Below are positions 1 through 64,000 of a stretch of 64,000 bases of DNA, in pieces (positions within the stretch are counted from its first letter, which is position 1; the number at the start of each line of letters is the position of its first letter). The translations under genes were made by a program, and so were the position numbers. Where the stretch lies: contig BPGU01000001.1 of the NCBI GenBank assembly GCA_026003195.1, forward strand, positions 1,225,398-1,289,397. The letters are read 5' to 3'. This stretch comes from Armatimonadota bacterium. GTDB lineage: Bacteria; Armatimonadota; HRBIN16. The notes below the pieces were generated by a model. It made no database searches. It was given only the letters and a program-made list of their open reading frames with translations, and was not told the origin of the DNA.

Positions 1-299
1 TACCCGCCTGGCTGGGGGGCTATCAGCCGCCGGGCGAGCTGGACCCGAACGCCAACTGGCAGTGGGTAACAGGTGAACCGTGGACTTACACCAACTGGTA
101 CCCTGGGCAGCCCAACGATTATCTGGGACCGGGTAGCGAGCAGTATCTGGTTATTTACACCAACGGCATGTGGCACGATTACCCGCAGGGTACTCGCCCC
201 AGCTTCGTCGTGGAGCTGAACCCTGTGCCCGACCCGGCAAGCATCGTGGGGCTGGGGGTAGGCTTGGTGGGACTGTTCCTGCGCCGACGAAAGCACTGA
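1..299 (+). CDS. C-type-lectin-like PEP-CTERM surface protein (3' part, left edge)
   Basis: Only the last ~98 codons are present; the frame is open to the left edge. The visible part starts with WLGGYQ and continues with W.W.TGEP, YTNW.PGQPND, EQYLVIY, GMWHDY and a final FVVEL, which is the order of conserved blocks in C-type-lectin-like folds. The last ~25 residues are a PEP-CTERM-type sorting tail: a PVPDPAS box, a Gly/Val/Leu membrane helix and a terminal RRRKH cluster. Such proteins are exported, processed by an exosortase and placed on the cell surface or in exopolysaccharide. The box reads PDP rather than the usual PEP, a common variant. The ligand cannot be told from the sequence. Confidence 0.8.
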   Translation, partial: PAWLGGYQPPGELDPNANWQWVTGEPWTYTNWYPGQPNDYLGPGSEQYLVIYTNGMWHDYPQGTRPSFVVELNPVPDPASIVGLGVGLVGLFLRRRKH

Positions 300-393
300 A
301 CCGCAAAGCCGATAGACAACGCTCTGTTGAGGGAGCCTCTGGCACTCTGTCTTCGCAACGCTGCCAGAGGAGAGAAGGTTTTGTTGTGTTTCC

Positions 394-421
394 AAGCGGC
401 AGGTACGATCACCTGCCGCTT
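394..421 (+). terminator. Hairpin terminator candidate after the PEP-CTERM gene
   Basis: AAGCGGCAGGT and ACCTGCCGCTT form a perfect 11-bp stem around a 6-nt loop, followed by only a short T run. A second, weaker stem (CCTCTGGCA at 336-344 with TGCCAGAGG at 362-370) lies just before it. Both sit between the stop at 299 and the next gene at 511, so transcription termination is the simplest reading. Confidence 0.55.
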
Positions 422-510
422 TGCCGTATGTCAGTCTGCACGTACCGTAGCAGGAGTCTTTATCCCTTCCCCGAAGTTCTTTGTCAAGTACCCGTCTGAG
501 GAGAAGAACC

Positions 511-1464
511 ATGCCTGAAGTCTGGTTACCGTTCGCCAAGCGATGCGTGTGGGGTTTTGCACAGGGCATACAACTCGCCATTGCCCCGGATGAAGTGGAA
601 GAGGGAGGGCGCTCCCCACGGGGTCTGTTCCGTATTGGCTATCCCATTCTGGATAACGGACGGAAAACGGGACTGGTCAACTTCATCGCAGTAGAGCCCA
701 TCGTGCGTGGGCAAAGGGGTTTTAGCGAACTCGAATGGAGCCAGAGTGACCAACAACACGGCAAAAGATTCTGGTGCCTGAAAGGAAACGACATCTCCAC
801 TGAGCCTCATCCCGGGGAGCGTTACAAGCAAGGCAGGATAGAATTTCTGAAAGTTCGCTTTCTGGTGGAACGATTCGAAAACGGCGCGGAGGTGACTGTT
901 GAGGCAACCTTCCGCAGCGACCGCCCCGACGAGGTATGCTTGGTTGCCGAACCTACCTCCAATAGCGCACCTCTGGACCAGTGCGTACTGACTGCCACAA
1001 TGGGCAACTACATCCGCGCCCGGCAGATCTGGCTCAGAGACGCCATGATACACAGTCGCGAGTTATTCAGCGACTATCAGGGTGAGCACTTCGCCCCCGA
1101 TACCTACTTCCCCCTGGAACGCCTCCCGCGTAACCATGCGGGCGACATCGTCGTGTGCCTCACCACTGACGAAGCCGACCCGGGCAAAGAGCCGGCAGAC
1201 CCGCGTGCCCCATGGTGGCGCTATCGGGGTTCTTTCCCCGTTACCCAGTACTGGCGTAAACCGAAGGGCACATGGAACCGGGACCTGCAGGTGCGCGTGA
1301 ACGCCCGAAGGGTGTATTGGGCAAGCAAGGTGGAGATTCCGCACGGCATCGCCTACGAGAATTTCGACCTTGTCGAGCGTTTTCATAGCAATAGCCCGTT
1401 TTGCTTCGGTATCACACGCAAGCCGCCGACCTCTCTGGCGATTCTGAGATATCGAAAACGTTAG
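511..1464 (+). CDS. Hypothetical protein, 317 aa
   Basis: I do not recognise a family. The ATG at 511 was chosen because GAGGAG lies about eight bases before it; an upstream in-frame TTG at 481 has no such site. The protein is soluble-looking, with no signal peptide or membrane segment, and rich in Trp, Arg and charged residues. The C-terminal part (GTWNRDLQVRVNARRVYW, then a block ending in FCFGI) looks like a compact beta-rich domain. It stands alone between a terminator-like hairpin and the promoter of the efflux operon, so context gives no role. A carbohydrate-related function is possible given the many glycan genes in the window, but this is only a guess. Confidence 0.6.
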   Translation: MPEVWLPFAKRCVWGFAQGIQLAIAPDEVEEGGRSPRGLFRIGYPILDNGRKTGLVNFIAVEPIVRGQRGFSELEWSQSDQQHGKRFWCLKGNDISTEPHPGERYKQGRIEFLKVRFLVERFENGAEVTVEATFRSDRPDEVCLVAEPTSNSAPLDQCVLTATMGNYIRARQIWLRDAMIHSRELFSDYQGEHFAPDTYFPLERLPRNHAGDIVVCLTTDEADPGKEPADPRAPWWRYRGSFPVTQYWRKPKGTWNRDLQVRVNARRVYWASKVEIPHGIAYENFDLVERFHSNSPFCFGITRKPPTSLAILRYRKR

Positions 1465-1479
1465 AACCCATCGGACGCC

Positions 1480-1508
1480 TTGAAATGCCTTGCAATATGC
1501 GGTATAAT
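1480..1508 (+). promoter_or_regulatory. Sigma-70-type promoter of the efflux operon
   Basis: TTGAAA (1480-1485) and TATAAT (1503-1508) are separated by exactly 17 bp. The next gene start is at 1554 and the site is on the same strand. This is one of the best sigma-70-like promoters in the window. Confidence 0.75.
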
Positions 1509-1518
1509 ACCATTGGAT

Positions 1519-1538
1519 TTAACTAACTATTTAATTAA
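1519..1538 (+). promoter_or_regulatory. Imperfect palindrome, candidate TetR operator
   Basis: TTAACTAACTATTTAATTAA matches its own reverse complement at 16 of 20 positions. It lies 11-30 bases downstream of the -10 box, where bound repressor would block transcription. The last gene of the same operon encodes a TetR-family regulator, so autoregulation through this site is a reasonable inference. Confidence 0.5.
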
Positions 1539-1553
1539 CATGAGGCAAGGCAG

Positions 1554-2924
1554 ATGAGGCGAAGCATCACGAGTATCCTGACCCTGTTGATGTTCTCATC
1601 GCAGCTGCTTGCACAACAGCTGCCCGCAGAACTCAGCCTTCAGGAGGCGTCGCGCCTCGCGATAGAGCGCAACCTGGACTATCGCGGTGCGGTCAAGGAT
1701 ATCCATGTAGCGGTGGCAAAGCAACAGCAGGCGCGCACGCTCCGGCAGCCGAAGCTGGAGGCACGCATCTCCCTGCAACATTTGCCGGAACCACCAGCCT
1801 TGAGCGTACCTCCCATCAGCCTGAAGTTACCCAATCCGTCCAATCCCCAGTCGCCTTTGAACCTCACTGTGCCCGTGCCCGAGTTCGAGCTGGCGAAGGC
1901 AAATGCCAAGCGAGCGACGTTGACCTTCAGCGTGCCGTTGTACACCAGCGGTCGCATCGAGAACGCAATCCGGGCGGCTTCGTTGGGAGTACGCGCCAGC
2001 GACGAGGCGGCGCGCGCCAAGGCAGCAGACGTGGTACTGCAGGTGACACAGGCATACCTTCAAGCAGTTCTGGCACAACGCGTGGAAGCAGTGCAACAAC
2101 AGGCACTGGAGGTCGTACAGGCTCACCTGCAGCAAGCGGAAGCCCTCTACAAACAGGGAATGGTGTCGCAGTACGACGTGCTGCGTGCACAGGCGGAACT
2201 TGCCACCCAGCAGAAACGTCTCACCGATGCCCGAAACGGACGAGAAATTGCCCTGTCAGTCTTATACAACCTGCTCAACTTGCCGCAGGGACAAACGACC
2301 ACACTAACCACCCCCCTACGCGAACTTGCCTTCTCGTGGAGCTACGAAGAAAGCGTCCGGGCGGCGATTGAATCCTCGCACGAACTGCAGGCGCTGCGGA
2401 TGAAATCACAGGCACAGCGTGCGCTTGCGCTGTCTGCAGAGGCGGAAGCCAAGCCGCAGGTGCTTTTCGCTGTGAACCTGGAAACCCTCACTCGTGACCT
2501 GTCAGCGATCGAACCACATGCCTCTCTGACCATCGGCATGAAATGGAATCTGTTCGACGCCGGTTACGCCAGAGCGGTCGCACAGGAGCAGCGCGAAAGT
2601 GCAGAGCGCACCGACATTGACAGACAGCGACTGGAAAACGCCCTCGCCCTGCGTGTCAAACAAGCCATGCTCGATATGGAAGCTGCCCAACAGGGATTGG
2701 CGGCAGCACAGCGAGCCGTTGACACGGCACAGGAAAGCCTGAGACTGGCTCGGCGTCGCTTCGAGACAGGTATGGGTACGAGCGTGGAAATACTGGACGC
2801 CATACTGGCTGTCTCTCAGGCTCAAATACAGCGCGAACAGGCGCTGTACCAGATGAACGTGGCTTACTATACCTTGCTTCGGCTCACTGACCGATTGCTC
2901 CAGGAACTCGACCTGAACCTGTAG
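1554..2924 (+). CDS. TolC-family outer-membrane efflux protein
   Basis: 456 aa with an N-terminal signal peptide (hydrophobic stretch ending near LLAQQ, residues 1-21). Two outer-membrane-efflux repeats follow, with long Ala/Gln/Glu-rich helices (LAQRVEAVQQQALEVVQAHL and similar), as in the TolC periplasmic tunnel. Conserved landmarks include a PLYTSGRIENAI segment and a late TGMGTSVEILDA segment, equivalent to the family's G.....L.. motif. It should form the outer-membrane exit duct for the export system encoded just downstream. The membrane-fusion-protein gene starts 10 bp after its stop, indicating one operon. Substrate unknown; drug or metabolite export is typical of the family. Confidence 0.9.
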   Translation: MRRSITSILTLLMFSSQLLAQQLPAELSLQEASRLAIERNLDYRGAVKDIHVAVAKQQQARTLRQPKLEARISLQHLPEPPALSVPPISLKLPNPSNPQSPLNLTVPVPEFELAKANAKRATLTFSVPLYTSGRIENAIRAASLGVRASDEAARAKAADVVLQVTQAYLQAVLAQRVEAVQQQALEVVQAHLQQAEALYKQGMVSQYDVLRAQAELATQQKRLTDARNGREIALSVLYNLLNLPQGQTTTLTTPLRELAFSWSYEESVRAAIESSHELQALRMKSQAQRALALSAEAEAKPQVLFAVNLETLTRDLSAIEPHASLTIGMKWNLFDAGYARAVAQEQRESAERTDIDRQRLENALALRVKQAMLDMEAAQQGLAAAQRAVDTAQESLRLARRRFETGMGTSVEILDAILAVSQAQIQREQALYQMNVAYYTLLRLTDRLLQELDLNL

Positions 2925-2934
2925 GAGGTGCAAG

Positions 2935-4191
2935 ATGAAACGGTTATTGCGGAGCTTGATGAGAAAAACCGTGTGGGTGCTCGGCGTAGTGTGGAAGCCA
3001 CTGCTGGGGGTGCTGGCTTTCGCTGCGGTGGTGGTCATGGGCTATCGCTGGCTGTCTCTACAAGCAACTGCCAGCGCGGAGCCGGTGCCCGCATCACAGG
3101 GCTGGCGCTACCTCGGTGAAGGCACGGTGGAAGCCACAGAAATCAACGTATCCTCCAAGATACCCGGTCGTATCGCGTCACTGGGTGTCGAGGAAGGCGA
3201 CCATGTACGGCAGGGAGAGGTAGTTGCAGTGCTCGAAAGCGAGGAAATCAGTGCAAAAGTGCGTCAAGCACAAGCAGGATTACAAGCAACCGATGCCCAA
3301 ATGGAACAAGCAAGGTTAGCGGTGGAATTGGAGGCACTTCGGGCAGAGGACCAGGTACGACAGGCGAAAGCCGCCCTGGAAGCCGCCCGTGCGAAATGGG
3401 AGATGGCACAGAACGGGGCACGCCCCGAAGAGATACGACAGGCAGAGCAAGCAGTGGAAGCGGCAAGGGCGCAGTTCATGGTGGCGCAGAAAACGTGGAA
3501 CAGACTGGAAGCGCTGGCGAAAGAGGGTGTCATTCCCCAGCAGAAGGCAGACGAAGCAGAAGGGGCGTTTCTGGCAGCACAAGCACAACTACAAGCTGCT
3601 GAAGCCAAACTGCAACTGGTTCAGGATGCCGTCCGTAAAGAAGAAAAGCAGGCGGCATGGGCAGGGCTGAAAGCGGCGGAAGCAAACCTGCAGCTTGCCG
3701 AACACGCACGCATGCAGGTGGAACTGCGCAAACGCGACCTGGAGGCACTGCGAGCAAAACAGCTGGCAAACTGGGCGCAAGTGGATGAAGCGCGCGCGTA
3801 CCTGAAGCAGACGCTTCTGCGAGCACCTGCAGACGGCGTCGTCTCGCGCAAGATGGCGGAAACAGGCGAAACCATCGCTGCAGGCATGCCTATTCTCACC
3901 ATTGCCCGGGAAGGGCAATGGTGGGTGGAGGTGTTCGTAGACGAAAGCGCCGCAGGAGGGATTCAGCGCGGTGACACGGTGCAGGTGGAGTTTCCCTCTC
4001 TCGGCAAACGGGTGCATGCGAAGGTAACACGCATCTTGCCCGCCGCCGATTTTGCCACCAAGCGAGCCACCAACGAGCGGGGCAGTTTCGACATACGCAG
4101 TCTGCAATTGCGGGTAGAGTGGAGGGAATCCGTGCAGGGTCTCGTTAAAGGCATGACCGCCCGTGTTTACGCCAGAAAGGAGCAGAAGTAA
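2935..4191 (+). CDS. HlyD-family membrane fusion (periplasmic adaptor) protein
   Basis: 418 aa. The start has AGGAGGTG a few bases upstream. An N-terminal transmembrane anchor (about residues 12-45) is followed by the lipoyl/barrel-sandwich half GTVEATEINVSSKIPGRI, a long Ala/Glu/Gln coiled coil (about 110-280), the returning half LRAPADGVVSRKMAETGE, and a beta-barrel domain. This is the order seen in YbhG/EmrA-like adaptors that bridge an inner-membrane transporter to TolC. It lies between the TolC and ABC-2 permease genes, with one base between its stop and the next ATG. Confidence 0.9.
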   Translation: MKRLLRSLMRKTVWVLGVVWKPLLGVLAFAAVVVMGYRWLSLQATASAEPVPASQGWRYLGEGTVEATEINVSSKIPGRIASLGVEEGDHVRQGEVVAVLESEEISAKVRQAQAGLQATDAQMEQARLAVELEALRAEDQVRQAKAALEAARAKWEMAQNGARPEEIRQAEQAVEAARAQFMVAQKTWNRLEALAKEGVIPQQKADEAEGAFLAAQAQLQAAEAKLQLVQDAVRKEEKQAAWAGLKAAEANLQLAEHARMQVELRKRDLEALRAKQLANWAQVDEARAYLKQTLLRAPADGVVSRKMAETGETIAAGMPILTIAREGQWWVEVFVDESAAGGIQRGDTVQVEFPSLGKRVHAKVTRILPAADFATKRATNERGSFDIRSLQLRVEWRESVQGLVKGMTARVYARKEQK

Positions 4192-4192
4192 A

Positions 4193-5422
4193 ATGAAAGC
4201 CATATCCGACTTCTGCACTACCTGGTCGCGCGAGGCGAAGCGGTTCTTCACCGACTGGCGACTGGTGGCGGTGCTGCTGGTGGTGCCCCTGCTCTACATC
4301 CTGATGTTCGGCGAAATGTACAGCCAGCACCGCGTGAAGGAAGTGCCCACGGTCGTTCAGGACAATGACCGCACTCCCCTCAGCCGTCAGATCGTGCAGG
4401 CTCTGGACGCGACCGATACGTTTGATGTCAGAGGAACCGTCGCTGACCTGCAGCAGTTCCGCGAGATGGACTGGCAGGGAAAGGCGTTTGTCTGCATCGT
4501 TATTCCCAGGGGCTTACAGCGGGACGTGACCGCGGGCAGACCAGTACGAGTGCTGGCGGTGGTGGACGGCAGTAACATGATTATCGCCAATGCCACAACG
4601 CGCGGAATCGCCGAAGTCGTGCAAACCTTTTCCGCAGGCGTGAGTTTGCGAAAGTGGGCGGCGCGTGGGGTGCCCCTTCAACACGCTTTGGTCCAGGCGG
4701 TACCGATAGAAGTTGGACTGCGGGTGTGGTACAACCCCACCTTCAACTACACCCATTTTCTGCTGATAGGCTTGGTGGGCACGGTGATTCAGCAGGTGGT
4801 GCTGATGGCGGTGGCGCTGGCGTGGGCAAAGGAACACGAAGAGAACACATTTGCCGAACTGAGACGCCAGATTACCCATCCTGCTGCAGCCGCACTGGGT
4901 AAGCTCACATTCTACGTGATGATTTCCTTCGCGATGAGCATGATGTTGTTCTCGTTGCCTTTCGGTAAGTTCGGCGTGCCTCTGCGCGGCGAGGTGAGGT
5001 TGTTACTCACCGCCACTTTCCTGTTTATTGTCGGGCTGGTCGGTTTTGGGGTGTTCATCTCCAGCCTGACACGCTCGCAGCTGCTCAGCACACAGATACT
5101 GATGCTCATCGCACTGCCCTCGTTTCTGCTCTCCGGGTTCACCTGGCCGCTGTTTGCCATGCCGGAAGGTATCCAGCTCATCAGCAAGGTGCTACCCCTT
5201 ACTCACTACCTGGCACTCCTGCGAAGCACGGTGTCTCAAGGAGCAGGTTGGGCATTCCACATTGCAGAGCTCCGCTGGCTCTTTGGCTTCGCGGTGACCG
5301 GCGTTGCTCTGCAGTTCCTCAGTGTCTGGTGGCGTTTTGGTACAACAGAGACTATAGAAATACCTTTGGAGGAAGAAGATGCAGGAACAGCAAGTATCCA
5401 GCAAGCGACCCACCGCGCGTGA
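4193..5422 (+). CDS. ABC-2-type transporter permease
   Basis: 409 aa. The ATG directly after the HlyD stop is preferred over an in-frame start at 4163 inside the HlyD gene; GAAAGGAG lies upstream. The topology is typical of ABC-2 membrane_3 proteins (YhhJ/YbhR-like): one N-terminal membrane helix (LVAVLLVVPLLYILMFG), a large periplasmic domain (about residues 45-185), then five or six C-terminal helices. The family needs a separate ATP-binding subunit, but none is encoded in this operon. The last 44 bases overlap the TetR gene, suggesting translational coupling. Confidence 0.85.
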   Translation: MKAISDFCTTWSREAKRFFTDWRLVAVLLVVPLLYILMFGEMYSQHRVKEVPTVVQDNDRTPLSRQIVQALDATDTFDVRGTVADLQQFREMDWQGKAFVCIVIPRGLQRDVTAGRPVRVLAVVDGSNMIIANATTRGIAEVVQTFSAGVSLRKWAARGVPLQHALVQAVPIEVGLRVWYNPTFNYTHFLLIGLVGTVIQQVVLMAVALAWAKEHEENTFAELRRQITHPAAAALGKLTFYVMISFAMSMMLFSLPFGKFGVPLRGEVRLLLTATFLFIVGLVGFGVFISSLTRSQLLSTQILMLIALPSFLLSGFTWPLFAMPEGIQLISKVLPLTHYLALLRSTVSQGAGWAFHIAELRWLFGFAVTGVALQFLSVWWRFGTTETIEIPLEEEDAGTASIQQATHRA

Positions 5423-5987
5423 CCGCATCATGCGAGCAGCGGAAGCGCTTTTTGCCGAACGGGGCTTCGAAGCCACTTCTATCGGCGAGATTGCCCTGCG
5501 CGCACATGTGAACCGCGCTTTGCTGTACTACTACTTCGAGCATAAAGAGGACCTGTACCACCAGCTGTTGCAAGAGGGCGTGGAGAAGCTGCGCGCTACG
5601 GTACTCGCCGCTGTCCACACAACAGGCTCCGCTCGCGAGGCGGTGCGTACCTTCCTGCAAGGCTACCTGCAGACCACTTACCACAACCCGGGGCTGGTAC
5701 GCATCGTCTACCGCGAGATTGTCGGAGCACAGCGGGGAGATGAGCAAAGCAAAGACCTCGTACGACAGTTCCTGCAAACCATCTCCCAGCTGGAACAGGT
5801 GCTACAAAGGGGGGTGCAAAGTGGCGAACTGGTTCCCCATGATACAGGCAAGAGCGTGTACCTGCTGTTCGGTATGACCAACGTGTTTGTGACGCTCGCT
5901 TATCTGGAGCAGGCCTCGTATCCGGTGGAAGAGGTGGTGGAACACATCTTGCGCGTGTTCTTCGAAGGGCTAAGCGCACGCCACTAG
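5379..5987 (+). CDS. TetR/AcrR-family transcriptional regulator
   Basis: 202 aa. The N-terminal ~55 residues are a classic TetR helix-turn-helix: RDRIMRAAEALFAERGFE, then TSIGEIALRAHVNRALLYYY and FEHKEDLY. The remainder is a helical ligand-binding and dimerisation domain. It starts inside the 3' end of the permease gene, preceded by GGAGGAAG. As last gene of the efflux operon it probably represses the operon through the palindrome at 1519-1538 and is released by an exported substrate. The inducer is unknown. Confidence 0.88.
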   Translation: MQEQQVSSKRPTARDRIMRAAEALFAERGFEATSIGEIALRAHVNRALLYYYFEHKEDLYHQLLQEGVEKLRATVLAAVHTTGSAREAVRTFLQGYLQTTYHNPGLVRIVYREIVGAQRGDEQSKDLVRQFLQTISQLEQVLQRGVQSGELVPHDTGKSVYLLFGMTNVFVTLAYLEQASYPVEEVVEHILRVFFEGLSARH

Positions 5988-6026
5988 CCTTCCACAGAGA
6001 AGAGCAACGAAAGGGGCTGGTGTTGC

Positions 6027-8006
6027 TCAGGTTTCCAGCACCAGCTCCGCTACTGTGCTCAGCAGTTCGGCATCGTGGCGGGTGAACTTACGGGGTTGCA
6101 GAGTGTACACTGCCAGCAAGCTGTGCGGCTTCTTTCCGCCTATTGGCACCGCGAGACAGGACGCCATTCCTTCACGCTGTACAAAGGGGTCATCCCGAAA
6201 GCGCACATCAGACGATGCCTGATATACCAGCAGAGGACGCCCCGTCTTCAGCACCCACGCCATGCTGGAGGTTTCCTCTTCGTCCAGCAATTTGGCCATC
6301 CGAGAGCCGCTGACCGCCATCGGTTGAATCCGATGCCCCTCTACCACGTAGTATATCGCTCTGTCCGCGCGTAATACCTCCGCAGCAATGTTCGCAATAA
6401 GCTGGGGGACCTCTCCTTGCTTGACGGTGCTGCCGATAGCCCGGGCTACCCGCAGGAAGTACTGCCTCAGGTCCTCCGATTTCTGACGCTCCTCTTCATA
6501 GCGCAAGGCGTTATCGATCGCCACTGCTGCCTGATTCGCGATGGTGTACAAAAGCTCCATCTCGGCAATCGTAAACAACCGCCGCCGACTGCTCATCGCC
6601 AGTATCACACCCATCGGCTCCATTCCCACTTGTAAGGGCACGCACGCCAGCGAAATCACCCCCTCCCGGTCTAAAGGAGCTGCCGCATTGCGCGGATCTG
6701 CAGAAACATCCAGCACATACACCGGACTCTGGAACTCCAGCACCCAGCCGGGTATTCCCTGCCCTTTGGCGGGGCGCAGCCGTTCAAAATACACCGGATC
6801 TACGCCACGACTGACATACGTGCGCAACACACCCTCGTTGCTATCATAAAGCATGAGAGCGAACTTGTCTACCTGCAGCAGTCTCAGCACGCTATCCGCC
6901 ACCAGGTCCAGCACGCTGTGCAGCTCCAGAGAGGAGTTCACCGACTGTGAGAGCTCATAGATAGAGGTAGCCTCCTCCGCCCGTCGGTGGGCATCCTCGT
7001 AAAGCAGAGCATTTTCAATGGCGATGCCAGCCTGTGATGCTACGCCGTTGAGCAGTTTCAAGTCCGCCTCCGTATAGGCATTCCGGCTGGTGCTGGTGAC
7101 CAGAAGCAGACCCAGTGTCTTCGTACGCGACTTGACCGGCGCGTACAGAGCCGAATGTATTCGCAAACGCGGTACGAACTGCTCCACTCGGGGGTCTACA
7201 TCCGCAGCGTTGACCAAACGAGGCTCGCCACTGCGCAGTACCTCTGCCTGTAAGCCTTCATCCGCCGCAAGCATCATCTCGAGTTCGTCCCCTTCCAGCC
7301 CTCGCTCCGCCGCGATGAACAGGTGCGTCCTCTCATCATTCAACAGGAAAAGAACCGCAAAGGCATGAGGCAAATGCGCCGCCACCTCTTCCAGAACCGT
7401 GTCCAGCACCTGATTGAGATTCAGACTACTGCCGATGCTTTGCGCGGCGTGGTACATCACCTCCAGTTCGCGCCCCAGACGCTGGCTGCGCTGCTCCAGC
7501 TGCCTGCGTCGCCACAGGCTGGCAATGTGCGACGCCAGTATCTGCAAGGTGCGAACATCTGAGGAATCAAACCGCGTGCCATCGCGTTTGTTGAGCACCG
7601 CCAGCGCACCCAGTATCTGCTGGTCGCATTGCACGGGTACCACCGCTGCCCCGCGCAGCCGTGTTCCACCCAGCAGGCTTTCCATCACAGGGTCAGGACG
7701 TACCGGGTAAAAGGGGATGGCGTTTTCTCCACGTCGCACGGTATTCTCCATCAACGAGTTCTCCACACGGAATACCGTCCCCCGCAAGTCCTGCACCTCT
7801 TCGCCGGCTATCGCCACCAGTCGCAGCTTGGAATCGCTTTCCGTGAGCAACGCCAGAGCGCTCGCGCTCGCCCCCGTCAATAAGCAGGCTTCTTCGGCAA
7901 TGCGCTGCAGAGCCTCTTCCAGCGGCAGCAGGTCTACCGCCACCAGAGCCACCCGGTGCAGCCCGGCAATCTGCTGTTCCACCGAGACGATGCTTCCTGC
8001 ATCCAT
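6027..8006 (-). CDS. Tandem four-GAF-domain protein
   Basis: About 659 aa. The ATG at 8006 is preferred because AGGGG lies upstream; an ATG at 8036 would add ten residues and has no clear ribosome site. Four GAF-like modules follow one another, at about residues 15-170, 190-340, 350-510 and 515-655, each with a hydrophobic AAVVPV, SALYAPV, LACVPL or SCLAVPI strand and a terminal helix such as LASHIASLW or NQAAVAIDNAL. Short helical linkers join them. There is no histidine kinase, GGDEF, HTH or phosphatase domain, so it looks like a pure sensor or scaffold. It is transcribed away from acs. The bound ligand (cyclic nucleotide, haem or other) is not evident. Confidence 0.85.
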   Translation of the reverse strand: MDAGSIVSVEQQIAGLHRVALVAVDLLPLEEALQRIAEEACLLTGASASALALLTESDSKLRLVAIAGEEVQDLRGTVFRVENSLMENTVRRGENAIPFYPVRPDPVMESLLGGTRLRGAAVVPVQCDQQILGALAVLNKRDGTRFDSSDVRTLQILASHIASLWRRRQLEQRSQRLGRELEVMYHAAQSIGSSLNLNQVLDTVLEEVAAHLPHAFAVLFLLNDERTHLFIAAERGLEGDELEMMLAADEGLQAEVLRSGEPRLVNAADVDPRVEQFVPRLRIHSALYAPVKSRTKTLGLLLVTSTSRNAYTEADLKLLNGVASQAGIAIENALLYEDAHRRAEEATSIYELSQSVNSSLELHSVLDLVADSVLRLLQVDKFALMLYDSNEGVLRTYVSRGVDPVYFERLRPAKGQGIPGWVLEFQSPVYVLDVSADPRNAAAPLDREGVISLACVPLQVGMEPMGVILAMSSRRRLFTIAEMELLYTIANQAAVAIDNALRYEEERQKSEDLRQYFLRVARAIGSTVKQGEVPQLIANIAAEVLRADRAIYYVVEGHRIQPMAVSGSRMAKLLDEEETSSMAWVLKTGRPLLVYQASSDVRFRDDPFVQREGMASCLAVPIGGKKPHSLLAVYTLQPRKFTRHDAELLSTVAELVLET

Positions 8007-8120
8007 CCTAACGCCCCTGTTCTTTGGGCACACCATTTCACTGCACCATTATTGTTACTACATCTGTCGGTCTTTGTCAAGCAAAATTACTCCATGACAA
8101 CACTTCGCGCTCGCCGCATC

Positions 8121-8143
8121 CATTCCTGCGGTAAGCAGGAATG
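8121..8143. promoter_or_regulatory. Perfect inverted repeat upstream of acs
   Basis: CATTCCTGC and GCAGGAATG form a perfect 9-bp inverted repeat around GGTAA. It lies between the divergent GAF gene and acs, 14 bp before a TAAAAT-like -10 box (8158-8163) for acs. With genes diverging on both sides, a terminator is unlikely, so an operator or a small RNA hairpin is more plausible. Confidence 0.5.
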
Positions 8144-8209
8144 GACACTTTTTGTGGTAAAATATTAGTCAATCAAAGCGCGACATCCCGATGGCGAGGA
8201 GGGAATATC

Positions 8210-10189
8210 ATGAGCGACGGCATCGCAGAAGCAACCAGAGCGCAGGCGGCAATCGAAGCCCTGTTGCGAGAGAATCGTACTTTCCCACCTTCCGAATCGT
8301 TCCGCACGCAGGCGAATGTCAACGACCCAAGCATCTACGAAACTGCTGCCAGTAACCCGGAAGCGTTCTGGGCGGGCTTTGCCAGCGAGCTGGAATGGTT
8401 TGAACCGTGGCACAAAGTGCTCGAATGGACCCCACCCTATGCGAAATGGTTCATCGGTGGGAAGATGAATGCTTCGGTGAACTGTATCGACCGGCATCTG
8501 CGCACAGCCCGACGCAACAAGGCAGCTATCATCTGGGAAGGCGAGCCCGGCGAAGAACGTGTGCTGACCTACTGGGACCTGTACCGTGAGGTCACCAAAT
8601 TTGCCAATGTGTTGAAGAGGCTCGGCATACACCGTGGCGACCGGGTAGTCATCTATATGCCGATGGTACCCGAAGCAGCTATCGCCATGCTCGCCTGCGC
8701 ACGCATCGGAGCACCGCATTCGGTGGTATTTGGAGGCTTCTCCTCGGAAGCCCTGCGCGAACGCATCAACGACTGCGGCGCGAAGCTGGTCATCACCGCG
8801 GACGGAGGCTATCGGCGCGGCAACATTGTGCAGCTGAAGCGTGCCACCGATGAAGCGGTAGAACACTGCCCAACGGTGCAACATGTGGTTGTGCTCAATC
8901 GCGCCATGGACCCCACCCACGTGCCCATGCTGGAGGGACGTGACCACTGGTGGCACCGCCTGATGGAACATGCCCCAATGCACTGTGAGCCGGAAGCGAT
9001 GGATTCCGAAGACCTGCTATACATCCTTTACACCTCTGGCTCCACCGGCAAGCCCAAGGGCATTGCCCATACCACTGGCGGCTACCTTACAGGCGTCTAC
9101 GCCACGACCAAATGGGTTTTTGACCTCAAAGAGGACGATGTATTCTGGTGCACCGCCGATATCGGTTGGGTTACCGGACACTCGTACGTGGTGTATGGTC
9201 CTCTTGCCAACGGCGCAACGGTGCTCATGTACGAAGGCGCACCGGACTACCCCGACCGCGACCGTTTCTGGGCGCTGATAGAAAAATACCGGGTCACAGT
9301 GTTCTACACCGCTCCCACTGCCATCCGCGCCTTCATGAAATGGGGACCACAATACCCACAACGGCATGACCTCTCCAGTCTGCGTCTGCTGGGCAGCGTG
9401 GGCGAACCCATCAATCCTGAAGCGTGGATGTGGTACCATGTGTACATCGGCGGACAGCGCTGCCCCATCGTAGATACCTGGTGGCAGACCGAGACAGGGC
9501 ATATCCTGATCACACCTCTGCCGGGCATCACCACTACCAAGCCCGGCTCTGCCACTCGCCCCTTCCCCGGCATCGAAGCGGATGTGCTCAACGAGCAGGG
9601 CGAGTCGGTACCGCTGGGCGCAGGCGGTTATCTGGTCATCAAAAAGCCCTGGCCCGGCATGTTGCGCACCATTTACGGCGACCCTGAACGCTATGTCAAA
9701 CAGTACTGGAGCCGCTTTTCCGGCATCTACTTCACCGGCGACGGCTGTAAGCGTGACGAAGAGGGCTACTACTGGCTGCTGGGGCGTGTGGACGACGTGA
9801 TGAACGTAGCGGGGCACCGCATCAGCACGATGGAGGTGGAATCCGCACTGGTAGACCATCCGGCGGTTGCCGAAGCGGCGGTCATCGGCAAGTCGCATGA
9901 GATCAAGGGGCAGGCGATAGCCGCCTTCGTCACCCTCAAAGAGGGACATCGCCCAAGCAGTGAGATGGTAGACGAGCTGAAAGAGCATGTGGTGCAGAAG
10001 ATTGGCCCCATCGCACGTCCCGACGACATCCTCTTTACGGCGGAGTTGCCCAAGACCCGATCGGGGAAAATCATGCGGCGCCTGCTGCGCGACATCGCCG
10101 AAGGGCGCGCTCTGGGCGATACGACCACGCTGGCAGACCCGTCGGTGGTGGCTGCTCTGCGCCAGCATTACGAAGAGAGCGAAACATAA
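8210..10189 (+). CDS. acs: Acetyl-CoA synthetase (AMP-forming)
   Basis: 659 aa, the usual length. The ATG has GAGGAGGG 6-13 bases upstream. It activates acetate to acetyl-CoA via acetyl-AMP in the cytoplasm. Motifs: P-loop-like [11 protein letters not shown] (about residue 275), the WWQTETG adenylate motif, [19 protein letters not shown], and TRSGKIMRR, whose Lys620 is the residue acetylated in regulated Acs enzymes. N- and C-terminal AMP-binding domains are complete. It is monocistronic with a terminator-like hairpin behind it. No protein acetyltransferase or deacetylase gene was seen nearby. Confidence 0.96.
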
Positions 10190-10229
10190 AGCCGATTGCG
10201 CGGTGGCAACGGGCTTCCATTCACCTCTT

Positions 10230-10259
10230 GCTCCCCCTTCCCGTCAGGGAAGGGGGAGC
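10230..10259. terminator. Strong hairpin between convergent genes
   Basis: GCTCCCCCTTCCC and GGGAAGGGGGAGC form a perfect 13-bp stem with a GTCA loop. It sits between acs (plus) and the surface-protein remnant (minus), so it could stop transcription from both sides, although neither side has a good T run. The C/G-tract stem resembles the hairpin at 16272-16296, so it could also be a dispersed intergenic repeat. Confidence 0.55.
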
Positions 10260-10274
10260 CTCATCCAGGGGAGT

Positions 10275-11340
10275 TTATCGCTGCTGCTTCTCGTTTTGAC
10301 GCGCCTGGCGGTCCTGGAGGGACTTCAGACGTGCAGCCCACGCTTCAGCGGGGTTCGTACCGCCGGGCAGCACCTCATCCCAAGAGCGGTACACTTGAAA
10401 GTCGCGATGCTCCTTGCGTACGGCTTCCACGCGCCAATCAAACTCATAATTGCCACGCCCGTTCAGCAGCTCCACCACCTCAATACCGTTCAGGCTCACC
10501 TGCACAGCAGCTAAACCTTTCGACTCGGCGGAGCGTGGCGTCAGCCGGACGGTCATGCCCTGTTCGTCGGCGAGTTTGCGGAAGTGGTCGGGCAGTTCGA
10601 TGCGGGCGCGCCCGTTGACCAGCCGCGCGGTGCCGCGCACATACATCGCGAGTTCGGGACCTTCAATACAGCCGTACCAGATGTCGCGCGTGGCGTCTTC
10701 AGGGTCAGGTACACGAAAGAGCTCGTAATCGGCAGAAACCACTTCGTAAGCGTCTCTATTAACACACATAGTGGCTTGCCAGGTACCGCTTGAGTCGAGA
10801 ACGCCTAAATAGCCGTGGTTTGGATTTGCGCTGAGCACAGTGAGCAGCGTGTTCCAACTGCCGTTGGGTCCGAAAGTTCCCATCTGACCATAGTAGCTGC
10901 CTCCACCTGCGTCAAGCACATCCGCCTGAACTCTGCTCCAGGTTGGGTCGGTGCCGCCTCCTAAAGTAAATCGGTAAGGCTAATATCCCCAAGCACCTCC
11001 AGTAATCCATTTGTGGTCAATCTTGCATATGGCGGACTATATGCCCAGTGCGGGGGACCGACCCACACATCGCCATCGGGATAGATGACAATGCCCTGAT
11101 TTCTGTTCGCATCCCCGGAGAGCTTCAAGTCGTTGTACCCGACCAGCGAATCCAGCCCGAAGAGACTGCGGTCATCCGCTAACCGAATATTGCCGTTCAC
11201 ATGCAACCGCTCACTCGGACTGATCGTGCCAATCCCCACATTCCCGCTGCCCAGAATGGTCATTATCTCGTTGCCGTTTGGGGCATCCAGAAACCAGAAG
11301 CGGTTCGCAGGGTGATGCAGATGCAGACGAAACTGTATGA
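10275..11340 (-). pseudogene. Surface/tail-fibre-like protein remnant, frameshifted and 5'-truncated
   Basis: Two minus-strand frames make one protein. The upstream frame (ending at a stop at 10961-10963) carries LDAPNGNEIMTI, SGNVGIGTISPSERLHVNGN and a repeat-like LADDRSLFGLDSLVGY; such VGIGT..P..LHV units occur in tail-fibre and chaperone-of-endosialidase proteins. The downstream frame begins TLGGGTDPTWSRVQAD and runs to a C-terminal domain with YGCIEGPELAMYVRGTARL. One missing base near 10965 explains the switch. Upstream of about 11340 coding similarity fades, and the tRNA-Ser gene follows about 100 bp later, so the 5' part of what is normally a longer repetitive protein is absent. A single sequencing error could explain the frameshift but not the truncation. 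Confidence 0.65.
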
Positions 11341-11442
11341 AAACGGAGGTTGACGAAATCGCCGCTTTGTGGTACTGTATAAATCGCCGATAGCCGATGG
11401 ATAAACAAGGCTTCATCTGAACCGATGAGAACAGACCTCAGC

Positions 11443-11529
11443 GGAGAGGTGGCCGAGTGGTTGAAGGCACCGGTCTTGAAAACCGGCAGGCGATGAGCCT
11501 CGTGGGTTCGAATCCCACCCTCTCCGCCA
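11443..11529 (+). tRNA. tRNA-Ser(UGA)
   Basis: The acceptor stem GGAGAGG pairs with CCTCTCC, followed by discriminator G and an encoded CCA. The anticodon stem CCGGT/ACCGG encloses the loop CTTGAAA, giving anticodon TGA. A long variable arm (class II) and GGTTCGAATCC T-arm are present, all as expected for tRNA-Ser. Confidence 0.96.
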
Positions 11530-11568
11530 CCTATCGATGGTTTGGTTCTGTGGGGGACTGGTTCGCAC

Positions 11569-12939
11569 GTGAGAAAAAAACACACACTGAAATGGCTTTT
11601 CTGGCTCGTATGGATCGCAGGCGGTCTATACTTCGCCGATAAAGGCGCCAGCTACTATCGTCAGGCACGTGCTTTGCCCCGTTCGGTGCTGGAGAGCATC
11701 CCGGAGATGTCGCCTCACCAAGCGGGGGACCGTGTCGTTATCTTCGCCCCGCATCCTGATGACGAAGCCATCGGCTGTGCTGGCGTCATTCAGCAGGCTC
11801 TGAGTGCAGGGGCACAAGTGTGGGTCGTGTATATGACCAACGGCGATGGCTTCCGACTCGCGGTGGAACGGCAGTTCCGACAATCCAAGCCTACCCCAGA
11901 ACAGCATATCCAGTTCGGAGAACTGCGCCAGCAGGAGGCACGACGTGCCATGCACCAGCTGCGACTGGCAGACTGGCGCGTAATCTTTCTGGGCTATCCC
12001 GACAGAGGTCTCTATCTGCTCTGGCGTTCCAACTGGACGCCTTCAAACGCTTTGCGCTCTTACTACACAGACACCGACACCAACCCCTATCGCGGTACCC
12101 TGCACCCAGGAGCGGTGTACTGCGGGCAAAACGTGCTGCGCGACGTGGAAACCGTACTGCGTCGTACCGTGCCAACGCATGTGTACGTCACCCATCCCGC
12201 CGATGACCATCCCGATCACGCAGCAACCGCCCTCTTCGTGCAGACGGCACTGGCTCGCCTGCAGATGCAGGGCATCGGCTTCGCGCAGAGAGTGGTGTTG
12301 CGCCATTACATGGTACACTGCGGCGACTGGCCCCAGCCCCAGGGGCTACACCCTGAAGAAGCGCTCACTCCCCCTGCGGCTTTCTTTAACATCGGGCTAC
12401 ACTGGAAGCAGCTGAGACTGACCCCGCTGCAGCAGCACCTGAAGATGAAGGCAATCCAGACTCATGCTTCACAAATGCGCATGATGCCCCGATTCTTGCA
12501 GAGCTTCGTGCGCCAGAACGAGCTGTTTATCGAGCAACCTGTCGTCTGGCGAATCGACAGCACGCGAGAGTTCGTGTGGGAAGAACCCGATGAAGAAGAC
12601 CTCCTGCGTGAACTGCAGGCTCCCGGCGACTTCACCTGGGGAACCTTACGCTTGGAACAGCAACATCTGGTGCTACACCTGAACACGCGAGCAAAACCAC
12701 GCCCCGGCTTCACCTACAGCTGTATAGCGCATGTGCTGCCGCCGAACGGAAACATCACCACTGTCACCCTGCAAGCCAAAGAGGGGAAGCGCACCGCATC
12801 TGCCCAGGTAGATGAGGACGGAGTGTCATTCAGGTTTCCCATCTTCCCTGCGGGCTCTCTGGTAACCCTCCACGCGCAGTCACGCTTCGTGGGGCTACCG
12901 GTGGATAAAACGGTCGGACATGTCGTGCGCCTGCCATGA
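11569..12939 (+). CDS. Membrane-anchored PIG-L (LmbE-like) deacetylase
   Basis: 456 aa from a GTG start; GGGGGA lies about a dozen bases before, and the alternative TTG at 11542 lies in the tRNA-proximal leader. An N-terminal membrane segment (LKWLFWLVWIAGGLYF) anchors it. The PIG-L domain has the metal-binding signature APHPDDEAIGCAGV near residue 60, VYMTNGDG, and a THPADDHPDH motif near residue 210. The family removes N-acetyl groups from GlcNAc-type sugars or other substrates using zinc. A C-terminal extension (about 330-456) looks beta-rich. The gene is solitary. Confidence 0.85.
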   Translation: MRKKHTLKWLFWLVWIAGGLYFADKGASYYRQARALPRSVLESIPEMSPHQAGDRVVIFAPHPDDEAIGCAGVIQQALSAGAQVWVVYMTNGDGFRLAVERQFRQSKPTPEQHIQFGELRQQEARRAMHQLRLADWRVIFLGYPDRGLYLLWRSNWTPSNALRSYYTDTDTNPYRGTLHPGAVYCGQNVLRDVETVLRRTVPTHVYVTHPADDHPDHAATALFVQTALARLQMQGIGFAQRVVLRHYMVHCGDWPQPQGLHPEEALTPPAAFFNIGLHWKQLRLTPLQQHLKMKAIQTHASQMRMMPRFLQSFVRQNELFIEQPVVWRIDSTREFVWEEPDEEDLLRELQAPGDFTWGTLRLEQQHLVLHLNTRAKPRPGFTYSCIAHVLPPNGNITTVTLQAKEGKRTASAQVDEDGVSFRFPIFPAGSLVTLHAQSRFVGLPVDKTVGHVVRLP

Positions 12940-12944
12940 AACGA

Positions 12945-12974
12945 TAAAAAGGCGCCGGTGGTCAGCCGGCGCCT
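12945..12974 (-). terminator. Rho-independent terminator of the prepilin gene
   Basis: AGGCGCCGG and CCGGCGCCT form a perfect 9-bp stem with a 7-nt loop. Read on the minus strand it is followed by TTTTT (AAAAA at 12946-12950), so it terminates the minus-strand gene ending at 13020. Confidence 0.8.
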
Positions 12975-13019
12975 CGCGGGAGGAGAGGAGGAGGATGGTG
13001 CTAGGCGTTAAGCTGGTTG

Positions 13020-13703
13020 TTATGGCGTCTGCAGCGGATTGAACTGGCTCACCTTCCACGGGCTCTGTACCGCCAGCCGAATCCACCGCACGTGACCATC
13101 TGCAAATACCACGTTGTTGCCGTCATTGTGGCGTGGACGCTGCCACTGTGCTCGCTCGCGATACGCCGATTCCCAGTTCGGGTGTCGCTCAGCAAGCTGA
13201 CCGGGCATTACAAACATCATATAGCTGCCCATCGCGCCATTCAGATTGTTCACACCTGCTTGATTGTTAGGCGTGTCATACGCCAGAAATGTGTTGCTCG
13301 GCACCGTTATTGCGTCCAGAGCCAATCCGCCATATCCGTAAGCCGTGCCCATCAAGCGGGGAAATCCCAGAAGCGTATTGTAAGCATAGCTGGGCACCGG
13401 CATCGTGTTCTCAGGGCACACCCAGATTCGCGCGTCCGTCACATACGGTCGCAAAGCCGTCATCCACGCTCGCCCCTCAGGGGCAATCGCTGAGTAGGGC
13501 ATCGTCGTTGGCAGGTTGCCATCCCAATCCTGCGCATACATCGTGAACGCCTGCCCAATCTGACGCAGATTGCTCACGCACACCGTACCGCGTGCTGCTG
13601 CACGGGCGCGCCCAAATACGGGCATCAGGATGGACGACAGTATCGCCACCACGGCGATAACCACCAGCAGTTCGACGAGCGTAAAACCTTTTTCCGTTCT
13701 CAT
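13020..13703 (-). CDS. Prepilin-like protein with N-terminal methylation site (DUF1559-like)
   Basis: 227 aa. The start at 13703 has AAGGAG upstream. The first residues MRTEKGFTLVELLVVIAVVA are a type IV prepilin leader: cleavage after Gly6, then Phe and Glu5 of the mature protein. The rest has features common in planctomycete and armatimonadote pseudopilins: an NLRQIGQAFTMYAQDWDGNLP block and a late FADGHVRWI motif. It would be processed by a prepilin peptidase and inserted in the inner membrane as part of a pseudopilus or surface structure. It is a single gene with its own terminator. Confidence 0.88.
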   Translation of the reverse strand: MRTEKGFTLVELLVVIAVVAILSSILMPVFGRARAAARGTVCVSNLRQIGQAFTMYAQDWDGNLPTTMPYSAIAPEGRAWMTALRPYVTDARIWVCPENTMPVPSYAYNTLLGFPRLMGTAYGYGGLALDAITVPSNTFLAYDTPNNQAGVNNLNGAMGSYMMFVMPGQLAERHPNWESAYRERAQWQRPRHNDGNNVVFADGHVRWIRLAVQSPWKVSQFNPLQTP

Positions 13704-13890
13704 GGCACTCACTCCTTGAAAAATAATTTTGGGTAAACTGGGCATCTCGTCTTTCATGCCTCTTTATTTGCCTTGCACCTCTATAAGTTGCAAAATGCGT
13801 ACCAGAGCAGTGAAAAAATTACCTGTTTTTGCCCTCAAAAGCAGGAAAACGTCCCGTCGAAACCCAAAAAGTTATGGGGAGGAAAGCAAA

Positions 13891-15153
13891 ATGTTGCGCA
13901 TCATAGTGGAAGAAACCGTCGCGACCTGCGAACCGCCCAACAACGGCTCAGGTCCGCTGTGGTGCTGGGGTGCACCACTTCTGATACGAGCAGGCGGCGA
14001 AGTGTACGCCAGCGTCATGGAAACCGGTGCAGATGTGCCGCCTTTGTGCAACACCCGTCCTCGTCTCTACCGCAAACGGGGACACGAAGGCTGGCAGATG
14101 GTATGGGCGCCGCCTGCCTTCCGTGAGCGCGAACCATGCCCACTCGTTGTGTTGCCGCGGGGAAAGGCACTTCTCTCTGTCAACACCTCTGTGACGCCAC
14201 CCGGCACCCACTATGGCAAATGCGAGCCACGTTTACTGGAGTTCTCTCACGACACACCATCTATCCCGAAAGAACATATCCCACCTTTCCCCCAAACCGC
14301 CACTTTCACCGACCATTCCTACCGCGGCATCGCCGCCGATAGCCAGCGAGGCGAGGTGTTGCTCCTGCATATCGACGCCCACACCAGCGAATACCACTAT
14401 GCGTTGCTGAAAAGCAACGGACAATGGGATGCGCCCGGCATCCTCTCCTTCCCTATCCGCGCCTGCTACCCGCAGGTAGCCCTGCGTGACCGAGCGGCGT
14501 ATGTGCTTGCCATTGGCGATATTGTAGAGCCGGTGGAGGAATGGCGGCGCTATAAACGCGAGAGGACACAGCGCGAATGGGATTACGTCTTCCGCAGGCT
14601 CTTCTTCACCTGGACGCCAAACGTGCTCTCCGAGCCTTTCTGCCCACCGATAGAGATAGACAACGTGGACGCCACAGGCGGGCATATCACCAATCTAGAC
14701 CTCTGGCTGGATAGTCGGGGCACCGTTCACCTGCTGTACCTGCGCCAGCAGACCACTCCGCTCCTGCGCGAGAAATACTTCCCCGACCTGCCCTTGCGTG
14801 CGACGCTGGAGCACTGCGCGGTCCAGGAGGGACGCGTCGTGCAGAGGCAAACGTTGCTGGAAGGCGGAGAGGGGTTGAAAACTCCCCGTCCACTCTATGC
14901 ACGCTTCCACTCGCCCGACGGCAAAAGGCTCGTCGTGGTGTACGCGGCGACAAACACCGACGGCACACGGTTCAACGCGCTTTTGCCCCTGCTGCCCAGG
15001 CGTGGAGAGCCACAGATGATCCCCTTGCGAGAGCCCTTTAGCATGTTCTTTACCGCTTGCGAGCGCGGGGGAAACAAGCCCTCCCGCACTCTGGACCTGT
15101 TCGGCATCGCGCAGAAGCCTGAAGTTTTACGCTACGCCTGCGTTCAGCTCTGA
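13891..15153 (+). CDS. Predicted beta-propeller-like protein, unknown function
   Basis: 420 aa. ATG at 13891 is preceded by GGGGAGGA; the open frame extends further upstream to 13729 but without a ribosome site. There is no signal peptide. Recurring segments with Trp/Tyr-rich strands (EWDYVFRRLFFTW, YHYALLKSNGQWD, VHLLYLRQQ, KRLVVVYAATN) suggest repeated beta-blades like those of sialidase-type propellers. The gene converges with, and nearly abuts, a BNR-type sialidase-like gene, which makes a related fold plausible. I cannot assign a substrate or reaction. Confidence 0.6.
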   Translation: MLRIIVEETVATCEPPNNGSGPLWCWGAPLLIRAGGEVYASVMETGADVPPLCNTRPRLYRKRGHEGWQMVWAPPAFREREPCPLVVLPRGKALLSVNTSVTPPGTHYGKCEPRLLEFSHDTPSIPKEHIPPFPQTATFTDHSYRGIAADSQRGEVLLLHIDAHTSEYHYALLKSNGQWDAPGILSFPIRACYPQVALRDRAAYVLAIGDIVEPVEEWRRYKRERTQREWDYVFRRLFFTWTPNVLSEPFCPPIEIDNVDATGGHITNLDLWLDSRGTVHLLYLRQQTTPLLREKYFPDLPLRATLEHCAVQEGRVVQRQTLLEGGEGLKTPRPLYARFHSPDGKRLVVVYAATNTDGTRFNALLPLLPRRGEPQMIPLREPFSMFFTACERGGNKPSRTLDLFGIAQKPEVLRYACVQL

Positions 15154-15154
15154 A

Positions 15155-16243
15155 TCACTGACGGAGGATGTCTTTCTCCTCGAACACCGTGTGGTAAATG
15201 ACGGTGCGCTCCTGCGCGCTAAACACCAGATGGATTTTGCCATCGTCGGTTTGGATCGCGCACGGATAGGCAAAGGCATCTTCACCTTCAAACAGGTGAA
15301 AACGGTACGGATAACTCTTGTCGCCGTCTACGGAGACGGCAGCAGTCAGGGGCGTGCGCTCGGAGGTGGAGTCGTTGTAGATGAGCAACAAATGCCCGTT
15401 GCGCAGACGCAGGAACTCTACCGCCGCGTTGGGGTTCTTGAACTCCGTCTCCTTGCCCTCGCTCCACGTACGTCCCCCATCGTGGGACTCCGCCCGCACA
15501 ATGCGTCTGTCGGGAGTGTCCTCATAGCTACCCCCTGCCCGACAATAACATACCAGATGCCTCTCCGTCAACGCCGCTACCGCCGGCTGCAGGTTGCCCA
15601 GTCGGGAGCGTACGCGGTTTGTCTCCGTCCACGTATGCTTCTGGGCATCGTAGATAAAGAACAACGAACAGGTCTCCGGCGAGACAAACTCAGGGTCTTC
15701 CCCCACCTCATGGTAAGCGGGCAGCAGGATATCGCCGTTGGGTAGAGCCAGAGGACGATTGCGCACCATCATACCCTGTGTCAGGCTGACAATCATCGGG
15801 TCGGACCAGGTTTTTGCGCCGTCGGTGGAGATTTTCGCCTGAATGATGGATTTGCTCCATGTTGCTCCATAGCGCACCACGTAAAACAGCCACACCTTGC
15901 CGTCGGGCGCCTGCCAGATGACGGGGTTGCCTTCGGGGCGGTGGGGTGTGTCGGCGATGGCAACGGGTGTCGTCCATCTTTGGCTCCCCTTGGGAAGGCG
16001 TGCGCCGTAGATGGCGGTGTCCTCGGCATATTCATCCGAACCGGCGTAGAACACCAGGTACAGGTCGCCATTGGACAGCTGCGTGATAGAAGGGGCGTGC
16101 TTGTATCGTCCACCCGGATGCTCGGGACCGAACACGCGTTGCACGGGGACGTTGGCTTTCATCCTCGTTGGTGCCTCCTGTGCGCTTATCCATGCAGGCA
16201 ATAAAAAGAGTACAAGCATCACGGACACGACGGAAAAAGGCAT
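15155..16243 (-). CDS. Secreted exo-alpha-sialidase-like BNR-repeat protein
   Basis: 362 aa. The start has AAGGAGG upstream and an N-terminal signal peptide (hydrophobic core VVSVMLVLFLLPAWISA). Asp-box-like motifs occur through the chain (KISTDGAKTW, ESHDGGRTW, SVDGDKSY), the signature of six-bladed sialidase propellers. The blocks ALPNGDILLPAYHE and LRNGHLLLIYND are typical of the BNR_2 family, whose members include sialidases and rhamnosidase-like enzymes. It should act outside the inner membrane on glycans. The true substrate is uncertain because this subfamily is not restricted to sialic acid. Confidence 0.8.
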   Translation of the reverse strand: MPFSVVSVMLVLFLLPAWISAQEAPTRMKANVPVQRVFGPEHPGGRYKHAPSITQLSNGDLYLVFYAGSDEYAEDTAIYGARLPKGSQRWTTPVAIADTPHRPEGNPVIWQAPDGKVWLFYVVRYGATWSKSIIQAKISTDGAKTWSDPMIVSLTQGMMVRNRPLALPNGDILLPAYHEVGEDPEFVSPETCSLFFIYDAQKHTWTETNRVRSRLGNLQPAVAALTERHLVCYCRAGGSYEDTPDRRIVRAESHDGGRTWSEGKETEFKNPNAAVEFLRLRNGHLLLIYNDSTSERTPLTAAVSVDGDKSYPYRFHLFEGEDAFAYPCAIQTDDGKIHLVFSAQERTVIYHTVFEEKDILRQ

Positions 16244-16271
16244 ATCGGTTCCTCCTTTTCCCTACCCCAAT

Positions 16272-16296
16272 GCCCCTCCCCCGGTGGGAGAGGGGC
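16272..16296. terminator. C/G-rich hairpin between two minus-strand genes
   Basis: GCCCCT pairs with AGGGGC, and inner C and G runs extend the stem with one mismatch. It lies between the isomerase gene (ends 16320) and the sialidase-like start (16243). It could terminate the isomerase transcript or be a dispersed repeat similar to that at 10230-10259. Confidence 0.4.
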
Positions 16297-16319
16297 ACGG
16301 AGAGAGGATCACTGTTGCG

Positions 16320-17357
16320 CTACTTCTCAGCAAATGCCGCGTCGAAGGCGATGCGCGAGGGCTCGAAGTCCATACGCTTCACAAAGGCGCATGCTTCTTT
16401 CGCGCCGTGCTCGCGGTCCATGCCGCTGTCTTCCCACTCTACCGAGAGCGGTCCCTGGTAGTTGACCTCGTTCAGCGCGCGGATGATGCCCTCGAAATCG
16501 ATGCACCCGCGCCCCAGCGAGCGGAAGTCCCAGTAGCGTTCGGGATGCCCGAAGTTCAGGTGCCCACCGAACACTCCCGACAGGCGCGGTGTAGACGACC
16601 AGTACACGTCCTTCATGTGCACATGGAAGATGCGCTCACGGAAGGTGCGGATGAACGCCACGTAGTCTACACCCTGATAGCCCAGGTGGCTGGGGTCGTA
16701 GTTGAAGCCGAAGCGTTTATGCCCGCCTACCGCCTCAATCGCTCGCTGCGCCGTGACGATATCGAAGGCGATCTCGGTGGGATGCACTTCCAGCCCGAAA
16801 TACACATCCTCCTGCTCGAACACGTCGAGGATGGGTTTCCACCGCGCGGCGAAATCGGCAAAGCCCTTATCCACCAGGTCTGGCGGGTTGGGCGGGAAGG
16901 AGTACAGGAAGGGCCAGATGGAGCTGCCCGTGAAGCCGTTGACCACCACGCGCTTCAGCTGCGCCTTCACCTCCGGCGGAGCGGCATTGAATAGCTTGCG
17001 AGCGGCGCGAGCGGTGTTCTTCATCTCCTCCGCGGCGCGCTCTTTCACCCCTTCGGGCTTGCCGTCGCCCCATACGTACGGGGGCAAAATCGCCTTGTGC
17101 CGCTCGTCGATGTGGTCGCACACAGCCTGACCGACCAGATGGTTGCTGATTGCGAAGCACTTCAACCCGTATTTGCTCAGTATCTCCCAGCGCGATTCCA
17201 CATAGCCATCCTGCGACAGCGCTTTGTCCACCTCAAAATGGTCGCCCCAGCAGGCAAGCTCCAGACCGTCGTAGCCGAACTCTTTCGCCTTCTTCGCCAT
17301 CTCTTCCAGCGGAAGGTCTGCCCACTGTCCGGTAAACAGCGTGACCGGTCGCGCCAT
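16320..17357 (-). CDS. Sugar phosphate isomerase/epimerase family protein (AP endonuclease 2-like TIM barrel)
   Basis: 345 aa. The start at 17357 has GGAGGG upstream. Landmarks of the xylose-isomerase-like barrel are visible: an early [66 protein letters not shown] and the last [12 protein letters not shown]. The Glu, Asp, His and Glu in these blocks are the expected metal ligands. Members interconvert or epimerise keto sugars or inositol derivatives in the cytoplasm. The gene sits alone, head to tail with the sialidase-like gene downstream, which may mean joint use of released sugars. Confidence 0.85.
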
Positions 17358-17503
17358 AGCGAATCCCTCCTTCAGCAAGGTTTTCACCCCTTGATTCGCT
17401 CTGAGACGCCGCCTTCCTGCTTGCGTCCCCCTGAGCGATTGCAACGTGATAGTACTTTCTCAAGGTATTGGTATTGCCCCAGCGATGGAAAAACAGGGAA
17501 CGA

Positions 17504-17571
17504 AACCTGCTCACGCAGGTTATCCACCCCCGAAGGGGGTTTTGTCGATGTTGCCCGCGACTTCCAGTCGC
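17504..17571. repeat. Triple-hairpin element next to a truncated HEPN gene
   Basis: Three stem-loops follow each other: AACCTGC/GCAGGTT (17504-17521), ACCCCC/GGGGGT (17526-17540) and GCGACT/AGTCGC (17557-17571). The middle one is followed by TTTT on the plus strand. The element has no coding potential and lies just after the point where the HEPN reading frame loses similarity (about 17608). A small non-autonomous element or structured RNA are both possible; no second copy occurs in the window. Confidence 0.5.
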
Positions 17572-17607
17572 CGGGTGGTCTATGAGAACATTGAGCCTTG
17601 ACAGAGT

Positions 17608-17885
17608 ACTAGGATAGCGTGGCGGGATGTAGTAGACGTCCAGCACGCCGGCAATCTCTTCCAGTTCGCGCGGCACCTCTATCTGTTCGGGCAGCTGTTG
17701 CAGTAGTTTTAGCACAGAATGTCCCCATGCATCCTGTCCCAGCTGCAGGTGCAACGCCTTGACCGCTTTCTCCGCAGCCTGCTGTGCCGCGAAACATGCC
17801 CACTCGTACACCTGTTCTGCAAGCTAATCTGCGCCTGATGCAGGTCGCGCTCTGCCTGACGCAACCAGTCCTCTGCACGGTTCAT
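17608..17885 (-). pseudogene. HEPN-domain protein gene, frameshifted and 3'-truncated
   Basis: From ATG 17885 (GAGGGGG upstream) one frame gives MNRAEDWLRQAERDLHQA; after about residue 24 the coding frame shifts by one base and continues as YEWACFAAQQAAEKAVKAL, the core of HEPN proteins, then SVLKLLQQLP and YYIPPRYP. The missing base lies near 17828. After RYP (17611) similarity stops and the region with the hairpin element begins, so about 25-30 C-terminal residues are lost. A TATAAT -10 box with upstream TG (minus strand, 17908-17913) precedes the gene. HEPN proteins often pair with a nucleotidyltransferase; none is adjacent. Confidence 0.7.
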
Positions 17886-17930
17886 CCCCCTCGCCTCCTG
17901 CTTTCTCATTATAACATGGGGACAAGCTGA

Positions 17931-18581
17931 CTATATCATGCCCGCCTTTTCCATCTGCTTGTATAGCACCAGCGAGTAGAACACTGGCACGAACACCAGC
18001 ACCATGAACACTACGAAGCAAACCGCAGGAGGCGCGCCCAACCAGACCGCCACGGCACCCAGCACACCGGTGAGAAAGTACAGGCGTGCCGACAGGTGGT
18101 GCGTTTTGTCCCATACGGCTTCGCTGGCGAGCGTCCATGGCGTGCGCACTCCTACCCAGAAGTTGCGCTTCACCCTGCCCAACAGCAACCCAATCCCGCT
18201 GAATAGCAGGAAGATACCGCCGATGAGCGCACGCGATACGTCCAGACGGGGATGCAACGCTGCCTGCAGGGTAACGACGTGAATGTACGCCATCAACGCA
18301 AGCACCAGCACCACGATGAGGTTGTAGGTAGAGCGGAAAGGTTCCACCTGAAAACCTTTGGGCGACAGCCAGGGTAAAGCCAGAAAGAGCAGAAACAGCC
18401 CTGCCGACATACCGGGCAGGAAAAAGCTGCCGAAAGCCCTGCTACCCCAGCCGTCTACCTCGCCCTTCCAGTTCCAGTGTGTGGGTATCCTCTCCGGCAG
18501 AGATGGGTAGAGCCACAGCGAGTACGCCAGCATGGCTCCTACCAGCAACACCCCACAGAGAATCATGGTGCGAGTCTTCAT
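17931..18581 (-). CDS. SdpI/DUF1648-family membrane protein
   Basis: 216 aa. The start at 18581 has GGAGGTG upstream; the open frame further upstream is not convincing. About six membrane helices are visible. The SLPERIPTHWNWKGEVDGWG segment is the DUF1648 signature, and GRVKRNFWVGVRTPWTLASE is the conserved SdpI-type loop. In Bacillus, SdpI gives immunity to a toxin and works with a regulator. No toxin or ArsR-type regulator gene is next to it here, so the role remains open. Confidence 0.85.
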   Translation of the reverse strand: MKTRTMILCGVLLVGAMLAYSLWLYPSLPERIPTHWNWKGEVDGWGSRAFGSFFLPGMSAGLFLLFLALPWLSPKGFQVEPFRSTYNLIVVLVLALMAYIHVVTLQAALHPRLDVSRALIGGIFLLFSGIGLLLGRVKRNFWVGVRTPWTLASEAVWDKTHHLSARLYFLTGVLGAVAVWLGAPPAVCFVVFMVLVFVPVFYSLVLYKQMEKAGMI

Positions 18582-18636
18582 GCGAAACACCTCCAGATAC
18601 GGAGACACTGCAGCGGGCTTTGGGTTGCACTCCCCC

Positions 18637-19770
18637 CTACTCGTACAGCAAATACTTCCCCCTCTTGCGTCGGAAGGACGACGCCTGGCGTTGCATGTAC
18701 TCCCACACCTCATCGGCACCGGCGCCTCGCACAATCCTCTCATACGCCTTGCCGTCGGTCAGCAAAGTCATCAGCCGCTCGTATGCCCACTCGCGCGGGT
18801 GCAGACGCCGCAGAGCGCAGGCAAGCTCCACCCCCAAACGCACTGGCTGGAACCGCTTGCGGTCCACCACCGTAAAGCGCAAACCGTGACAGGTTTCACC
18901 GGCAAACTTGCTGGCGCTGGGCGTAAACTGCAGAGGCATACAGGCGAAGCCGGGCAGTTGACGTCTCAACAGGTGCTGAGCCAGCGCATCAGCGTTCAGC
19001 CAGGGCGCACCGAACAGTTCGAAGGGAGCATCGGTCCCCCTTCCTACCGATACATTGGTAAACTCCAGCATGCCCACGCCCGGGTACAGCGTCGCCGCCG
19101 TGAGACTGCGCATGTTGGGCGAAGGGTTCACCCAGCGCAAGCCTGTCTGGTCATACCACATCTCGCGCTTCCAGCCTGAACAGGGTATCACCTGCAGGTC
19201 GCATCTCGGCGCGCGTTCTGCCTGAAACAGCCTTGCTAGTTCGCCCACCGTCATCCCGTGCCGCAGTGGGATGGAGTGATACGCCACAAACGAACGCTTA
19301 TCGGCGTCGGTCAGGCTCCCTTCCACTGCTACGCCATTGATGGGATTGACCCTGTCCAGCACCACCATGCGCACCCCGTGCTGCGCTGCCGCTTCCATCG
19401 CCAGCCCCATGGTGGAGATGTACGTGTAAAACCGGCAGCCGATGTCCTGAATATCGAACACCAGCGCGTCCACCCCGCGCAACATCTCTCCGGTAGGCGA
19501 CTTGTGTTCCCCATACAGGCTATAAATCGGTAGCCCCGTTTCGGGATGACGCGCGTCCTTCACCGGCTCGTCCACAATACCTGCGAAGCCATGCTCCGGG
19601 CTGAACAGCGCGGTCACCTTCACGCCCGCGTCCAGCAGCACGCGCCATGTCGGTTTACCCTCGCGTGTCAAGCCGGTATGGTTGGTAATCACCCCTACCC
19701 GTATCCCCTTCAGGGGCTGACACCCCTGTTGCAGCAGCACGTCGATACCGTTTGGAACCAGTGTAGACAT
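18637..19770 (-). CDS. NamZ/DUF1343-family exo-beta-N-acetylmuramidase-like protein
   Basis: 377 aa. The start at 19770 has AGGTGAG upstream. Family blocks are clear: VGVITNHTGLTREGK, ALFSPEHGFAG, a GLPIYSLYGEHKSPT block, DIQDIGCRFYTYISTM, DRVNPINGVAVEG and WVNPSPNMRSL. Members release MurNAc from peptidoglycan fragments during cell-wall recycling or scavenging. No signal peptide is visible, so a cytoplasmic role or non-classical export must be considered. It lies upstream of the SdpI-like gene on the same strand with a 55-bp gap. Confidence 0.85.
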   Translation of the reverse strand: MSTLVPNGIDVLLQQGCQPLKGIRVGVITNHTGLTREGKPTWRVLLDAGVKVTALFSPEHGFAGIVDEPVKDARHPETGLPIYSLYGEHKSPTGEMLRGVDALVFDIQDIGCRFYTYISTMGLAMEAAAQHGVRMVVLDRVNPINGVAVEGSLTDADKRSFVAYHSIPLRHGMTVGELARLFQAERAPRCDLQVIPCSGWKREMWYDQTGLRWVNPSPNMRSLTAATLYPGVGMLEFTNVSVGRGTDAPFELFGAPWLNADALAQHLLRRQLPGFACMPLQFTPSASKFAGETCHGLRFTVVDRKRFQPVRLGVELACALRRLHPREWAYERLMTLLTDGKAYERIVRGAGADEVWEYMQRQASSFRRKRGKYLLYE

Positions 19771-19902
19771 GGCTCACCTCTTACCGATAGTATGCCAAAC
19801 ATGTTCCTGCCATCGTAACCTTACGAAGGGCGAAGCTCCGCTCAAACCGGTTATGAGAAATTTTCAAAATTTTTCGCCCCAAAACCCTCCAACCCCTGTT
19901 TG

Positions 19903-19918
19903 TGGCACGATTCTTGCA
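19903..19918 (+). promoter_or_regulatory. Sigma-54 (RpoN) promoter of a PEP-CTERM gene
   Basis: TGGCACGATTCTTGCA matches the sigma-54 consensus TGGCACG-N4-TTGCA exactly, with the GG and GC dinucleotides 12 bp apart as required. It lies 60 bp before the ATG of the PEP-CTERM gene on the same strand. This implies control by RpoN and an enhancer-binding activator. Confidence 0.85.
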
Positions 19919-19977
19919 GTACATTGAGACGGGTTCTGGCCCGTATTCCCCATAAAAACAAGAGGAGGACTGTACAC

Positions 19978-20775
19978 ATGAGGAGTCTGACACGTGCGTG
20001 CGTCGTCGGAGCGGCAATGGCACTGGCTTTGTTGCCTGCCGCGCAGGCGCAAACATGGGTGCCGGTCGGCACAGCAGAAGGTGGTGTTGCGGTGTACTTC
20101 AATGACACCACTAACGAAAATCCGAACAACGTCTCGTACCTGCGGGTGCAGTGGGCGAACTCCACGACCAACGTGAACGGCGCTTCCATCAGCATGGTCG
20201 AGCCGTTTAAGAGCAGCATCTTCGGTGACCTGGGGCAGTACGGTTTTGACGCTATCGCCGTCGCGCCAACGAACACCAAACCTATCTCTACCCTACCAAA
20301 ACTGTATGCCTACGACTGGAATGGCACTACACCTGTGCAGGGTCCGCCTGTTCTGTGGGCGATGAACGTATATAGCGATTGGTACAACGGTCCAAAGAAT
20401 CCGTCTGCCATAGTGTTGAACAGCACCCTGCGTGGCAACTCTGCCACCATACTCAACTTTACTTTAACACCTCTAGGAGGAGGTTCGTTTCAGGCGTACG
20501 TGGACGTTGTGCTGGATAGCGACGGGTTCATCCACTGGTACAACCCGCTCATTCCGGATACACCTTTCTTGCCCAACGCTTATCCTTTCAACGGCAAGTT
20601 CCGCGTCACGGGTACTCTGATCTACGACAAAAACCAGGACACCACACCGGGCATGGACTTTTACGCCGGCACGGTAAACCTGTACGCTCAGGCTATCCCG
20701 GATGCTTCCACCGTCACGTTGTTCATGGCAGGCTTGTTGCCAGCAGCTACGTTACTGCGCCGGCGCAAAGTGTAA
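19978..20775 (+). CDS. PEP-CTERM sorting-domain surface protein
   Basis: 265 aa. ATG at 19978 with AGAGGAGG upstream. The N-terminal signal peptide (VVGAAMALALLPAAQAQ) is followed by a beta-rich body with Asn/Thr-rich stretches and a C-terminal IPDASTVTLF box, a hydrophobic helix and the RRRKV tail. This is a PEP-CTERM-like exosortase signal with PDA instead of PEP. The protein should be exported, processed at its C terminus and released or bound to exopolysaccharide. The body has no recognised domain. A terminator follows, so it is a one-gene unit under the sigma-54 promoter. Confidence 0.85.
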   Translation: MRSLTRACVVGAAMALALLPAAQAQTWVPVGTAEGGVAVYFNDTTNENPNNVSYLRVQWANSTTNVNGASISMVEPFKSSIFGDLGQYGFDAIAVAPTNTKPISTLPKLYAYDWNGTTPVQGPPVLWAMNVYSDWYNGPKNPSAIVLNSTLRGNSATILNFTLTPLGGGSFQAYVDVVLDSDGFIHWYNPLIPDTPFLPNAYPFNGKFRVTGTLIYDKNQDTTPGMDFYAGTVNLYAQAIPDASTVTLFMAGLLPAATLLRRRKV

Positions 20776-20793
20776 CGCAGAACCACCTTTCCG

Positions 20794-20827
20794 CCCCCTG
20801 CGGCAGCTGCTGCAGGGGGTTCTTTTT
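20794..20827 (+). terminator. Rho-independent terminator
   Basis: CCCCCTGC pairs with GCAGGGGG across a 10-nt loop, followed by TTCTTTTT. It ends the PEP-CTERM transcript. Confidence 0.85.
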
Positions 20828-20868
20828 GGGTAAACTACTTGGTAGACGATACGCTTCGGGAGGACAGG

Positions 20869-21282
20869 ATGAAATCCGCTACCAGGTATCTCTGGTTCAA
20901 CACCGCCAAACGGCGCGAATATATCAACATCACCGACGAGGTGGAACAGTTCGTGCGCGAGAGCGGCATTCAGGAGGGCTTCGTGCTGGTAAGCGCAATG
21001 CACATCACCGCAGGCGTGTATGTGAACGACGCCGAGAGCGGGCTGATTGCCGATATCGACGAGTGGCTGGAGAAGCTGGCACCCTATCGCCCCGACTACC
21101 GTCACCACCGCACTGGCGAAGACAACGGCGATGCGCACCTCAAGAGCCTGCTCATCCACCACGAGGTGATTGTACCTATCACGAACGGCAAACTGGACCT
21201 CGGTCCCTGGCAGCAAATCTACTACGCTGAGTTTGACGGACAGAGGCGGAAACGTGTAATATTAAAGGCGATAGGAGAGTGA
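20869..21282 (+). CDS. YjbQ/UPF0047-family protein
   Basis: 137 aa, the normal family length. ATG at 20869 is preceded by GGGAGGA. Motifs [37 protein letters not shown] and [20 protein letters not shown] are diagnostic; the His residues of the middle block are thought to bind metal. Some members substitute for thiamin phosphate synthase in complementation tests, but the physiological role is unsettled. The acyl-CoA synthetase gene follows 114 bp later on the same strand with hairpins in between, so co-transcription is uncertain. Confidence 0.92.
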
Positions 21283-21325
21283 GAGAAGCCGAGCTCTACC
21301 CTGGTGGGGCACCCGCCCTACCACG

Positions 21326-21367
21326 GGCAAGGGAGGCTTGCCTGTATCGGGCAGCCGAGGGGCTGCC
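21326..21367. repeat. Two adjacent short hairpins before the acyl-CoA synthetase gene
   Basis: GGCAAG/CTTGCC (21326-21342) and GGCAGCC/GGCTGCC (21350-21367) lie in the 114-bp gap between yjbQ and the acyl-CoA synthetase gene. The GC-rich flank with GGTGGGGCACCCGCCC looks like dispersed intergenic repeat sequence. They could also weaken read-through into the downstream gene. Confidence 0.4.
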
Positions 21368-21396
21368 ATGCCAAACGATGGGGTAGGAGGAAAAAA

Positions 21397-23181
21397 ATGT
21401 ATCGCAACCTCTGCACCGTGTTCGCTGAGGTCGCGGACAGACAACCACAACACACCGCACTGGTGCGCATCCTGAAGGGACAGACCTCTTCCCTCACCTA
21501 CGAGGATTACCTGCGGAGGGTGGTGCAATTCAGCGCAGGACTGGCAGCCACAGGCGTCGCCTTCGGTGACCGTGTGTTGCTGCTGTCGGAAAACCGTCCC
21601 GAATGGGCGATTGCCGATTATGCCTTGCTCTCGCTGGGAGCGATTGTCGTACCTGTATACCCCTCCCTGCCTGCCAACCAGATAGAGTATCTGGCGCGAG
21701 ATAGCGGCGCAAGGGTGATTATCGTCTCCGATGAGAAGCAGTACCGTAAAGCGGTAGAAGTGAGCAAAGCCGTTCCCCAGCTGGAAACCATCGTGGTGAT
21801 GGATCCGCCTGCCGACCTTGCAGGCAATGCCATCAGCTTCGCTGACATCGAGCAACGTGGCGCAGAAGCACCCGACGCCGAACGCCGATTCAGAGAGCGG
21901 ATTGCGCAAATACCCCCCGAACATATCGCCACGTTCATCTACACCAGCGGCACCACCGGCGAGCCCAAGGGCGCGATGCTTACCCATCACAACCTGCAAT
22001 CGAATGTGGACGCCTGCCTGCAAATCATCGATGCAGGACCCGACGACGTCTTCCTCTCCTTCCTGCCTCTCAGTCATGTCTTCGAGCGCATGGGTGGACA
22101 CTTCACCGCCGTTGCCTGCGGTGCGACGGTATACTACTGCGAAACGCTCTTCACCATCGCCCGCGATATGCAGATTGCCCGTCCGACGGTGATGCTGGCG
22201 GTGCCTCGCCTCTTCGAAAGCATCCGCGACCGCATCATGGAAAACGTTACCAAACAGCCCCCACTCCGGCGACGTATCTTCCACTGGGCGTTCCGCAACG
22301 GAGCCAAAGCCTGCCAGGCAGTACGTGGCGAGCGGCGCTGGACGCCCTGGCTGCGCCTTAAGCACCGCCTGGCAGACCGGCTGGCGCTGCATAAGATACG
22401 GGAGTTGACGGGCGGACGTCTACGCTTCTTCGTATCGGGTGGCGCAGCGCTGGGGAAACACAACGCCGAGTTCTTCCACGCCTTCGGCATCCTGATCCTG
22501 GAAGGCTACGGATTAACCGAAACCTCGCCTGTGGTTGCGGTGAACCGCCCCAACGACTACCGATTCGGCACGGTGGGCAAGCCGATTCCGGGAGTGGAGG
22601 TGCGTATCGCGGAAGACGGCGAGATACTGGTGTGTGGACCGAACGTCATGCTGGGCTATTATCACAAACCCGCCGAGACCGCCGAAGCGATAGACCCCGA
22701 AGGCTGGTTTCACACCGGCGACATGGGCTCGCTGGACGCCGACGGATTCCTGCGCATCACCGGGCGCAAGAAGGACATCATCGTGCTGGCGAACGGAAAG
22801 AACGTCGCTCCGGTGCCCATTGAGGATCAGCTGAAGACCAGCCCTTACATCTCCGAAGCGGTGCTGTTCGGTGACGAACAGGAGGTGATCACCGCGCTCA
22901 TCGTGCCCAACTTTGAAAGGACACGTGAATGGGCGAAGATGCAGGGGCTGCTCGTACAGAGCGATACCGAACTGGTCGCCCTGCCGGAGGTCAAGCAGCT
23001 GATGAAGCAGGAGATTGACCGCCTGACCGCGCATCTCGCCGACTTCGAGAAGGTGCGCCGCTTCACCCTGCTGGACCATCCCTTCAGCATCGAGACCGGC
23101 GAACTCACCCCCACGCTGAAGGTACGCCGGCACTTCATCAAACAGCGCTACGCGGAGGAGCTGCAGGCGATGCGACGATAA
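21397..23181 (+). CDS. Long-chain acyl-CoA synthetase (AMP-forming)
   Basis: 594 aa. ATG at 21397 is chosen for GTAGGAGG seven bases upstream; the frame is open to 21304 but that part is repeat sequence. Motifs: TFIYTSGTTGEPKGAM (ATP loop), LPLSHVFER, GYGLTETSPVVAVN, the acid-base-rich WFHTGDMG, and GRKKDIIVLANGKNVAP near the C terminus. It activates fatty acids to acyl-CoA at the inner face of the membrane for beta-oxidation or lipid synthesis. Its 3' end overlaps the end of the opposing lipid kinase remnant by about 44 bp. Confidence 0.93.
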   Translation: MYRNLCTVFAEVADRQPQHTALVRILKGQTSSLTYEDYLRRVVQFSAGLAATGVAFGDRVLLLSENRPEWAIADYALLSLGAIVVPVYPSLPANQIEYLARDSGARVIIVSDEKQYRKAVEVSKAVPQLETIVVMDPPADLAGNAISFADIEQRGAEAPDAERRFRERIAQIPPEHIATFIYTSGTTGEPKGAMLTHHNLQSNVDACLQIIDAGPDDVFLSFLPLSHVFERMGGHFTAVACGATVYYCETLFTIARDMQIARPTVMLAVPRLFESIRDRIMENVTKQPPLRRRIFHWAFRNGAKACQAVRGERRWTPWLRLKHRLADRLALHKIRELTGGRLRFFVSGGAALGKHNAEFFHAFGILILEGYGLTETSPVVAVNRPNDYRFGTVGKPIPGVEVRIAEDGEILVCGPNVMLGYYHKPAETAEAIDPEGWFHTGDMGSLDADGFLRITGRKKDIIVLANGKNVAPVPIEDQLKTSPYISEAVLFGDEQEVITALIVPNFERTREWAKMQGLLVQSDTELVALPEVKQLMKQEIDRLTAHLADFEKVRRFTLLDHPFSIETGELTPTLKVRRHFIKQRYAEELQAMRR

Positions 23182-24070
23182 CACGCAGGGCGCGAGGCAG
23201 AATGTGAACATCCATCGGCGTTTTGCCCACTAGCTCCCCATCGCACTGCACGGGCTGAACGGAAGAGGCTTCCAGATGCACTGATTGGGTGCGGGCGAAG
23301 CGCAGGTAAGGACATTGCCCCGCCCTGCCCCGGAAAACATCCCATAACACACGCCATATCCTCCTTCGCCAGTGGGCACAGGCAGGAAACCACACGAGGT
23401 CCAGTTCGCCGTCATCGATACGGGCAGAGGGAGCCATCACGGTGAACCATCCATAGCGGGAGGTGTTGGAAACCACCAGCAGCACCGCCTCCACCTCCTG
23501 CACATCTCTCCCGGCGGCCACACGGTAGCGCGTCGGCTGGTAGCGTCCCAGCTCGCACAAGCCGGTCTAGATAAAAGCGAATACGCCCCATCGCTTCTTG
23601 AGATTCTCAGGCACGCGAGGTAACACAGTGGCATCGAAACCCGTGCTTGCCATCAGCGCGAACGGACGACCGTTGACCACGCCCACGTCCATCTGTCGCA
23701 CGTTTCCCGCCTGCAACGCCCGCAAACATCCTTGCAACGCTCCACGCCCCAACGGATAGCCCAGCTCGCGCGCCAGCACATTGCTCGTGCCCAGAGGCAA
23801 CAACGCCAGCGCAGTGGAGGTATTCACCAGCGCAGGCAGTACCGCATGGACACTCCCGTCTCCCCCCGCAACTACCAGCACCTCGCCACCGCTCTGGCAG
23901 AATTGCGAAGCATGAAACAGAGCGTCCTCTGGCGACTGCGACACCACCACCCGACACCGCACATCGAAGGCGGCGCAAATCCTCTGCCAATCGACGCGCC
24001 CTGCCCTGCCGCCACCCGCTCGCGGGTTCACGAGAAGCAGAACCTCTTGGGAATCTATCAGGGGTCGCAA
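23138..24070 (-). pseudogene. Diacylglycerol kinase-like lipid kinase split by an in-frame TAG
   Basis: The first part (24070 to 23570, probable TTG start with GGAGGG upstream) has LLLVNPRAGGGRA, VVAGGDGSVHAVLPAL and PLGTSNVLARELG, the catalytic core of the DagK/YegS family. A TAG codon at 23567-23569 interrupts the frame after WGVFAFI. Without any frame change the sequence continues as GLCELGRYQPTRYRV and on through the beta-sandwich domain (NTSRYGWFTVMAP, IDDGELDLVWF) to 23138. The total of about 310 codons is the normal family length. A single nonsense mutation or sequencing error explains it; read-through cannot be excluded. Confidence 0.75.
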
Positions 24071-24189
24071 AAGAACCTTTTCCCTCCTTGCATGTTATAG
24101 CATGATAGACCGCACCGGTCAAGGCAGGAGAGAAACACAGGTTCAAGAACTAAAGCGATAGTTATTCTCACCAGAAACAGGAGGCATCA

Positions 24190-25026
24190 ATGCGACTGGG
24201 AGCTCCCGTTTTCGGCAACTTCGCCACGCCCGACGAATGGGCAAGCGCCGCCCGACAAGCAGGATACAGTGCGGTTTACTGCCCGATAGACCATCGTGCA
24301 GAGGAGCAGACGGTTCGCGCATACGCTGAAGCCGCCCGCCGGGCAGACCTTGTGATTGCTGAGGTGGGGGCATGGAGCAACCCTCTCTCCCCGGACGAAC
24401 GCATTCGGCGAGAAGCAATAGAGTACTGTCAGAAGCAGCTGGCTCTCGCCGACCAGATTGGCGCGCTGTGCTGCGTGAATATCGCCGGATCACGTGGCGA
24501 ACCCTGGGACGGTCACCATCCCGACAACCTCACCCGGGAAACCTTTGACCTCATCGTCGAGACAGTACGCACCATTATTGACGCCGTGAAGCCCACGCGC
24601 ACCTTCTACACGCTGGAGACAATGCCCTGGATGTATCCCGATTCGGTGGAAAGCTATGTGCAGCTGATATGCGCTATCGACCGCCCTGCATTTGCGGTGC
24701 ATCTGGACCCCGTGAACCTGATATGCAGCCCCCAGCGCTACTACAGCAACGCGGACCTCCTGCGCCAGTGCTTCAGCAAGCTGGGTGCATACATCAAAAG
24801 CTGTCACGCCAAAGATATCATCTTGCATCAGCGGCTGACCACCCACCTGGATGAGTGCGCCCCGGGTAAAGGGGGACTGGACTATCGCACCTACCTGCGC
24901 GAACTGGACAAACTGCCCCCGGATACTCCCCTGATGATCGAACACCTCGCTACGGAGGAGGAGTACGTGCAAGCAGCGCAGTATATCCGCGCCATAGCAC
25001 ACGAAGTAGGGGTCACGATTCGATGA
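24190..25026 (+). CDS. Sugar phosphate isomerase/epimerase (TIM barrel)
   Basis: 278 aa, ATG with AGGAGG upstream. The xylose-isomerase-like barrel is recognisable from YSAVYCPIDHRAEEQTV, CCVNIAGSRG, FYTLETMPWMYPDS, FAVHLDPVNLIC, IKSCHAKDI and PLMIEHLATEEEY; Glu, Asp, His and Glu are in the expected metal-binding places. It probably isomerises or epimerises a keto-sugar. Its stop overlaps the next start (ATGA), so it is translationally coupled to the dehydrogenase gene; together they look like a two-step sugar oxidation/isomerisation module. Confidence 0.85.
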   Translation: MRLGAPVFGNFATPDEWASAARQAGYSAVYCPIDHRAEEQTVRAYAEAARRADLVIAEVGAWSNPLSPDERIRREAIEYCQKQLALADQIGALCCVNIAGSRGEPWDGHHPDNLTRETFDLIVETVRTIIDAVKPTRTFYTLETMPWMYPDSVESYVQLICAIDRPAFAVHLDPVNLICSPQRYYSNADLLRQCFSKLGAYIKSCHAKDIILHQRLTTHLDECAPGKGGLDYRTYLRELDKLPPDTPLMIEHLATEEEYVQAAQYIRAIAHEVGVTIR

Positions 25027-25994
25027 GCGACTACGCCATTACCTTCACCGCCCGCGAGCGAGCGGAACTGCTGCCTGTGGAGCGCGACACTTCTCCCCTC
25101 CAGCCCGACGAAGTGGCTGGCAGCACTATCGCCAGCCTCATCAGTACGGGCACAGAGCTGAACGCTGGTTTCCTCGCCGATAGCTTTCCGCGTCGAACTG
25201 GTTACGCCGCGGTGTTCCGCGTGGAGGAGGTAGGTACACAGGTATCCCGCTTCCGGCGTGGCGACCTCGCCTACTGTATGGGCGCGCATCAATCCTTCCA
25301 GCGTGTCCCTGAAAGCAACGCCATTCCCGTACCCGAGGGGCTATCGCCTTGCGAAGCGGTGTTCACCCGGCTGATGGGTGTGTCCATGTCTACCCTCATT
25401 ACTACCTGCGCCCGTCCACCCCAGCGCGTGCTGGTCACCGGCTTAGGCATCGTCGGACATCTGGCAGCGCGCATTTTCCAGATGTGTGGTTACGAGGTGT
25501 TCGGCTGTGACCCTTCAGAAAGGCGTAGAGAGATAGCCCGACAAGCAGGTATTGCAGCCGTCTACCCTCGTGTGCCTGTGGAGGAACTGGCAGGCACGAT
25601 AGCGCTGGTACTGGAGTGCTCCGGCAACGAAGAAGCCGCACTGGATGGTTGCAGGGTGGTGTGCAAGCGAGGAGAGGTCGTACTGGTAGGCACACCGTGG
25701 AGACGATACACGGATCGCACCGCCTTTGAGCTCACCCACGCCATTTTCCACCACTACGCTGTGGTTCGTAGCGGGTGGGAATGGGAACTGCCCCTGCATC
25801 CACAAGACTTTCGTGCCAACAGCATCTATGGCAATCAGCAGGCGGCACTTCGCTGGCTGGCTGAAGGAAAAATCTCCGTGAAAGGGTTGTACAGCACTGC
25901 CTCGCCAGCAGACTGCCAGAGGGTTTACGAATCCCTGTGGCGTGGAGACTGGGACACGCTGACAGCGGTTTTCGATTGGGAGCAGCTGTCATAA
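25023..25994 (+). CDS. Zinc-dependent-alcohol-dehydrogenase-like (MDR) oxidoreductase
   Basis: 323 aa. ATG overlaps the preceding stop by four bases. The GroES-like half begins with ISTGTELNAG and the nucleotide-binding half has VTGLGIVGHLAARIFQMCGY, a GxGxxG-like Rossmann loop, and then FGCDPSERR, where an acidic residue suggests NAD(H) binding. The catalytic Cys of classical zinc alcohol dehydrogenases is not seen near GTEL, so this is a divergent member, similar in outline to polyol or sugar dehydrogenases. A terminator follows. Confidence 0.82.
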   Translation: MSDYAITFTARERAELLPVERDTSPLQPDEVAGSTIASLISTGTELNAGFLADSFPRRTGYAAVFRVEEVGTQVSRFRRGDLAYCMGAHQSFQRVPESNAIPVPEGLSPCEAVFTRLMGVSMSTLITTCARPPQRVLVTGLGIVGHLAARIFQMCGYEVFGCDPSERRREIARQAGIAAVYPRVPVEELAGTIALVLECSGNEEAALDGCRVVCKRGEVVLVGTPWRRYTDRTAFELTHAIFHHYAVVRSGWEWELPLHPQDFRANSIYGNQQAALRWLAEGKISVKGLYSTASPADCQRVYESLWRGDWDTLTAVFDWEQLS

Positions 25995-26020
25995 GAGAGG
26001 CAATCTTGCCGCAAGGTTGA

Positions 26021-26060
26021 ACCAAAGCCCCCTTGCGATGCCCGCAAGGGGGTGGTTTTA
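26021..26060. terminator. Bidirectional-looking terminator
   Basis: CCCCCTTGCG and CGCAAGGGGG form a perfect 10-bp stem with a 5-nt loop. On the plus strand GGTTTT follows. It lies between the dehydrogenase (plus) and PAP2 (minus) genes, whose ends converge here. Confidence 0.75.
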
Positions 26061-26630
26061 CTGCTTATCGTGCCGCTTGCTGCGTCTGTTCACCAGGGAG
26101 ACCAGTCCCCCGTATGTCCAGACGAGCACCAGCGCGCAGGTTGCCCCAATCACTGCTCCACCGAACACATCGGAGGGATAGTGCAGACCCAGGTAAATGC
26201 GCGAGTAGGAGACTATCGCCGCCAAACCATACGCCACCCAGGGCACCCAGCGCCGGTAGAACAGGCTAAAAAGCGTTGCTGCCGCGAAGGTGTTCACCGC
26301 GTGCGAAGAGGGAAAAGACAGACTGTGCCGACAGCCGTCTATCGCCCGCACACCCTGCAACGCCTCGCACGGACGCACCCTGCCAAACAGCTCTTTCAGC
26401 ACGTGACTGCTCAGCTGATCGGTCAGCAGAATCAGGGGTAACAGCAGCAGGGCGACCGTCCTGCCCTTCGTTCCCCCCTTCCACAGAAGCCCAACCCACA
26501 CAATCAGTAACAGGATACCCGTACGCTGGATGTCGGTGACAAAAAGCATCACCGCGTCCAGCAGCGGGTGATGGGCGTGGTTCGCTGCGTAGAAGAGGGA
26601 GATGTCTATTTGGGATAAGGCTTCCAGCAT
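26058..26630 (-). CDS. PAP2-superfamily membrane phosphatase
   Basis: 190 aa with about five membrane helices. The three phosphatase motifs are present: KELFGRVRP (K-x6-RP), SFPSSHAVN (PSGH variant PSSH) and SRIYLGLHYPSD (SR-x5-H-x3-D). Enzymes of this family dephosphorylate lipid phosphates such as phosphatidate or undecaprenyl pyrophosphate at the periplasmic face. The start at 26630 lacks a strong ribosome site, so an alternative start is possible. Solitary gene. Confidence 0.88.
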   Translation of the reverse strand: MLEALSQIDISLFYAANHAHHPLLDAVMLFVTDIQRTGILLLIVWVGLLWKGGTKGRTVALLLLPLILLTDQLSSHVLKELFGRVRPCEALQGVRAIDGCRHSLSFPSSHAVNTFAAATLFSLFYRRWVPWVAYGLAAIVSYSRIYLGLHYPSDVFGGAVIGATCALVLVWTYGGLVSLVNRRSKRHDKQ

Positions 26631-26715
26631 GGCAGCTGTTCACAAAAGTCGAGAGGGAGCAAGGCTGTGTGATGTCTTCCTCTTCCTGAAGCCTTGCCCC
26701 CTGAATAACCAGCTG

Positions 26716-29598
26716 CTACCCTACCTTCACCGTCACCAAACCAAAGGCAGGTATCTGCACACTGAGCACGTCGCCGTTCATGCGGGCGGTATTTGTCGTC
26801 AACGGCTGTTCCAGAATGTCCGTCTCCACCGCCGGTGAGTTCGGTCGTGCCAGCACGCTGCTGAGCCGAACCTCTGCGGTCGTCGCCTTGCCTTCCACCT
26901 CATACAGACGCAAGATGAGCGCGTCTGAGTCTTCTGCCTTCTTCATCCCGCTCAGCATCACGTTAGGCGTTAGCACTTCCGCGAACGCCTGCGAGAGGGG
27001 CAAATCGCCCTCATGCACGTCGGTGCTCACCACGTTGAAGGGCTGGTTGAAGTCGTAGCCTGCACGGGCAGAGTGCGCGGGCGTCCACCCTTCGCCAAAC
27101 GGAATCAGCGCAAAGCGGAAGGTATGGCGACCCAGTTCTGGCAACGGGTCCGGGTCGTAGGAACTGCGCAGCAACGTCATCCCTAGCGTGTTGTCGCAGA
27201 CGCTATGCGCATACACACGATCGTTCACCAGCACCGCGCCCGCCGGTTTGCCCGTCTCAGAGTGCACTCCCGACAGGTCCACCCACTTCTGCGCGGGCAT
27301 ATCCATCGGATACATGGCGATACCTGTTCCGCCCACATGCTTGAAGGTCTCTGAAGGCTGCGCGTAGCCAATGGTGGAACGCTCCACCCAACCATTGGGG
27401 CACTCCATCCGACACTTCGGCTCGTCTATCGCCAGCGGGAACTGCACGCGCAGTGTGGGCACACCTTTCTCTGGCGCACCGCGTTCCAGCCAGTCCACAT
27501 CCAGCGTGAAATCCACGCGCGGCACGCCTGCCGTGAGACTGATAGTCAGCGTCAACCGGCTATCGTTGAACCGATGGTGTGCCTGCACGCTGGCAAGATA
27601 AGGACCGTTGTGCGGGAAGGTCAGGGTGGCCCCTTCTGTAAAGGGGAGATATTCCTTGATTTGCCCCAGCACCCAGGCAGTCATTCCATGCGGCGCCTCG
27701 AGAATGTATTCCAGCAACCCGATACGCTCGCCTGGAGGCACCATCTCCAGCCCCGTGCGCTTATCGACCAGGCTGACAATCGCACCGGATTGCTGTTCCA
27801 CCGTCACACGCAGAAACTCGTTTTCAATCGTGCCCATACCGTCGCTACTGCAGCCTGCGCCATCGGCAGCTGTCACCGAACGGTGTATGCTGTAGGTACG
27901 ATAGCCCAGCGGAGGCAATTCGTGGGCAGGAAACGCCAGTTCGATGAAACGGTGCTGCCAGTAGTCTCCACGCCCCAGAACCTGCGCCCGGAAGACGTTG
28001 CCCCTATCGTCGCGTACAGCCACGTACGGCGTCTCGATGTCACGGTCCCAGATGCGGGCGGTGACCACCTCGCTGCGCACCCACGGCGAGGGATTGAACA
28101 CCACGAACGGGTCACAACCGATACCGCCCGCGCCATATCGGCTGAGCACGCCGTCTGCGGGAAGGTCGCCCTGCCCTGCGCCCAAGCCTTCGCCGTGATT
28201 CTGCACAGGAGATACTTCGGCGGGCGACACTGCCTTCGTGTTCACCTTTGCGGCGATAGCACGCAGGCTGCGCGTTTTCATCATGGAGGTGTGCGCGATA
28301 ATTTCCTGGAATAGCCCTTGCGCATACTCGTAGGTGGCGTGTACTCCCGAACCGGGCAAGATGTCGTGGAACTGGTTAAACATGGCATGGCGCCATGCTG
28401 TGTGGAGCTGGTCCGTAGGATACGCCAAACCGGAGATACCTTTCGCCAGAAGAGCACAGATTTCTGCCTCCACCAGTGTATTCTCGCTGCGCCGGTTGGC
28501 GTACTTGATGTTGCTTTGCGAAGAGTAACAGCCCTCAAACACGAAGTTGAGTTCACTGTCAATGACGGGCAGGTCTTTCGCCTCGCGCTCGGCGATGCGG
28601 AAGAACTCATGGTAGGTGCTGAACCGGATTTTGGGGAAAACGGGCCACTCCATCATCTCGTGCGCCAGCTGCAGGTCGCGCCGGGTGGGTCCACCCCCGT
28701 GGTCACCCACGCCGTACACGAACAGCATATCCTTTAAGCCCGTCTGCCGCTCAAATTCCACCACATGTCGTGCGATATGCGGCGTGATAGGTCCCAGATA
28801 CCACTCGCGGTGGTCGTCAAACGCCAGCACCCGAGAGCCATCTCGCCCCTGCCACCAGAACAGGAACGGTCCCTTGCCCGTGCGGCAGAAGTAGTAGTAG
28901 CGAATACCGGCACGGGCGAGAATGCCTGGTACGGTGTGCGCATGTCCAAAGGTGTCGGGTTCGTAATCCAGCTGCACCGCATCATACGGTAGCCCGAACT
29001 CCTTCTGGAAGAATCGCTTCGTATACAACAGATGGCGACACAAGATTTCCCCCGACGCCATGTTCTTATCGGCTTCCACCCAATGGCTCGCGGTGACCTC
29101 CCACCTGCCGGAGCGCACATGCTCTTGTACATTCTGCCACAGCTCGGGCAGATAGTCTTTGAGCAGCTGATAGGTGGACGCCTGGTCTTGTGAGAAGCGA
29201 AACTGGGGAAACTCCTGCATCAATCTATCTACTGTGGAGAAGGTATCGTTGGCAGTGGCCACTGTCTCCGCCCAGTTCCACATCCAGTTCATATCGATAT
29301 GGGCGTGCCCTACGCAGTGGATGGTATACTCTTTGGCAGTGGGTGCGATGGGACTGAGAACCGCCTCCGCCTCTTTCACCGCCTCCGCAACCGGCTTGCC
29401 TTCAGAGACCGCCTGTGCAAAGCCCTGCGCGGCGTGCAGAATCAGCCCCTCCCACTCCGCCTGTTGGGATGGGTTTACCTGCGCCAGCTGCCTGGCGAAA
29501 TCTATCTGTGCCCGAAGTCTTTCCACCCACTTGCGCGTTTCTCTGTCAGTATGAAGCAGAGATTGCCATACGGCATCCAGGTGCTCGTCCAGTGTCAT
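26716..29598 (-). CDS. Alpha-mannosidase, glycoside hydrolase family 38
   Basis: 960 aa, near the usual bacterial length. The ATG has a G-rich ribosome site. The catalytic domain has HCVGHAHIDMNWMWNWAET (zinc-binding His and Asp), then LDYEPDTFGHAHTVP, whose Asp is the expected nucleophile, and later YGVGDHGGGPTRRD with the third zinc His region. A central helical segment and C-terminal beta domains (IENEFLRVTVE onwards) complete the GH38 layout. No signal peptide, so it probably acts on imported oligosaccharides. It diverges from the GH51 gene; a palindrome between them may control both. Confidence 0.9.
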   Translation of the reverse strand: MTLDEHLDAVWQSLLHTDRETRKWVERLRAQIDFARQLAQVNPSQQAEWEGLILHAAQGFAQAVSEGKPVAEAVKEAEAVLSPIAPTAKEYTIHCVGHAHIDMNWMWNWAETVATANDTFSTVDRLMQEFPQFRFSQDQASTYQLLKDYLPELWQNVQEHVRSGRWEVTASHWVEADKNMASGEILCRHLLYTKRFFQKEFGLPYDAVQLDYEPDTFGHAHTVPGILARAGIRYYYFCRTGKGPFLFWWQGRDGSRVLAFDDHREWYLGPITPHIARHVVEFERQTGLKDMLFVYGVGDHGGGPTRRDLQLAHEMMEWPVFPKIRFSTYHEFFRIAEREAKDLPVIDSELNFVFEGCYSSQSNIKYANRRSENTLVEAEICALLAKGISGLAYPTDQLHTAWRHAMFNQFHDILPGSGVHATYEYAQGLFQEIIAHTSMMKTRSLRAIAAKVNTKAVSPAEVSPVQNHGEGLGAGQGDLPADGVLSRYGAGGIGCDPFVVFNPSPWVRSEVVTARIWDRDIETPYVAVRDDRGNVFRAQVLGRGDYWQHRFIELAFPAHELPPLGYRTYSIHRSVTAADGAGCSSDGMGTIENEFLRVTVEQQSGAIVSLVDKRTGLEMVPPGERIGLLEYILEAPHGMTAWVLGQIKEYLPFTEGATLTFPHNGPYLASVQAHHRFNDSRLTLTISLTAGVPRVDFTLDVDWLERGAPEKGVPTLRVQFPLAIDEPKCRMECPNGWVERSTIGYAQPSETFKHVGGTGIAMYPMDMPAQKWVDLSGVHSETGKPAGAVLVNDRVYAHSVCDNTLGMTLLRSSYDPDPLPELGRHTFRFALIPFGEGWTPAHSARAGYDFNQPFNVVSTDVHEGDLPLSQAFAEVLTPNVMLSGMKKAEDSDALILRLYEVEGKATTAEVRLSSVLARPNSPAVETDILEQPLTTNTARMNGDVLSVQIPAFGLVTVKVG

Positions 29599-29695
29599 TC
29601 TTCCCCCTCCTCAGCGCGCGTTTATTTGTTTAGGGTAATCTTTCGATAGGCACAGCGTAATTGCCTGCTTTCATGAGCCAATCTTCCGATATGTT

Positions 29696-29714
29696 GTGCA
29701 AAACGCCCTTGCAC
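29696..29714. promoter_or_regulatory. Inverted repeat between GH38 and GH51 genes
   Basis: GTGCAA and TTGCAC flank AACGCCC. Half-sites of this TGCAA/TTGCA kind are frequent in LacI-family operators of sugar genes. It lies in the divergent 189-bp intergenic space, 74 bp before the GH51 start and 98 bp from the GH38 start. No LacI regulator gene is present in the window. Confidence 0.45.
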
Positions 29715-29787
29715 GCCGCGGCGAAGAACAGGAATCCCTATCCCGACAACGAAGTACTTTCCCAAACACATCGTACGGGAGCGAAAT

Positions 29788-31326
29788 ATGTCGGTGCAAC
29801 AGGTGGCTGTGTTACTCAACGAGCCAATAGGCACTATCAGCCCTTACCTGCACGGTGAGTTTGCCGAACATCTGGGCGAGTGCATCTATCCCGGCATCTG
29901 GGTGGGGGAAGATTCTCCCATCCCCAACATCGGCGGGATTCGTAAGGACGTGGTGGACGCGCTGCGCTCTCTGCAGATACCGGTGCTGCGCTGGCCCGGA
30001 GGCTGCTTCGCCGACGCCTACCACTGGCGCGATGGTATCGGGCCGCGCGAGAAGCGTCCCTTGCGCATCAACTACCAATGGGGTATGGCACCGGAGCCAA
30101 ACCATTTCGGCACGCACGAGTTTATCACTTTCTGTCGCCTCATCGGTGCGGAGCCATACATCGTGGGCAACGTAGGCTCGGGCACTCCCGCCGAACTGCG
30201 CGACTGGGTAGAGTACTGCAACTTCGCGGGCAACTCGGCACTGGCAAACGAGCGCCGTGCCAACGGCGCGGAGGAACCCTTCCGCGTGCGCTTCTGGGGC
30301 GTGGGCAACGAAAACTGGGGCTGTGGCGGCAACATGCATCCCGAATACTATGCGGAACTCTTCTGCCGATACCGCACCTTCCTGTTCAACTACTCCGATA
30401 CGCCCATACACGCCATCGCCTGCGGTGCAGCAGGCAACGACTGGGACTGGACGTGGAAGTTCCTGAACAGCTTGCGGCGCAAAGGCTGGAGCCGACGCCA
30501 TCTGGTGCAATCGCTCGCCGCGCATTACTACTGCGGAACCGCCGGAACCGCCACCGAATACACCACCGAACAATGGACGGAACTGCTCTGCAAGGCGAAA
30601 GCGATAGAGGGTATCCTGACGGGACACCGCACGGTGATGGACGAACTGGACCCCGAACAGAAGATAAGCCTCATTATCGACGAGTGGGGCGCATGGCACC
30701 CGGTGGAGCCGGGCAAACCGGGCTCAGGATTGTACCAGCAGAACACGATTCGCGATGCGCTGGTTGCTGCGCTCACGCTGGACATCTTCCACCGCCATTG
30801 CCATCAGATTTTCATGGGCAACATCGCGCAGCTGGTGAACGTGCTTCAGTCACTGTTGCTGGTGCAGGAGGATAAATGCCTCAAGACGCCTACCTACTAC
30901 GTCTGGCAGATGTACGCACCACACAAAGGAGCGCAAGCGGTACGATTCGAAACACTGGCGGACACGTTGTCAGACGGCGGTGCAGTGCGCGACTTCTGCC
31001 GACAGCAGTACCTGCAAAAGGAGCCTTTTAGCCTGCAAATCATAGAGGGTTCCGCCTCGGTGAGAGAGAACACGCTCTGTGTCACCCTGTGCAATACCCA
31101 TCCCGAACAGCCGACGGAACTGGAGGTGCAGGTACTGGGCGGAACGGTGTCGCAAGCAGAGGCGGTCTTCCTCTCCGCCGACGATATCCACGCCCATAAC
31201 ACCTTTGAGAACCCTGACCGGGTGAAACCATCTGAGCCACGGGCAGTGCGTATCGAGGGCAACCACCTGCGCCTCACCGCACCAGCAGCGTCGGTGATAC
31301 GCATCATGGGCAAACTGTCATCGTAA
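29788..31326 (+). CDS. Alpha-L-arabinofuranosidase, glycoside hydrolase family 51
   Basis: 512 aa, the typical intracellular length without signal peptide. The catalytic barrel shows LRWPGGCFADAYHWRDGIGP, WGVGNENWGCGGNMHPEYYA (acid/base Glu in GNEN) and IIDEWGAWH (nucleophile Glu). The C-terminal jelly-roll begins around residue 390. It removes terminal arabinofuranosyl groups from oligosaccharides. The Gfo/Idh gene follows 15 bp after its stop, so both are probably co-transcribed. Confidence 0.93.
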   Translation: MSVQQVAVLLNEPIGTISPYLHGEFAEHLGECIYPGIWVGEDSPIPNIGGIRKDVVDALRSLQIPVLRWPGGCFADAYHWRDGIGPREKRPLRINYQWGMAPEPNHFGTHEFITFCRLIGAEPYIVGNVGSGTPAELRDWVEYCNFAGNSALANERRANGAEEPFRVRFWGVGNENWGCGGNMHPEYYAELFCRYRTFLFNYSDTPIHAIACGAAGNDWDWTWKFLNSLRRKGWSRRHLVQSLAAHYYCGTAGTATEYTTEQWTELLCKAKAIEGILTGHRTVMDELDPEQKISLIIDEWGAWHPVEPGKPGSGLYQQNTIRDALVAALTLDIFHRHCHQIFMGNIAQLVNVLQSLLLVQEDKCLKTPTYYVWQMYAPHKGAQAVRFETLADTLSDGGAVRDFCRQQYLQKEPFSLQIIEGSASVRENTLCVTLCNTHPEQPTELEVQVLGGTVSQAEAVFLSADDIHAHNTFENPDRVKPSEPRAVRIEGNHLRLTAPAASVIRIMGKLSS

Positions 31327-31340
31327 GGAGGCGATGCGCA

Positions 31341-32642
31341 ATGGAGAAGACCACACGCCGGGAGTTCATCAAACGAAGCGCCCAGTATGGCATGAGCCTG
31401 TGGCTGGTGGCGCACAGCTGGAATCCCACCTACGCCCAGAACGAAAAGCTAAACATCGGCATCATCGCGTGCGGAGGGCGCGGCTGGGGCAACATCGACG
31501 GCGTCTCCACCGAGAACATCGTGGCGATTTGTGACGTGGACGAGAATCCGCTGGGCGAGGCGGCAAAGCGGTTCCCCCGCGCCTATAAGTACGTGGACTT
31601 CCGCCAGATGCTGGACGAGCGACACCACGAGATCGACGCGGTGGTCATCAGCACACCCGACCACACGCACGCCGTCGCCGCGATGGCTGCGATGCAGCTG
31701 GGCAAGCATGTGTATTGCGAGAAACCGCTGACCCACTCTGTGTACGAAGCACGTAAGCTGGCAGAGGCGGCGAAACGCTACAAGGTGGTCACCCAAATGG
31801 GCAACAACGGACACGCCAGCGATGGCTTACGTCGCTCGGTGGAAATCCTCCGGTCGGGAGCGATAGGCGCCATCCGTGAGGTGCACTCCAGCACCGACCG
31901 CCCTATCTGGCCTCAGGGTATCGACCGCCCCACCGACACACCGCCTGTGCCACGCACCCTGCACTGGGACCTGTGGCTCGGTCCTGCACCGGAGCGTCCG
32001 TATCATCCGGCATACCACCCCTTCAACTGGCGTGGCTGGTGGGATTTCGGCACAGGCGCGCTGGGCGACATGGGCTGTCATATCCTCGATACAGCCTTCT
32101 GGGCACTGGACCTGGGCGCACCCATTAGCGTAGAAGCAGAGGGCGAACCGCACCACCGCGAAACAGGTCCCAAATGGAGCATCATCCGCTACGAGTTCCC
32201 TGCTCGCAGAGGGATGCCGCCCGTCACCCTTTACTGGTACGATGGAGGCAAACTGCCCCCGAAGGAGCTCGCGCCGGAGATCGATATCCAGCCCAACGGC
32301 ACGTTGTTCATCGGCGAGAAAGGCAGGGCGTGGGTGCCACACGGTGGCGAGCCGGTACTGCTACCGCGCGAGAAGTTCGAAGGATACCAGCCTCCCGAGC
32401 CAACACTCCCACGCGCTCCAAGGGGACATCATCAGGAATGGATTGACGCCTGCAAAGGGCGCGGGAAGGCGATGAGCGATTTCGAGTACGCCGCCAGGCT
32501 AACCGAAATGGTGCTGCTGGGCAATGTCGCTTTCCGCACCGGGCACAAGATAAACTATGATGCCCGACGCATGAAGATCACCAACTGCGCGGAAGCGGAG
32601 AAGTACATCCGCCGCGAATACCGCAAGGGGTGGTCGCTGTAA
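31341..32642 (+). CDS. Gfo/Idh/MocA-family oxidoreductase with Tat-like signal
   Basis: 433 aa. TTRREFIKRSAQ at the N terminus is a twin-arginine motif, followed by a mildly hydrophobic stretch, so export by Tat in folded form with its cofactor is likely. The Rossmann region GIIACGGRGWGNIDG, ICDVDENPLG and the conserved STPDHTHAVAAMAAMQLGKH and EKPLTHSVYEA motifs are classic for the family. A C-terminal substrate domain holds WWDFGTGALGDMGCHILD. It oxidises or rearranges a sugar with NAD(P). It is downstream of GH51 in the same operon; substrate unknown. Confidence 0.9.
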   Translation: MEKTTRREFIKRSAQYGMSLWLVAHSWNPTYAQNEKLNIGIIACGGRGWGNIDGVSTENIVAICDVDENPLGEAAKRFPRAYKYVDFRQMLDERHHEIDAVVISTPDHTHAVAAMAAMQLGKHVYCEKPLTHSVYEARKLAEAAKRYKVVTQMGNNGHASDGLRRSVEILRSGAIGAIREVHSSTDRPIWPQGIDRPTDTPPVPRTLHWDLWLGPAPERPYHPAYHPFNWRGWWDFGTGALGDMGCHILDTAFWALDLGAPISVEAEGEPHHRETGPKWSIIRYEFPARRGMPPVTLYWYDGGKLPPKELAPEIDIQPNGTLFIGEKGRAWVPHGGEPVLLPREKFEGYQPPEPTLPRAPRGHHQEWIDACKGRGKAMSDFEYAARLTEMVLLGNVAFRTGHKINYDARRMKITNCAEAEKYIRREYRKGWSL

Positions 32643-32969
32643 CATCACGTCGCATACCACCAGCCGATGGTCGGAGTGACGGACGGGGCGCAGGTTGGGG
32701 CTGAGCCGTATCTGGTCAGTGCGATGAAAGGCAAATGGATTGGTGATGGTGTTTCCCTAACCTGTGCCCGCCCGACGGAAGCTATCATTGACTCGCCACT
32801 CAAGCATTCGAAAGGTGGCAGAAAAAAATCTGCGACTTTCGCAAACAAAACCGTGTCTCTACTCGGGGTTGCAGTAGGCTGTCAGGCGAGGGGGGTGTGT
32901 GATGGCACAAGACGATTCCTACCTCCAAAACGGGGTACACTCTTCCCCACAACCTACCGCGCCTTCGGA
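32643..32969. other. Gene-free stretch of about 330 bp
   Basis: I see no convincing gene here. An open frame from 32667 on the plus strand is Cys/Arg-rich and unlike the neighbours, so it was not accepted. A short A-rich hairpin (GCAGA/TCTGC, 32818-32833) is the only structure noted. The stretch leads into the truncated DUF418 remnant. Confidence 0.4.
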
Positions 32970-33544
32970 GCGAATATATACTGCTACTGCCGAACGTTCT
33001 CACCATGTTCTGGCTGGGGATGTATGCAGCGCAGAAGCAGATTCTCCAGAACATCAAAGACAACCCCTCCAAATGGAGTAGGGTTGCTGTGGTCTGTCTT
33101 GCTATTGGTCTTCCCGCCAGCCTGCTATACGCACAGCAATTGCTTCACTCCTCGCAGAATCTGCAACTGGTTCCTTTTCTTACAGCGATGTGGTTGTACC
33201 TGCTCGGTGGTCCGGCGTTGGGCGTCGCCTACATTATCGTGCTGAGTTTACTGCTACGCGGAGAAAGCGTACAGGCACGCTGGAGCTGGCTTGCTGCAGT
33301 GGGGCGTATGGCGCTGACCAATTACCTGCTACAGTCGGTTGTGTGCACATTGCTATTCTACAACTATGGCTTAGGGCTGTACGGCAAGGTGGGGGTTACT
33401 TCGGGTTTCGTCCTGTCCTGTCTGATTTTCGCAGCACAATCAGTGTTGAGCGTATGGTGGCTACGCAGGTATCGCTTTGGACCGGTAGAGTGGCTGTGGC
33501 GTTCAGCGACTTATGGGCAGAGACAACCAGTGCGCGTGGATTAA
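32970..33544 (+). pseudogene. DUF418-family membrane protein, C-terminal remnant
   Basis: From about 32970 the frame reads YILLLPNVLTMFWLGMYAA and continues to 33544 with several membrane helices and MALTNYLLQSVVCTLLFYNY, the core of the DUF418 domain. An internal ATG at 33005 would give 179 aa, while the family is usually about 400 aa with an N-terminal membrane half. That half is absent, and the frame is closed by a stop at 32900. Either a degraded gene or a small stand-alone DUF418 protein. Confidence 0.6.
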
Positions 33545-33659
33545 CAAACAGAGAAGCGGTATGACAGTGGACAGATTGATGCACATCCTTCTGCTCTTCT
33601 GAAGAACAGGGCAAAACGAGATGTTTTGCTTGTGCTTCATACGACAAGAAAAAACGATA

Positions 33660-33722
33660 CCCTGCCAGTCTGCGCGAAGCGAAGAACCTCGAAGATGCTT
33701 CACTGCGTTCAGCATGACAGGG
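33660..33722. repeat. Palindromic intergenic repeat (HAERSEAS-type)
   Basis: CGAAGCGAAGAACCTCGAAG on one side and GCTTCACTGCGTTCAGCATG on the other form an imperfect palindrome. On the minus strand it translates as CHAERSEASSRFF, the telltale product of a repeat found between genes in many bacterial phyla. It sits in the 210-bp gap after the DUF418 remnant. Confidence 0.6.
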
Positions 33723-33754
33723 AGAACACAACGCCTAACTGGATCCTCGCCAAA

Positions 33755-33916
33755 CTACCCGGATCTGCCTCCTTCAGCACTTGTCTCGGTTTCTCGGCGC
33801 TCCGTCTTCCCTACCTCGCTTTCAGGCTGCTTCTCCTCCCCTTCAAAGGTATACAGGTACATCCAGCGTCCGTCGGGCTTGACGATTTTCTGCTTCTTCA
33901 TGCGAAAACGCTTCAT
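33755..33916 (-). CDS. Small basic protein, 53 aa, coupled to the ROK kinase
   Basis: The ATG at 33916 overlaps the ROK stop (ATGA). The product begins MKRFRMKKQKIVKPDGRWMY, continues LYTFEGEEKQP and ends in a Glu/Thr/Arg-rich tail. The N terminus is highly basic and the PDGRW segment followed by a beta-strand-like LYTF looks like a real conserved core rather than a chance frame. No family name is certain. Its tight coupling to the kinase makes co-expression likely; it may be a small nucleic-acid-binding or accessory protein. Confidence 0.6.
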   Translation of the reverse strand: MKRFRMKKQKIVKPDGRWMYLYTFEGEEKQPESEVGKTERRETETSAEGGRSG

Positions 33917-34758
33917 TCTACCTTATGCCCCCGTTTCGCCAGTACGATAGCGCCGTACACTCCTGCGCGATGCCCCAGCTCCGCCGGTTTCACAGGCGGT
34001 GGAGGTACAATCTTCAGCATTTGCGCCAGCTTTTCGCGCAGGGGAACGAACAGCGTATCGCCCCGCTGAATCATGCCTCCCGCCAGCACAAACACCTCCG
34101 GGCACACCAGCGTGGTCACATTCACGATTCCCCAGGCGAGGTATCCCGCTATCTCCGCCCAGAAGGCGGGGTCATCGATGTCCTCTGGCTCCTTGCCCGT
34201 GCGTGCCTCTATCGCTGTCGCCGAGGCGTAAGCCTCCAGACAACCCCGCGCCCCACAGCCGCACAGGGGTCCCTCCGGGTTCAGCACCTGATGGCCGCCC
34301 TCTACGTCCAGCTTGCCGTGATAGATGTGTCCATCCATCACCACGAAGTAGCCGATGCCTGTACCCAGAGTGAAACCGGCAACAATGCGATATTCCTTCC
34401 CGGCGCCCAGCACCGCCTCAGCCAGTCCGGCAACGTTGGCATCGTTGTCCACATACACCGGGCACCCCAACGCCTCACCCAATTCCGGGTACGAAACGTT
34501 CTTCCAGGGGATGTTGGGCGTCCAGTGGAGAAAGCCCGTGCGCCAGTCTATGGGACCCGGCGTACCGATGCCCAGTCCCTTGGGCTTGTCACCCACCAGA
34601 TCGGTAACCGCCTCCAGCATCTTCGTCCGCGCCTCGGCGTAATCGGGTGGGGTCTCGATATCTCGAGTGACCAGTTCTCCGTCACGGATGGTCCCCACCT
34701 TGATAGACTGCCCACCGATGTCTATACCGACATATCCCTCATACTCAGATAAGTGCAT
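33913..34758 (-). CDS. ROK-family sugar kinase, probable glucokinase
   Basis: 281 aa. The start has GGAGGGGG upstream. Motifs: VGIDIGGQSIKVG (phosphate 1), VDNDANVAGLAEAVLGAG with the catalytic Asp, LGTGIGYFVV, EGGHQV and the zinc-binding CGCGARGCLEAYAS. This set is typical of ROK glucokinases and related hexose or N-acetylhexosamine kinases. It acts in the cytoplasm after the glycosidases of the same region. A palindromic repeat separates it from the PIG-L gene upstream; a small coupled ORF follows. Confidence 0.92.
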   Translation of the reverse strand: MHLSEYEGYVGIDIGGQSIKVGTIRDGELVTRDIETPPDYAEARTKMLEAVTDLVGDKPKGLGIGTPGPIDWRTGFLHWTPNIPWKNVSYPELGEALGCPVYVDNDANVAGLAEAVLGAGKEYRIVAGFTLGTGIGYFVVMDGHIYHGKLDVEGGHQVLNPEGPLCGCGARGCLEAYASATAIEARTGKEPEDIDDPAFWAEIAGYLAWGIVNVTTLVCPEVFVLAGGMIQRGDTLFVPLREKLAQMLKIVPPPPVKPAELGHRAGVYGAIVLAKRGHKVE

Positions 34759-34779
34759 CTACTGCCCCCTCCTTTATGC

Positions 34780-34856
34780 CTCACACAAAGACACAAAGAG
34801 CGCAAAGCCTCCACCTTCTTTTTTCCTCGCTTCGCGTCTCCGTGTCTTTGTGTGAG
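34780..34856. repeat. Long imperfect palindrome of the AAAGACACAAAG type
   Basis: CTCACACAAAGACACAAAG is mirrored by CTTTGTGTGAG and CGTGTC on the right, giving arms of about 26 bp. Such sequences are scattered between genes in many genomes. It lies between the PIG-L stop and ROK start inside a minus-strand operon and may form an mRNA hairpin. Confidence 0.6.
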
Positions 34857-34867
34857 CAGGAATGAAG

Positions 34868-35716
34868 TTACCGCACCTTGGCGATTCGCGCCTGCACGTC
34901 CTGTGCAAAGCGGTCAATGAACCCCTGCACATACTGCCCCACGTCCAGCGAGGGGTCCTGAATCAGCGGCGTCAGGTCCATCGCGTAAATCAGGCTGGTG
35001 GACACATCCACCCCGTGCGACTCGGCGTAGGTGGCGTGTGCCCGCCGTCGCCCCATCGTAGCAAGGTCATAACGCTTACCGCCGCAGATTTGCGAGTCGA
35101 ATACGCCCAGCAGCGATGCCGCCAGGTTCTCGTGTGCCGAAACATCCATCGCCACCTTGTCGCTGTCCGCCATCCAGTCCAGGTCACGCCATACTTCACA
35201 TCCCAGCACCTGCTGGGGTTTCGCATCGTCCGGCAGCTCGCGCAGAGCAGCGATAACACGCAGGGTCACTGCCACGTGCGTGTCGTGCTTGTCCGCCAGG
35301 TTGTGTGTGTACACAATCTGCGGTCGCGTCGCGAGGAACACCTTCTTCAGGTCTTCCTTGACTGCCGGATTGCTTCCATCTTTGGTCGCCGCGCTGGAGT
35401 AGTCGAGGAAAATCTGGGCGGTGTATTCGCCGACTACCGCTGCCTTCTTCTGCTCCTTGCGCCGCACCACCTGCATCATCTCGTCGGTATAGTCCTTATA
35501 GAGGTCATCACGAGGGCTGCCTGCTCCGTTGGTCACGTTGACCCCGCAAAACCACCTGTCTTCTCGCTGGAAGCATTCCAGGATGCCTCGATAAGCCATA
35601 ATCTCCAGGTCATCCTGGTGCGCCCCGACTGCCAAATGGGTGGTACGCGCCAGCGCTTGCTCTACGGGCGTACCGTCCGGTACGAAGATCTCCGCACCCG
35701 GATTGTGCAGTTGCAT
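34868..35716 (-). CDS. PIG-L family deacetylase-like protein
   Basis: 282 aa. The start at 35716 follows GGAGGG. The N-terminal LAVGAHQDDLEIMAYRGI block aligns with the usual metal motif AHPDDE but with Gln for Pro and Leu before Glu; FCGVNVTNGAGSPR and VYTHNLADKHDTHVAVTLRV are the other PIG-L landmarks, including the His-x-x-His pair. It probably removes an acetyl group from an amino sugar. It is four bases downstream of the ROK-like gene and upstream of the glucokinase, consistent with an amino-sugar route. Confidence 0.82.
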   Translation of the reverse strand: MQLHNPGAEIFVPDGTPVEQALARTTHLAVGAHQDDLEIMAYRGILECFQREDRWFCGVNVTNGAGSPRDDLYKDYTDEMMQVVRRKEQKKAAVVGEYTAQIFLDYSSAATKDGSNPAVKEDLKKVFLATRPQIVYTHNLADKHDTHVAVTLRVIAALRELPDDAKPQQVLGCEVWRDLDWMADSDKVAMDVSAHENLAASLLGVFDSQICGGKRYDLATMGRRRAHATYAESHGVDVSTSLIYAMDLTPLIQDPSLDVGQYVQGFIDRFAQDVQARIAKVR

Positions 35717-35720
35717 TGGT

Positions 35721-37127
35721 TTAACCCTCCTTTTCCTCCTTCTTAATTTCGGGCAAGCTGGCAGCTGCAATGGATTGTCCTACGCGCCGCGCCTTTTCGT
35801 CAGGCAGATTCACGCTGACTCGTGTCGCCAGCTCGGGGAACTCGGTTTGCAGAACCTCTTTCGCCTTCTCCAGGATAATATGTCCACCTTCGCCCGAGGT
35901 GACACGTCCCAGTACCAGCACATGCTGCAGGTCGTAGAAATCGGCGTAATGTGCGATGCCGTATCCCAGGTAAACGCCGATAGTCTCATAGACGGGGCGG
36001 GTACGAGAGTCGCCGCTGGCGTGCAGGTCCTGGAAACTCTTCAATCGCTCTGCCAGCCCCAGGCTCTCGTCCAGATGGATGCCTGCTACCGGAGCCAGTC
36101 GGAAAATCGCCTGTTGCGAGAAGTACAGCGCACCCACTCCCCTGTCGCCCGACCACTCGTCCACGGGCGCGTCGGGAGCGTAGTCCACAGGAGCAAACGC
36201 CAGCTCGTTCAGCCAGTTGGTGATATTGCCTTCAGGTGTGACGTAGCCCGCTGCTTCGCTGGAGCCCATCGCCACACCGAGGATAGCGTTCACCCCCAGG
36301 CTCATCGATCCTGCCAGCGCGGTGACCTCGCCATCGTTGGCTACCTCCAGAGGCACGCCCCATTCCTTCTGCACGCGCAGGAAGATGTCTTTCGCCTTCG
36401 CGTTAAACACGTCTCTGGGCACACCGCGGAAGAGCGAAGCCACCATCACGCGGTTGTTGATCCACACACCCGCCGAGCTCACGCCAATAGCGTCCACGCG
36501 GGGCATTCGTGCCGCCGCCCGATGCAGGGCAGACATAATCTCGTGGTAATGGTAGCTGGGGTCAGTCTGCGGACGCGGGTCCCATACAACTTCCTCGCTA
36601 AATACGTCCTTGCCCTCAATCACGGCGGATACTTTACGGTCGCTGGCACCCAGATCCAGACCGATCCGGCAACCGTCTAGGTGCCTGCCCAATGCCTTTG
36701 CCATCTCGTTGGGGGCAGGAACCTTCTCGGCATCGGTAACGACCACCTCGAAGGGACGCTCGTACACCGTTTCGCCCATGAAGTCGTAGTCAAAAGCACG
36801 CTCCCCTTCGGGTGAATACGTCTTCTGAAGATACTCCCCAATCTGGGACGGACCGCCGAGGTATACCCTGTACCCCCCCTTCTGCCAGAGCAGAAACTTG
36901 ACGATGCGCTCCACATACTGCAGGTTCTGCTCGAAGTCCGCCGAGCCGGTGGCAAACACCTCCGTGCGATACACCGAGCGGGTGCCGTCGGCGCGCTCTA
37001 CGCCGATAACCATGGGCACGCCCTGCCCGGAGGCTCTGACCTTCTCACGAAACGCACGGTTCGCCAGCACAGCAGGACGGAACGACTCGTCCAATGGAGG
37101 GACTACACGAGGCTTCACCAGTTCCAT
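35721..37127 (-). CDS. Divergent ROK-like protein with N-terminal extension
   Basis: 468 aa, much longer than usual ROK kinases. Residues about 1-160 form an unfamiliar domain (VIGVERADGTRSVYRTEVFA and GGYRVYLGGPSQIGEYLQKT). The ROK part starts with IGLDLGASDRKVSAVIEG, has GVSSAGVWINN, VANDGEVTALAGS at the catalytic Asp position, and AMGSSEAAGYV. The CxCG zinc motif is absent. It may be a sugar kinase of unknown specificity or a regulatory ROK relative. AAGGAG lies about 11 bases before the start. First gene of the ROK-like/PIG-L/ROK/small-protein operon. Confidence 0.75.
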   Translation of the reverse strand: MELVKPRVVPPLDESFRPAVLANRAFREKVRASGQGVPMVIGVERADGTRSVYRTEVFATGSADFEQNLQYVERIVKFLLWQKGGYRVYLGGPSQIGEYLQKTYSPEGERAFDYDFMGETVYERPFEVVVTDAEKVPAPNEMAKALGRHLDGCRIGLDLGASDRKVSAVIEGKDVFSEEVVWDPRPQTDPSYHYHEIMSALHRAAARMPRVDAIGVSSAGVWINNRVMVASLFRGVPRDVFNAKAKDIFLRVQKEWGVPLEVANDGEVTALAGSMSLGVNAILGVAMGSSEAAGYVTPEGNITNWLNELAFAPVDYAPDAPVDEWSGDRGVGALYFSQQAIFRLAPVAGIHLDESLGLAERLKSFQDLHASGDSRTRPVYETIGVYLGYGIAHYADFYDLQHVLVLGRVTSGEGGHIILEKAKEVLQTEFPELATRVSVNLPDEKARRVGQSIAAASLPEIKKEEKEG

Positions 37128-37215
37128 GCTTCATCCGTCTCCTTTGCATCTATCTTGTGCTGACATTACTAATTCGCTATCAGCAGCAATTTTCCTGCAG
37201 GGAGGTGAAGACAGG

Positions 37216-37995
37216 TTAAGCGCTCGTGTTGCTGCCGTCGCCTTTTAATCGGCGCAGTTCCTCCTCCAGTTCGCGCAGGCGTGCTTCCAGCTCGGCGCGG
37301 CGTTGTGCCTCCTCTTCCGCTAAGCGTGTAGCCTCCGCCTCGCGTCTCCTTGCTTCCTCCAGCTGTGCATATAACTGCAGCGTTGCTTCCGTCGCTTCCC
37401 GAATCGAAGGGAGAAAAGCTTGCTGCACCGGGTCCCAGAGGCGCACCAGATACCCCTCGTCCTCAGCTCGCACCATAATCCGCAATCCCAGCTGCTCACT
37501 GGTCACCCACCATTCACGGTCATTTGGTCGCTCGCTGGGAACCTGCTGATACTCGCGCCCCACCAGCCGGTGCAGCATCAACGGCTCGATTAGGTACTCG
37601 CGGGTCACATCAATCATGATGTACTCCTTGACGCCCAACCGCTGGTAGAGCCGGTACTTTCTGTCCAGGTCCTCGCCCGCGGTGGAGCGAGAGGTCAGCT
37701 CGAAGATGACATCAGGCGCTTTACCCTCCTCCCACACTTTCCAGGTGGGACGGGGTGGTCTCTTGGACACACCAAAGACCACGTACACGTCCGGCGCGAC
37801 GCGCTGATGGGGATTACCCTCGATCCAGTACATAAACTGATTGCCCGCAACGTACACGTCCTCTCGCGGAGCAAAGTACGCCTGCAGGGCAGTAATCAGG
37901 TAAATCATCGCTTCCAGATGTTCGGGGGTTTCTGCCATCGGTTTCCCATCCGAGTAAGGGTAATGTACGACCTGTTTTGCCTGTACCACAGACAT
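37216..37995 (-). CDS. Uma2-family (DUF820) putative restriction-like endonuclease
   Basis: 259 aa. The start at 37995 has GGGAGG upstream, and a TATAAT box lies on the minus strand at 38014-38019. The PD-(D/E)xK-type core shows VAPDVYVVFG, APDVIFELTSRST and DLDRKYRLYQRLGVKEYIMID. The last ~55 residues are a Glu/Arg/Ala-rich coiled coil, common in this family. Uma2 proteins occur in many copies in cyanobacteria, Armatimonadota and others, and their function is not established. Confidence 0.88.
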   Translation of the reverse strand: MSVVQAKQVVHYPYSDGKPMAETPEHLEAMIYLITALQAYFAPREDVYVAGNQFMYWIEGNPHQRVAPDVYVVFGVSKRPPRPTWKVWEEGKAPDVIFELTSRSTAGEDLDRKYRLYQRLGVKEYIMIDVTREYLIEPLMLHRLVGREYQQVPSERPNDREWWVTSEQLGLRIMVRAEDEGYLVRLWDPVQQAFLPSIREATEATLQLYAQLEEARRREAEATRLAEEEAQRRAELEARLRELEEELRRLKGDGSNTSA

Positions 37996-38232
37996 CACCA
38001 CCACCTCCCTTCTATTATAACCCGAACGCGCGGCAAGAATGAAGAGGGTTCGTGACTTTAGATGAGATGAAAAGAGAAGCACCCTGGCAAGAGACCCGCC
38101 TTCCCAGAGAGTAACGTTTAGCAGACTACCAGGTCTTTGTGTCAGCATGAAGCAGACATGTGGCTTCCAAACCTCGTGGTTCGACACCGCGTGTCCCTGT
38201 GGAAGGCGAGACTCCTGCCGGGCAGGTCCCAA

Positions 38233-38769
38233 TTACCGCTGGATGCGTCGCCTGCGCACGAACAGCATCAATAGTCCCGACGCAAACACCGTGACTGTGG
38301 CAGGCTCCGGAACGGGTGCTCCCTGCACCTCCAGCTGCCAGGTCGCCCCCAGCGCTACACCTGAGGCTCCGCCTATTTCGTCAAACTCTAGCACGGCGGT
38401 GGGCGTATAAAGCGCGGAAGGAGCATCTGATGCGACATCGATGCCAAAGAGCGGAAAGCCATGATACTCGTACGGCTCAAAGTGCAGTGTGAGGTCGGTC
38501 AGGTCATTGATCGCCCAGTCGTAAAAGGGCATGTCGTCGGTGGTCACGCCTACCGCGACCAGCCCGTTGCTAAAGGAAACGAAACGAATGTCTATAGGGT
38601 CGCTACCCCAGTACTGCAGGAAACCCCATACCGTGTAGTAGCTGCTGCCTGCGGATAGCACCAGCTCATCAGGGGTAACAAAGAAATCCCACTGCGCTCG
38701 TGCGATGCCTGAAAGCAGCATCAGGTAAAGCGCGAGAACGACACCGAGATACCGAAACCGCTTGTTCAT
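38233..38769 (-). CDS. PEP-CTERM sorting-domain protein, 178 aa
   Basis: The start follows GGAGG. A signal peptide (YLGVVLALYLMLLSGIARA) precedes a beta-rich body with WDFFVTPDELVLSAGSSYY, and a canonical PVPEPATVTVFASGLLMLF plus RRRRIQR tail ends it. The protein should be exported and processed by an exosortase. It lies downstream of the large HAF/IPT protein gene on the same strand, 74 bp away. No sigma-54 site was found before it. Confidence 0.88.
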   Translation of the reverse strand: MNKRFRYLGVVLALYLMLLSGIARAQWDFFVTPDELVLSAGSSYYTVWGFLQYWGSDPIDIRFVSFSNGLVAVGVTTDDMPFYDWAINDLTDLTLHFEPYEYHGFPLFGIDVASDAPSALYTPTAVLEFDEIGGASGVALGATWQLEVQGAPVPEPATVTVFASGLLMLFVRRRRIQR

Positions 38770-38843
38770 TTTCAGAACCTCCAGATGAGTATGATGTTGC
38801 CTCCCCCCCGATTTCTCGGGAGAGAGGTAGGACGAAGGCGAAC

Positions 38844-41075
38844 TTAAGGAACTGTCACAATGCGCGACACGCTCCAGCTGCCCTGGTTGCTCGTACCGGC
38901 AACCCAGATAACGAACGATTGCCCGCTCTGGATGTTGGGGGTCGTGAACTCGAAAATCAGCTGCACGCTCTGTCCTGCTGTCAATCCCGACAGACCGGGG
39001 TCCGGCAGAAGCACGGTAGGTTGTCCATTCAGCGTCGCAGAAGTCAACCTTCCTCCTGTCATTGCGCCACCACCCTCATTTTTGATGGTCACAAACACCT
39101 GACTCACCACGTTGGGGGCGATATGCGCATCAGTCATGCGCAGGGAAGGTGAGCCGCCCGGACCAGTGCCAGGCGGTGGTGGAGGCGGAGTAACCCGTCG
39201 CGCGATGACCTTGAAACCGATACCGTTGGACCACCAACCCGAGCCGGGGTTATACACATTCACGTAGTATGTCCCCGCGTTTGCCGCCAGGCTCTTCGAG
39301 GCGGTGGCACGCAGTTCCGCGCTGGATACGTAGGTGGTTGGCAGCTCGTTCCCGCCGAAATACACCTTCGCCCCGTTCTCGAAACCGCTTCCCGCCACCC
39401 GGATAGCGAAGTCCGACGACGGATTCTGCAAGATAGAGTTCGGTGTGAGGCGCGTGACAGACGGTATCGCTACCGTCACCACAAACTGCAGGCTGTTGGA
39501 GTAATCGTCCAGTGAAGGCTCGTACACCCGCACCACGTAGACGCCCGGCGTAGTGAGTAGACCCTCCGGTAGGTCCGCCTGCAACTCGTTTGACGAGAGA
39601 AAAGTGGTGGATAGCCATGTGCCATCGAACTCCATCTGCGACGCTGTCGTGAAGTGAGAACCCTGCACGCGCAGCTGCACCCTTGTAGAACCCGCCCGCA
39701 CACCCGAAGGTGACATCAGACTGAGCATCGGCGACTGTCCAGAACCAATGGTGCAGGTCAACTCGCCGGAACGATTCCCGCCAGGCGGCGGCACGAAAGG
39801 GTTGAAAACCGCTACCTGTGCAGTGCCGGGCGATGCCACCGCCCAGTCGGGCACTTCTGCCTTCATCTGTGTGGGGCTGATGTAGGTTGTTCCTAAAGCA
39901 TAGCCATTCCACTGCACGACTGCATTCGGGCGGAAGCCTCTGCCCTCCACGGTCAGTGTGAATCTACCGCTACCTGCCGATACGGTAGACGGACTGAGGT
40001 TGGACAATTCGGACACAGGTGTGCTGGATGAGGTTGTTGCCAACACTGCGCGCCAGTCTCCTCTCGTGTTACTGGTGCCTATCAATACGTTGCCGTCTGC
40101 AGAGGCGTCTGTCACTCCCCCCAACGGATAGATGTAGTCGCCCGCCGGGCTGAGGCTTTGCAGGAATTGCCTCAGGTACTGCGGAGGTAGTGTGATGCTA
40201 TGCCAGATGACAGCCGCGTAAACTTCTCCCTCCGGGCCGTACCATCCTGCCTCCGGGTCGTCGTATGGCACTCGCCACGTGCCTGCCGCCCGGGGTTGCC
40301 CGTCCGCTCCACGCCATACCGCTCCGATGAACGGCACCGTTCGCCCTTGAGTTTGCGGAGTAACGGGCAGGCGAGGCAGGATAACAACACCTGTGCTCTC
40401 GCTCCAGATAAAGGCTTCGTACTGAGAGCCTACCCAGATAGCCCCTGCAACCAGCGAGCCATCGGCGGAGACCGCTTGTGGATAAGCATAGCGCGGAAGC
40501 GGGATATATGCCCCGCCGATACGCTCGACGAAGCCCGTTTCCGTCCTGCCCGACCCGCTAACGCTACCAATCACCGTGCTTCCATCGCGAGAGATGCGCG
40601 TTGGTCGAAGCGTGTAGGTGTAGCCGATTCCCGCACTGGGCCACACTTTGATATCCGTGCCTGTGGTCAGGTCGCGCAGGGCGGCGTAGTCACGCCACAG
40701 GATGAAGCGGGTTGCGGCATCGTCTATCGCCCATGCGTTGCTGGGGCTCGCAAAGAACTGGGGGGCGCTATTTACCCTCCATACAAACGCACCGTCGCGC
40801 ACTGCACCAACCGCGACGCTTCCATCGAACGAGATACCGTTTGCGTAGCCCCATGCCCCCGGAAACAACCTTACCCAGCCATCCATGATGCTCCATACCG
40901 CGGGCTCCGTCGCCTCCATCGTGGTCATTGCTGCCGCAACAGAGTTTCCATCGCCTGAGAGAGCACTAAGATACGTGGCACCAGGTGGGCGCAGGTATTC
41001 GAAGAACTGCGCATAGGCTGGCGTGAACCCCAGCGATACCACGCATAACAGCAAAGGTAAAGCACGTCTGAACAT
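38844..41075 (-). CDS. Secreted HAF-repeat and IPT/TIG-domain protein
   Basis: 743 aa with a signal peptide (LPLLLCVVSLGFTPAYAQ). Residues about 25-340 contain degenerate HAF-type repeats (SALSGDGNSVAAAM, GISFDGSVAVGAV, ISRDGSTVIGS, AVSADGSLVAGA, DASADGNVLIGT), predicted to form beta-propeller blades. Three IPT/TIG Ig-like repeats follow (about 350-620: LSPSTVSAGSGRFTLTVEG, SPSGVRAGSTRVQLRVQG, LTPNSILQNPSSDFAIRV), then a Pro/Gly linker and a CARDB-like last domain (MTDAHIAPNVVSQVFVTIK). It is a surface or extracellular protein. The direct repeat at 41175 may regulate it. Confidence 0.85.
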   Translation of the reverse strand: MFRRALPLLLCVVSLGFTPAYAQFFEYLRPPGATYLSALSGDGNSVAAAMTTMEATEPAVWSIMDGWVRLFPGAWGYANGISFDGSVAVGAVRDGAFVWRVNSAPQFFASPSNAWAIDDAATRFILWRDYAALRDLTTGTDIKVWPSAGIGYTYTLRPTRISRDGSTVIGSVSGSGRTETGFVERIGGAYIPLPRYAYPQAVSADGSLVAGAIWVGSQYEAFIWSESTGVVILPRLPVTPQTQGRTVPFIGAVWRGADGQPRAAGTWRVPYDDPEAGWYGPEGEVYAAVIWHSITLPPQYLRQFLQSLSPAGDYIYPLGGVTDASADGNVLIGTSNTRGDWRAVLATTSSSTPVSELSNLSPSTVSAGSGRFTLTVEGRGFRPNAVVQWNGYALGTTYISPTQMKAEVPDWAVASPGTAQVAVFNPFVPPPGGNRSGELTCTIGSGQSPMLSLMSPSGVRAGSTRVQLRVQGSHFTTASQMEFDGTWLSTTFLSSNELQADLPEGLLTTPGVYVVRVYEPSLDDYSNSLQFVVTVAIPSVTRLTPNSILQNPSSDFAIRVAGSGFENGAKVYFGGNELPTTYVSSAELRATASKSLAANAGTYYVNVYNPGSGWWSNGIGFKVIARRVTPPPPPPGTGPGGSPSLRMTDAHIAPNVVSQVFVTIKNEGGGAMTGGRLTSATLNGQPTVLLPDPGLSGLTAGQSVQLIFEFTTPNIQSGQSFVIWVAGTSNQGSWSVSRIVTVP

Positions 41076-41174
41076 TTCATATTCCTCCTGTCACAGATAG
41101 ACAAGGGCATCGAGGCTATGCGTCACGGCATCGCCTGCGAGCACCTTTATTGCAGGTGGAGTATGGCACAGGGG

Positions 41175-41193
41175 CGTTACAAAAACGTTACAA
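41175..41193. promoter_or_regulatory. Direct repeat with 11-bp period, candidate SARP site
   Basis: CGTTACAA occurs at 41175-41182 and again at 41186-41193. SARP regulators are known to bind direct repeats spaced by 11 bp. The site is 100 bp upstream of the HAF/IPT gene start (minus strand) and just beyond the 3' end of a SARP-type gene, so regulation of the secreted protein by that regulator is plausible. Confidence 0.45.
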
Positions 41194-41296
41194 CGGGAGA
41201 GATTTCGAAAATTGTCTCGAAAATCGAAAGGATGTCATACCTATTCCAGCGATTCCGCACACTGAGGAAAAGGACAAAACCGTTCTTCACAGAGTG

Positions 41297-44206
41297 TCAA
41301 ATCATGTTCGGCAATGCTTCCACAAGGGTGATGACATCCTGCACTGATAGCGAACGTCCCCATCCTACCTGCTGTTGATAAGCTTCCTTGCCCATCCGTC
41401 GGCGCAATATCCCTTCCGCTTCGCCAGGAGGGGAAGCAGAGGAAGGAAGATGTAGCCTTCGCCTCAGAGATTGGCATGCTCCTGCCAGCTGTGCTCCTGC
41501 CTCGTCCCACTCGATGCGCACGCAGAGCTCGGTGAGGGTTTCCATAACCTCCAGAATCCCGGGTAAATCTTCTATGCGGGCGCGTATCTGCAGAGCGCGG
41601 AGAACCTGCCGGGCGCATTCCATATTGTCTCCCCCGCGAAGGGCAATCTTCGCCATGTTATGATGCACGAACCCCAGCGCGTAATGGTCAGCACTCCGCT
41701 GCGCGAGATGAAGGCAGGAGTGGTACACTGTTCTGGCGCGATCGATGTGCCCGGCTCGTTGTGCCAGATTGCCCACCCACATTGTGGCGTAAGTGAGCGC
41801 CTCTATACTACCTGCTTCCTCCGCCAGCATCGCGCTTTGTGTATAGACTGCTTCTGCCTGCTCGTATCTTCCCATCCGGTAAAAAACATTGCCCAGCCAT
41901 ACTGTGGCGAAAGCCTGTCCTTCCCGGTCATTCTGCCGTTCGAAACGGCGCAGGCTCTGACGCAACAGATGCTCTGCCACAGCAAGGTCTCTCTGCATCC
42001 ATGCCAGCGCGCCTGCACCCATCGCCACCCATGCCCACCAGTGCGAGGTCTCCTCGTCGGCTGCCCCTCCGTAATCCGCCACCAACCTGTCCAGCACTGC
42101 CCTGCCCTCTACGAGAATACCGTGCATCATCCAGAACACCCACAAGTTTGCCGCCATCTGCAGTGCATCAGGGGTATTGCGCACAGTATCGCGCCGTAGA
42201 GCATAATCCATCGCTGCCATCATATTCTGATGCTCACGTGCCACCATCTTCGACCACTGCGTCGCCTGTGCACCTGTTCTGTTCCGATGGGCAAGATCAG
42301 CACGATGGCTGAAAAACAAAAGGTGCCGAGCAAAGGCATCGTCGGCGTACGGCTCCCTGTGCAGATTCTGAAGGGCGTATTGCCGCACCAACTCCAGCAT
42401 CTGATAACGTGCTTCCCCATCTTGCTCCTCCATCCGCACCAGCGAGCATTCGATAAGCGCGTCCAGAGTATCCAGCACAGCGACGTCCGGCACGGTATCC
42501 TCGCTAGGCACCTGCCCCGTCAGCACACAGCCGGCACCCGCGATGTTCCACCCTCCCGCAAATACCGACAGCATGTTGAACGCCTTTTTCAGATCCGGCG
42601 ACAGCAGGGCGTAGCTCCACTCCAGCGAGGCGTGCAGGGAGCGATGACGCTCTGGCTGCAGGGAGTTGGGCGCGCTCAATGTGTGTGCCTGTTGCTGGAT
42701 AGTGTGCAGTATTTGAGATGGCGAGAGCACCCGAGCTCTGGAGGCGGCGAGGATGAGAGCCAGGGGCACTCCTTCTAGATATTCGCAAATCTTTGCGACA
42801 GCAAGCGCGTTTTCTGGCGTCAGATCGAACCCCGCACGCACTGTCTGAGCGTGTTGGACGAAAAGCTGCACGCTAGGGCAACTTTGCAACAGTGCCAGAG
42901 TACTACTGTCCGGCAAGCTGTCTGCTTCTCGCCATCCCTCTGTCGAGGGTGTTTGCAGCGGACACAGGCGCAGTATCTGTTCACCGGACAAACCCGTCCT
43001 CCGACGCGAAGTCACCAGTACCTGGAATAACGGCAGACGCTGCAACAGGTCAGAGACCACCCGCACCCCACCGGAGTCCACCTGCTCGAAATTGTCCAGC
43101 ACCAGCAGCGAGGGATAACCTCCCAGTACCTGCACTACCGCATCCATCAGCCGCTCAGCAGGCATAACGGCACCGGTGGCGTGCAGGATGCGCTCCAGCA
43201 AAGCATGTCCTTCTCTCACGTCTGCCACATCCACGAACCAGGCGCGTTGTCCTTTACTGACCAGCCTTCGGGCAACCTCTATCGCCAGGCTGGTCTTGCC
43301 AATACCTCCTTCTCCGGTGATGGTGACAAGGCGCGTGGCGTTTGTGTCGAGCATTTGCATCAGACGCGCCGTTTCGCGTTCGCGCCCGAACAGCCCGGTT
43401 GGTGCAGGCGGCAGTCTGCTGTCACACAGCTGCTGGGCAGCTTGCTGCGTGTATCGGACATCATCTTGCGCCTGTATCGCCAGCTGCTGTATGGCACGGG
43501 AGGGGGTGGTATCCAGCTGCTCGCGGAGGAGATGCTCCCACTCGCGGTATACCCGCTTCGCCTCTGCCGGATAGCCTCTCGCCAGATAGATACGCATCAG
43601 CGCCAGGCGAGGCTCCTCGCGCAAGGGATCACAGGCAATACCCCGGAGGGCATACTCCTGAGCGTCCTCACGTTGTCCTCGTTCCTCCAGCAGGCGGATG
43701 AGTTCATCTAACGCGCGAAAATGACGCTCCGCTGTCTGCTGCTGCAGCTGTAACACCCAATCCTCGTAGAATCCTTTCAGTGGTACGTCGGTGTAGTAAT
43801 CTATGGCACGCTGCAGGTAGGCGATACGTTCCGGGAGGTCTGAGAGGCGGCGTGCCAGACGGAGGTTGTGCTCCATATCGTTCAGGTCGGTCGTCACAGC
43901 GTCGGAGCGCAAGCCAATGCCGAAATTGTCCGAGTAGAACACTGCGTCAGCAGGTATGCCCCCCTGCTCTATCTGTTTGCGCAGAGAGCTCAGCGCAACA
44001 CGCAGGCTGGTGCGTCCCACATCGATATCGCTATCCTCCCACAGGAGGTCGATGAGAGCCTCACGAGGGTGCGTCTGGCGCAGATGCGAGGCAAGGTATG
44101 CGATCAGCAGTGCAGTCTTCTGGGTACGAAAGTGCGTGATGGTCTGCGTCGGCGTGATCAGGCGCAAACCGCCGAAGAGTTCCACACGACATAAGGAAGC
44201 TGCCAA
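41297..44206 (-). CDS. SARP-type regulator: winged helix, BTAD, NB-ARC-like ATPase and TPRs
   Basis: 969 aa. Residues about 1-95 are an OmpR-like winged helix (VELFGGLRL, FRTQKTALLIAYLASH, LIDLLWEDSD). The bacterial transcriptional activation domain follows (about 100-250; RYIAYL-type helices, REEPRLALMRIYLARG). An AAA/NB-ARC ATPase has Walker A GEGGIGKTSLAIE (about 295) and Walker B SLLVLDNFEQ. The last third is TPR-like (GQAFATVWLGNVFYRMGRYEQA and related). This is AfsR-like architecture: a signal-responsive activator of nearby genes. Its neighbours on both sides are HAF-repeat secreted proteins. Confidence 0.9.
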   Translation of the reverse strand: MAASLCRVELFGGLRLITPTQTITHFRTQKTALLIAYLASHLRQTHPREALIDLLWEDSDIDVGRTSLRVALSSLRKQIEQGGIPADAVFYSDNFGIGLRSDAVTTDLNDMEHNLRLARRLSDLPERIAYLQRAIDYYTDVPLKGFYEDWVLQLQQQTAERHFRALDELIRLLEERGQREDAQEYALRGIACDPLREEPRLALMRIYLARGYPAEAKRVYREWEHLLREQLDTTPSRAIQQLAIQAQDDVRYTQQAAQQLCDSRLPPAPTGLFGRERETARLMQMLDTNATRLVTITGEGGIGKTSLAIEVARRLVSKGQRAWFVDVADVREGHALLERILHATGAVMPAERLMDAVVQVLGGYPSLLVLDNFEQVDSGGVRVVSDLLQRLPLFQVLVTSRRRTGLSGEQILRLCPLQTPSTEGWREADSLPDSSTLALLQSCPSVQLFVQHAQTVRAGFDLTPENALAVAKICEYLEGVPLALILAASRARVLSPSQILHTIQQQAHTLSAPNSLQPERHRSLHASLEWSYALLSPDLKKAFNMLSVFAGGWNIAGAGCVLTGQVPSEDTVPDVAVLDTLDALIECSLVRMEEQDGEARYQMLELVRQYALQNLHREPYADDAFARHLLFFSHRADLAHRNRTGAQATQWSKMVAREHQNMMAAMDYALRRDTVRNTPDALQMAANLWVFWMMHGILVEGRAVLDRLVADYGGAADEETSHWWAWVAMGAGALAWMQRDLAVAEHLLRQSLRRFERQNDREGQAFATVWLGNVFYRMGRYEQAEAVYTQSAMLAEEAGSIEALTYATMWVGNLAQRAGHIDRARTVYHSCLHLAQRSADHYALGFVHHNMAKIALRGGDNMECARQVLRALQIRARIEDLPGILEVMETLTELCVRIEWDEAGAQLAGACQSLRRRLHLPSSASPPGEAEGILRRRMGKEAYQQQVGWGRSLSVQDVITLVEALPNMI

Positions 44207-44246
44207 GCTGTTCCCCCATAGGCACGAGGCACGTCAAAGTTATCGG

Positions 44247-45764
44247 CTACGGCTCATCCCCTATCGCCCCGAAGTTCCTCAAGAGGATGCCAAAGTCGAA
44301 CAGGGTTACCTCCGCATCACCGTCTAAATCCGCCCCGGCGTTCCAGTTGCCGTCACCGGGAAGAGAGCCAAACGCTGCGACCAGCTGTCCGAAATCGAAC
44401 AGCGTCACCTCGTTGTCGCCATCCACATCACCATTGGTAAGCGCAGCATGGACACCATTCACATCTCTATCCGCAACGGTGACTCCACGTATCACCACAC
44501 GCAACCAGTGACTCGCTTTGAAACCTACATCGTAAGAGCCCGAAGACACATTCTGCAGAGTATAGTTCCCTCTCGCGTCGACGAAGATATCTTCCATACG
44601 CACTGCGCTACCGTTCTGACGCCATTCCACGGTGATGGGCACCTGCGTGCTGTCGCCATCGTAGTCGCGCAGCTGCAGATTGCCGCGCACTTGAAATACG
44701 CCCGCCTGCGTGTCCAGCAAGAACGCCTCGGTACGCCGGGCAGTGGCATGGATACCATATCCCACAATAAAACGTCCATCCGGCGAGATTGCCCGGGCAC
44801 CCTCCAGGATGGAACCATCGGTCAACAGGTTGGAATAGGTCACATTCAGGTCTTCGGTACCTCCGCCGGTCCGCCAGCGAAGCGCACGACCTCCTGCGCT
44901 GAGCAAGGAGGTTTCACCCACCGCTGTTTGACCGTCACCAGAGACATCGTATGCCCAGACATAATAACTGTTGGGCAACATCCCCAGTTCCCGTATCTCA
45001 TCCGTCTCCACCCAGCGGAAAGCGCGGAAAAGGGCGGCATCGTTATAAGACCAGCCGACCACAACCGTTCCATCGCTGGAGATGCCCGTCGCCATGCTGT
45101 GAGAACCGCCCAGCGTGTCGAGGTCTGTCGCCAGCCCGCTCCCGTCCCATCGACACGCATGATACTCTCCATCGGGTGTGTAAGCCCATCCCGTCACCAT
45201 GACACCATCAGCAGAGACGTCGCGCGCACCGCTCCATGAGCCTCCAAGCGTGCCCATATCTCGCATTCCTCCCTGCTGGCTCCATCGGAACGCATGCCCC
45301 ACGCCAGCAGCAGTAGCGGACTCCCCTACGATCACTCCGCCATCTGCAGAAACACCCCACGCGCGGCTCCAGCTTCCTCCAAGCGTACCGATTGCTCGCA
45401 TCCCTTCTGCCAACGTCCAGCGAAAGGCATAGGACGTGCCAGACGGACTCACGCTTTCACCCACTACTACCTTTCCATCAGCGGAAATAGCGAGTGCTTT
45501 GCTCTCGTTGCTATAAGAGGGCAATACACCGAGGTCCTGCATCCCCGCTGTGGGCGTCCAGAGAAAGGCGTGTTGCTTGCCGGATACCAGCTTCGCCCAT
45601 CCTACCACCGAACGACCATCCGCAGAGACACCGGTCGCGATGCTTTCGGAGCCACCAAGCGTCCCCAGCCAGATCAGCGATTGGGCTGAGCTTAATGTAC
45701 ACAAAGAGGACACGAAATACACTCCCCACAGGAGTGCAAACAAAAATCTTTTTAGAACCATCAC
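44247..45764 (-). CDS. Secreted HAF-repeat protein with dockerin-like C terminus
   Basis: 505 aa with a signal peptide (FALLWGVYFVSSLCTLSSAQ). At least six clear HAF repeats follow, each with LGTLGG(S) and SADG..VVG segments (GVSADGRSVVGWA, AISADGKVVVGES and so on, about residues 30-330). The C terminus has a beta domain (QVRGNLQLRDYDGDS) and a pair of Ca-binding dockerin type I-like motifs: GDVDGDNEVTLFDFGQL and ADLDGDAEVTLFDFGIL. No cohesin gene is in the window. Only a terminator separates it from thrS upstream. Confidence 0.87.
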   Translation of the reverse strand: MMVLKRFLFALLWGVYFVSSLCTLSSAQSLIWLGTLGGSESIATGVSADGRSVVGWAKLVSGKQHAFLWTPTAGMQDLGVLPSYSNESKALAISADGKVVVGESVSPSGTSYAFRWTLAEGMRAIGTLGGSWSRAWGVSADGGVIVGESATAAGVGHAFRWSQQGGMRDMGTLGGSWSGARDVSADGVMVTGWAYTPDGEYHACRWDGSGLATDLDTLGGSHSMATGISSDGTVVVGWSYNDAALFRAFRWVETDEIRELGMLPNSYYVWAYDVSGDGQTAVGETSLLSAGGRALRWRTGGGTEDLNVTYSNLLTDGSILEGARAISPDGRFIVGYGIHATARRTEAFLLDTQAGVFQVRGNLQLRDYDGDSTQVPITVEWRQNGSAVRMEDIFVDARGNYTLQNVSSGSYDVGFKASHWLRVVIRGVTVADRDVNGVHAALTNGDVDGDNEVTLFDFGQLVAAFGSLPGDGNWNAGADLDGDAEVTLFDFGILLRNFGAIGDEP

Positions 45765-45783
45765 CGTGCTCCTTTCTCCAGTT

Positions 45784-45819
45784 AAAAAACTGTGGGCAAC
45801 CTGCTGCGGTTGCCCACAG
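45784..45819 (-). terminator. Rho-independent terminator of thrS
   Basis: CTGTGGGCAACC and GGTTGCCCACAG form a perfect 12-bp stem with a 6-nt loop; on the minus strand TTTTTT follows. It stops transcription leaving thrS. Confidence 0.9.
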
Positions 45820-45830
45820 AAGTTTCCCTA

Positions 45831-47576
45831 TCAGTATACCCTGCTACCCATCTCCTCGCGCAACCGGGTGATGAAGGCATCCAGAGGCATTGCGCCCTGG
45901 TCGCCCACGCTGCGCTTGCGCACTGACACGGTGCCGTTTTGCATATCGCGGTCGCCCACCACCAGCATGTAGGGGATTTTCTGCAGCTCTGCCTCACGTA
46001 CCTTGAAGCCTGTTTTCTCGTTGCGGGCATCTACCTCCACACGGAAGCCCTCTTCCTCCAGCCGCTGGCGAATCTGCTGGGCATACGGCACGTGTCGGTC
46101 GGCGATAGGCAACACGATAACCTGCACCGGCGCCAGCCACAGCGGGAACGCACCGCCGTAATGCTCTATCAGGATGCCGATGAGCCGCTCGAGCGAGCCG
46201 AATGGCGCACGATGTATCATCACCGGACGGTGCGGCTGACCGTCGGGACCGATGTACTCCAGGTCAAACCGTTCCGGTAGCGTGTAGTCCACCTGCACCG
46301 TACCCAGCTGCCACATCCTGCCGAGGCAGTCCTTGGCGAGGAAGTCCAGCTTGGGTCCGTAGAACGCCGCCTCGCCCTCGGCAACGGTGTACTGAATGCC
46401 CATATGCTCGACGGCTTGCAGGATGGCGTGCTGTGCCTGTTCCCACGCCTCATCGCTACCCACGTACTTATCGCTCTTGGGATCACGCAAGCCGACGCGC
46501 GCACGGTACTCTTCCAGACCCAGCCGCTCGAACACGTAGAGCACCAGCTCCACCACGTTCTTGAACTCATCTTCCAGCTGATCCGGCGCAACGAAGATAT
46601 GGGAATCATCCACAGTGAACCCACGCACGCGCGTCAAGCCACCCAGCTCGCCGCTCTGCTCGTAGCGGTACACCGTGCCGAACTCCGCCAGGCGCAAAGG
46701 CAGGTCGCGGTAGCTGCGCGTCTCCGACTTATAAATCTGGATGTGGTGCGGGCAGTTCATCGGCTTGAGCATGTATTCCTCGTCTTCCACCTGAATGGGA
46801 TGGAACATGCTCTCCTGATACTTGTACCAGTGCCCGCTGGTCTTATACAGGTCTAACTTGCCGATGTGCGGCGTGACCACCGGCAGGTATCCGCGCTTCA
46901 ACTGCTCCTTTTTCAGGAACGTCTCCAGTGTATCGCGCAGGATAGCTCCCTTCGGCAGCCACAGAGGCAAGCCGCTTCCCACTTCGGGGCTGATCAGGAA
47001 GATGCCCAGCTCCCTGCCCAGCTTGCGGTGGTCGCGGCGCTTTGCCTCTTCCATCCGGCGCAGGTAGTCCTGCAGTTCCTCTTCGGTGAACCAGGCTGTG
47101 CCGTAGAGGCGGGTGAGCATCTTGTTGCGGGCGTCCCCGCGCCAGTATGCCCCCGCAATGGACAGCAGTTTGAAATGCTTAATCTGGCTGGTACGCTCCA
47201 CGTGAGGTCCCCGACAGAGGTCGATGAAGTCGCCTTGCCGGTAAAAGCTGATGGTTTCCTCTTCGGGGATTTCTTCGATGATTTCCACCTTGTAGTCCTG
47301 TCCCAGCTCTCGCACCAGTTTCAACGCCTCGATGCGCGGCAGCTCGATGCGCTCGATGGGCAGGTCGCGCTCGGCGATTTCACGCATGCGCTCCTCGATA
47401 CGAGGCAAGTCCTCCCCTGTAATCGGCTGCGGGGGGTCTACGTCGTAGTAGAAACCGTCTTCAATGGGGGGACCAATAGCCAGTTTGGTACCGGGGAACA
47501 GCTCACACACCGCCTGAGCCATCAGGTGCGCCGTACTGTGGCGCAACGTCTCCAGGTCCGTCATCGCCTGTGCCAT
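45831..47576 (-). CDS. thrS: Threonine--tRNA ligase lacking the N-terminal TGS domain
   Basis: 581 aa. The start at 47576 has AAGGAG about 11 bases upstream; a further in-frame extension to 47684 does not resemble a TGS domain. The protein begins almost directly with the editing domain, HSTAHLMAQAV, and CRGPHVERTSQIKHFKL. The catalytic core has MNCPHHIQIY (zinc Cys), RLAEFGTVYRYEQSGEL, GFTVDDSHIF, and MIHRAPFGSLERLIGILIEH; the anticodon-binding domain ends it. It charges tRNA-Thr. The missing TGS domain makes it about 60 residues shorter than the usual ~640-aa bacterial enzyme. Confidence 0.95.
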   Translation of the reverse strand: MAQAMTDLETLRHSTAHLMAQAVCELFPGTKLAIGPPIEDGFYYDVDPPQPITGEDLPRIEERMREIAERDLPIERIELPRIEALKLVRELGQDYKVEIIEEIPEEETISFYRQGDFIDLCRGPHVERTSQIKHFKLLSIAGAYWRGDARNKMLTRLYGTAWFTEEELQDYLRRMEEAKRRDHRKLGRELGIFLISPEVGSGLPLWLPKGAILRDTLETFLKKEQLKRGYLPVVTPHIGKLDLYKTSGHWYKYQESMFHPIQVEDEEYMLKPMNCPHHIQIYKSETRSYRDLPLRLAEFGTVYRYEQSGELGGLTRVRGFTVDDSHIFVAPDQLEDEFKNVVELVLYVFERLGLEEYRARVGLRDPKSDKYVGSDEAWEQAQHAILQAVEHMGIQYTVAEGEAAFYGPKLDFLAKDCLGRMWQLGTVQVDYTLPERFDLEYIGPDGQPHRPVMIHRAPFGSLERLIGILIEHYGGAFPLWLAPVQVIVLPIADRHVPYAQQIRQRLEEEGFRVEVDARNEKTGFKVREAELQKIPYMLVVGDRDMQNGTVSVRKRSVGDQGAMPLDAFITRLREEMGSRVY

Positions 47577-47633
47577 CTTCTCGAACACTCCTTCGAGTGA
47601 AGTCAACGCCTGTACGAACGGCGCTGCAGGGGT

Positions 47634-47642
47634 ATTATACCA
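47634..47642 (-). promoter_or_regulatory. Extended -10 promoter of thrS
   Basis: On the minus strand TGGTATAAT gives a perfect TATAAT with an upstream TG, about 58 bases before the thrS start. No good -35 was seen, as expected for extended -10 promoters. Confidence 0.5.
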
Positions 47643-47815
47643 TATCGGGGAACCAGATGTTGTTGCAGGAGATGGCTTCGGCACTTCATGCCTCGCAAGG
47701 AACCGATATTCTTCGCTTGCGCAGTATGACAGCGAGGCGAGACAGCCTCAGCAAAACCCTCCAATTATAGACGAAGCACCAGTCACAATCTCCCGGCGCA
47801 TCTACTCCGTGCGCA

Positions 47816-47845
47816 TTGACTTCCTCCCGCTCCCTCTGATATACT
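47816..47845 (+). promoter_or_regulatory. Sigma-70-type promoter of the efp operon
   Basis: TTGACT (47816-47821) and TATACT (47840-47845) are separated by 18 bp, 37 bp before the efp start. It probably drives the long housekeeping run that follows. Confidence 0.65.
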
Positions 47846-47882
47846 CCTTAAGGACTTTGATTGCGTAAGGAGGTTCGTTTTC

Positions 47883-48449
47883 TTGATAGACACCAGCGAT
47901 TTCCGCAACGGTCTACATATTATCGTGGATGGCGACATCTACACTATCATCGAGTTCATGCACGTCAAACCGGGCAAAGGTGGAGCCTTTGTACGCACCA
48001 AGCTGAAAAACGTGCGTACGGGCGCCGTGCTGGACAAGACCTTCCGCGCTGGCGAACGCATGGAACAGGCTTTCCTTGAGCGAAAGCCAATGCAGTTCCT
48101 GTATAACCAGGACGATGAGTACTACCTCATGGACATGGATACGTACGACCAGATTATGGTGCGTCGCGAGCAGTTCGGCGAAGGCATCAAGTACCTGAAG
48201 GAAAACATGGAAGTGACCGTGCTGATGCACGAAGGGCGGGTGGTCGGCGTAGAAATGCCCTGGTTTGTGGAACTGCAGGTAGTAGAAACCGACCCCGGCG
48301 TGCGCGGCGACACCGCATCTGGGGGTTCCAAGCCCGCCACGCTGGAGACCGGAGCCGTTGTGCGCGTGCCCTTCCACATCAACGTGGGCGACATTATCAA
48401 GGTAGACACGCGCACGGATCAGTACCTGGAGCGAGTGAAGACGCAGTAG
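47883..48449 (+). CDS. efp: Elongation factor P
   Basis: 188 aa from a TTG start preceded by AAGGAGG. Domains I-III are complete: ISTSDF-like N terminus ([10 protein letters not shown]), the loop VKPGKGGAF with Lys32 at the modifiable tip, [20 protein letters not shown] and the C-terminal [17 protein letters not shown] with YLERV end. EF-P rescues ribosomes stalled on polyproline stretches. No epmA/epmB or earP gene was seen, so the Lys modification route is unknown. First gene of the operon leading to accB, accC and nusB. Confidence 0.96.
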
Positions 48450-48473
48450 TTCCGAGCGAAAGGGGGCGAGCTG

Positions 48474-49589
48474 ATGGGACGCCCAGGACGTTCCTTTCAT
48501 GCCCGTAAAGCAGCAGAGCTCATGGAAGACCTGCTGCAGCTTGTTGGTATTGTTGCAGCGGTAGGTGCAGTGCTGGCAATCGCCTATCTGCTCTGGGGCG
48601 TTTTCTCAGGTATGGCAACATCATGGGCAACCTTGCCCACCACGGATCGCCTGCGTGTGGAGCAGAACATCCACCTTGCCGGACGCGCACTACTGGCAAC
48701 TACAGCCGTTGCTGCAGCCAGCTTCACCTTGCTTTATATCCGGGAAACGACCATCGGGTATCTTTTTCTGCTGCTCGCTGCTCTACTGGCTCTGGGAGTC
48801 CCCCTGGGCATCATACACCTCGCCCCCCAGACCGGACGAGGTCCCACTCTTTTGCCCCCGATAGTAGTCTCCTTCCAGCAGGCAGGCATATTGTGCGTGG
48901 TGCCCGGCATCATCTTCGCTGTACTGGACGTGTGGGTGCGGGTAACATCTGGCTACTTCCGCGAGTTGTTCAATCGCGCGAATCTGCAGTACGGTGCGAA
49001 CGTCACCAGAGAAAGCCAGCCTACCAACCGGTTTCTCGGCTTATGCTGGCAGTTACCCTTCTGTCGTCCGAGCATCCGCAAGAGCTGTCCTATTTACCAT
49101 GCGCGACGTGCCTGCTGGCGTGAAGGCGTAGGTTGTATGTGCGAGGAACGTGTGATCCTGCAGGCGCTGGAGGGCAAAGGCGCGCCCAGCAGCGACCCCC
49201 GCGAAAACGTGCGTTTTATCCCCTATAACAGGCATCTCTCTCAAGAAGAAAAGCGGGAACGCTGCCGCAACTGCATTATCTATAACTACCGGCAACAGCA
49301 GAAATATCAGATCATTGCTCCCATCGTGATAGTGGCTGCCGTTGCCATCGTCGTCCACTACGCACAACAGACACAGCAACTCCTCTTCCAGGCGTTACGT
49401 GCGGTGGATAACTTCGTTGCACGGTTTGCGTTTTTGCCCTCTTCCGGCGAGGTGCAATACATGAAGATCGAGTCGCTGGCGCGTTCTTCCGAGTTCGTCA
49501 CGTGGATGATGATAGGCATTATTGCGGTCATCTTTGTGAGCTACGTGTTGCGTGTCGTAGAATATTTCATTTTCCAGTTGAAGGTGTAG
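48474..49589 (+). CDS. Membrane protein with a Cys-rich central domain
   Basis: 371 aa, GGGGGCGAG upstream of the ATG. Four N-terminal hydrophobic segments (about residues 15-155), then a hydrophilic domain (about 180-280) with eight Cys: CWQLPFC, KSCP, RACW, GCMCEE and RCRNC, then two more helices (about 285-305 and 345-365). The Cys spacing could bind zinc or an iron-sulfur cluster. I know no matching family. It lies between efp and the accB-like gene with short gaps (24 and 3 bp), so co-expression is likely. Cytoplasmic or periplasmic placement of the Cys domain is undetermined. Confidence 0.7.
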   Translation: MGRPGRSFHARKAAELMEDLLQLVGIVAAVGAVLAIAYLLWGVFSGMATSWATLPTTDRLRVEQNIHLAGRALLATTAVAAASFTLLYIRETTIGYLFLLLAALLALGVPLGIIHLAPQTGRGPTLLPPIVVSFQQAGILCVVPGIIFAVLDVWVRVTSGYFRELFNRANLQYGANVTRESQPTNRFLGLCWQLPFCRPSIRKSCPIYHARRACWREGVGCMCEERVILQALEGKGAPSSDPRENVRFIPYNRHLSQEEKRERCRNCIIYNYRQQQKYQIIAPIVIVAAVAIVVHYAQQTQQLLFQALRAVDNFVARFAFLPSSGEVQYMKIESLARSSEFVTWMMIGIIAVIFVSYVLRVVEYFIFQLKV

Positions 49590-49592
49590 CCG

Positions 49593-50021
49593 ATGGTACA
49601 CACTGAGGTAGAGCGGATCGAGAGGTTGCTGGAACTGCTCCACCAGAGCGACGCCAGCGAGCTGGAGGTAGAAACAAACGGTTGGCGATTACGTGCAAGG
49701 CGACAGGTGGTTCTTGCTGCTCCGACAAGCCCTGAACCCGAGACGGAGCAAGTGCAACCACCCAGCGAGCCTCCATCTGTGTGGATACGCTCCCCGCTGG
49801 TGGGCTTTTTCCAGCCGCGCCCCAAACCGCTGCAGGTAGGCGACTCGGTGAAGAAGGAGGAGGTCGTATGCCTGATTCAGGCGATGGGGTTGATGAACGA
49901 GGTACGAAGCCCCGCAAATGGTCGTGTCGTGGAAGTGCTGGTAGAAGAGGGTGTGGCAGTGGAATATGGACAGCCTCTGTACCGCATCGTGGAGGAGAGC
50001 GATGATGAAGCGAGCCCGTGA
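49593..50021 (+). CDS. AccB-like biotin carboxyl carrier protein lacking the biotinylated lysine
   Basis: 142 aa. The layout matches BCCP: an N-terminal helix (VERIERLLELLHQS), a short beta strand, a Pro-rich linker (about 45-60) and a biotinyl/lipoyl beta-barrel with IRSPLVGFF, LQVGDSVKKEEVVCLI, GRVVEVLVEEGVAVEYGQPL. In place of the usual A-M-K-M motif it has QAMGLMNEV: the biotin-accepting Lys is Gly99 (codon GGG at 49887-49889). Such a protein cannot carry biotin. It resembles plant BADC proteins, which are non-biotinylated BCCP relatives that down-regulate acetyl-CoA carboxylase. It is two genes upstream of accC. Confidence 0.85.
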   Translation: MVHTEVERIERLLELLHQSDASELEVETNGWRLRARRQVVLAAPTSPEPETEQVQPPSEPPSVWIRSPLVGFFQPRPKPLQVGDSVKKEEVVCLIQAMGLMNEVRSPANGRVVEVLVEEGVAVEYGQPLYRIVEESDDEASP

Positions 50022-50364
50022 GGCATGGAGCCTGGTAGAGATACTGGTGGTGCTTGTGCTGCTGCTCATACTGGCAATCTGGCTGTTGCCCAAATACACC
50101 GGCAGGGGCACGGAACCATCAGGACAGCCACGCAAAACCCCTGAGAACGCGGCTCTCGCTGTGCAGTGCCGCAATAACCTCCAGCAGATTCGCCTCTCGC
50201 TGCGCATGTCCCGCCCAACGGGAGAGGAACCTCTCCCCGCTTCCTTGCAGGACCTGCGGCTACCCGCAGAGATGCTGTATTGCCCTGTCAGTAAACAGCC
50301 CTACTGGTACGACCCCCAAACCGGGCGCGTGCAGTGCCTTACTCCGTCGCATGAGGGATTTTAG
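50002..50364 (+). CDS. Pseudopilin-like protein between accB and accC
   Basis: 120 aa. ATG at 50002 (or 50005) overlaps the accB end by about 20 bases; GGAGGAG lies before it. The N terminus [20 protein letters not shown] has the charged leader and hydrophobic helix of type IV pilins, with Glu at mature position 5, but the usual Gly-Phe cleavage pair is Ala-Trp. The rest has [12 protein letters not shown] and [19 protein letters not shown], as in small pseudopilins. Its place inside a fatty-acid operon is unusual; it may simply be co-transcribed. The function is not clear. Confidence 0.65.
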
Positions 50365-50366
50365 AC

Positions 50367-51722
50367 ATGTTCCAGAAGGTGTTGATAGCAAACAGAGGCG
50401 AGATCGCTTTGCGCATCATCCGCGCGTGCAAGGAGCTCGGCATAGCCACTGTCGCTGTGTACTCCGAAGCGGACGCAGACAGCCTGCACGTACAGGCGGC
50501 AGATGAGGCGGTATGCATTGGTCCCGGGCCGGGCAAAGATAGTTACCTGAACATCCCCAACGTGATTATGGCTGCCATCATCACGGGCGCAGAAGCCATT
50601 CACCCCGGCTACGGCTACCTTTCTGAACGCGCCAGCTTCGCCGAGGCATGTGAAGCGAGTGGGCTGGTGTTTATCGGTCCGCCACCCTCCGCTATCGAGA
50701 AAATGGGCGATAAAGCGGTGGCTCGCGAAATCGTGCGCCACGCAAAGGTGCCGGTGGTCCCCGGCACACACGGGGCGGTGCGCAGTGAGCAGGAAGCGAT
50801 CAAACAGGCGCAGCGCATCGGCTACCCAGTGCTGGTGAAAGCAGTGGCTGGTGGTGGAGGCAAAGGCATCCGCCTGGCTGAGAATCCCGAAGAGTTGTCG
50901 CGCGTGCTGCAGCTGGCGCAAAACGAGGCGATGGCAGCTTTTGGTTCACCAGAGGTGTACGTGGAAAAATTCATCCCTGACCCTCGCCACGTCGAGGTGC
51001 AGGTGCTCGCAGACTCCTACGGCAACGTCATCCACCTGGGTGAACGCGAGTGTTCTATCCAGACCGCCAGGCGACAAAAAATGGTGGAAGAAGCCCCGGC
51101 TTCTGTGGTCGCTCCCGCCCTGCGCCAGAAAATGGGCGAGGCAGCGGTACGCGCAGCGAAAGCGGTTGGCTATGTCAATGCGGGTACGGTAGAATTCTTA
51201 CTGGACAACAAAGGCAACTTCTATTTCATCGAGATGAACACGCGCATCCAGGTGGAACATCCTGTCACCGAGCAGGTCACAGGGGTGGACATCGTGCGCG
51301 AGCAGATACGTATCGCTGCCAAGGAGAGACTGCATCTGTCCCAGCGCGACGTGCAGTGGCGTGGGCACTCCATCGAATGCCGCCTCACCGCCGAGGACCC
51401 GGATAACGATTTTGCACCCAGCGTGGGGAAAATCACGCACCTGGTGCTGCCGGGAGGTCCCGGTGTGCGCGTCGATACCCACCTGTATCCGGGCTACGTG
51501 ATACCCCCCTACTACGATTCCCTGCTCGCCAAAATTATCGTGTGGGCGGAAGATAGACCCGCTGCGATAGCACGCATGAGGCGAGCACTGGAAGAGACAC
51601 GTGTCGAAGGCGTGAAAACCAATCTACACTTCTTGAAACGCATTATCGACCACCCGGAATACCAGAAGGGAAATGTGTCCACACAATTTTTGCGCCGCTA
51701 TCTGCGAAACGGTACGGAGTGA
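50367..51722 (+). CDS. accC: Biotin carboxylase subunit of acetyl-CoA carboxylase
   Basis: 451 aa, normal length. It carboxylates biotin on BCCP with ATP and bicarbonate, the first step of malonyl-CoA synthesis. Motifs: [41 protein letters not shown] (ATP loop), [35 protein letters not shown] (catalytic) and a C-terminal RM.RALEE block. The start follows the pseudopilin stop by two bases. No accA or accD in the window. Confidence 0.96.
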
Positions 51723-51734
51723 GGGGCAGCGAGT

Positions 51735-52178
51735 ATGAGCAGTTCCACGCTCCGAAAGCACTCTGCGGGCACTCGACGCATGGCGAGGGAGCTGGCGCTG
51801 CGCCTGCTCTATCAGGTGGATATTGCGCAGATGCCTCTGGACGAGTGCTTCGCTTTTGCCGTCGAACACATGCCTATCGAGGAGCCGGGGCAGCAATTCG
51901 CCTACGAACTCGCTTCCGGTACGCTGCAGAACCTGCAACGCATAGACTCCATCATCGCTCGCTTTGCTATCGGCTGGCCTCCCGACCGACAACCCGCCCC
52001 CGACCGCAATGTACTGCGTTTGGCAATCTACGAGCTGCTCTACCACCCCGAAACGCCCCCCAGTGTGGTGATCAGCGAGGCGGTAGAGCTGGCAAAGAAA
52101 TATAACTCTGACGAATCCGGCAAGTTCGTCAATGGTGTGCTGGCAAGTGTGTTCAAACATCTGGAGGAGTATCGGTGA
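51735..52178 (+). CDS. nusB: Transcription antitermination factor NusB
   Basis: 147 aa. The all-helical NusB fold is indicated by RRMARELALRLLYQVDIA, a central FAYELASGTLQN, ARFAIGWPPDR, VLRLAIYELLYHPETPP and SVVISEAVELAKKY, SGKFVNGVLASV. It binds boxA RNA with NusE during rRNA transcription. Located directly before folD, with GTGA overlap. Confidence 0.95.
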   Translation: MSSSTLRKHSAGTRRMARELALRLLYQVDIAQMPLDECFAFAVEHMPIEEPGQQFAYELASGTLQNLQRIDSIIARFAIGWPPDRQPAPDRNVLRLAIYELLYHPETPPSVVISEAVELAKKYNSDESGKFVNGVLASVFKHLEEYR

Positions 52179-53035
52179 GCGCAACCCTGTTAGACGGCGC
52201 AGCAACTGCTGCGCAAATTCGCGAAGAGCTGAAACCGCGCGTGCAACGGCTGCGCGAAGCAGGCATCGTGCCCAAACTGAGCGTGGTCATCATCGGCGAT
52301 GACCCCGCCTCCCATACCTACGTGCGCATGAAAGCCAAAGCCTGCCGCAGCGTGGGCATCGAGTCCGAAACCTTCGCCCTGCCGCAAGAGACTACGCAAG
52401 AAGAGGCGGAGGCTCTCATTGCACGACTGAATGCCGATGAAAGCGTGCATGGCATCCTGATACAGCACCCCGTGCCCAAGCATCTCCACGAAATCCGTTT
52501 GCTCAGTCATCTGTCACCCGACAAAGATGTGGATGGAATCTCACCCGCCTCGCTGGGCGCACTGGTAGCCGGTGTAGCCAGTTTCATTTCGTGTACACCC
52601 CTCGGCATCGTAGAGCTGCTAGACCGCTACCAGATCCCCATCGAAGGGCAACGCGCAGTGGTGGTAGGACGCAGCATTATCCTGGGCAAACCGCTGGCTC
52701 TACTGCTTCTACAGCGTAACGCCACCGTCACCGTGTGCCACACCCGCACACGAGACCTGCCCTCCATCACCCGCGAGGCGGATATTCTGGTCGCCGCGTG
52801 TGGCAGGGCAGAGTTGATCACAGGGGATATGATACGCCCGGGTGCGGTAGTGGTGGATGCCGGTTACAACCGCGTGGAGGGACGTAGCGGCGACGTGGGC
52901 GATGTGCACTTCGAATCGGCATCACAGGTTGCCTCGTACATCACACCGGTGCCGGGCGGGGTGGGCCCCATGACTATCGCCATGTTGCTCTCTAACACTG
53001 TGCGTGCAGCAGAAATGCAACTGGAGGCGCAGTAA
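52175..53035 (+). CDS. folD: Bifunctional methylenetetrahydrofolate dehydrogenase/cyclohydrolase
   Basis: 286 aa from a GTG start overlapping the nusB stop. FolD motifs: SHTYVRMKAKACRSVGIES, LIQHPVPKHL, KDVDGISPASLGALVAG, CTPLGIVELL and VVGRSIILGKPLALLLL. It interconverts methylene-, methenyl- and formyl-tetrahydrofolate with NADP+. Complete C-terminal GVGPMTIAMLLSNTV. Confidence 0.95.
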   Translation: MSATLLDGAATAAQIREELKPRVQRLREAGIVPKLSVVIIGDDPASHTYVRMKAKACRSVGIESETFALPQETTQEEAEALIARLNADESVHGILIQHPVPKHLHEIRLLSHLSPDKDVDGISPASLGALVAGVASFISCTPLGIVELLDRYQIPIEGQRAVVVGRSIILGKPLALLLLQRNATVTVCHTRTRDLPSITREADILVAACGRAELITGDMIRPGAVVVDAGYNRVEGRSGDVGDVHFESASQVASYITPVPGGVGPMTIAMLLSNTVRAAEMQLEAQ

Positions 53036-53037
53036 AG

Positions 53038-53928
53038 GTGCCGTTTGACTTGCAACAGTATCTGCGGGAAAGGGTGCGGCTGGTAGACGATGCGCTGGAA
53101 CGCTACCTGCCCGGCGAGGACGTGCGTCCTCAGGTGTTGCATCGCGCGATGCGCTACAGCACCCTTTCAGGTGGGAAACGCTTGCGTCCGGTGCTGGTCA
53201 TCGCTGGTGCAGAGGCTGTCGGCGGTGAAGCTCAGACGGTATTGCCAACCGCCTGTGGGATAGAGCTCATCCATACCTTTTCCCTGATCCATGACGACCT
53301 GCCTGCCATTGATAACGACACCTTGCGGCGCGGGCGTCCAACCTGTCACGTGCAATTTGGCGAAGCAGTAGCAATTCTTGCGGGAGATGCCCTCTTTGCC
53401 ACCGCGTTCGAACTGGTGGCGCGGAATGTAGAAAGGGTCCCTGCGGAGCGAGTGGTGCGCGTGCTGCGCGTGATTGCGGAAGCCTCGGGCACCAGCGGTA
53501 TGGTGGGTGGGCAGATGGTGGACATCGAATCGGAAGGAAAGCCGGTGGACACCGAAACGCTGGAATACATCCACCGCCACAAAACCGCTGCACTGATCCG
53601 GGCTTCAGTTGTGTCAGGAGCGATTCTTGCCGGGGCGGAGCAATGGCAGGTTGACGCGCTGAGCCGTTATGGGGAGCTCACCGGGCTGGCATTTCAGATT
53701 GCCGACGACCTGCTCAACGTCACCGGTGATCCGAGCAAAACCGGTAAAGCGGTGGGTACCGATGTGGAACGAGGCAAAGCCACCTACCCGGCTCTCTTTG
53801 GCGTGGAAGCCTCGCGGCGGCGAGCCTACCAGCTGGTGCAGGAAGCTGTAGAAACGCTACACCCCTTTGGCGAGCGGGCGGAACCGTTGCGGGCTATTGC
53901 CCATCTGATGATAGAACGGGAGGGATGA
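53038..53928 (+). CDS. ispA: Polyprenyl (farnesyl/geranylgeranyl) diphosphate synthase
   Basis: 296 aa from a GTG start with GGAGG upstream. The two Asp-rich motifs are DDLPAID (first) and DDLLNVTGD (second, QIADDLLN); GKRLRPVL and GMVGGQMVDIESEG are family blocks. The enzyme joins isopentenyl diphosphate to allylic diphosphates. The first Asp motif DDxxxD (plus IHDDLPAID) fits the short-chain bacterial FPP synthase group. It follows folD by two bases. Confidence 0.93.
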   Translation: MPFDLQQYLRERVRLVDDALERYLPGEDVRPQVLHRAMRYSTLSGGKRLRPVLVIAGAEAVGGEAQTVLPTACGIELIHTFSLIHDDLPAIDNDTLRRGRPTCHVQFGEAVAILAGDALFATAFELVARNVERVPAERVVRVLRVIAEASGTSGMVGGQMVDIESEGKPVDTETLEYIHRHKTAALIRASVVSGAILAGAEQWQVDALSRYGELTGLAFQIADDLLNVTGDPSKTGKAVGTDVERGKATYPALFGVEASRRRAYQLVQEAVETLHPFGERAEPLRAIAHLMIEREG

Positions 53929-53934
53929 ACGGAA

Positions 53935-54579
53935 GTGCCTAAACCGGTCGGCACCTTGATTGTGATTACAGGGAGTATGTTCGCAGGCAAGTCGGAGGAG
54001 CTGATACGCCAGGTGCGTCGTGCCCTGTACGCGCGGAAGAAGGTGCAGGTGTTTAAATCCGCTCTGGACAACCGATGGGATAGCGCAGCCATCGCCACAC
54101 ATAACGGCGTGCGCTTCGAGGCGGTGCCGGTTTCCTCCAGCGCGGATCTGGAGCGTCTCGTACAACCGGACACCGAAGTAATCGCCATCGAAGAGGTACA
54201 GTTTTTCGATGAGGGCGTTGTCGCGTTATGTGACCGCTGGGCGAACGAAGGCAGGACGGTCATTGTGGCGGGGCTGGACCAGGACTTTCGCGGTCAACCG
54301 TTCGGTTTCATGCCCATCCTGCTCGCTCTGGCGGATGAGGTGATTAAACTGCGGGCGATCTGTGCACGGTGCGGGCAGCTGGCAAGCAAGACCCAGAGAC
54401 TGGTGGACGGGCGCCCCGCTTCGTGGGATGAGCCCACCATCCTGATTGGTGCCGCCGAGAAGTACGAGGCTCGCTGCCGCCGCTGCCACAAGGTGCTGAA
54501 CGCTCCCCGCAACGGACACCGTCGCGTCAGACGCGCTGCTCAAACGCAGACGATAGAGCAGCAGGAGAGGTTGTTTTGA
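53935..54579 (+). CDS. tdk: Thymidine kinase
   Basis: 214 aa from a GTG start with GGGAGGGATG upstream. Type II Tdk motifs: [18 protein letters not shown] (P-loop), [12 protein letters not shown] (Walker B-like with Glu) and [17 protein letters not shown]. Four zinc Cys are in ARCGQ and [10 protein letters not shown]. It phosphorylates thymidine for salvage. After its stop the frame continues open for about 130 bases but without a clear start. Confidence 0.94.
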
Positions 54580-54709
54580 ACTATTCAAGAAGAACAGACC
54601 ACGTTTTACGCTGAGGTGATGCGCCAGGTAAACCTGCCGGTGGATGGGATAGACCTTTCGGAACCGACCCCTCTGGCACCAGTGGTCAAGGAGAGAGGCG
54701 TTGTTACCT

Positions 54710-54898
54710 ATGAATGAACTATTAGGAGAGCTGCGAATAGAGACGCAAATGGTCTCCGATACCCTCGCTGGATTGGGAGAAGTATTGAGCGAAGGGAATC
54801 TGTCCGCATGGGGAGAGTTTCTTCGGAAGGTCTCAACATATTTGGGGGTTCCTCGCGACGCCATACACCCCTCCACAGATAAGGAGGCATCACCTTGA
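54710..54898 (+). CDS. Small hypothetical protein, 62 aa, upstream of translin
   Basis: ATG at 54710 with GGAGAGAGG upstream. The product (MNELLGELRIETQMVSDTL, then VLSEGNLSAWGEFLRKV) is helical and acidic; I do not recognise it. Its stop overlaps the translin TTG start (TTGA), so it is probably translated with it. The 130 bp between tdk and this start contain another short open frame in the tdk frame (54619-54717) that I could not support. Confidence 0.45.
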   Translation: MNELLGELRIETQMVSDTLAGLGEVLSEGNLSAWGEFLRKVSTYLGVPRDAIHPSTDKEASP

Positions 54899-55509
54899 AC
54901 CACCAGCTACAATCTTTGTCGGAAGCCATACGCGCGGTGCTGGACATCAAAGACTCCGTGCGAGAAGAAGCGCTGCGCCAGTCGCGCGAGCTGATACGCC
55001 TTTCCGCCACCACCGTGCGCAGCATCCACCGCCACGAGTTTGATAACGCCCAGCAGGGTCTGCAGGAAGCGGCACAACGGGCAGCGGAGCTGAACACCCT
55101 GCGCGAGAAGCATCCTGACATCTACTATGCAGGTTATGTACAGGATGCGCTGAAGGAATACGCGGAAGCCTGTCTGCTGCACGCCCTGGTACAGGCGCAG
55201 GCGTTACCCTCGTTCGTTGATCTGCAACTGGAAGTGCCCGCCTATCTGAACGCCCTGTGCGAAGCCGCCAGCGAGTGCAGGAGGCACATCTTAGACCTTC
55301 TACGCCACGGAGACACCCCGCAGGCAGAGAAACTGCTGGCGGACATGGACGACATCTACTATATGCTGGTTACCTTCGACTATCCTGATGCGATTACGGG
55401 CGGATTGCGTCGCAGTGTAGACGCCCTGCGCGCCGTGCTGGAGCGTACGCGCGGAGATGTGACCATCACGGCGATACAGAGGGAGCTAGAGGAGGCACTG
55501 AGGCAATAA
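54895..55509 (+). CDS. Translin-family protein
   Basis: 204 aa from a TTG start with AAGGAGG upstream. All-helical, with EEALRQSRELIRLSATTVRSIH, YAGYVQDALKEYAEACLLHALVQ, EVPAYLNALCEAASECRRHI and a last YMLVTFDYPDAITGGLRRSVDALRAV block as in archaeal and eukaryotic translins, which bind single-stranded nucleic acids and degrade small RNAs. Translins are uncommon in bacteria. Possible RNA-processing role; the preceding small gene might be a partner. Confidence 0.85.
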   Translation: MNHQLQSLSEAIRAVLDIKDSVREEALRQSRELIRLSATTVRSIHRHEFDNAQQGLQEAAQRAAELNTLREKHPDIYYAGYVQDALKEYAEACLLHALVQAQALPSFVDLQLEVPAYLNALCEAASECRRHILDLLRHGDTPQAEKLLADMDDIYYMLVTFDYPDAITGGLRRSVDALRAVLERTRGDVTITAIQRELEEALRQ

Positions 55510-55543
55510 ACGTATCGGATGTTCTCATGCGAGAGGCTTGCGG

Positions 55544-57082
55544 ATGGGACGATACAAATGGGTTGCTATTATTGGTTTGGCATCGGGCGCCGTGTTCCTG
55601 CCTGTCATGGGAGCTCCATTTGTTGCTGATGATTATCTGATCTTTTTTCACGTTGCCCGCGAAGGTATATGGGGGATTGCTATTACTCCCGGCCCCCAGT
55701 TCCTGCGCCCGCTCACATCAGCCATGTACTACATCGAGTATCACCTGTGGGGGCTTTCACCGCTGACATCGCATATAGTCAGCACACTTACTCATGTCAT
55801 CTGCACGCTCCTCACGGGAGTGCTGACAAAGAAGATCGCCACAAAAAGCGGTTTGGCACCAGAGATAACACGCCGCTCTGCGCTCATCTCGTCTGCTCTG
55901 TTCGCAGTACTGCCTGCTCATGCCGAGGCTGTCGCATGGATCGCCAGTCGTGCAGACATCATGGCAACGATATTTTGCCTGTTGTGCTTAATACTTCTCG
56001 CGAGGGATTCGCCGTCTCATAGTACGGTTTTGGAGACAGTGCTGTTTGTCTCTTGCTTCGCGGTCGCCTTGCTGTTCAAAGAGTCAGCGGTCGTTCTGCC
56101 CTTGCTGGTGGTTGTCTGGTTGACGCTGGGTTACGAGCGGGATTGGAAGCGGGTACTCCCTTTTGCAGGTGTGGCGGCGGCGTACCTGCTCACGCGATTT
56201 TTGATAGTGGGAAAGATAGGAGGATATGCCAACTGGGGTAGTAACCTGCTGAGTCCCTGGCAGCTGGCAATGAATGGAATAGTCTACCTGTCGCACCTTT
56301 TACAACCGGCTCCCCTATTTGGCGTCGGTCGTGATCTCTGGGATACATTGCTCTACCTTTCCACTGGGCTTGCGCTGTTGGTGCTGGTGCGTTCTAGACC
56401 ATCCACCCCTACCGCTTCGGGCTTCCGCCGGCTAGTACTGCTGCTGTGCGCTTGGACGGTGATATGCATGCTGCCCGTGCTTCCCCTGAAACCCGCGCTC
56501 GGTCATCTGATGAACAGCCGCTATGTCTACCTGGCCTCTACGAGCATGGCGGCACTGGCAGGAATATGGCTCGCCCAACGCTGGGACGCAAGCAGGGTTC
56601 GCTTCACCTTTGTTGCTCTTGTTGCTCTCTATGCTTTGGGCACGATGCGGTTGTCGCAGGCGTGGTATTGGGCAGGGCGCGTCGCGCAAACCTCTTTGCA
56701 GTCGTTGGCGCAAGTCACAAGTGGGCAAAAACCTATCTTGCTCCTCAGCATACCAGACCACTATCGCGGCGCCTATATCTGGCGAAACAGCCTGCACGAG
56801 GCTATTCTGCTGTACGTTCCTCAGATCAAGAGCTCTGTGTATGTGCTGAGCCGGTTTACAATGCGTCTGACACCTTATGTGTCGGTGAATTACCGGGATG
56901 GTATCGTTACACTGTCTTCGCAGAGTGACATCTTCCTTCCGCCGGAGTCGCATCACAATCTGCTTACCGGAGTGGGAGAGATAAACATTACCCCTCAGCG
57001 TATCAGCATAGGGTCCCCTCTTACCTCTCGGTACCGGCTCCTTCGTTACGAAAACGGGCGATTTGTCGATGTCACGAATTGA
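55544..57082 (+). CDS. Membrane glycosyltransferase-like protein (GT39/GT-C fold)
   Basis: 512 aa. ATG at 55544 with GAGAGG before it; a TTG two codons earlier is less likely. Ten or more membrane helices. FVADDYLIFFH near the N terminus has the acidic loop pair (DD) of GT-C enzymes using lipid-phosphate sugars; PAHAEAVAWIASRADIMAT and LFKESAVVLPLLVV are typical of the DUF1736/TMTC-like mannosyltransferase group. A beta-rich tail ends it. It probably transfers a sugar to a protein or glycan at the periplasmic face. Separate from the translin operon by 34 bp. Confidence 0.8.
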   Translation: MGRYKWVAIIGLASGAVFLPVMGAPFVADDYLIFFHVAREGIWGIAITPGPQFLRPLTSAMYYIEYHLWGLSPLTSHIVSTLTHVICTLLTGVLTKKIATKSGLAPEITRRSALISSALFAVLPAHAEAVAWIASRADIMATIFCLLCLILLARDSPSHSTVLETVLFVSCFAVALLFKESAVVLPLLVVVWLTLGYERDWKRVLPFAGVAAAYLLTRFLIVGKIGGYANWGSNLLSPWQLAMNGIVYLSHLLQPAPLFGVGRDLWDTLLYLSTGLALLVLVRSRPSTPTASGFRRLVLLLCAWTVICMLPVLPLKPALGHLMNSRYVYLASTSMAALAGIWLAQRWDASRVRFTFVALVALYALGTMRLSQAWYWAGRVAQTSLQSLAQVTSGQKPILLLSIPDHYRGAYIWRNSLHEAILLYVPQIKSSVYVLSRFTMRLTPYVSVNYRDGIVTLSSQSDIFLPPESHHNLLTGVGEINITPQRISIGSPLTSRYRLLRYENGRFVDVTN

Positions 57083-57176
57083 GTATCCGCCAAACCCCAG
57101 TCTCTGGAGGAACACGTCCTTGTCATTCCAACGTGTGGGAGACGAGAACGAGCGGGATTGCTCTGGCACTTCAGCC

Positions 57177-58433
57177 TCACAGCAAACCCAGCGCCCTCAA
57201 CCCCTTCACCGACTCTGCTACCGATTCGGCAAACACTGAGACGGCGGTATCTATCTGCTCCGCTGAGACAATGAGCGGCGGTTCAAAGCGAATCACGCGC
57301 GGGTTGTTGAGTGTGTACGCTGCGATCACCCCGCGACGAGTCATTCCGCCGATGACCAGCTTCGCTACATCCTCAATGGCGAACTCCACACCCACCATCA
57401 GCCCTTTGCCGCGCACCTGGGTGACCACGTCGGGATACTGCTGTTGCACCGCGCTCAGCCCCGCGATAAGCTGCTCGCCGCGCTCTGCCGCACGAGCGGG
57501 CAGATTCTCCTCCTGCAAAACCTGTAGCGTCGCGATGCCTGCTGCACACGCCAGCGGGTTGCCTCCAAAGGTGCTGGTGTGTATCAAGGGGTTATCACCG
57601 AACACCTTCTCCCAGATTTCAGGGGTGGACGAGAACGCTCCTGAGGGCACTACCCCGCCGCCCAGCGCCTTCGCCAGGGTGATGATGTCAGGCTGCACCC
57701 CCCAGTGCTCCACCGCAAACATCTTGCCCGTGCGCCCCAAACCCGTCTGTACCTCGTCGATAATCAACAGCGCGTGGCGCTCGGTGCACAATTCGCGCAA
57801 TTTGGGCAAATAATCCTCGCTGGGCAAAAAGATGCCCCCTTCGCCCTGGATCGGCTCGACGATAATGCCTGCCGTATCTTCGTCCATCTCACGGGCGGCA
57901 GCATCCGCATCGCCAAAAGGTACGTGCACGAAGCCGGGTACCAGCGGATAGAACGGCTGGCGGTACTGCTCACGCCCCGTCGCACTGAGCGAGCCCATGC
58001 TTTTGCCGTGATAGCCCCCGACAGTGGCGATGAACTTGTGCTTGCCGGTGAATTTGCGAGCGATTTTGAGCGCGCCTTCCACCGCCTCGGTGCCGCTGTT
58101 GCACAGGAAGCTGTATCGCAGGTCGCCGGGAAGCACTCCTGCCAGCGCCTCGCAGAAATCCGCCACCAGCGCACTGAAAAACACCTTGCTGGAAAGAGGC
58201 ATCCGGTCTAACTGCGCCTTCACCGCCTCCACCACCTTCGGATGGCGATGCCCCAGCGCGAATGTGCCGTAGCCTCCCAAAAAGTCCAGGTAGGCGCGCC
58301 CCTGATGGTCATATACATATATCCCTTCAGCGCGCATCTCCACGCCGAAGTCGGCAAACTTCATCAGCTGCGCCAGCCCGGGGTTCACGTACTGTAGATA
58401 CTTCTCGTAGGTTTGCTCCAGAATGTCGCTCAT
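57177..58433 (-). CDS. Class-III aminotransferase (ornithine/putrescine type)
   Basis: 418 aa. The ATG at 58433 has AGGAGG upstream. PLP motifs: GTEAVEGALKIARKFTGKH, GGYHGKSMGSLSATG, LLIIDEVQTGLGRTGKM, and TLAKALGGGVVPSGAF with the Schiff-base Lys; TSTFGGNPLACAAGIATL follows. The family converts ornithine, putrescine or similar amino donors to aldehydes with 2-oxoglutarate. Substrate uncertain. Runs nine bases after the 5'-nucleotidase stop; probably same operon. Confidence 0.9.
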   Translation of the reverse strand: MSDILEQTYEKYLQYVNPGLAQLMKFADFGVEMRAEGIYVYDHQGRAYLDFLGGYGTFALGHRHPKVVEAVKAQLDRMPLSSKVFFSALVADFCEALAGVLPGDLRYSFLCNSGTEAVEGALKIARKFTGKHKFIATVGGYHGKSMGSLSATGREQYRQPFYPLVPGFVHVPFGDADAAAREMDEDTAGIIVEPIQGEGGIFLPSEDYLPKLRELCTERHALLIIDEVQTGLGRTGKMFAVEHWGVQPDIITLAKALGGGVVPSGAFSSTPEIWEKVFGDNPLIHTSTFGGNPLACAAGIATLQVLQEENLPARAAERGEQLIAGLSAVQQQYPDVVTQVRGKGLMVGVEFAIEDVAKLVIGGMTRRGVIAAYTLNNPRVIRFEPPLIVSAEQIDTAVSVFAESVAESVKGLRALGLL

Positions 58434-58442
58434 GCCCACCTC

Positions 58443-59978
58443 CTAGTACACCGACTCGTCCACGATACGCCGTCCGTCGTAGGCTGGGCGAATGCGTTGG
58501 TGCTTCAGGATGTATTCCGACACAATGTCCAGCCTTTTCCTGCCCGTATCCTCGTAGGCAATGCCCATCGGCTGCAGGTAACGCTGCGCAAAGTAGCTGT
58601 TAGTGGACAGCAGGTACTGGCGGTCGTCCTGCAGCGGTTGCCCGTTGATGGTGACTTCCACCAGTTCCCCACGCCGGTAACGATAGCGGATGCCCGACAC
58701 TGCCGGACGAGTTCTCCGTAGCAGTTCCCGCAGCTGCGCTCCTGTTGCCCGAAACTTCACCATCGTATTGCCGAAGGGCAACGCTTTGGCGAGGTCGTAG
58801 CGGGTAATTGGTCCACGCAGGACAGGCGCGCGCACACCTCCCATGTTTTCCAAATCGGCTTCCGTGCCCAGCACCTCACGGACGGCATCTGCCACCAGAT
58901 TGTACTCCGCATCGTCATCGCCGCGGTGGGTGAAATCGTCCTCCGCCTCTCCGATGACAACGCCGTAATATGCTTTCATCGGCTTCCAGTAGCGGTCAAC
59001 GACGGCTTTGACCGTCGGGTCATCGGGAATATCCGGGGAGATGAGGATCAAGTCGCCGCGATAGCTCATGAACGTCCACTTGCCCGTGTTGGGGTCGCGG
59101 CGCAAGATAATTTCCAGCCTGCCCAGCTCCCCACCCCACTGGAACGCCTGTGCAATCACCGTGCCGTTCTTCTGGAATACGCTGGTGAGATCTCCTGCAG
59201 GCACAAAGTCGGGCTTCGCCAACCTTGTATGCGAGTGCCCGCCCACGATGATGTCAATGCCTGGCACCTCCCGCGCCAGACGCCGATCCACCTCGTAACC
59301 CAGATGGGACAGCAGCAGCACCACGTCCGCCTGCCTGCGCAGCTCTGGCACGAGACGGCGGGCGGTGTCGATAGCGTTCTGTATCTCTATCCCCTCTCGT
59401 GTGGCGGGATAGCCGCGCGTGCTCTCGGTGACCAGTCCTAAAACGGCGATGCGCGCTCCTTCCACCTGCAATATCTCGTAAGGCTTCAGGAGCGGCTGTT
59501 TGGTGCTGGCATCCACCACATTGGCGCATACCACCGGATATCTCGCCATCTGCACCAGCTTCTGCCACTGGGCACGGGTGTTGTTGAATTCGTGGTTGCC
59601 GTGCGTGCCGATGGTATAACCCAGCGCGTTCATCGCCGCCACGTCCGCCTCACCCCGAAACTCCACCGAGAAGGCGGTTCCATCGCAGAAATCCCCTACA
59701 TCCACGACCCATGTGGTACCGAAGGCGTTTCGCGATTGCCGAGCCACCGTGGCACGACGAGCAATACCCCCAATGTCGCGCCGCAAAGCCAGCTGCGCCT
59801 CCTGCGTATTGGGGTCGGGTGGGTCAGGATAGTTGAAAGGCAACAGGTTGCCATGCGTATCGTTGGTGTGCAGGATGGTGAGTTTCCAGTAACGTGGCGG
59901 CGCCTCTGGGGACCCAAGAGATGAGACACCCCATGCCACCAGCCATGCCATGATGAGCACGCCTTTCAGAAAGCGCAT
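58443..59978 (-). CDS. Secreted 5'-nucleotidase/2',3'-cyclic phosphodiesterase-like protein
   Basis: 511 aa, GGAGGAG before the start, signal peptide (LKGVLIMAWLVAWGVSSLGS). Metallophosphatase motifs: LTILHTNDTHGNL, VVDVGDFCDGTAF, GTHGNHEFNN, LLLSHLGYEVD and GGHSHTRL. The C-terminal substrate domain has ENMGGVRAPVLRGPITRYDLAKALPFGNTM. UshA-like enzymes cleave nucleotides in the periplasm for salvage. Together with hpt and tdk it fits nucleotide recycling. Confidence 0.92.
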   Translation of the reverse strand: MRFLKGVLIMAWLVAWGVSSLGSPEAPPRYWKLTILHTNDTHGNLLPFNYPDPPDPNTQEAQLALRRDIGGIARRATVARQSRNAFGTTWVVDVGDFCDGTAFSVEFRGEADVAAMNALGYTIGTHGNHEFNNTRAQWQKLVQMARYPVVCANVVDASTKQPLLKPYEILQVEGARIAVLGLVTESTRGYPATREGIEIQNAIDTARRLVPELRRQADVVLLLSHLGYEVDRRLAREVPGIDIIVGGHSHTRLAKPDFVPAGDLTSVFQKNGTVIAQAFQWGGELGRLEIILRRDPNTGKWTFMSYRGDLILISPDIPDDPTVKAVVDRYWKPMKAYYGVVIGEAEDDFTHRGDDDAEYNLVADAVREVLGTEADLENMGGVRAPVLRGPITRYDLAKALPFGNTMVKFRATGAQLRELLRRTRPAVSGIRYRYRRGELVEVTINGQPLQDDRQYLLSTNSYFAQRYLQPMGIAYEDTGRKRLDIVSEYILKHQRIRPAYDGRRIVDESVY

Positions 59979-60000
59979 CGGTTTTTCTCCTCCTGAATCA

Positions 60001-61095
60001 TCAGCCAGCAGGGAACTCCATCAGATGCTTCGGGGCACGTGTCAGCACCTCTACTCCATCTTCCGTGACCAGTACATCATCTTCGATACGCACGCCGCCG
60101 AAGCCCTCAATATAGATACCCGGTTCCACTGTGAACACCATGCCCGGCTGCAGCACAACCTCCGACTTCTGGGCGAATCCCATGCCGTCATGCACACTCA
60201 AGCCGATGCTATGTCCCAGCGAATGGGTGAAGTAATCCCCATAGCCTGCATCGGTGATGACCTGTCGTGCCACAGCATCGATGTCGCAACCTTTGACACC
60301 CGGCTGGATGGCTTCGATGGCACGCAGTTGCGCCTCCAGCACTGCCTGGTAGATGCGCCGTTGCTCCTCCGTTGCCCTGCCGATGACCACCGTGCGGGTG
60401 ATATCCGAACAGTATCCGTGAACCTCCGCACCGAAGTCCAGCACCACGAAATCACCTGCTCGGAAGCGACGCTCGGAAGTTTCCGCGTGGGGCATGGCAG
60501 AGTTCTCCCCGGAGGCGACGATGCTGTCGAACGCGGGTCGGCGTGCCCCCTGTCGACGCATATAAAACTCCAGCTCCATCGCCACGTCCATCTCCACTGT
60601 TTCCGGTTGCATAAAGAGCTGGATATGCTGGAAAGCGGCGTCGACGATACCGCACGCCTCGCGGATACAGGCAATCTCCTCGGCGTCTTTGACCAGACGC
60701 AGCTCCTCCACCACGCCGTTGGTGAAAACCCACTCCACGCCCAGATCGCCGTACTTCTCGCGCCAGCCTTCCAGCGTTTTGACGGTGATATGGCTCGCCT
60801 CGAAACCGACTTTGCGCAGCCCGCGCACCTCCAGCTGGGTCTTCAGGATATCGTCGTCCGGGTTGTCAGGAACAATCACTTCGAAACCGGGCGATTCTTT
60901 CTGGGCACGCAGAGTGTATCGTTTGTCAGTAAGCAGCACGGTGAAATCCCTGCCGATGAGCAGGGAGCCCGCACTGCCGGTAAAACCGCTCAGGTAACGC
61001 ACGTTTGGGCGAGAGGTAATGAGGAAAGCATCCACAAAAGGTTCATCCATTCGGGCTCTCAGGCGTTCTATCCGGTGAGCAAAACGCAGGCTCAT
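60001..61095 (-). CDS. Xaa-Pro aminopeptidase/dipeptidase (M24 family)
   Basis: 364 aa. N-terminal creatinase-like domain, then pita-bread catalytic domain with VVLDFGAEVHGYCSDITRTVVIG (two Asp ligands), FTHSLGHSIGLSVHD (His), MVFTVEPGIYIEGFGGVRIEDDVLV (two Glu). It removes residues before Pro. The start at 61095 overlaps the aroQ stop by four bases, so the two genes are coupled. Confidence 0.93.
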   Translation of the reverse strand: MSLRFAHRIERLRARMDEPFVDAFLITSRPNVRYLSGFTGSAGSLLIGRDFTVLLTDKRYTLRAQKESPGFEVIVPDNPDDDILKTQLEVRGLRKVGFEASHITVKTLEGWREKYGDLGVEWVFTNGVVEELRLVKDAEEIACIREACGIVDAAFQHIQLFMQPETVEMDVAMELEFYMRRQGARRPAFDSIVASGENSAMPHAETSERRFRAGDFVVLDFGAEVHGYCSDITRTVVIGRATEEQRRIYQAVLEAQLRAIEAIQPGVKGCDIDAVARQVITDAGYGDYFTHSLGHSIGLSVHDGMGFAQKSEVVLQPGMVFTVEPGIYIEGFGGVRIEDDVLVTEDGVEVLTRAPKHLMEFPAG

Positions 61096-61538
61096 CGGCG
61101 GCTCTCCTCCAGGATAAACTTCACCGCGTCCAGCGCCATGAGGTAGCTCATGACCCCAAAGCCAGCGATGATGCCGTGTGCCACTGGCGCGGTCACTGAG
61201 TGCCTCCGAAACTCCTCACGCCCGTAGATATTGGAAAGATGTACCTCCACTGTTGGCAGACGCACTGCGGTGATGGCGTCCCGAATGGCGATGCTATAGT
61301 GGGTGTAAGCACCGGGGTTAATAATCAGCGCGTCCGCCCATTGGAGCGCCTCGTGGATGGCTTCGATAATCTCTCCTTCGTGATTGGACTGGGTGATGCG
61401 TACCTCCAGACTCAGCGACTTTGCCTTGTCCAGGATGCGCTGGTTAATCTGCTCCAGATTGAGGTGGCCATACACCTCCGTCTCCCGTATCCCCAGCATG
61501 TTCAGGTTCGGACCGTGAATGACAGCAACTCGTGGCAT
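61092..61538 (-). CDS. aroQ: Type II 3-dehydroquinate dehydratase
   Basis: 148 aa, the usual length. VIHGPNLNMLGIRETEVYG (Asn/Arg and Tyr of the active loop), QSNHEGEIIEAIHEA, LIINPGAYTHYSIAIRDA and EVHLSNIYGREEFRRHS are diagnostic. It makes 3-dehydroshikimate in the shikimate pathway. ATGA overlap with pepP downstream. No other aro gene in the window. Confidence 0.96.
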   Translation of the reverse strand: MPRVAVIHGPNLNMLGIRETEVYGHLNLEQINQRILDKAKSLSLEVRITQSNHEGEIIEAIHEALQWADALIINPGAYTHYSIAIRDAITAVRLPTVEVHLSNIYGREEFRRHSVTAPVAHGIIAGFGVMSYLMALDAVKFILEESRR

Positions 61539-61548
61539 TTTGCTCTCC

Positions 61549-61731
61549 TCAGTTCTGCGGATGCTGTTCGTTGTCTTCTTCTACCAGAAGCTCGATGATG
61601 CCATCGCGGATGGGATAGCGGCGATGGCATTGATCACAAACCAGGCTCTCTTCGCTTTCCTGGCGCAATGGAGGACGATCGTCACACGCCGGGCACGCCA
61701 GGATACGCAACAGTTCTTCGCTTAAAGGCAT
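61549..61731 (-). CDS. Trm112-family zinc-ribbon protein
   Basis: 60 aa. Four Cys in ILACPACDDRPP and SLVCDQCHRRYPIRDG form the zinc ribbon, and IIELLVEED is the family C-terminal strand. Trm112-like proteins bind and activate methyltransferases in eukaryotes and archaea; bacterial members are small, uncharacterised partners. Ten bases before aroQ on the same strand. Confidence 0.9.
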   Translation of the reverse strand: MPLSEELLRILACPACDDRPPLRQESEESLVCDQCHRRYPIRDGIIELLVEEDNEQHPQN

Positions 61732-61817
61732 CGCCTTCAGCCTCCTGCTTCAAGGTCATCGGTGCTATTTTAGCACATTTACGGGGGAAATCCAACCAGG
61801 CGGATGGCGAAGAACCT

Positions 61818-61846
61818 TTGATTTTTCCGGCAGGTTGAGATATATT
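61818..61846 (+). promoter_or_regulatory. Candidate promoter of guaA
   Basis: TTGATT (61818-61823) and TATATT (61841-61846) are 17 bp apart on the plus strand. The guaA start lies about 120 bp further on, after a palindromic repeat, so a long leader would result. Confidence 0.45.
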
Positions 61847-61869
61847 GTAGTACAAGCACACTGCAAAAA

Positions 61870-61945
61870 CGAACCGCTGAGCACGCAAAGGGCGCGGAGA
61901 TTTCATCTATGGTGGCTCTGCGTACTCTGCGGTCTCTGCGGTGAA
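61870..61945. repeat. Imperfect palindromic repeat of the CTCTGCGGT type
   Basis: AACCGCTGAGCACGCAAAG on the left and TACTCTGCGGTCTCTGCGGT on the right are mutually complementary in large part. Such palindromes are common intergenic repeats in many phyla. It lies in the 233-bp space before guaA. Confidence 0.55.
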
Positions 61946-61964
61946 ACGCTTTCTGAGGAGCCGT

Positions 61965-63518
61965 ATGCCGCAACCACCGAATACCGAAACCGTTCTGGTG
62001 ATGGACTTTGGAGCGCAGTACACGCAGCTGATCGCGAGGCGCATTCGCGAGTGCCACGTGTTCTGTGAGATTATCCCCGCCGATACACCCGCCGAGCAGA
62101 TCGCCCGCCGACAGCCCAAAGGCATCGTGCTCTCGGGAGGACCTGCCAGCGTGTATGAACCCCATGCCCCCCGTGCGGACATGGGCATCTATCGGCTGGG
62201 CATCCCGATACTGGGCATCTGCTACGGACACCAGCTGATGAGCTACCAGCTGGGCGGTGTGGTGGAGCCTTCCGAAAGGCGCGAATACGGACGCACTGAA
62301 CTGACCGTGCTGGAACCCGAGGACCCCCTTTTCGCCGGGTTCGACACACACCTGACCTGCTGGATGAGCCACGGCGACAAAGTGCTGCAACCACCGCCCG
62401 GCTTTCGCATCACCGCTGTGACCGAATCCACTCCCGTCGCGGCGATGGCGGACCCGGCGCGTCGCTTCTACGGTGTGCAGTTCCATCCCGAGGTACACCA
62501 CACCCCCTTCGGCAAGCAGCTGATAGACCACTTTCTGAAGCGGGTGTGCGGTTGTACCGGTGACTGGACGGCGGGCAACTTCGTAGAGCAGGCGTCGGAG
62601 GAGATACGCCAGCAGGTAGGCGACGGGCACGTGCTGGTAGCGGTGAGCGGCGGCGTGGACTCGATGACCGTGGCTGCGCTGGTGTACCTCGCCATCGGCG
62701 GTGAGAGACTAACCTGCGTGTTCGTGGACCACGGCTTGCTGCGGGCGGGTGAGGCGGAACAGGTGCGCGAAACCTTTTCGCGCCTCTTTCCCGTACACCT
62801 CGTGTATGTAGATGCCCGCGAACGGTTTCTGGAGCGGCTCAAAGGTGTGGAAGACCCTGAACAGAAACGCAAAATCATCGGCGAGACCTTCATTCGCGTC
62901 TTCGAGGAACATGCGGACGAACTGCGCGGGTGTGAATACCTCGCACAGGGCACGCTGTACCCCGACGTGATTGAAAGCGGAGCGACCAAACACTCCGCTA
63001 CCATTAAAACGCACCACAACGTGGGCGGCTTGCCCCCGGACATGCGCTTGAAGGTGATTGAGCCGTTGCGTTACCTGTTTAAAGATGAGGTGCGTGCCGT
63101 CGCGGCGGAGCTGGGCTTGTCTGAGGAAGTCGTCTGGCGACAGCCCTTCCCGGGACCGGGGCTGGCGGTGCGCATCGCCGGAGAAGTCACTCCAGAGCGG
63201 CTGGAAATGGTGCGTGCGGCGGACAAAATCGTGCTGGAGGAAATCTGGCGGGCAGGGCTGATGCGCGAGATATGGCAGTCGTTCGCAGTGTTGCCTGCGG
63301 TGCGCAGCGTGGGCGTGATGGGCGACCAGCGCACCTACGCTCACCCCATCGTGGTGCGGGCAGTGGTCAGCGAGGACGCTATGACCGCCGACTGGGCACG
63401 ACTGCCCTATGAGGTGCTGGAACGCATCAGCAATCGCATCGTGGGCGAGGTGCCCGGCATCAACCGCGTGCTGTACGACATCACCAGCAAGCCCCCCGCA
63501 ACCATCGAGTGGGAATAG
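61965..63518 (+). CDS. guaA: GMP synthase (glutamine-hydrolysing)
   Basis: 517 aa. The ATG at 61965 has GAGGAG five bases upstream; a GTG at 61941 lies in the repeat. The class I glutaminase domain has [17 protein letters not shown] (nucleophile Cys) and FHPEVHHTP; the synthase part has [17 protein letters not shown] (PP-loop), and the C terminus [11 protein letters not shown]-like [29 protein letters not shown]. It converts XMP to GMP. hpt follows 74 bp later on the same strand, a purine-synthesis/salvage pair. Confidence 0.97.
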
Positions 63519-63592
63519 GTGGAAAACTGCGTGAAAATGTGCCATAATACCACTAACTACCTCTTCCGAGGGTATCTCGCGGGGGGACAGCG

Positions 63593-64000
63593 ATGATTAC
63601 CGTAGCATCCACCATTAAGCCGCTCATCACCGAAGAACAGATCGCAGAGCGTGTGGCACAACTGGGCAGGCAAATCCGGCAGGACTATGGCGACAAGAAT
63701 ATCCTGCTGGTCGGAGTGCTGAAGGGAGCGGCGGTGTTTCTCTCCGACCTGCTGCGTGCCATTGACGGCGAGGTAGATTACGATTTCGTCGCCATCTCCA
63801 GCTATGGCAACGGCACAAAATCGTCAGGTGTGGTGCGCATCCTGAAAGACCTGGATGAAAGCCCCATCGGACGGCATGTGCTGATTGTGGAAGATATCGT
63901 GGACAGCGGGCTGACGCTGGAGTTCCTTCTGGAAAACATGAGGATGCACCGCACCGCCAGCGTGAAGGTTTGCGCTCTGCTGGACAAGGTGGCACGACGT
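63593..64000 (+). CDS. hpt: Hypoxanthine phosphoribosyltransferase (5' part, right edge)
   Basis: 136 codons before the window edge. LLVGVLKGAAVFLSDLLRAI, AISSYGNGTKSSGVVRILKD and the PRPP-binding VLIVEDIVDSGLTLEFL are the Hpt/HGPRT signature. It salvages hypoxanthine and guanine to IMP and GMP. ATG at 63593; the leader carries GGGGGGACAG before it and a possible TGCCATAAT extended -10 (63540-63548) with TGGAAA 17 bp upstream. Confidence 0.94.
   Translation, partial: MITVASTIKPLITEEQIAERVAQLGRQIRQDYGDKNILLVGVLKGAAVFLSDLLRAIDGEVDYDFVAISSYGNGTKSSGVVRILKDLDESPIGRHVLIVEDIVDSGLTLEFLLENMRMHRTASVKVCALLDKVARR

Follow-up and report, generated by a model that had tools for sequence, protein, structure and literature searches.

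Acetyl-CoA carboxylase (ACC) stands at the start of fatty-acid synthesis, and to our knowledge its control is poorly understood in most bacteria. The window analyzed here, a 64,000-nucleotide stretch of an Armatimonadota genome, carries in an acc operon a complete open reading frame (ORF) for an AccB-like protein of 142 residues, in which glycine occupies position 99, the position of the biotinylated lysine (motif QAMGLMNEV). The locus raises the question of what an AccB-like protein without its biotin acceptor does beside accC, and which protein in the same genome carries biotin.

The Gly99 protein

The substitution had been claimed in an earlier note on this DNA, and it was borne out by the ORF itself, the GGG codon, the profile matches to Pfam and TIGR00531 and the presence of accC from position 50367. 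The protein (MVHTEVERIERLLELLHQSD...CLIQAMGLMNEVRSP...VEYGQPLYRI), termed Gly99 protein below, has the following features.

49593 to 50021, forward strand: AccB-like protein with an N-terminal helix and beta-hairpin (residues about 2-36), a linker (about 38-62) and a biotinyl-type barrel (about 63-134)
49812 to 49826 (approximate to a codon), forward strand: shortened thumb loop PRPKP, five residues as opposed to ten in Escherichia coli AccB and in the lysine-bearing AccB
49887 to 49889, forward strand: codon for residue 99, the biotin-acceptor position, GGG for glycine (GGG or GGA in all eight orthologues of the genus)

The Pfam Biotin_lipoyl profile matched the Gly99 protein with 54 bits (cut-off 22.1). 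The NCBIfam BCCP profile TIGR00531 also matched (E=1.2e-22), with 81.1 bits below the curated cut-off of 115.2, which is not discriminating here because lysine-bearing copies in related genomes score under it too. In a profile search, the best relative in the PDB was 4hr7_B, the AccB chain of the E. coli AccB-AccC complex, aligned over residues 3-133, so that the Gly99 protein has the N-terminal domain as well as the barrel. The AlphaFold2 model, of low confidence (mean pLDDT 57.8), contained a helix (2-18), a hairpin (23-27/32-36) and the barrel; the barrel matched 1bdo, 9a87 and 4hr7, and the Foldseek matches included Arabidopsis BCCP1. By descent, the protein belongs to AccB/BCCP on account of its two-domain architecture, whole-length homology and synteny with accC. 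The two hallmarks of a functional carrier, the acceptor lysine in (E)AMK(M) and a thumb loop of the E. coli type, are missing.

The glycine is neither an artifact nor a sign of decay. All eight orthologues in the genus encode it, seven with GGG and one with GGA, although their synonymous distances are close to 1 or greater, and we rejected a sequencing or assembly error on this ground. Pairwise dN/dS within the genus ranged from 0.07 to 0.34, mostly 0.1-0.2, as compared with 0.07-0.21 for the lysine-bearing paralogue, values that are rough because most synonymous distances exceed 1. The gene for the Gly99 protein is under purifying selection. These values together with its wide retention led us to reject a pseudogene, in agreement with the earlier note, which had judged the complete and tightly spaced gene to be no simple relic.

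The operon

The gene lies in a tightly spaced block of seven genes on one strand.

47883 to 48449, forward strand: efp, elongation factor P, named by sequence and synteny
48474 to 49589, forward strand: membrane protein of 371 residues, no known family, kept in the operon
49593 to 50021, forward strand: the Gly99 protein
50005 to 50364, forward strand: small type IV pilin-like protein, assigned by sequence, between the AccB-like gene and accC
50367 to 51722, forward strand: accC, biotin carboxylase (TIGR00514, 702 bits, over the cut-off), the sole copy in the genome
51735 to 52178, forward strand: nusB-like gene, 3' of accC, named by sequence and position
52175 to 53035, forward strand: folD-like gene, 3' of the nusB-like gene, named by sequence and position

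The AccB-like gene starts 3 nt past the upstream ORF and shares about 17-20 nt with the pilin-like ORF, and only 2 nt separate the end of the latter from the start of accC. The grouping of efp, accB and accC occurs in other phyla too. The 371-residue membrane protein, with a cysteine-rich middle (CWQLPFCRPSIRKSCPIYHARRACWREGVGCMCEE), is 79-86% identical within the genus and syntenic over much of the phylum; it matched no Pfam family, and its AlphaFold2 model was uninformative (pLDDT 41). The pilin-like protein, also without a Pfam match, is present in most operons of the phylum, with no obvious reason for its place in an acc operon. Upstream in the window, we observed a large exported-looking protein (44247-45764) with HAF-type repeats (GTLGGS...A.GVSADG..VVG) and C-terminal dockerin-like GDVDGDNEVTLFDFG repeats, and on the reverse strand (41297-44206) a BTAD-type transcriptional activator that carries an ATPase domain as well as TPR-like repeats, as judged by sequence only.

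A second, lysine-bearing AccB in the genome

The earlier note had offered, as an alternative, that a true accB exists elsewhere and that the copy in the operon is structural. A genome search indeed found a second BCCP, this one lysine-bearing, an AccB with the motif EAMKVFNEV, at C1:1113013-1113444, about 160 kb from the Gly99 gene and unlinked to it. It is surrounded by htrA-, hom- and rib-like genes, and inspection of this neighborhood revealed no carboxylase. At E<=1e-120 the genome has a single accC; its carboxyltransferase genes form one adjacent pair, taken to be accD/accA, and birA is likewise present once. The other biotin/lipoyl domains of the genome have lipoyl motifs (DKA, DKV) or are HlyD-like. 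Taken together, these counts leave the unlinked AccB as the only likely biotin carrier. The carrier of the single ACC is therefore most likely the unlinked lysine-bearing AccB, working with the AccC encoded beside the Gly99 protein. We considered a second ACC with a different accC and rejected it for the host genome, which has one accC and one accD/accA pair. We likewise rejected that the lysine-bearing AccB is part of another carboxylase, as no Carboxyl_trans gene was found besides the accD/accA pair, and none nearby.

Two classes of AccB across the phylum

AccB loci and their neighborhoods were collected from 61 genomes of 27 families, many of them fragmented drafts. Copies in an accC operon, or grouping with those in the tree, were classed as accC-linked; nearly all of them hold the operon position, and one locus without detected neighbors (L110, genome G034) was counted here by its tree position. 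By residue counts that depend on the alignment, the acceptor lysine was present in the accC-linked copy of 17 of 56 genomes, as opposed to 59 of 59 for the unlinked copy (Fisher p 1.3e-17, uncorrected for relatedness). The other accC-linked copies had glycine (23), arginine (8), threonine (3), histidine (2), aspartate, serine or asparagine (one each). By family, the accC-linked copy never had lysine in 16, always in eight and was mixed in three. Because the acceptor residue differs between families, glycine itself is not the functional feature; because lysine is kept in some genomes, biotinylation of the accC-linked copy may persist there. The possibility that relatives all carry lysine at this position, which the earlier note had named as speaking against its claim, is ruled out by these counts and by the uniform glycine of the genus.

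In a maximum-likelihood tree calculated with the biotin column excluded, accC-linked and unlinked copies fell on opposite sides of one branch (99/92). The lysine trait required at least 11 changes on this tree, all within the accC-linked clade; a larger quick tree also gave 11, or 14 if only losses were allowed.

The two classes also differ in the thumb, which structural models place at the BirA contact (PMC10863985) and to which earlier work, as cited in PMC11926652, ties dimerization. All unlinked copies have the full thumb of ten residues, like E. coli AccB, whereas it was reduced to 2-6 residues in 26 of 36 lysine-less and in 10 of 14 lysine-bearing accC-linked copies. Since the thumb is short even in copies that retain lysine, the sequences suggest that the role of the accC-linked copy may have shifted earlier than the loss of lysine and independently of it. 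The N-terminal helix and hairpin remain conserved, as does the C-terminal stretch VEYGQPL, which like VG is nearly invariant in the accC-linked clade. The phylum-wide split, the second lysine-bearing AccB and the pilin-like ORF before accC all go beyond the earlier note.

Outside the phylum, lysine was found in 57 of the 58 AccB proteins examined and the full thumb in 56; most of them adjoin accC, often with efp near. From this distribution, the position beside accC would seem to be ancestral, and hence the copy that changed would be the one in the ancestral position. In a three-way tree with other phyla, the accC-linked clade stayed intact (support 87), with no firm placement as sister to the unlinked copies. 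The sole lysine-less outsider is a divergent extra AccB-like protein, unlinked to accC (L231:3343-3774, genome G326), which has asparagine at the biotin site (KAMNLENHK), adjoins a methionine aminopeptidase-like gene and is apparently an independent lysine-less AccB. A genome of another phylum (G266) encodes two AccB proteins (L230 and L229), one beside efp and accC with the odd motif EAMKIIKDV and the other unlinked and canonical; this pair may show the same split at its beginning. A plasmid collection gave 22 distant matches, mostly from Lactobacillales, known by their labels as accB or biotin/lipoyl protein.

Possible roles of the Gly99 protein

We consider it rather probable that the Gly99 protein, similar to plant BADC and separately evolved, binds AccC as a non-catalytic subunit and shapes ACC assembly or activity. 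Its conserved N-terminal helix and hairpin would bind AccC, and the protein would take up, or compete for, the sites of the biotinylated unlinked AccB, without carrying carboxybiotin on the usual residue. As it cannot hold carboxybiotin there, we propose that it would govern how the single ACC is assembled, what architecture it takes or how active it is. Such a subunit could act as a structural glue or as a brake, and we lean to the former. The conserved N-terminal domain, the match to 4hr7_B across both domains and a dN/dS like that of the lysine-bearing paralogue speak for a subunit, although the conservation of the N-terminal domain may instead reflect another partner or a role in transcription. 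Extended to the phylum, this proposal would mean a lasting division of labor in AccB: the unlinked copy would serve as the biotinylated carrier, and the copy beside accC, mostly without a thumb and no longer in need of biotin, as an architectural subunit, a separately evolved counterpart of BADC that is required for, or sets, ACC assembly and activity. We hold this broader claim to be evenly poised.

The same features could be read differently. Excess AccB lowers accBC expression in E. coli, where the operon is autoregulated via the N-terminal domain of AccB (PMC3896788), and a protein that senses free AccC with this domain and feeds back on the operon rather than on the enzyme would account for the conserved N-terminal domain and for the place of the Gly99 gene ahead of accC in the acc pair. 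The barrel is also strongly constrained (VEYGQPL, VG), however, which would be unnecessary in a regulator acting through its N terminus alone and makes autoregulation unlikely in our view. We regard as similarly doubtful that the Gly99 protein is a competitive brake, filling the AccB sites on AccC and directly inhibiting malonyl-CoA synthesis, a mode of action originally suggested for BADC, in a dose set by co-expression with AccC. It retains the barrel fold without the carrier residue, and with one encoded in a block with accC and the other elsewhere, biotin-less and biotinylated AccB can be made in varying proportions. Yet it would be odd to co-express an inhibitor constantly with its target, and newer work in plants leans to an assembly role (PMC11926652).

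Two further explanations appear very improbable. If the unlinked copy had taken over after a duplication, the operon copy might be a drifting relic, as the variable biotin site (G, R, T, H, D, S, N) and the often long end branches in the clade would allow; but dN/dS of 0.07-0.34 at high synonymous distance largely refutes this, and relics would not persist so long as an ORF retained in 56 genomes of 27 families with conserved positions outside the biotin site. A role outside ACC, perhaps together with the operon's pilin-like and membrane proteins, finds some basis in the conservation of these neighbors alongside the gene over much of the phylum. However, accC is the other near-constant neighbor, and accB-accC pairs with efp near occur in other phyla, where AccB bears lysine.

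Comparison with known systems

The non-catalytic, AccC-binding subunit that we favor has its closest parallel in plants. The BADC (biotin attachment domain-containing) proteins are non-biotinylated and have been described as ACC inhibitors or as assembly glue, with inhibition now disputed in favor of glue (PMC11926652). The earlier note had drawn this analogy, suggesting a bacterial equivalent encoded next to accC. Like Arabidopsis BADC1-3, the Gly99 protein is a BCCP paralogue without the biotinylation motif, and its genome also encodes a BC partner and a BCCP that could be biotinylated. One accC, one lysine-bearing and one lysine-less AccB, the retained N-terminal domain, purifying selection and the recurrent loss of lysine, restricted to the accC-linked copy, support the analogy and equally the note's alternative of a true accB elsewhere and a structural role for this one. 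In a comparison with BADC by description only, the Gly99 gene differs in being bacterial, lying in an accC operon and having arisen inside a bacterial phylum where the accC-linked copy repeatedly lost its lysine. The tree places it in the accC-linked clade of its own phylum, as a result of which convergence with plant BADC is expected.

Among bacterial proteins, E. coli AccB (1bdo, 4hr7), four copies of which assemble with an AccC dimer (PMC3896788), shares the N-terminal domain, linker, biotinyl-type barrel and accC neighborhood; the Gly99 protein differs from it in glycine for the acceptor lysine, the shortened thumb and a TIGR00531 score below the cut-off. YqhY of Bacillus subtilis, encoded in an accBC-yqhY operon and tied genetically to the activity of ACC (PMC5437119), is likewise a non-catalytic protein co-encoded with accBC, although it is of the Asp23 family and lies 3' of accC, whereas the Gly99 protein is an AccB paralogue. 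In Chloroflexus aurantiacus BC1, a BCCP beta-hairpin before the core links BC dimers to form tetramers and increases the activity of the biotin carboxylase (PMC11077971); unlike the Gly99 protein, BC1 is a fused BC-BCCP biotinylated on Lys553. Our search of the open-access literature found no report of a bacterial BADC-like protein or of a lysine-less AccB. A biotin-less BCCP paralogue is known from plants, and the bacterial, operon-linked and repeatedly derived form looks new.

For annotation, these observations are a warning that an accB next to accC is not necessarily the carrier. The phylum offers a natural series, with lysine kept, lysine lost and thumb lost, in which one can ask whether such subunits assemble, cap or inhibit the enzyme. 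The sequence evidence suggests that bacteria evolved a non-catalytic subunit of fatty-acid synthesis resembling plant BADC, and if a biotin-less AccB is fixed beside accC across the phylum, non-catalytic BCCP subunits would be no invention of plants.
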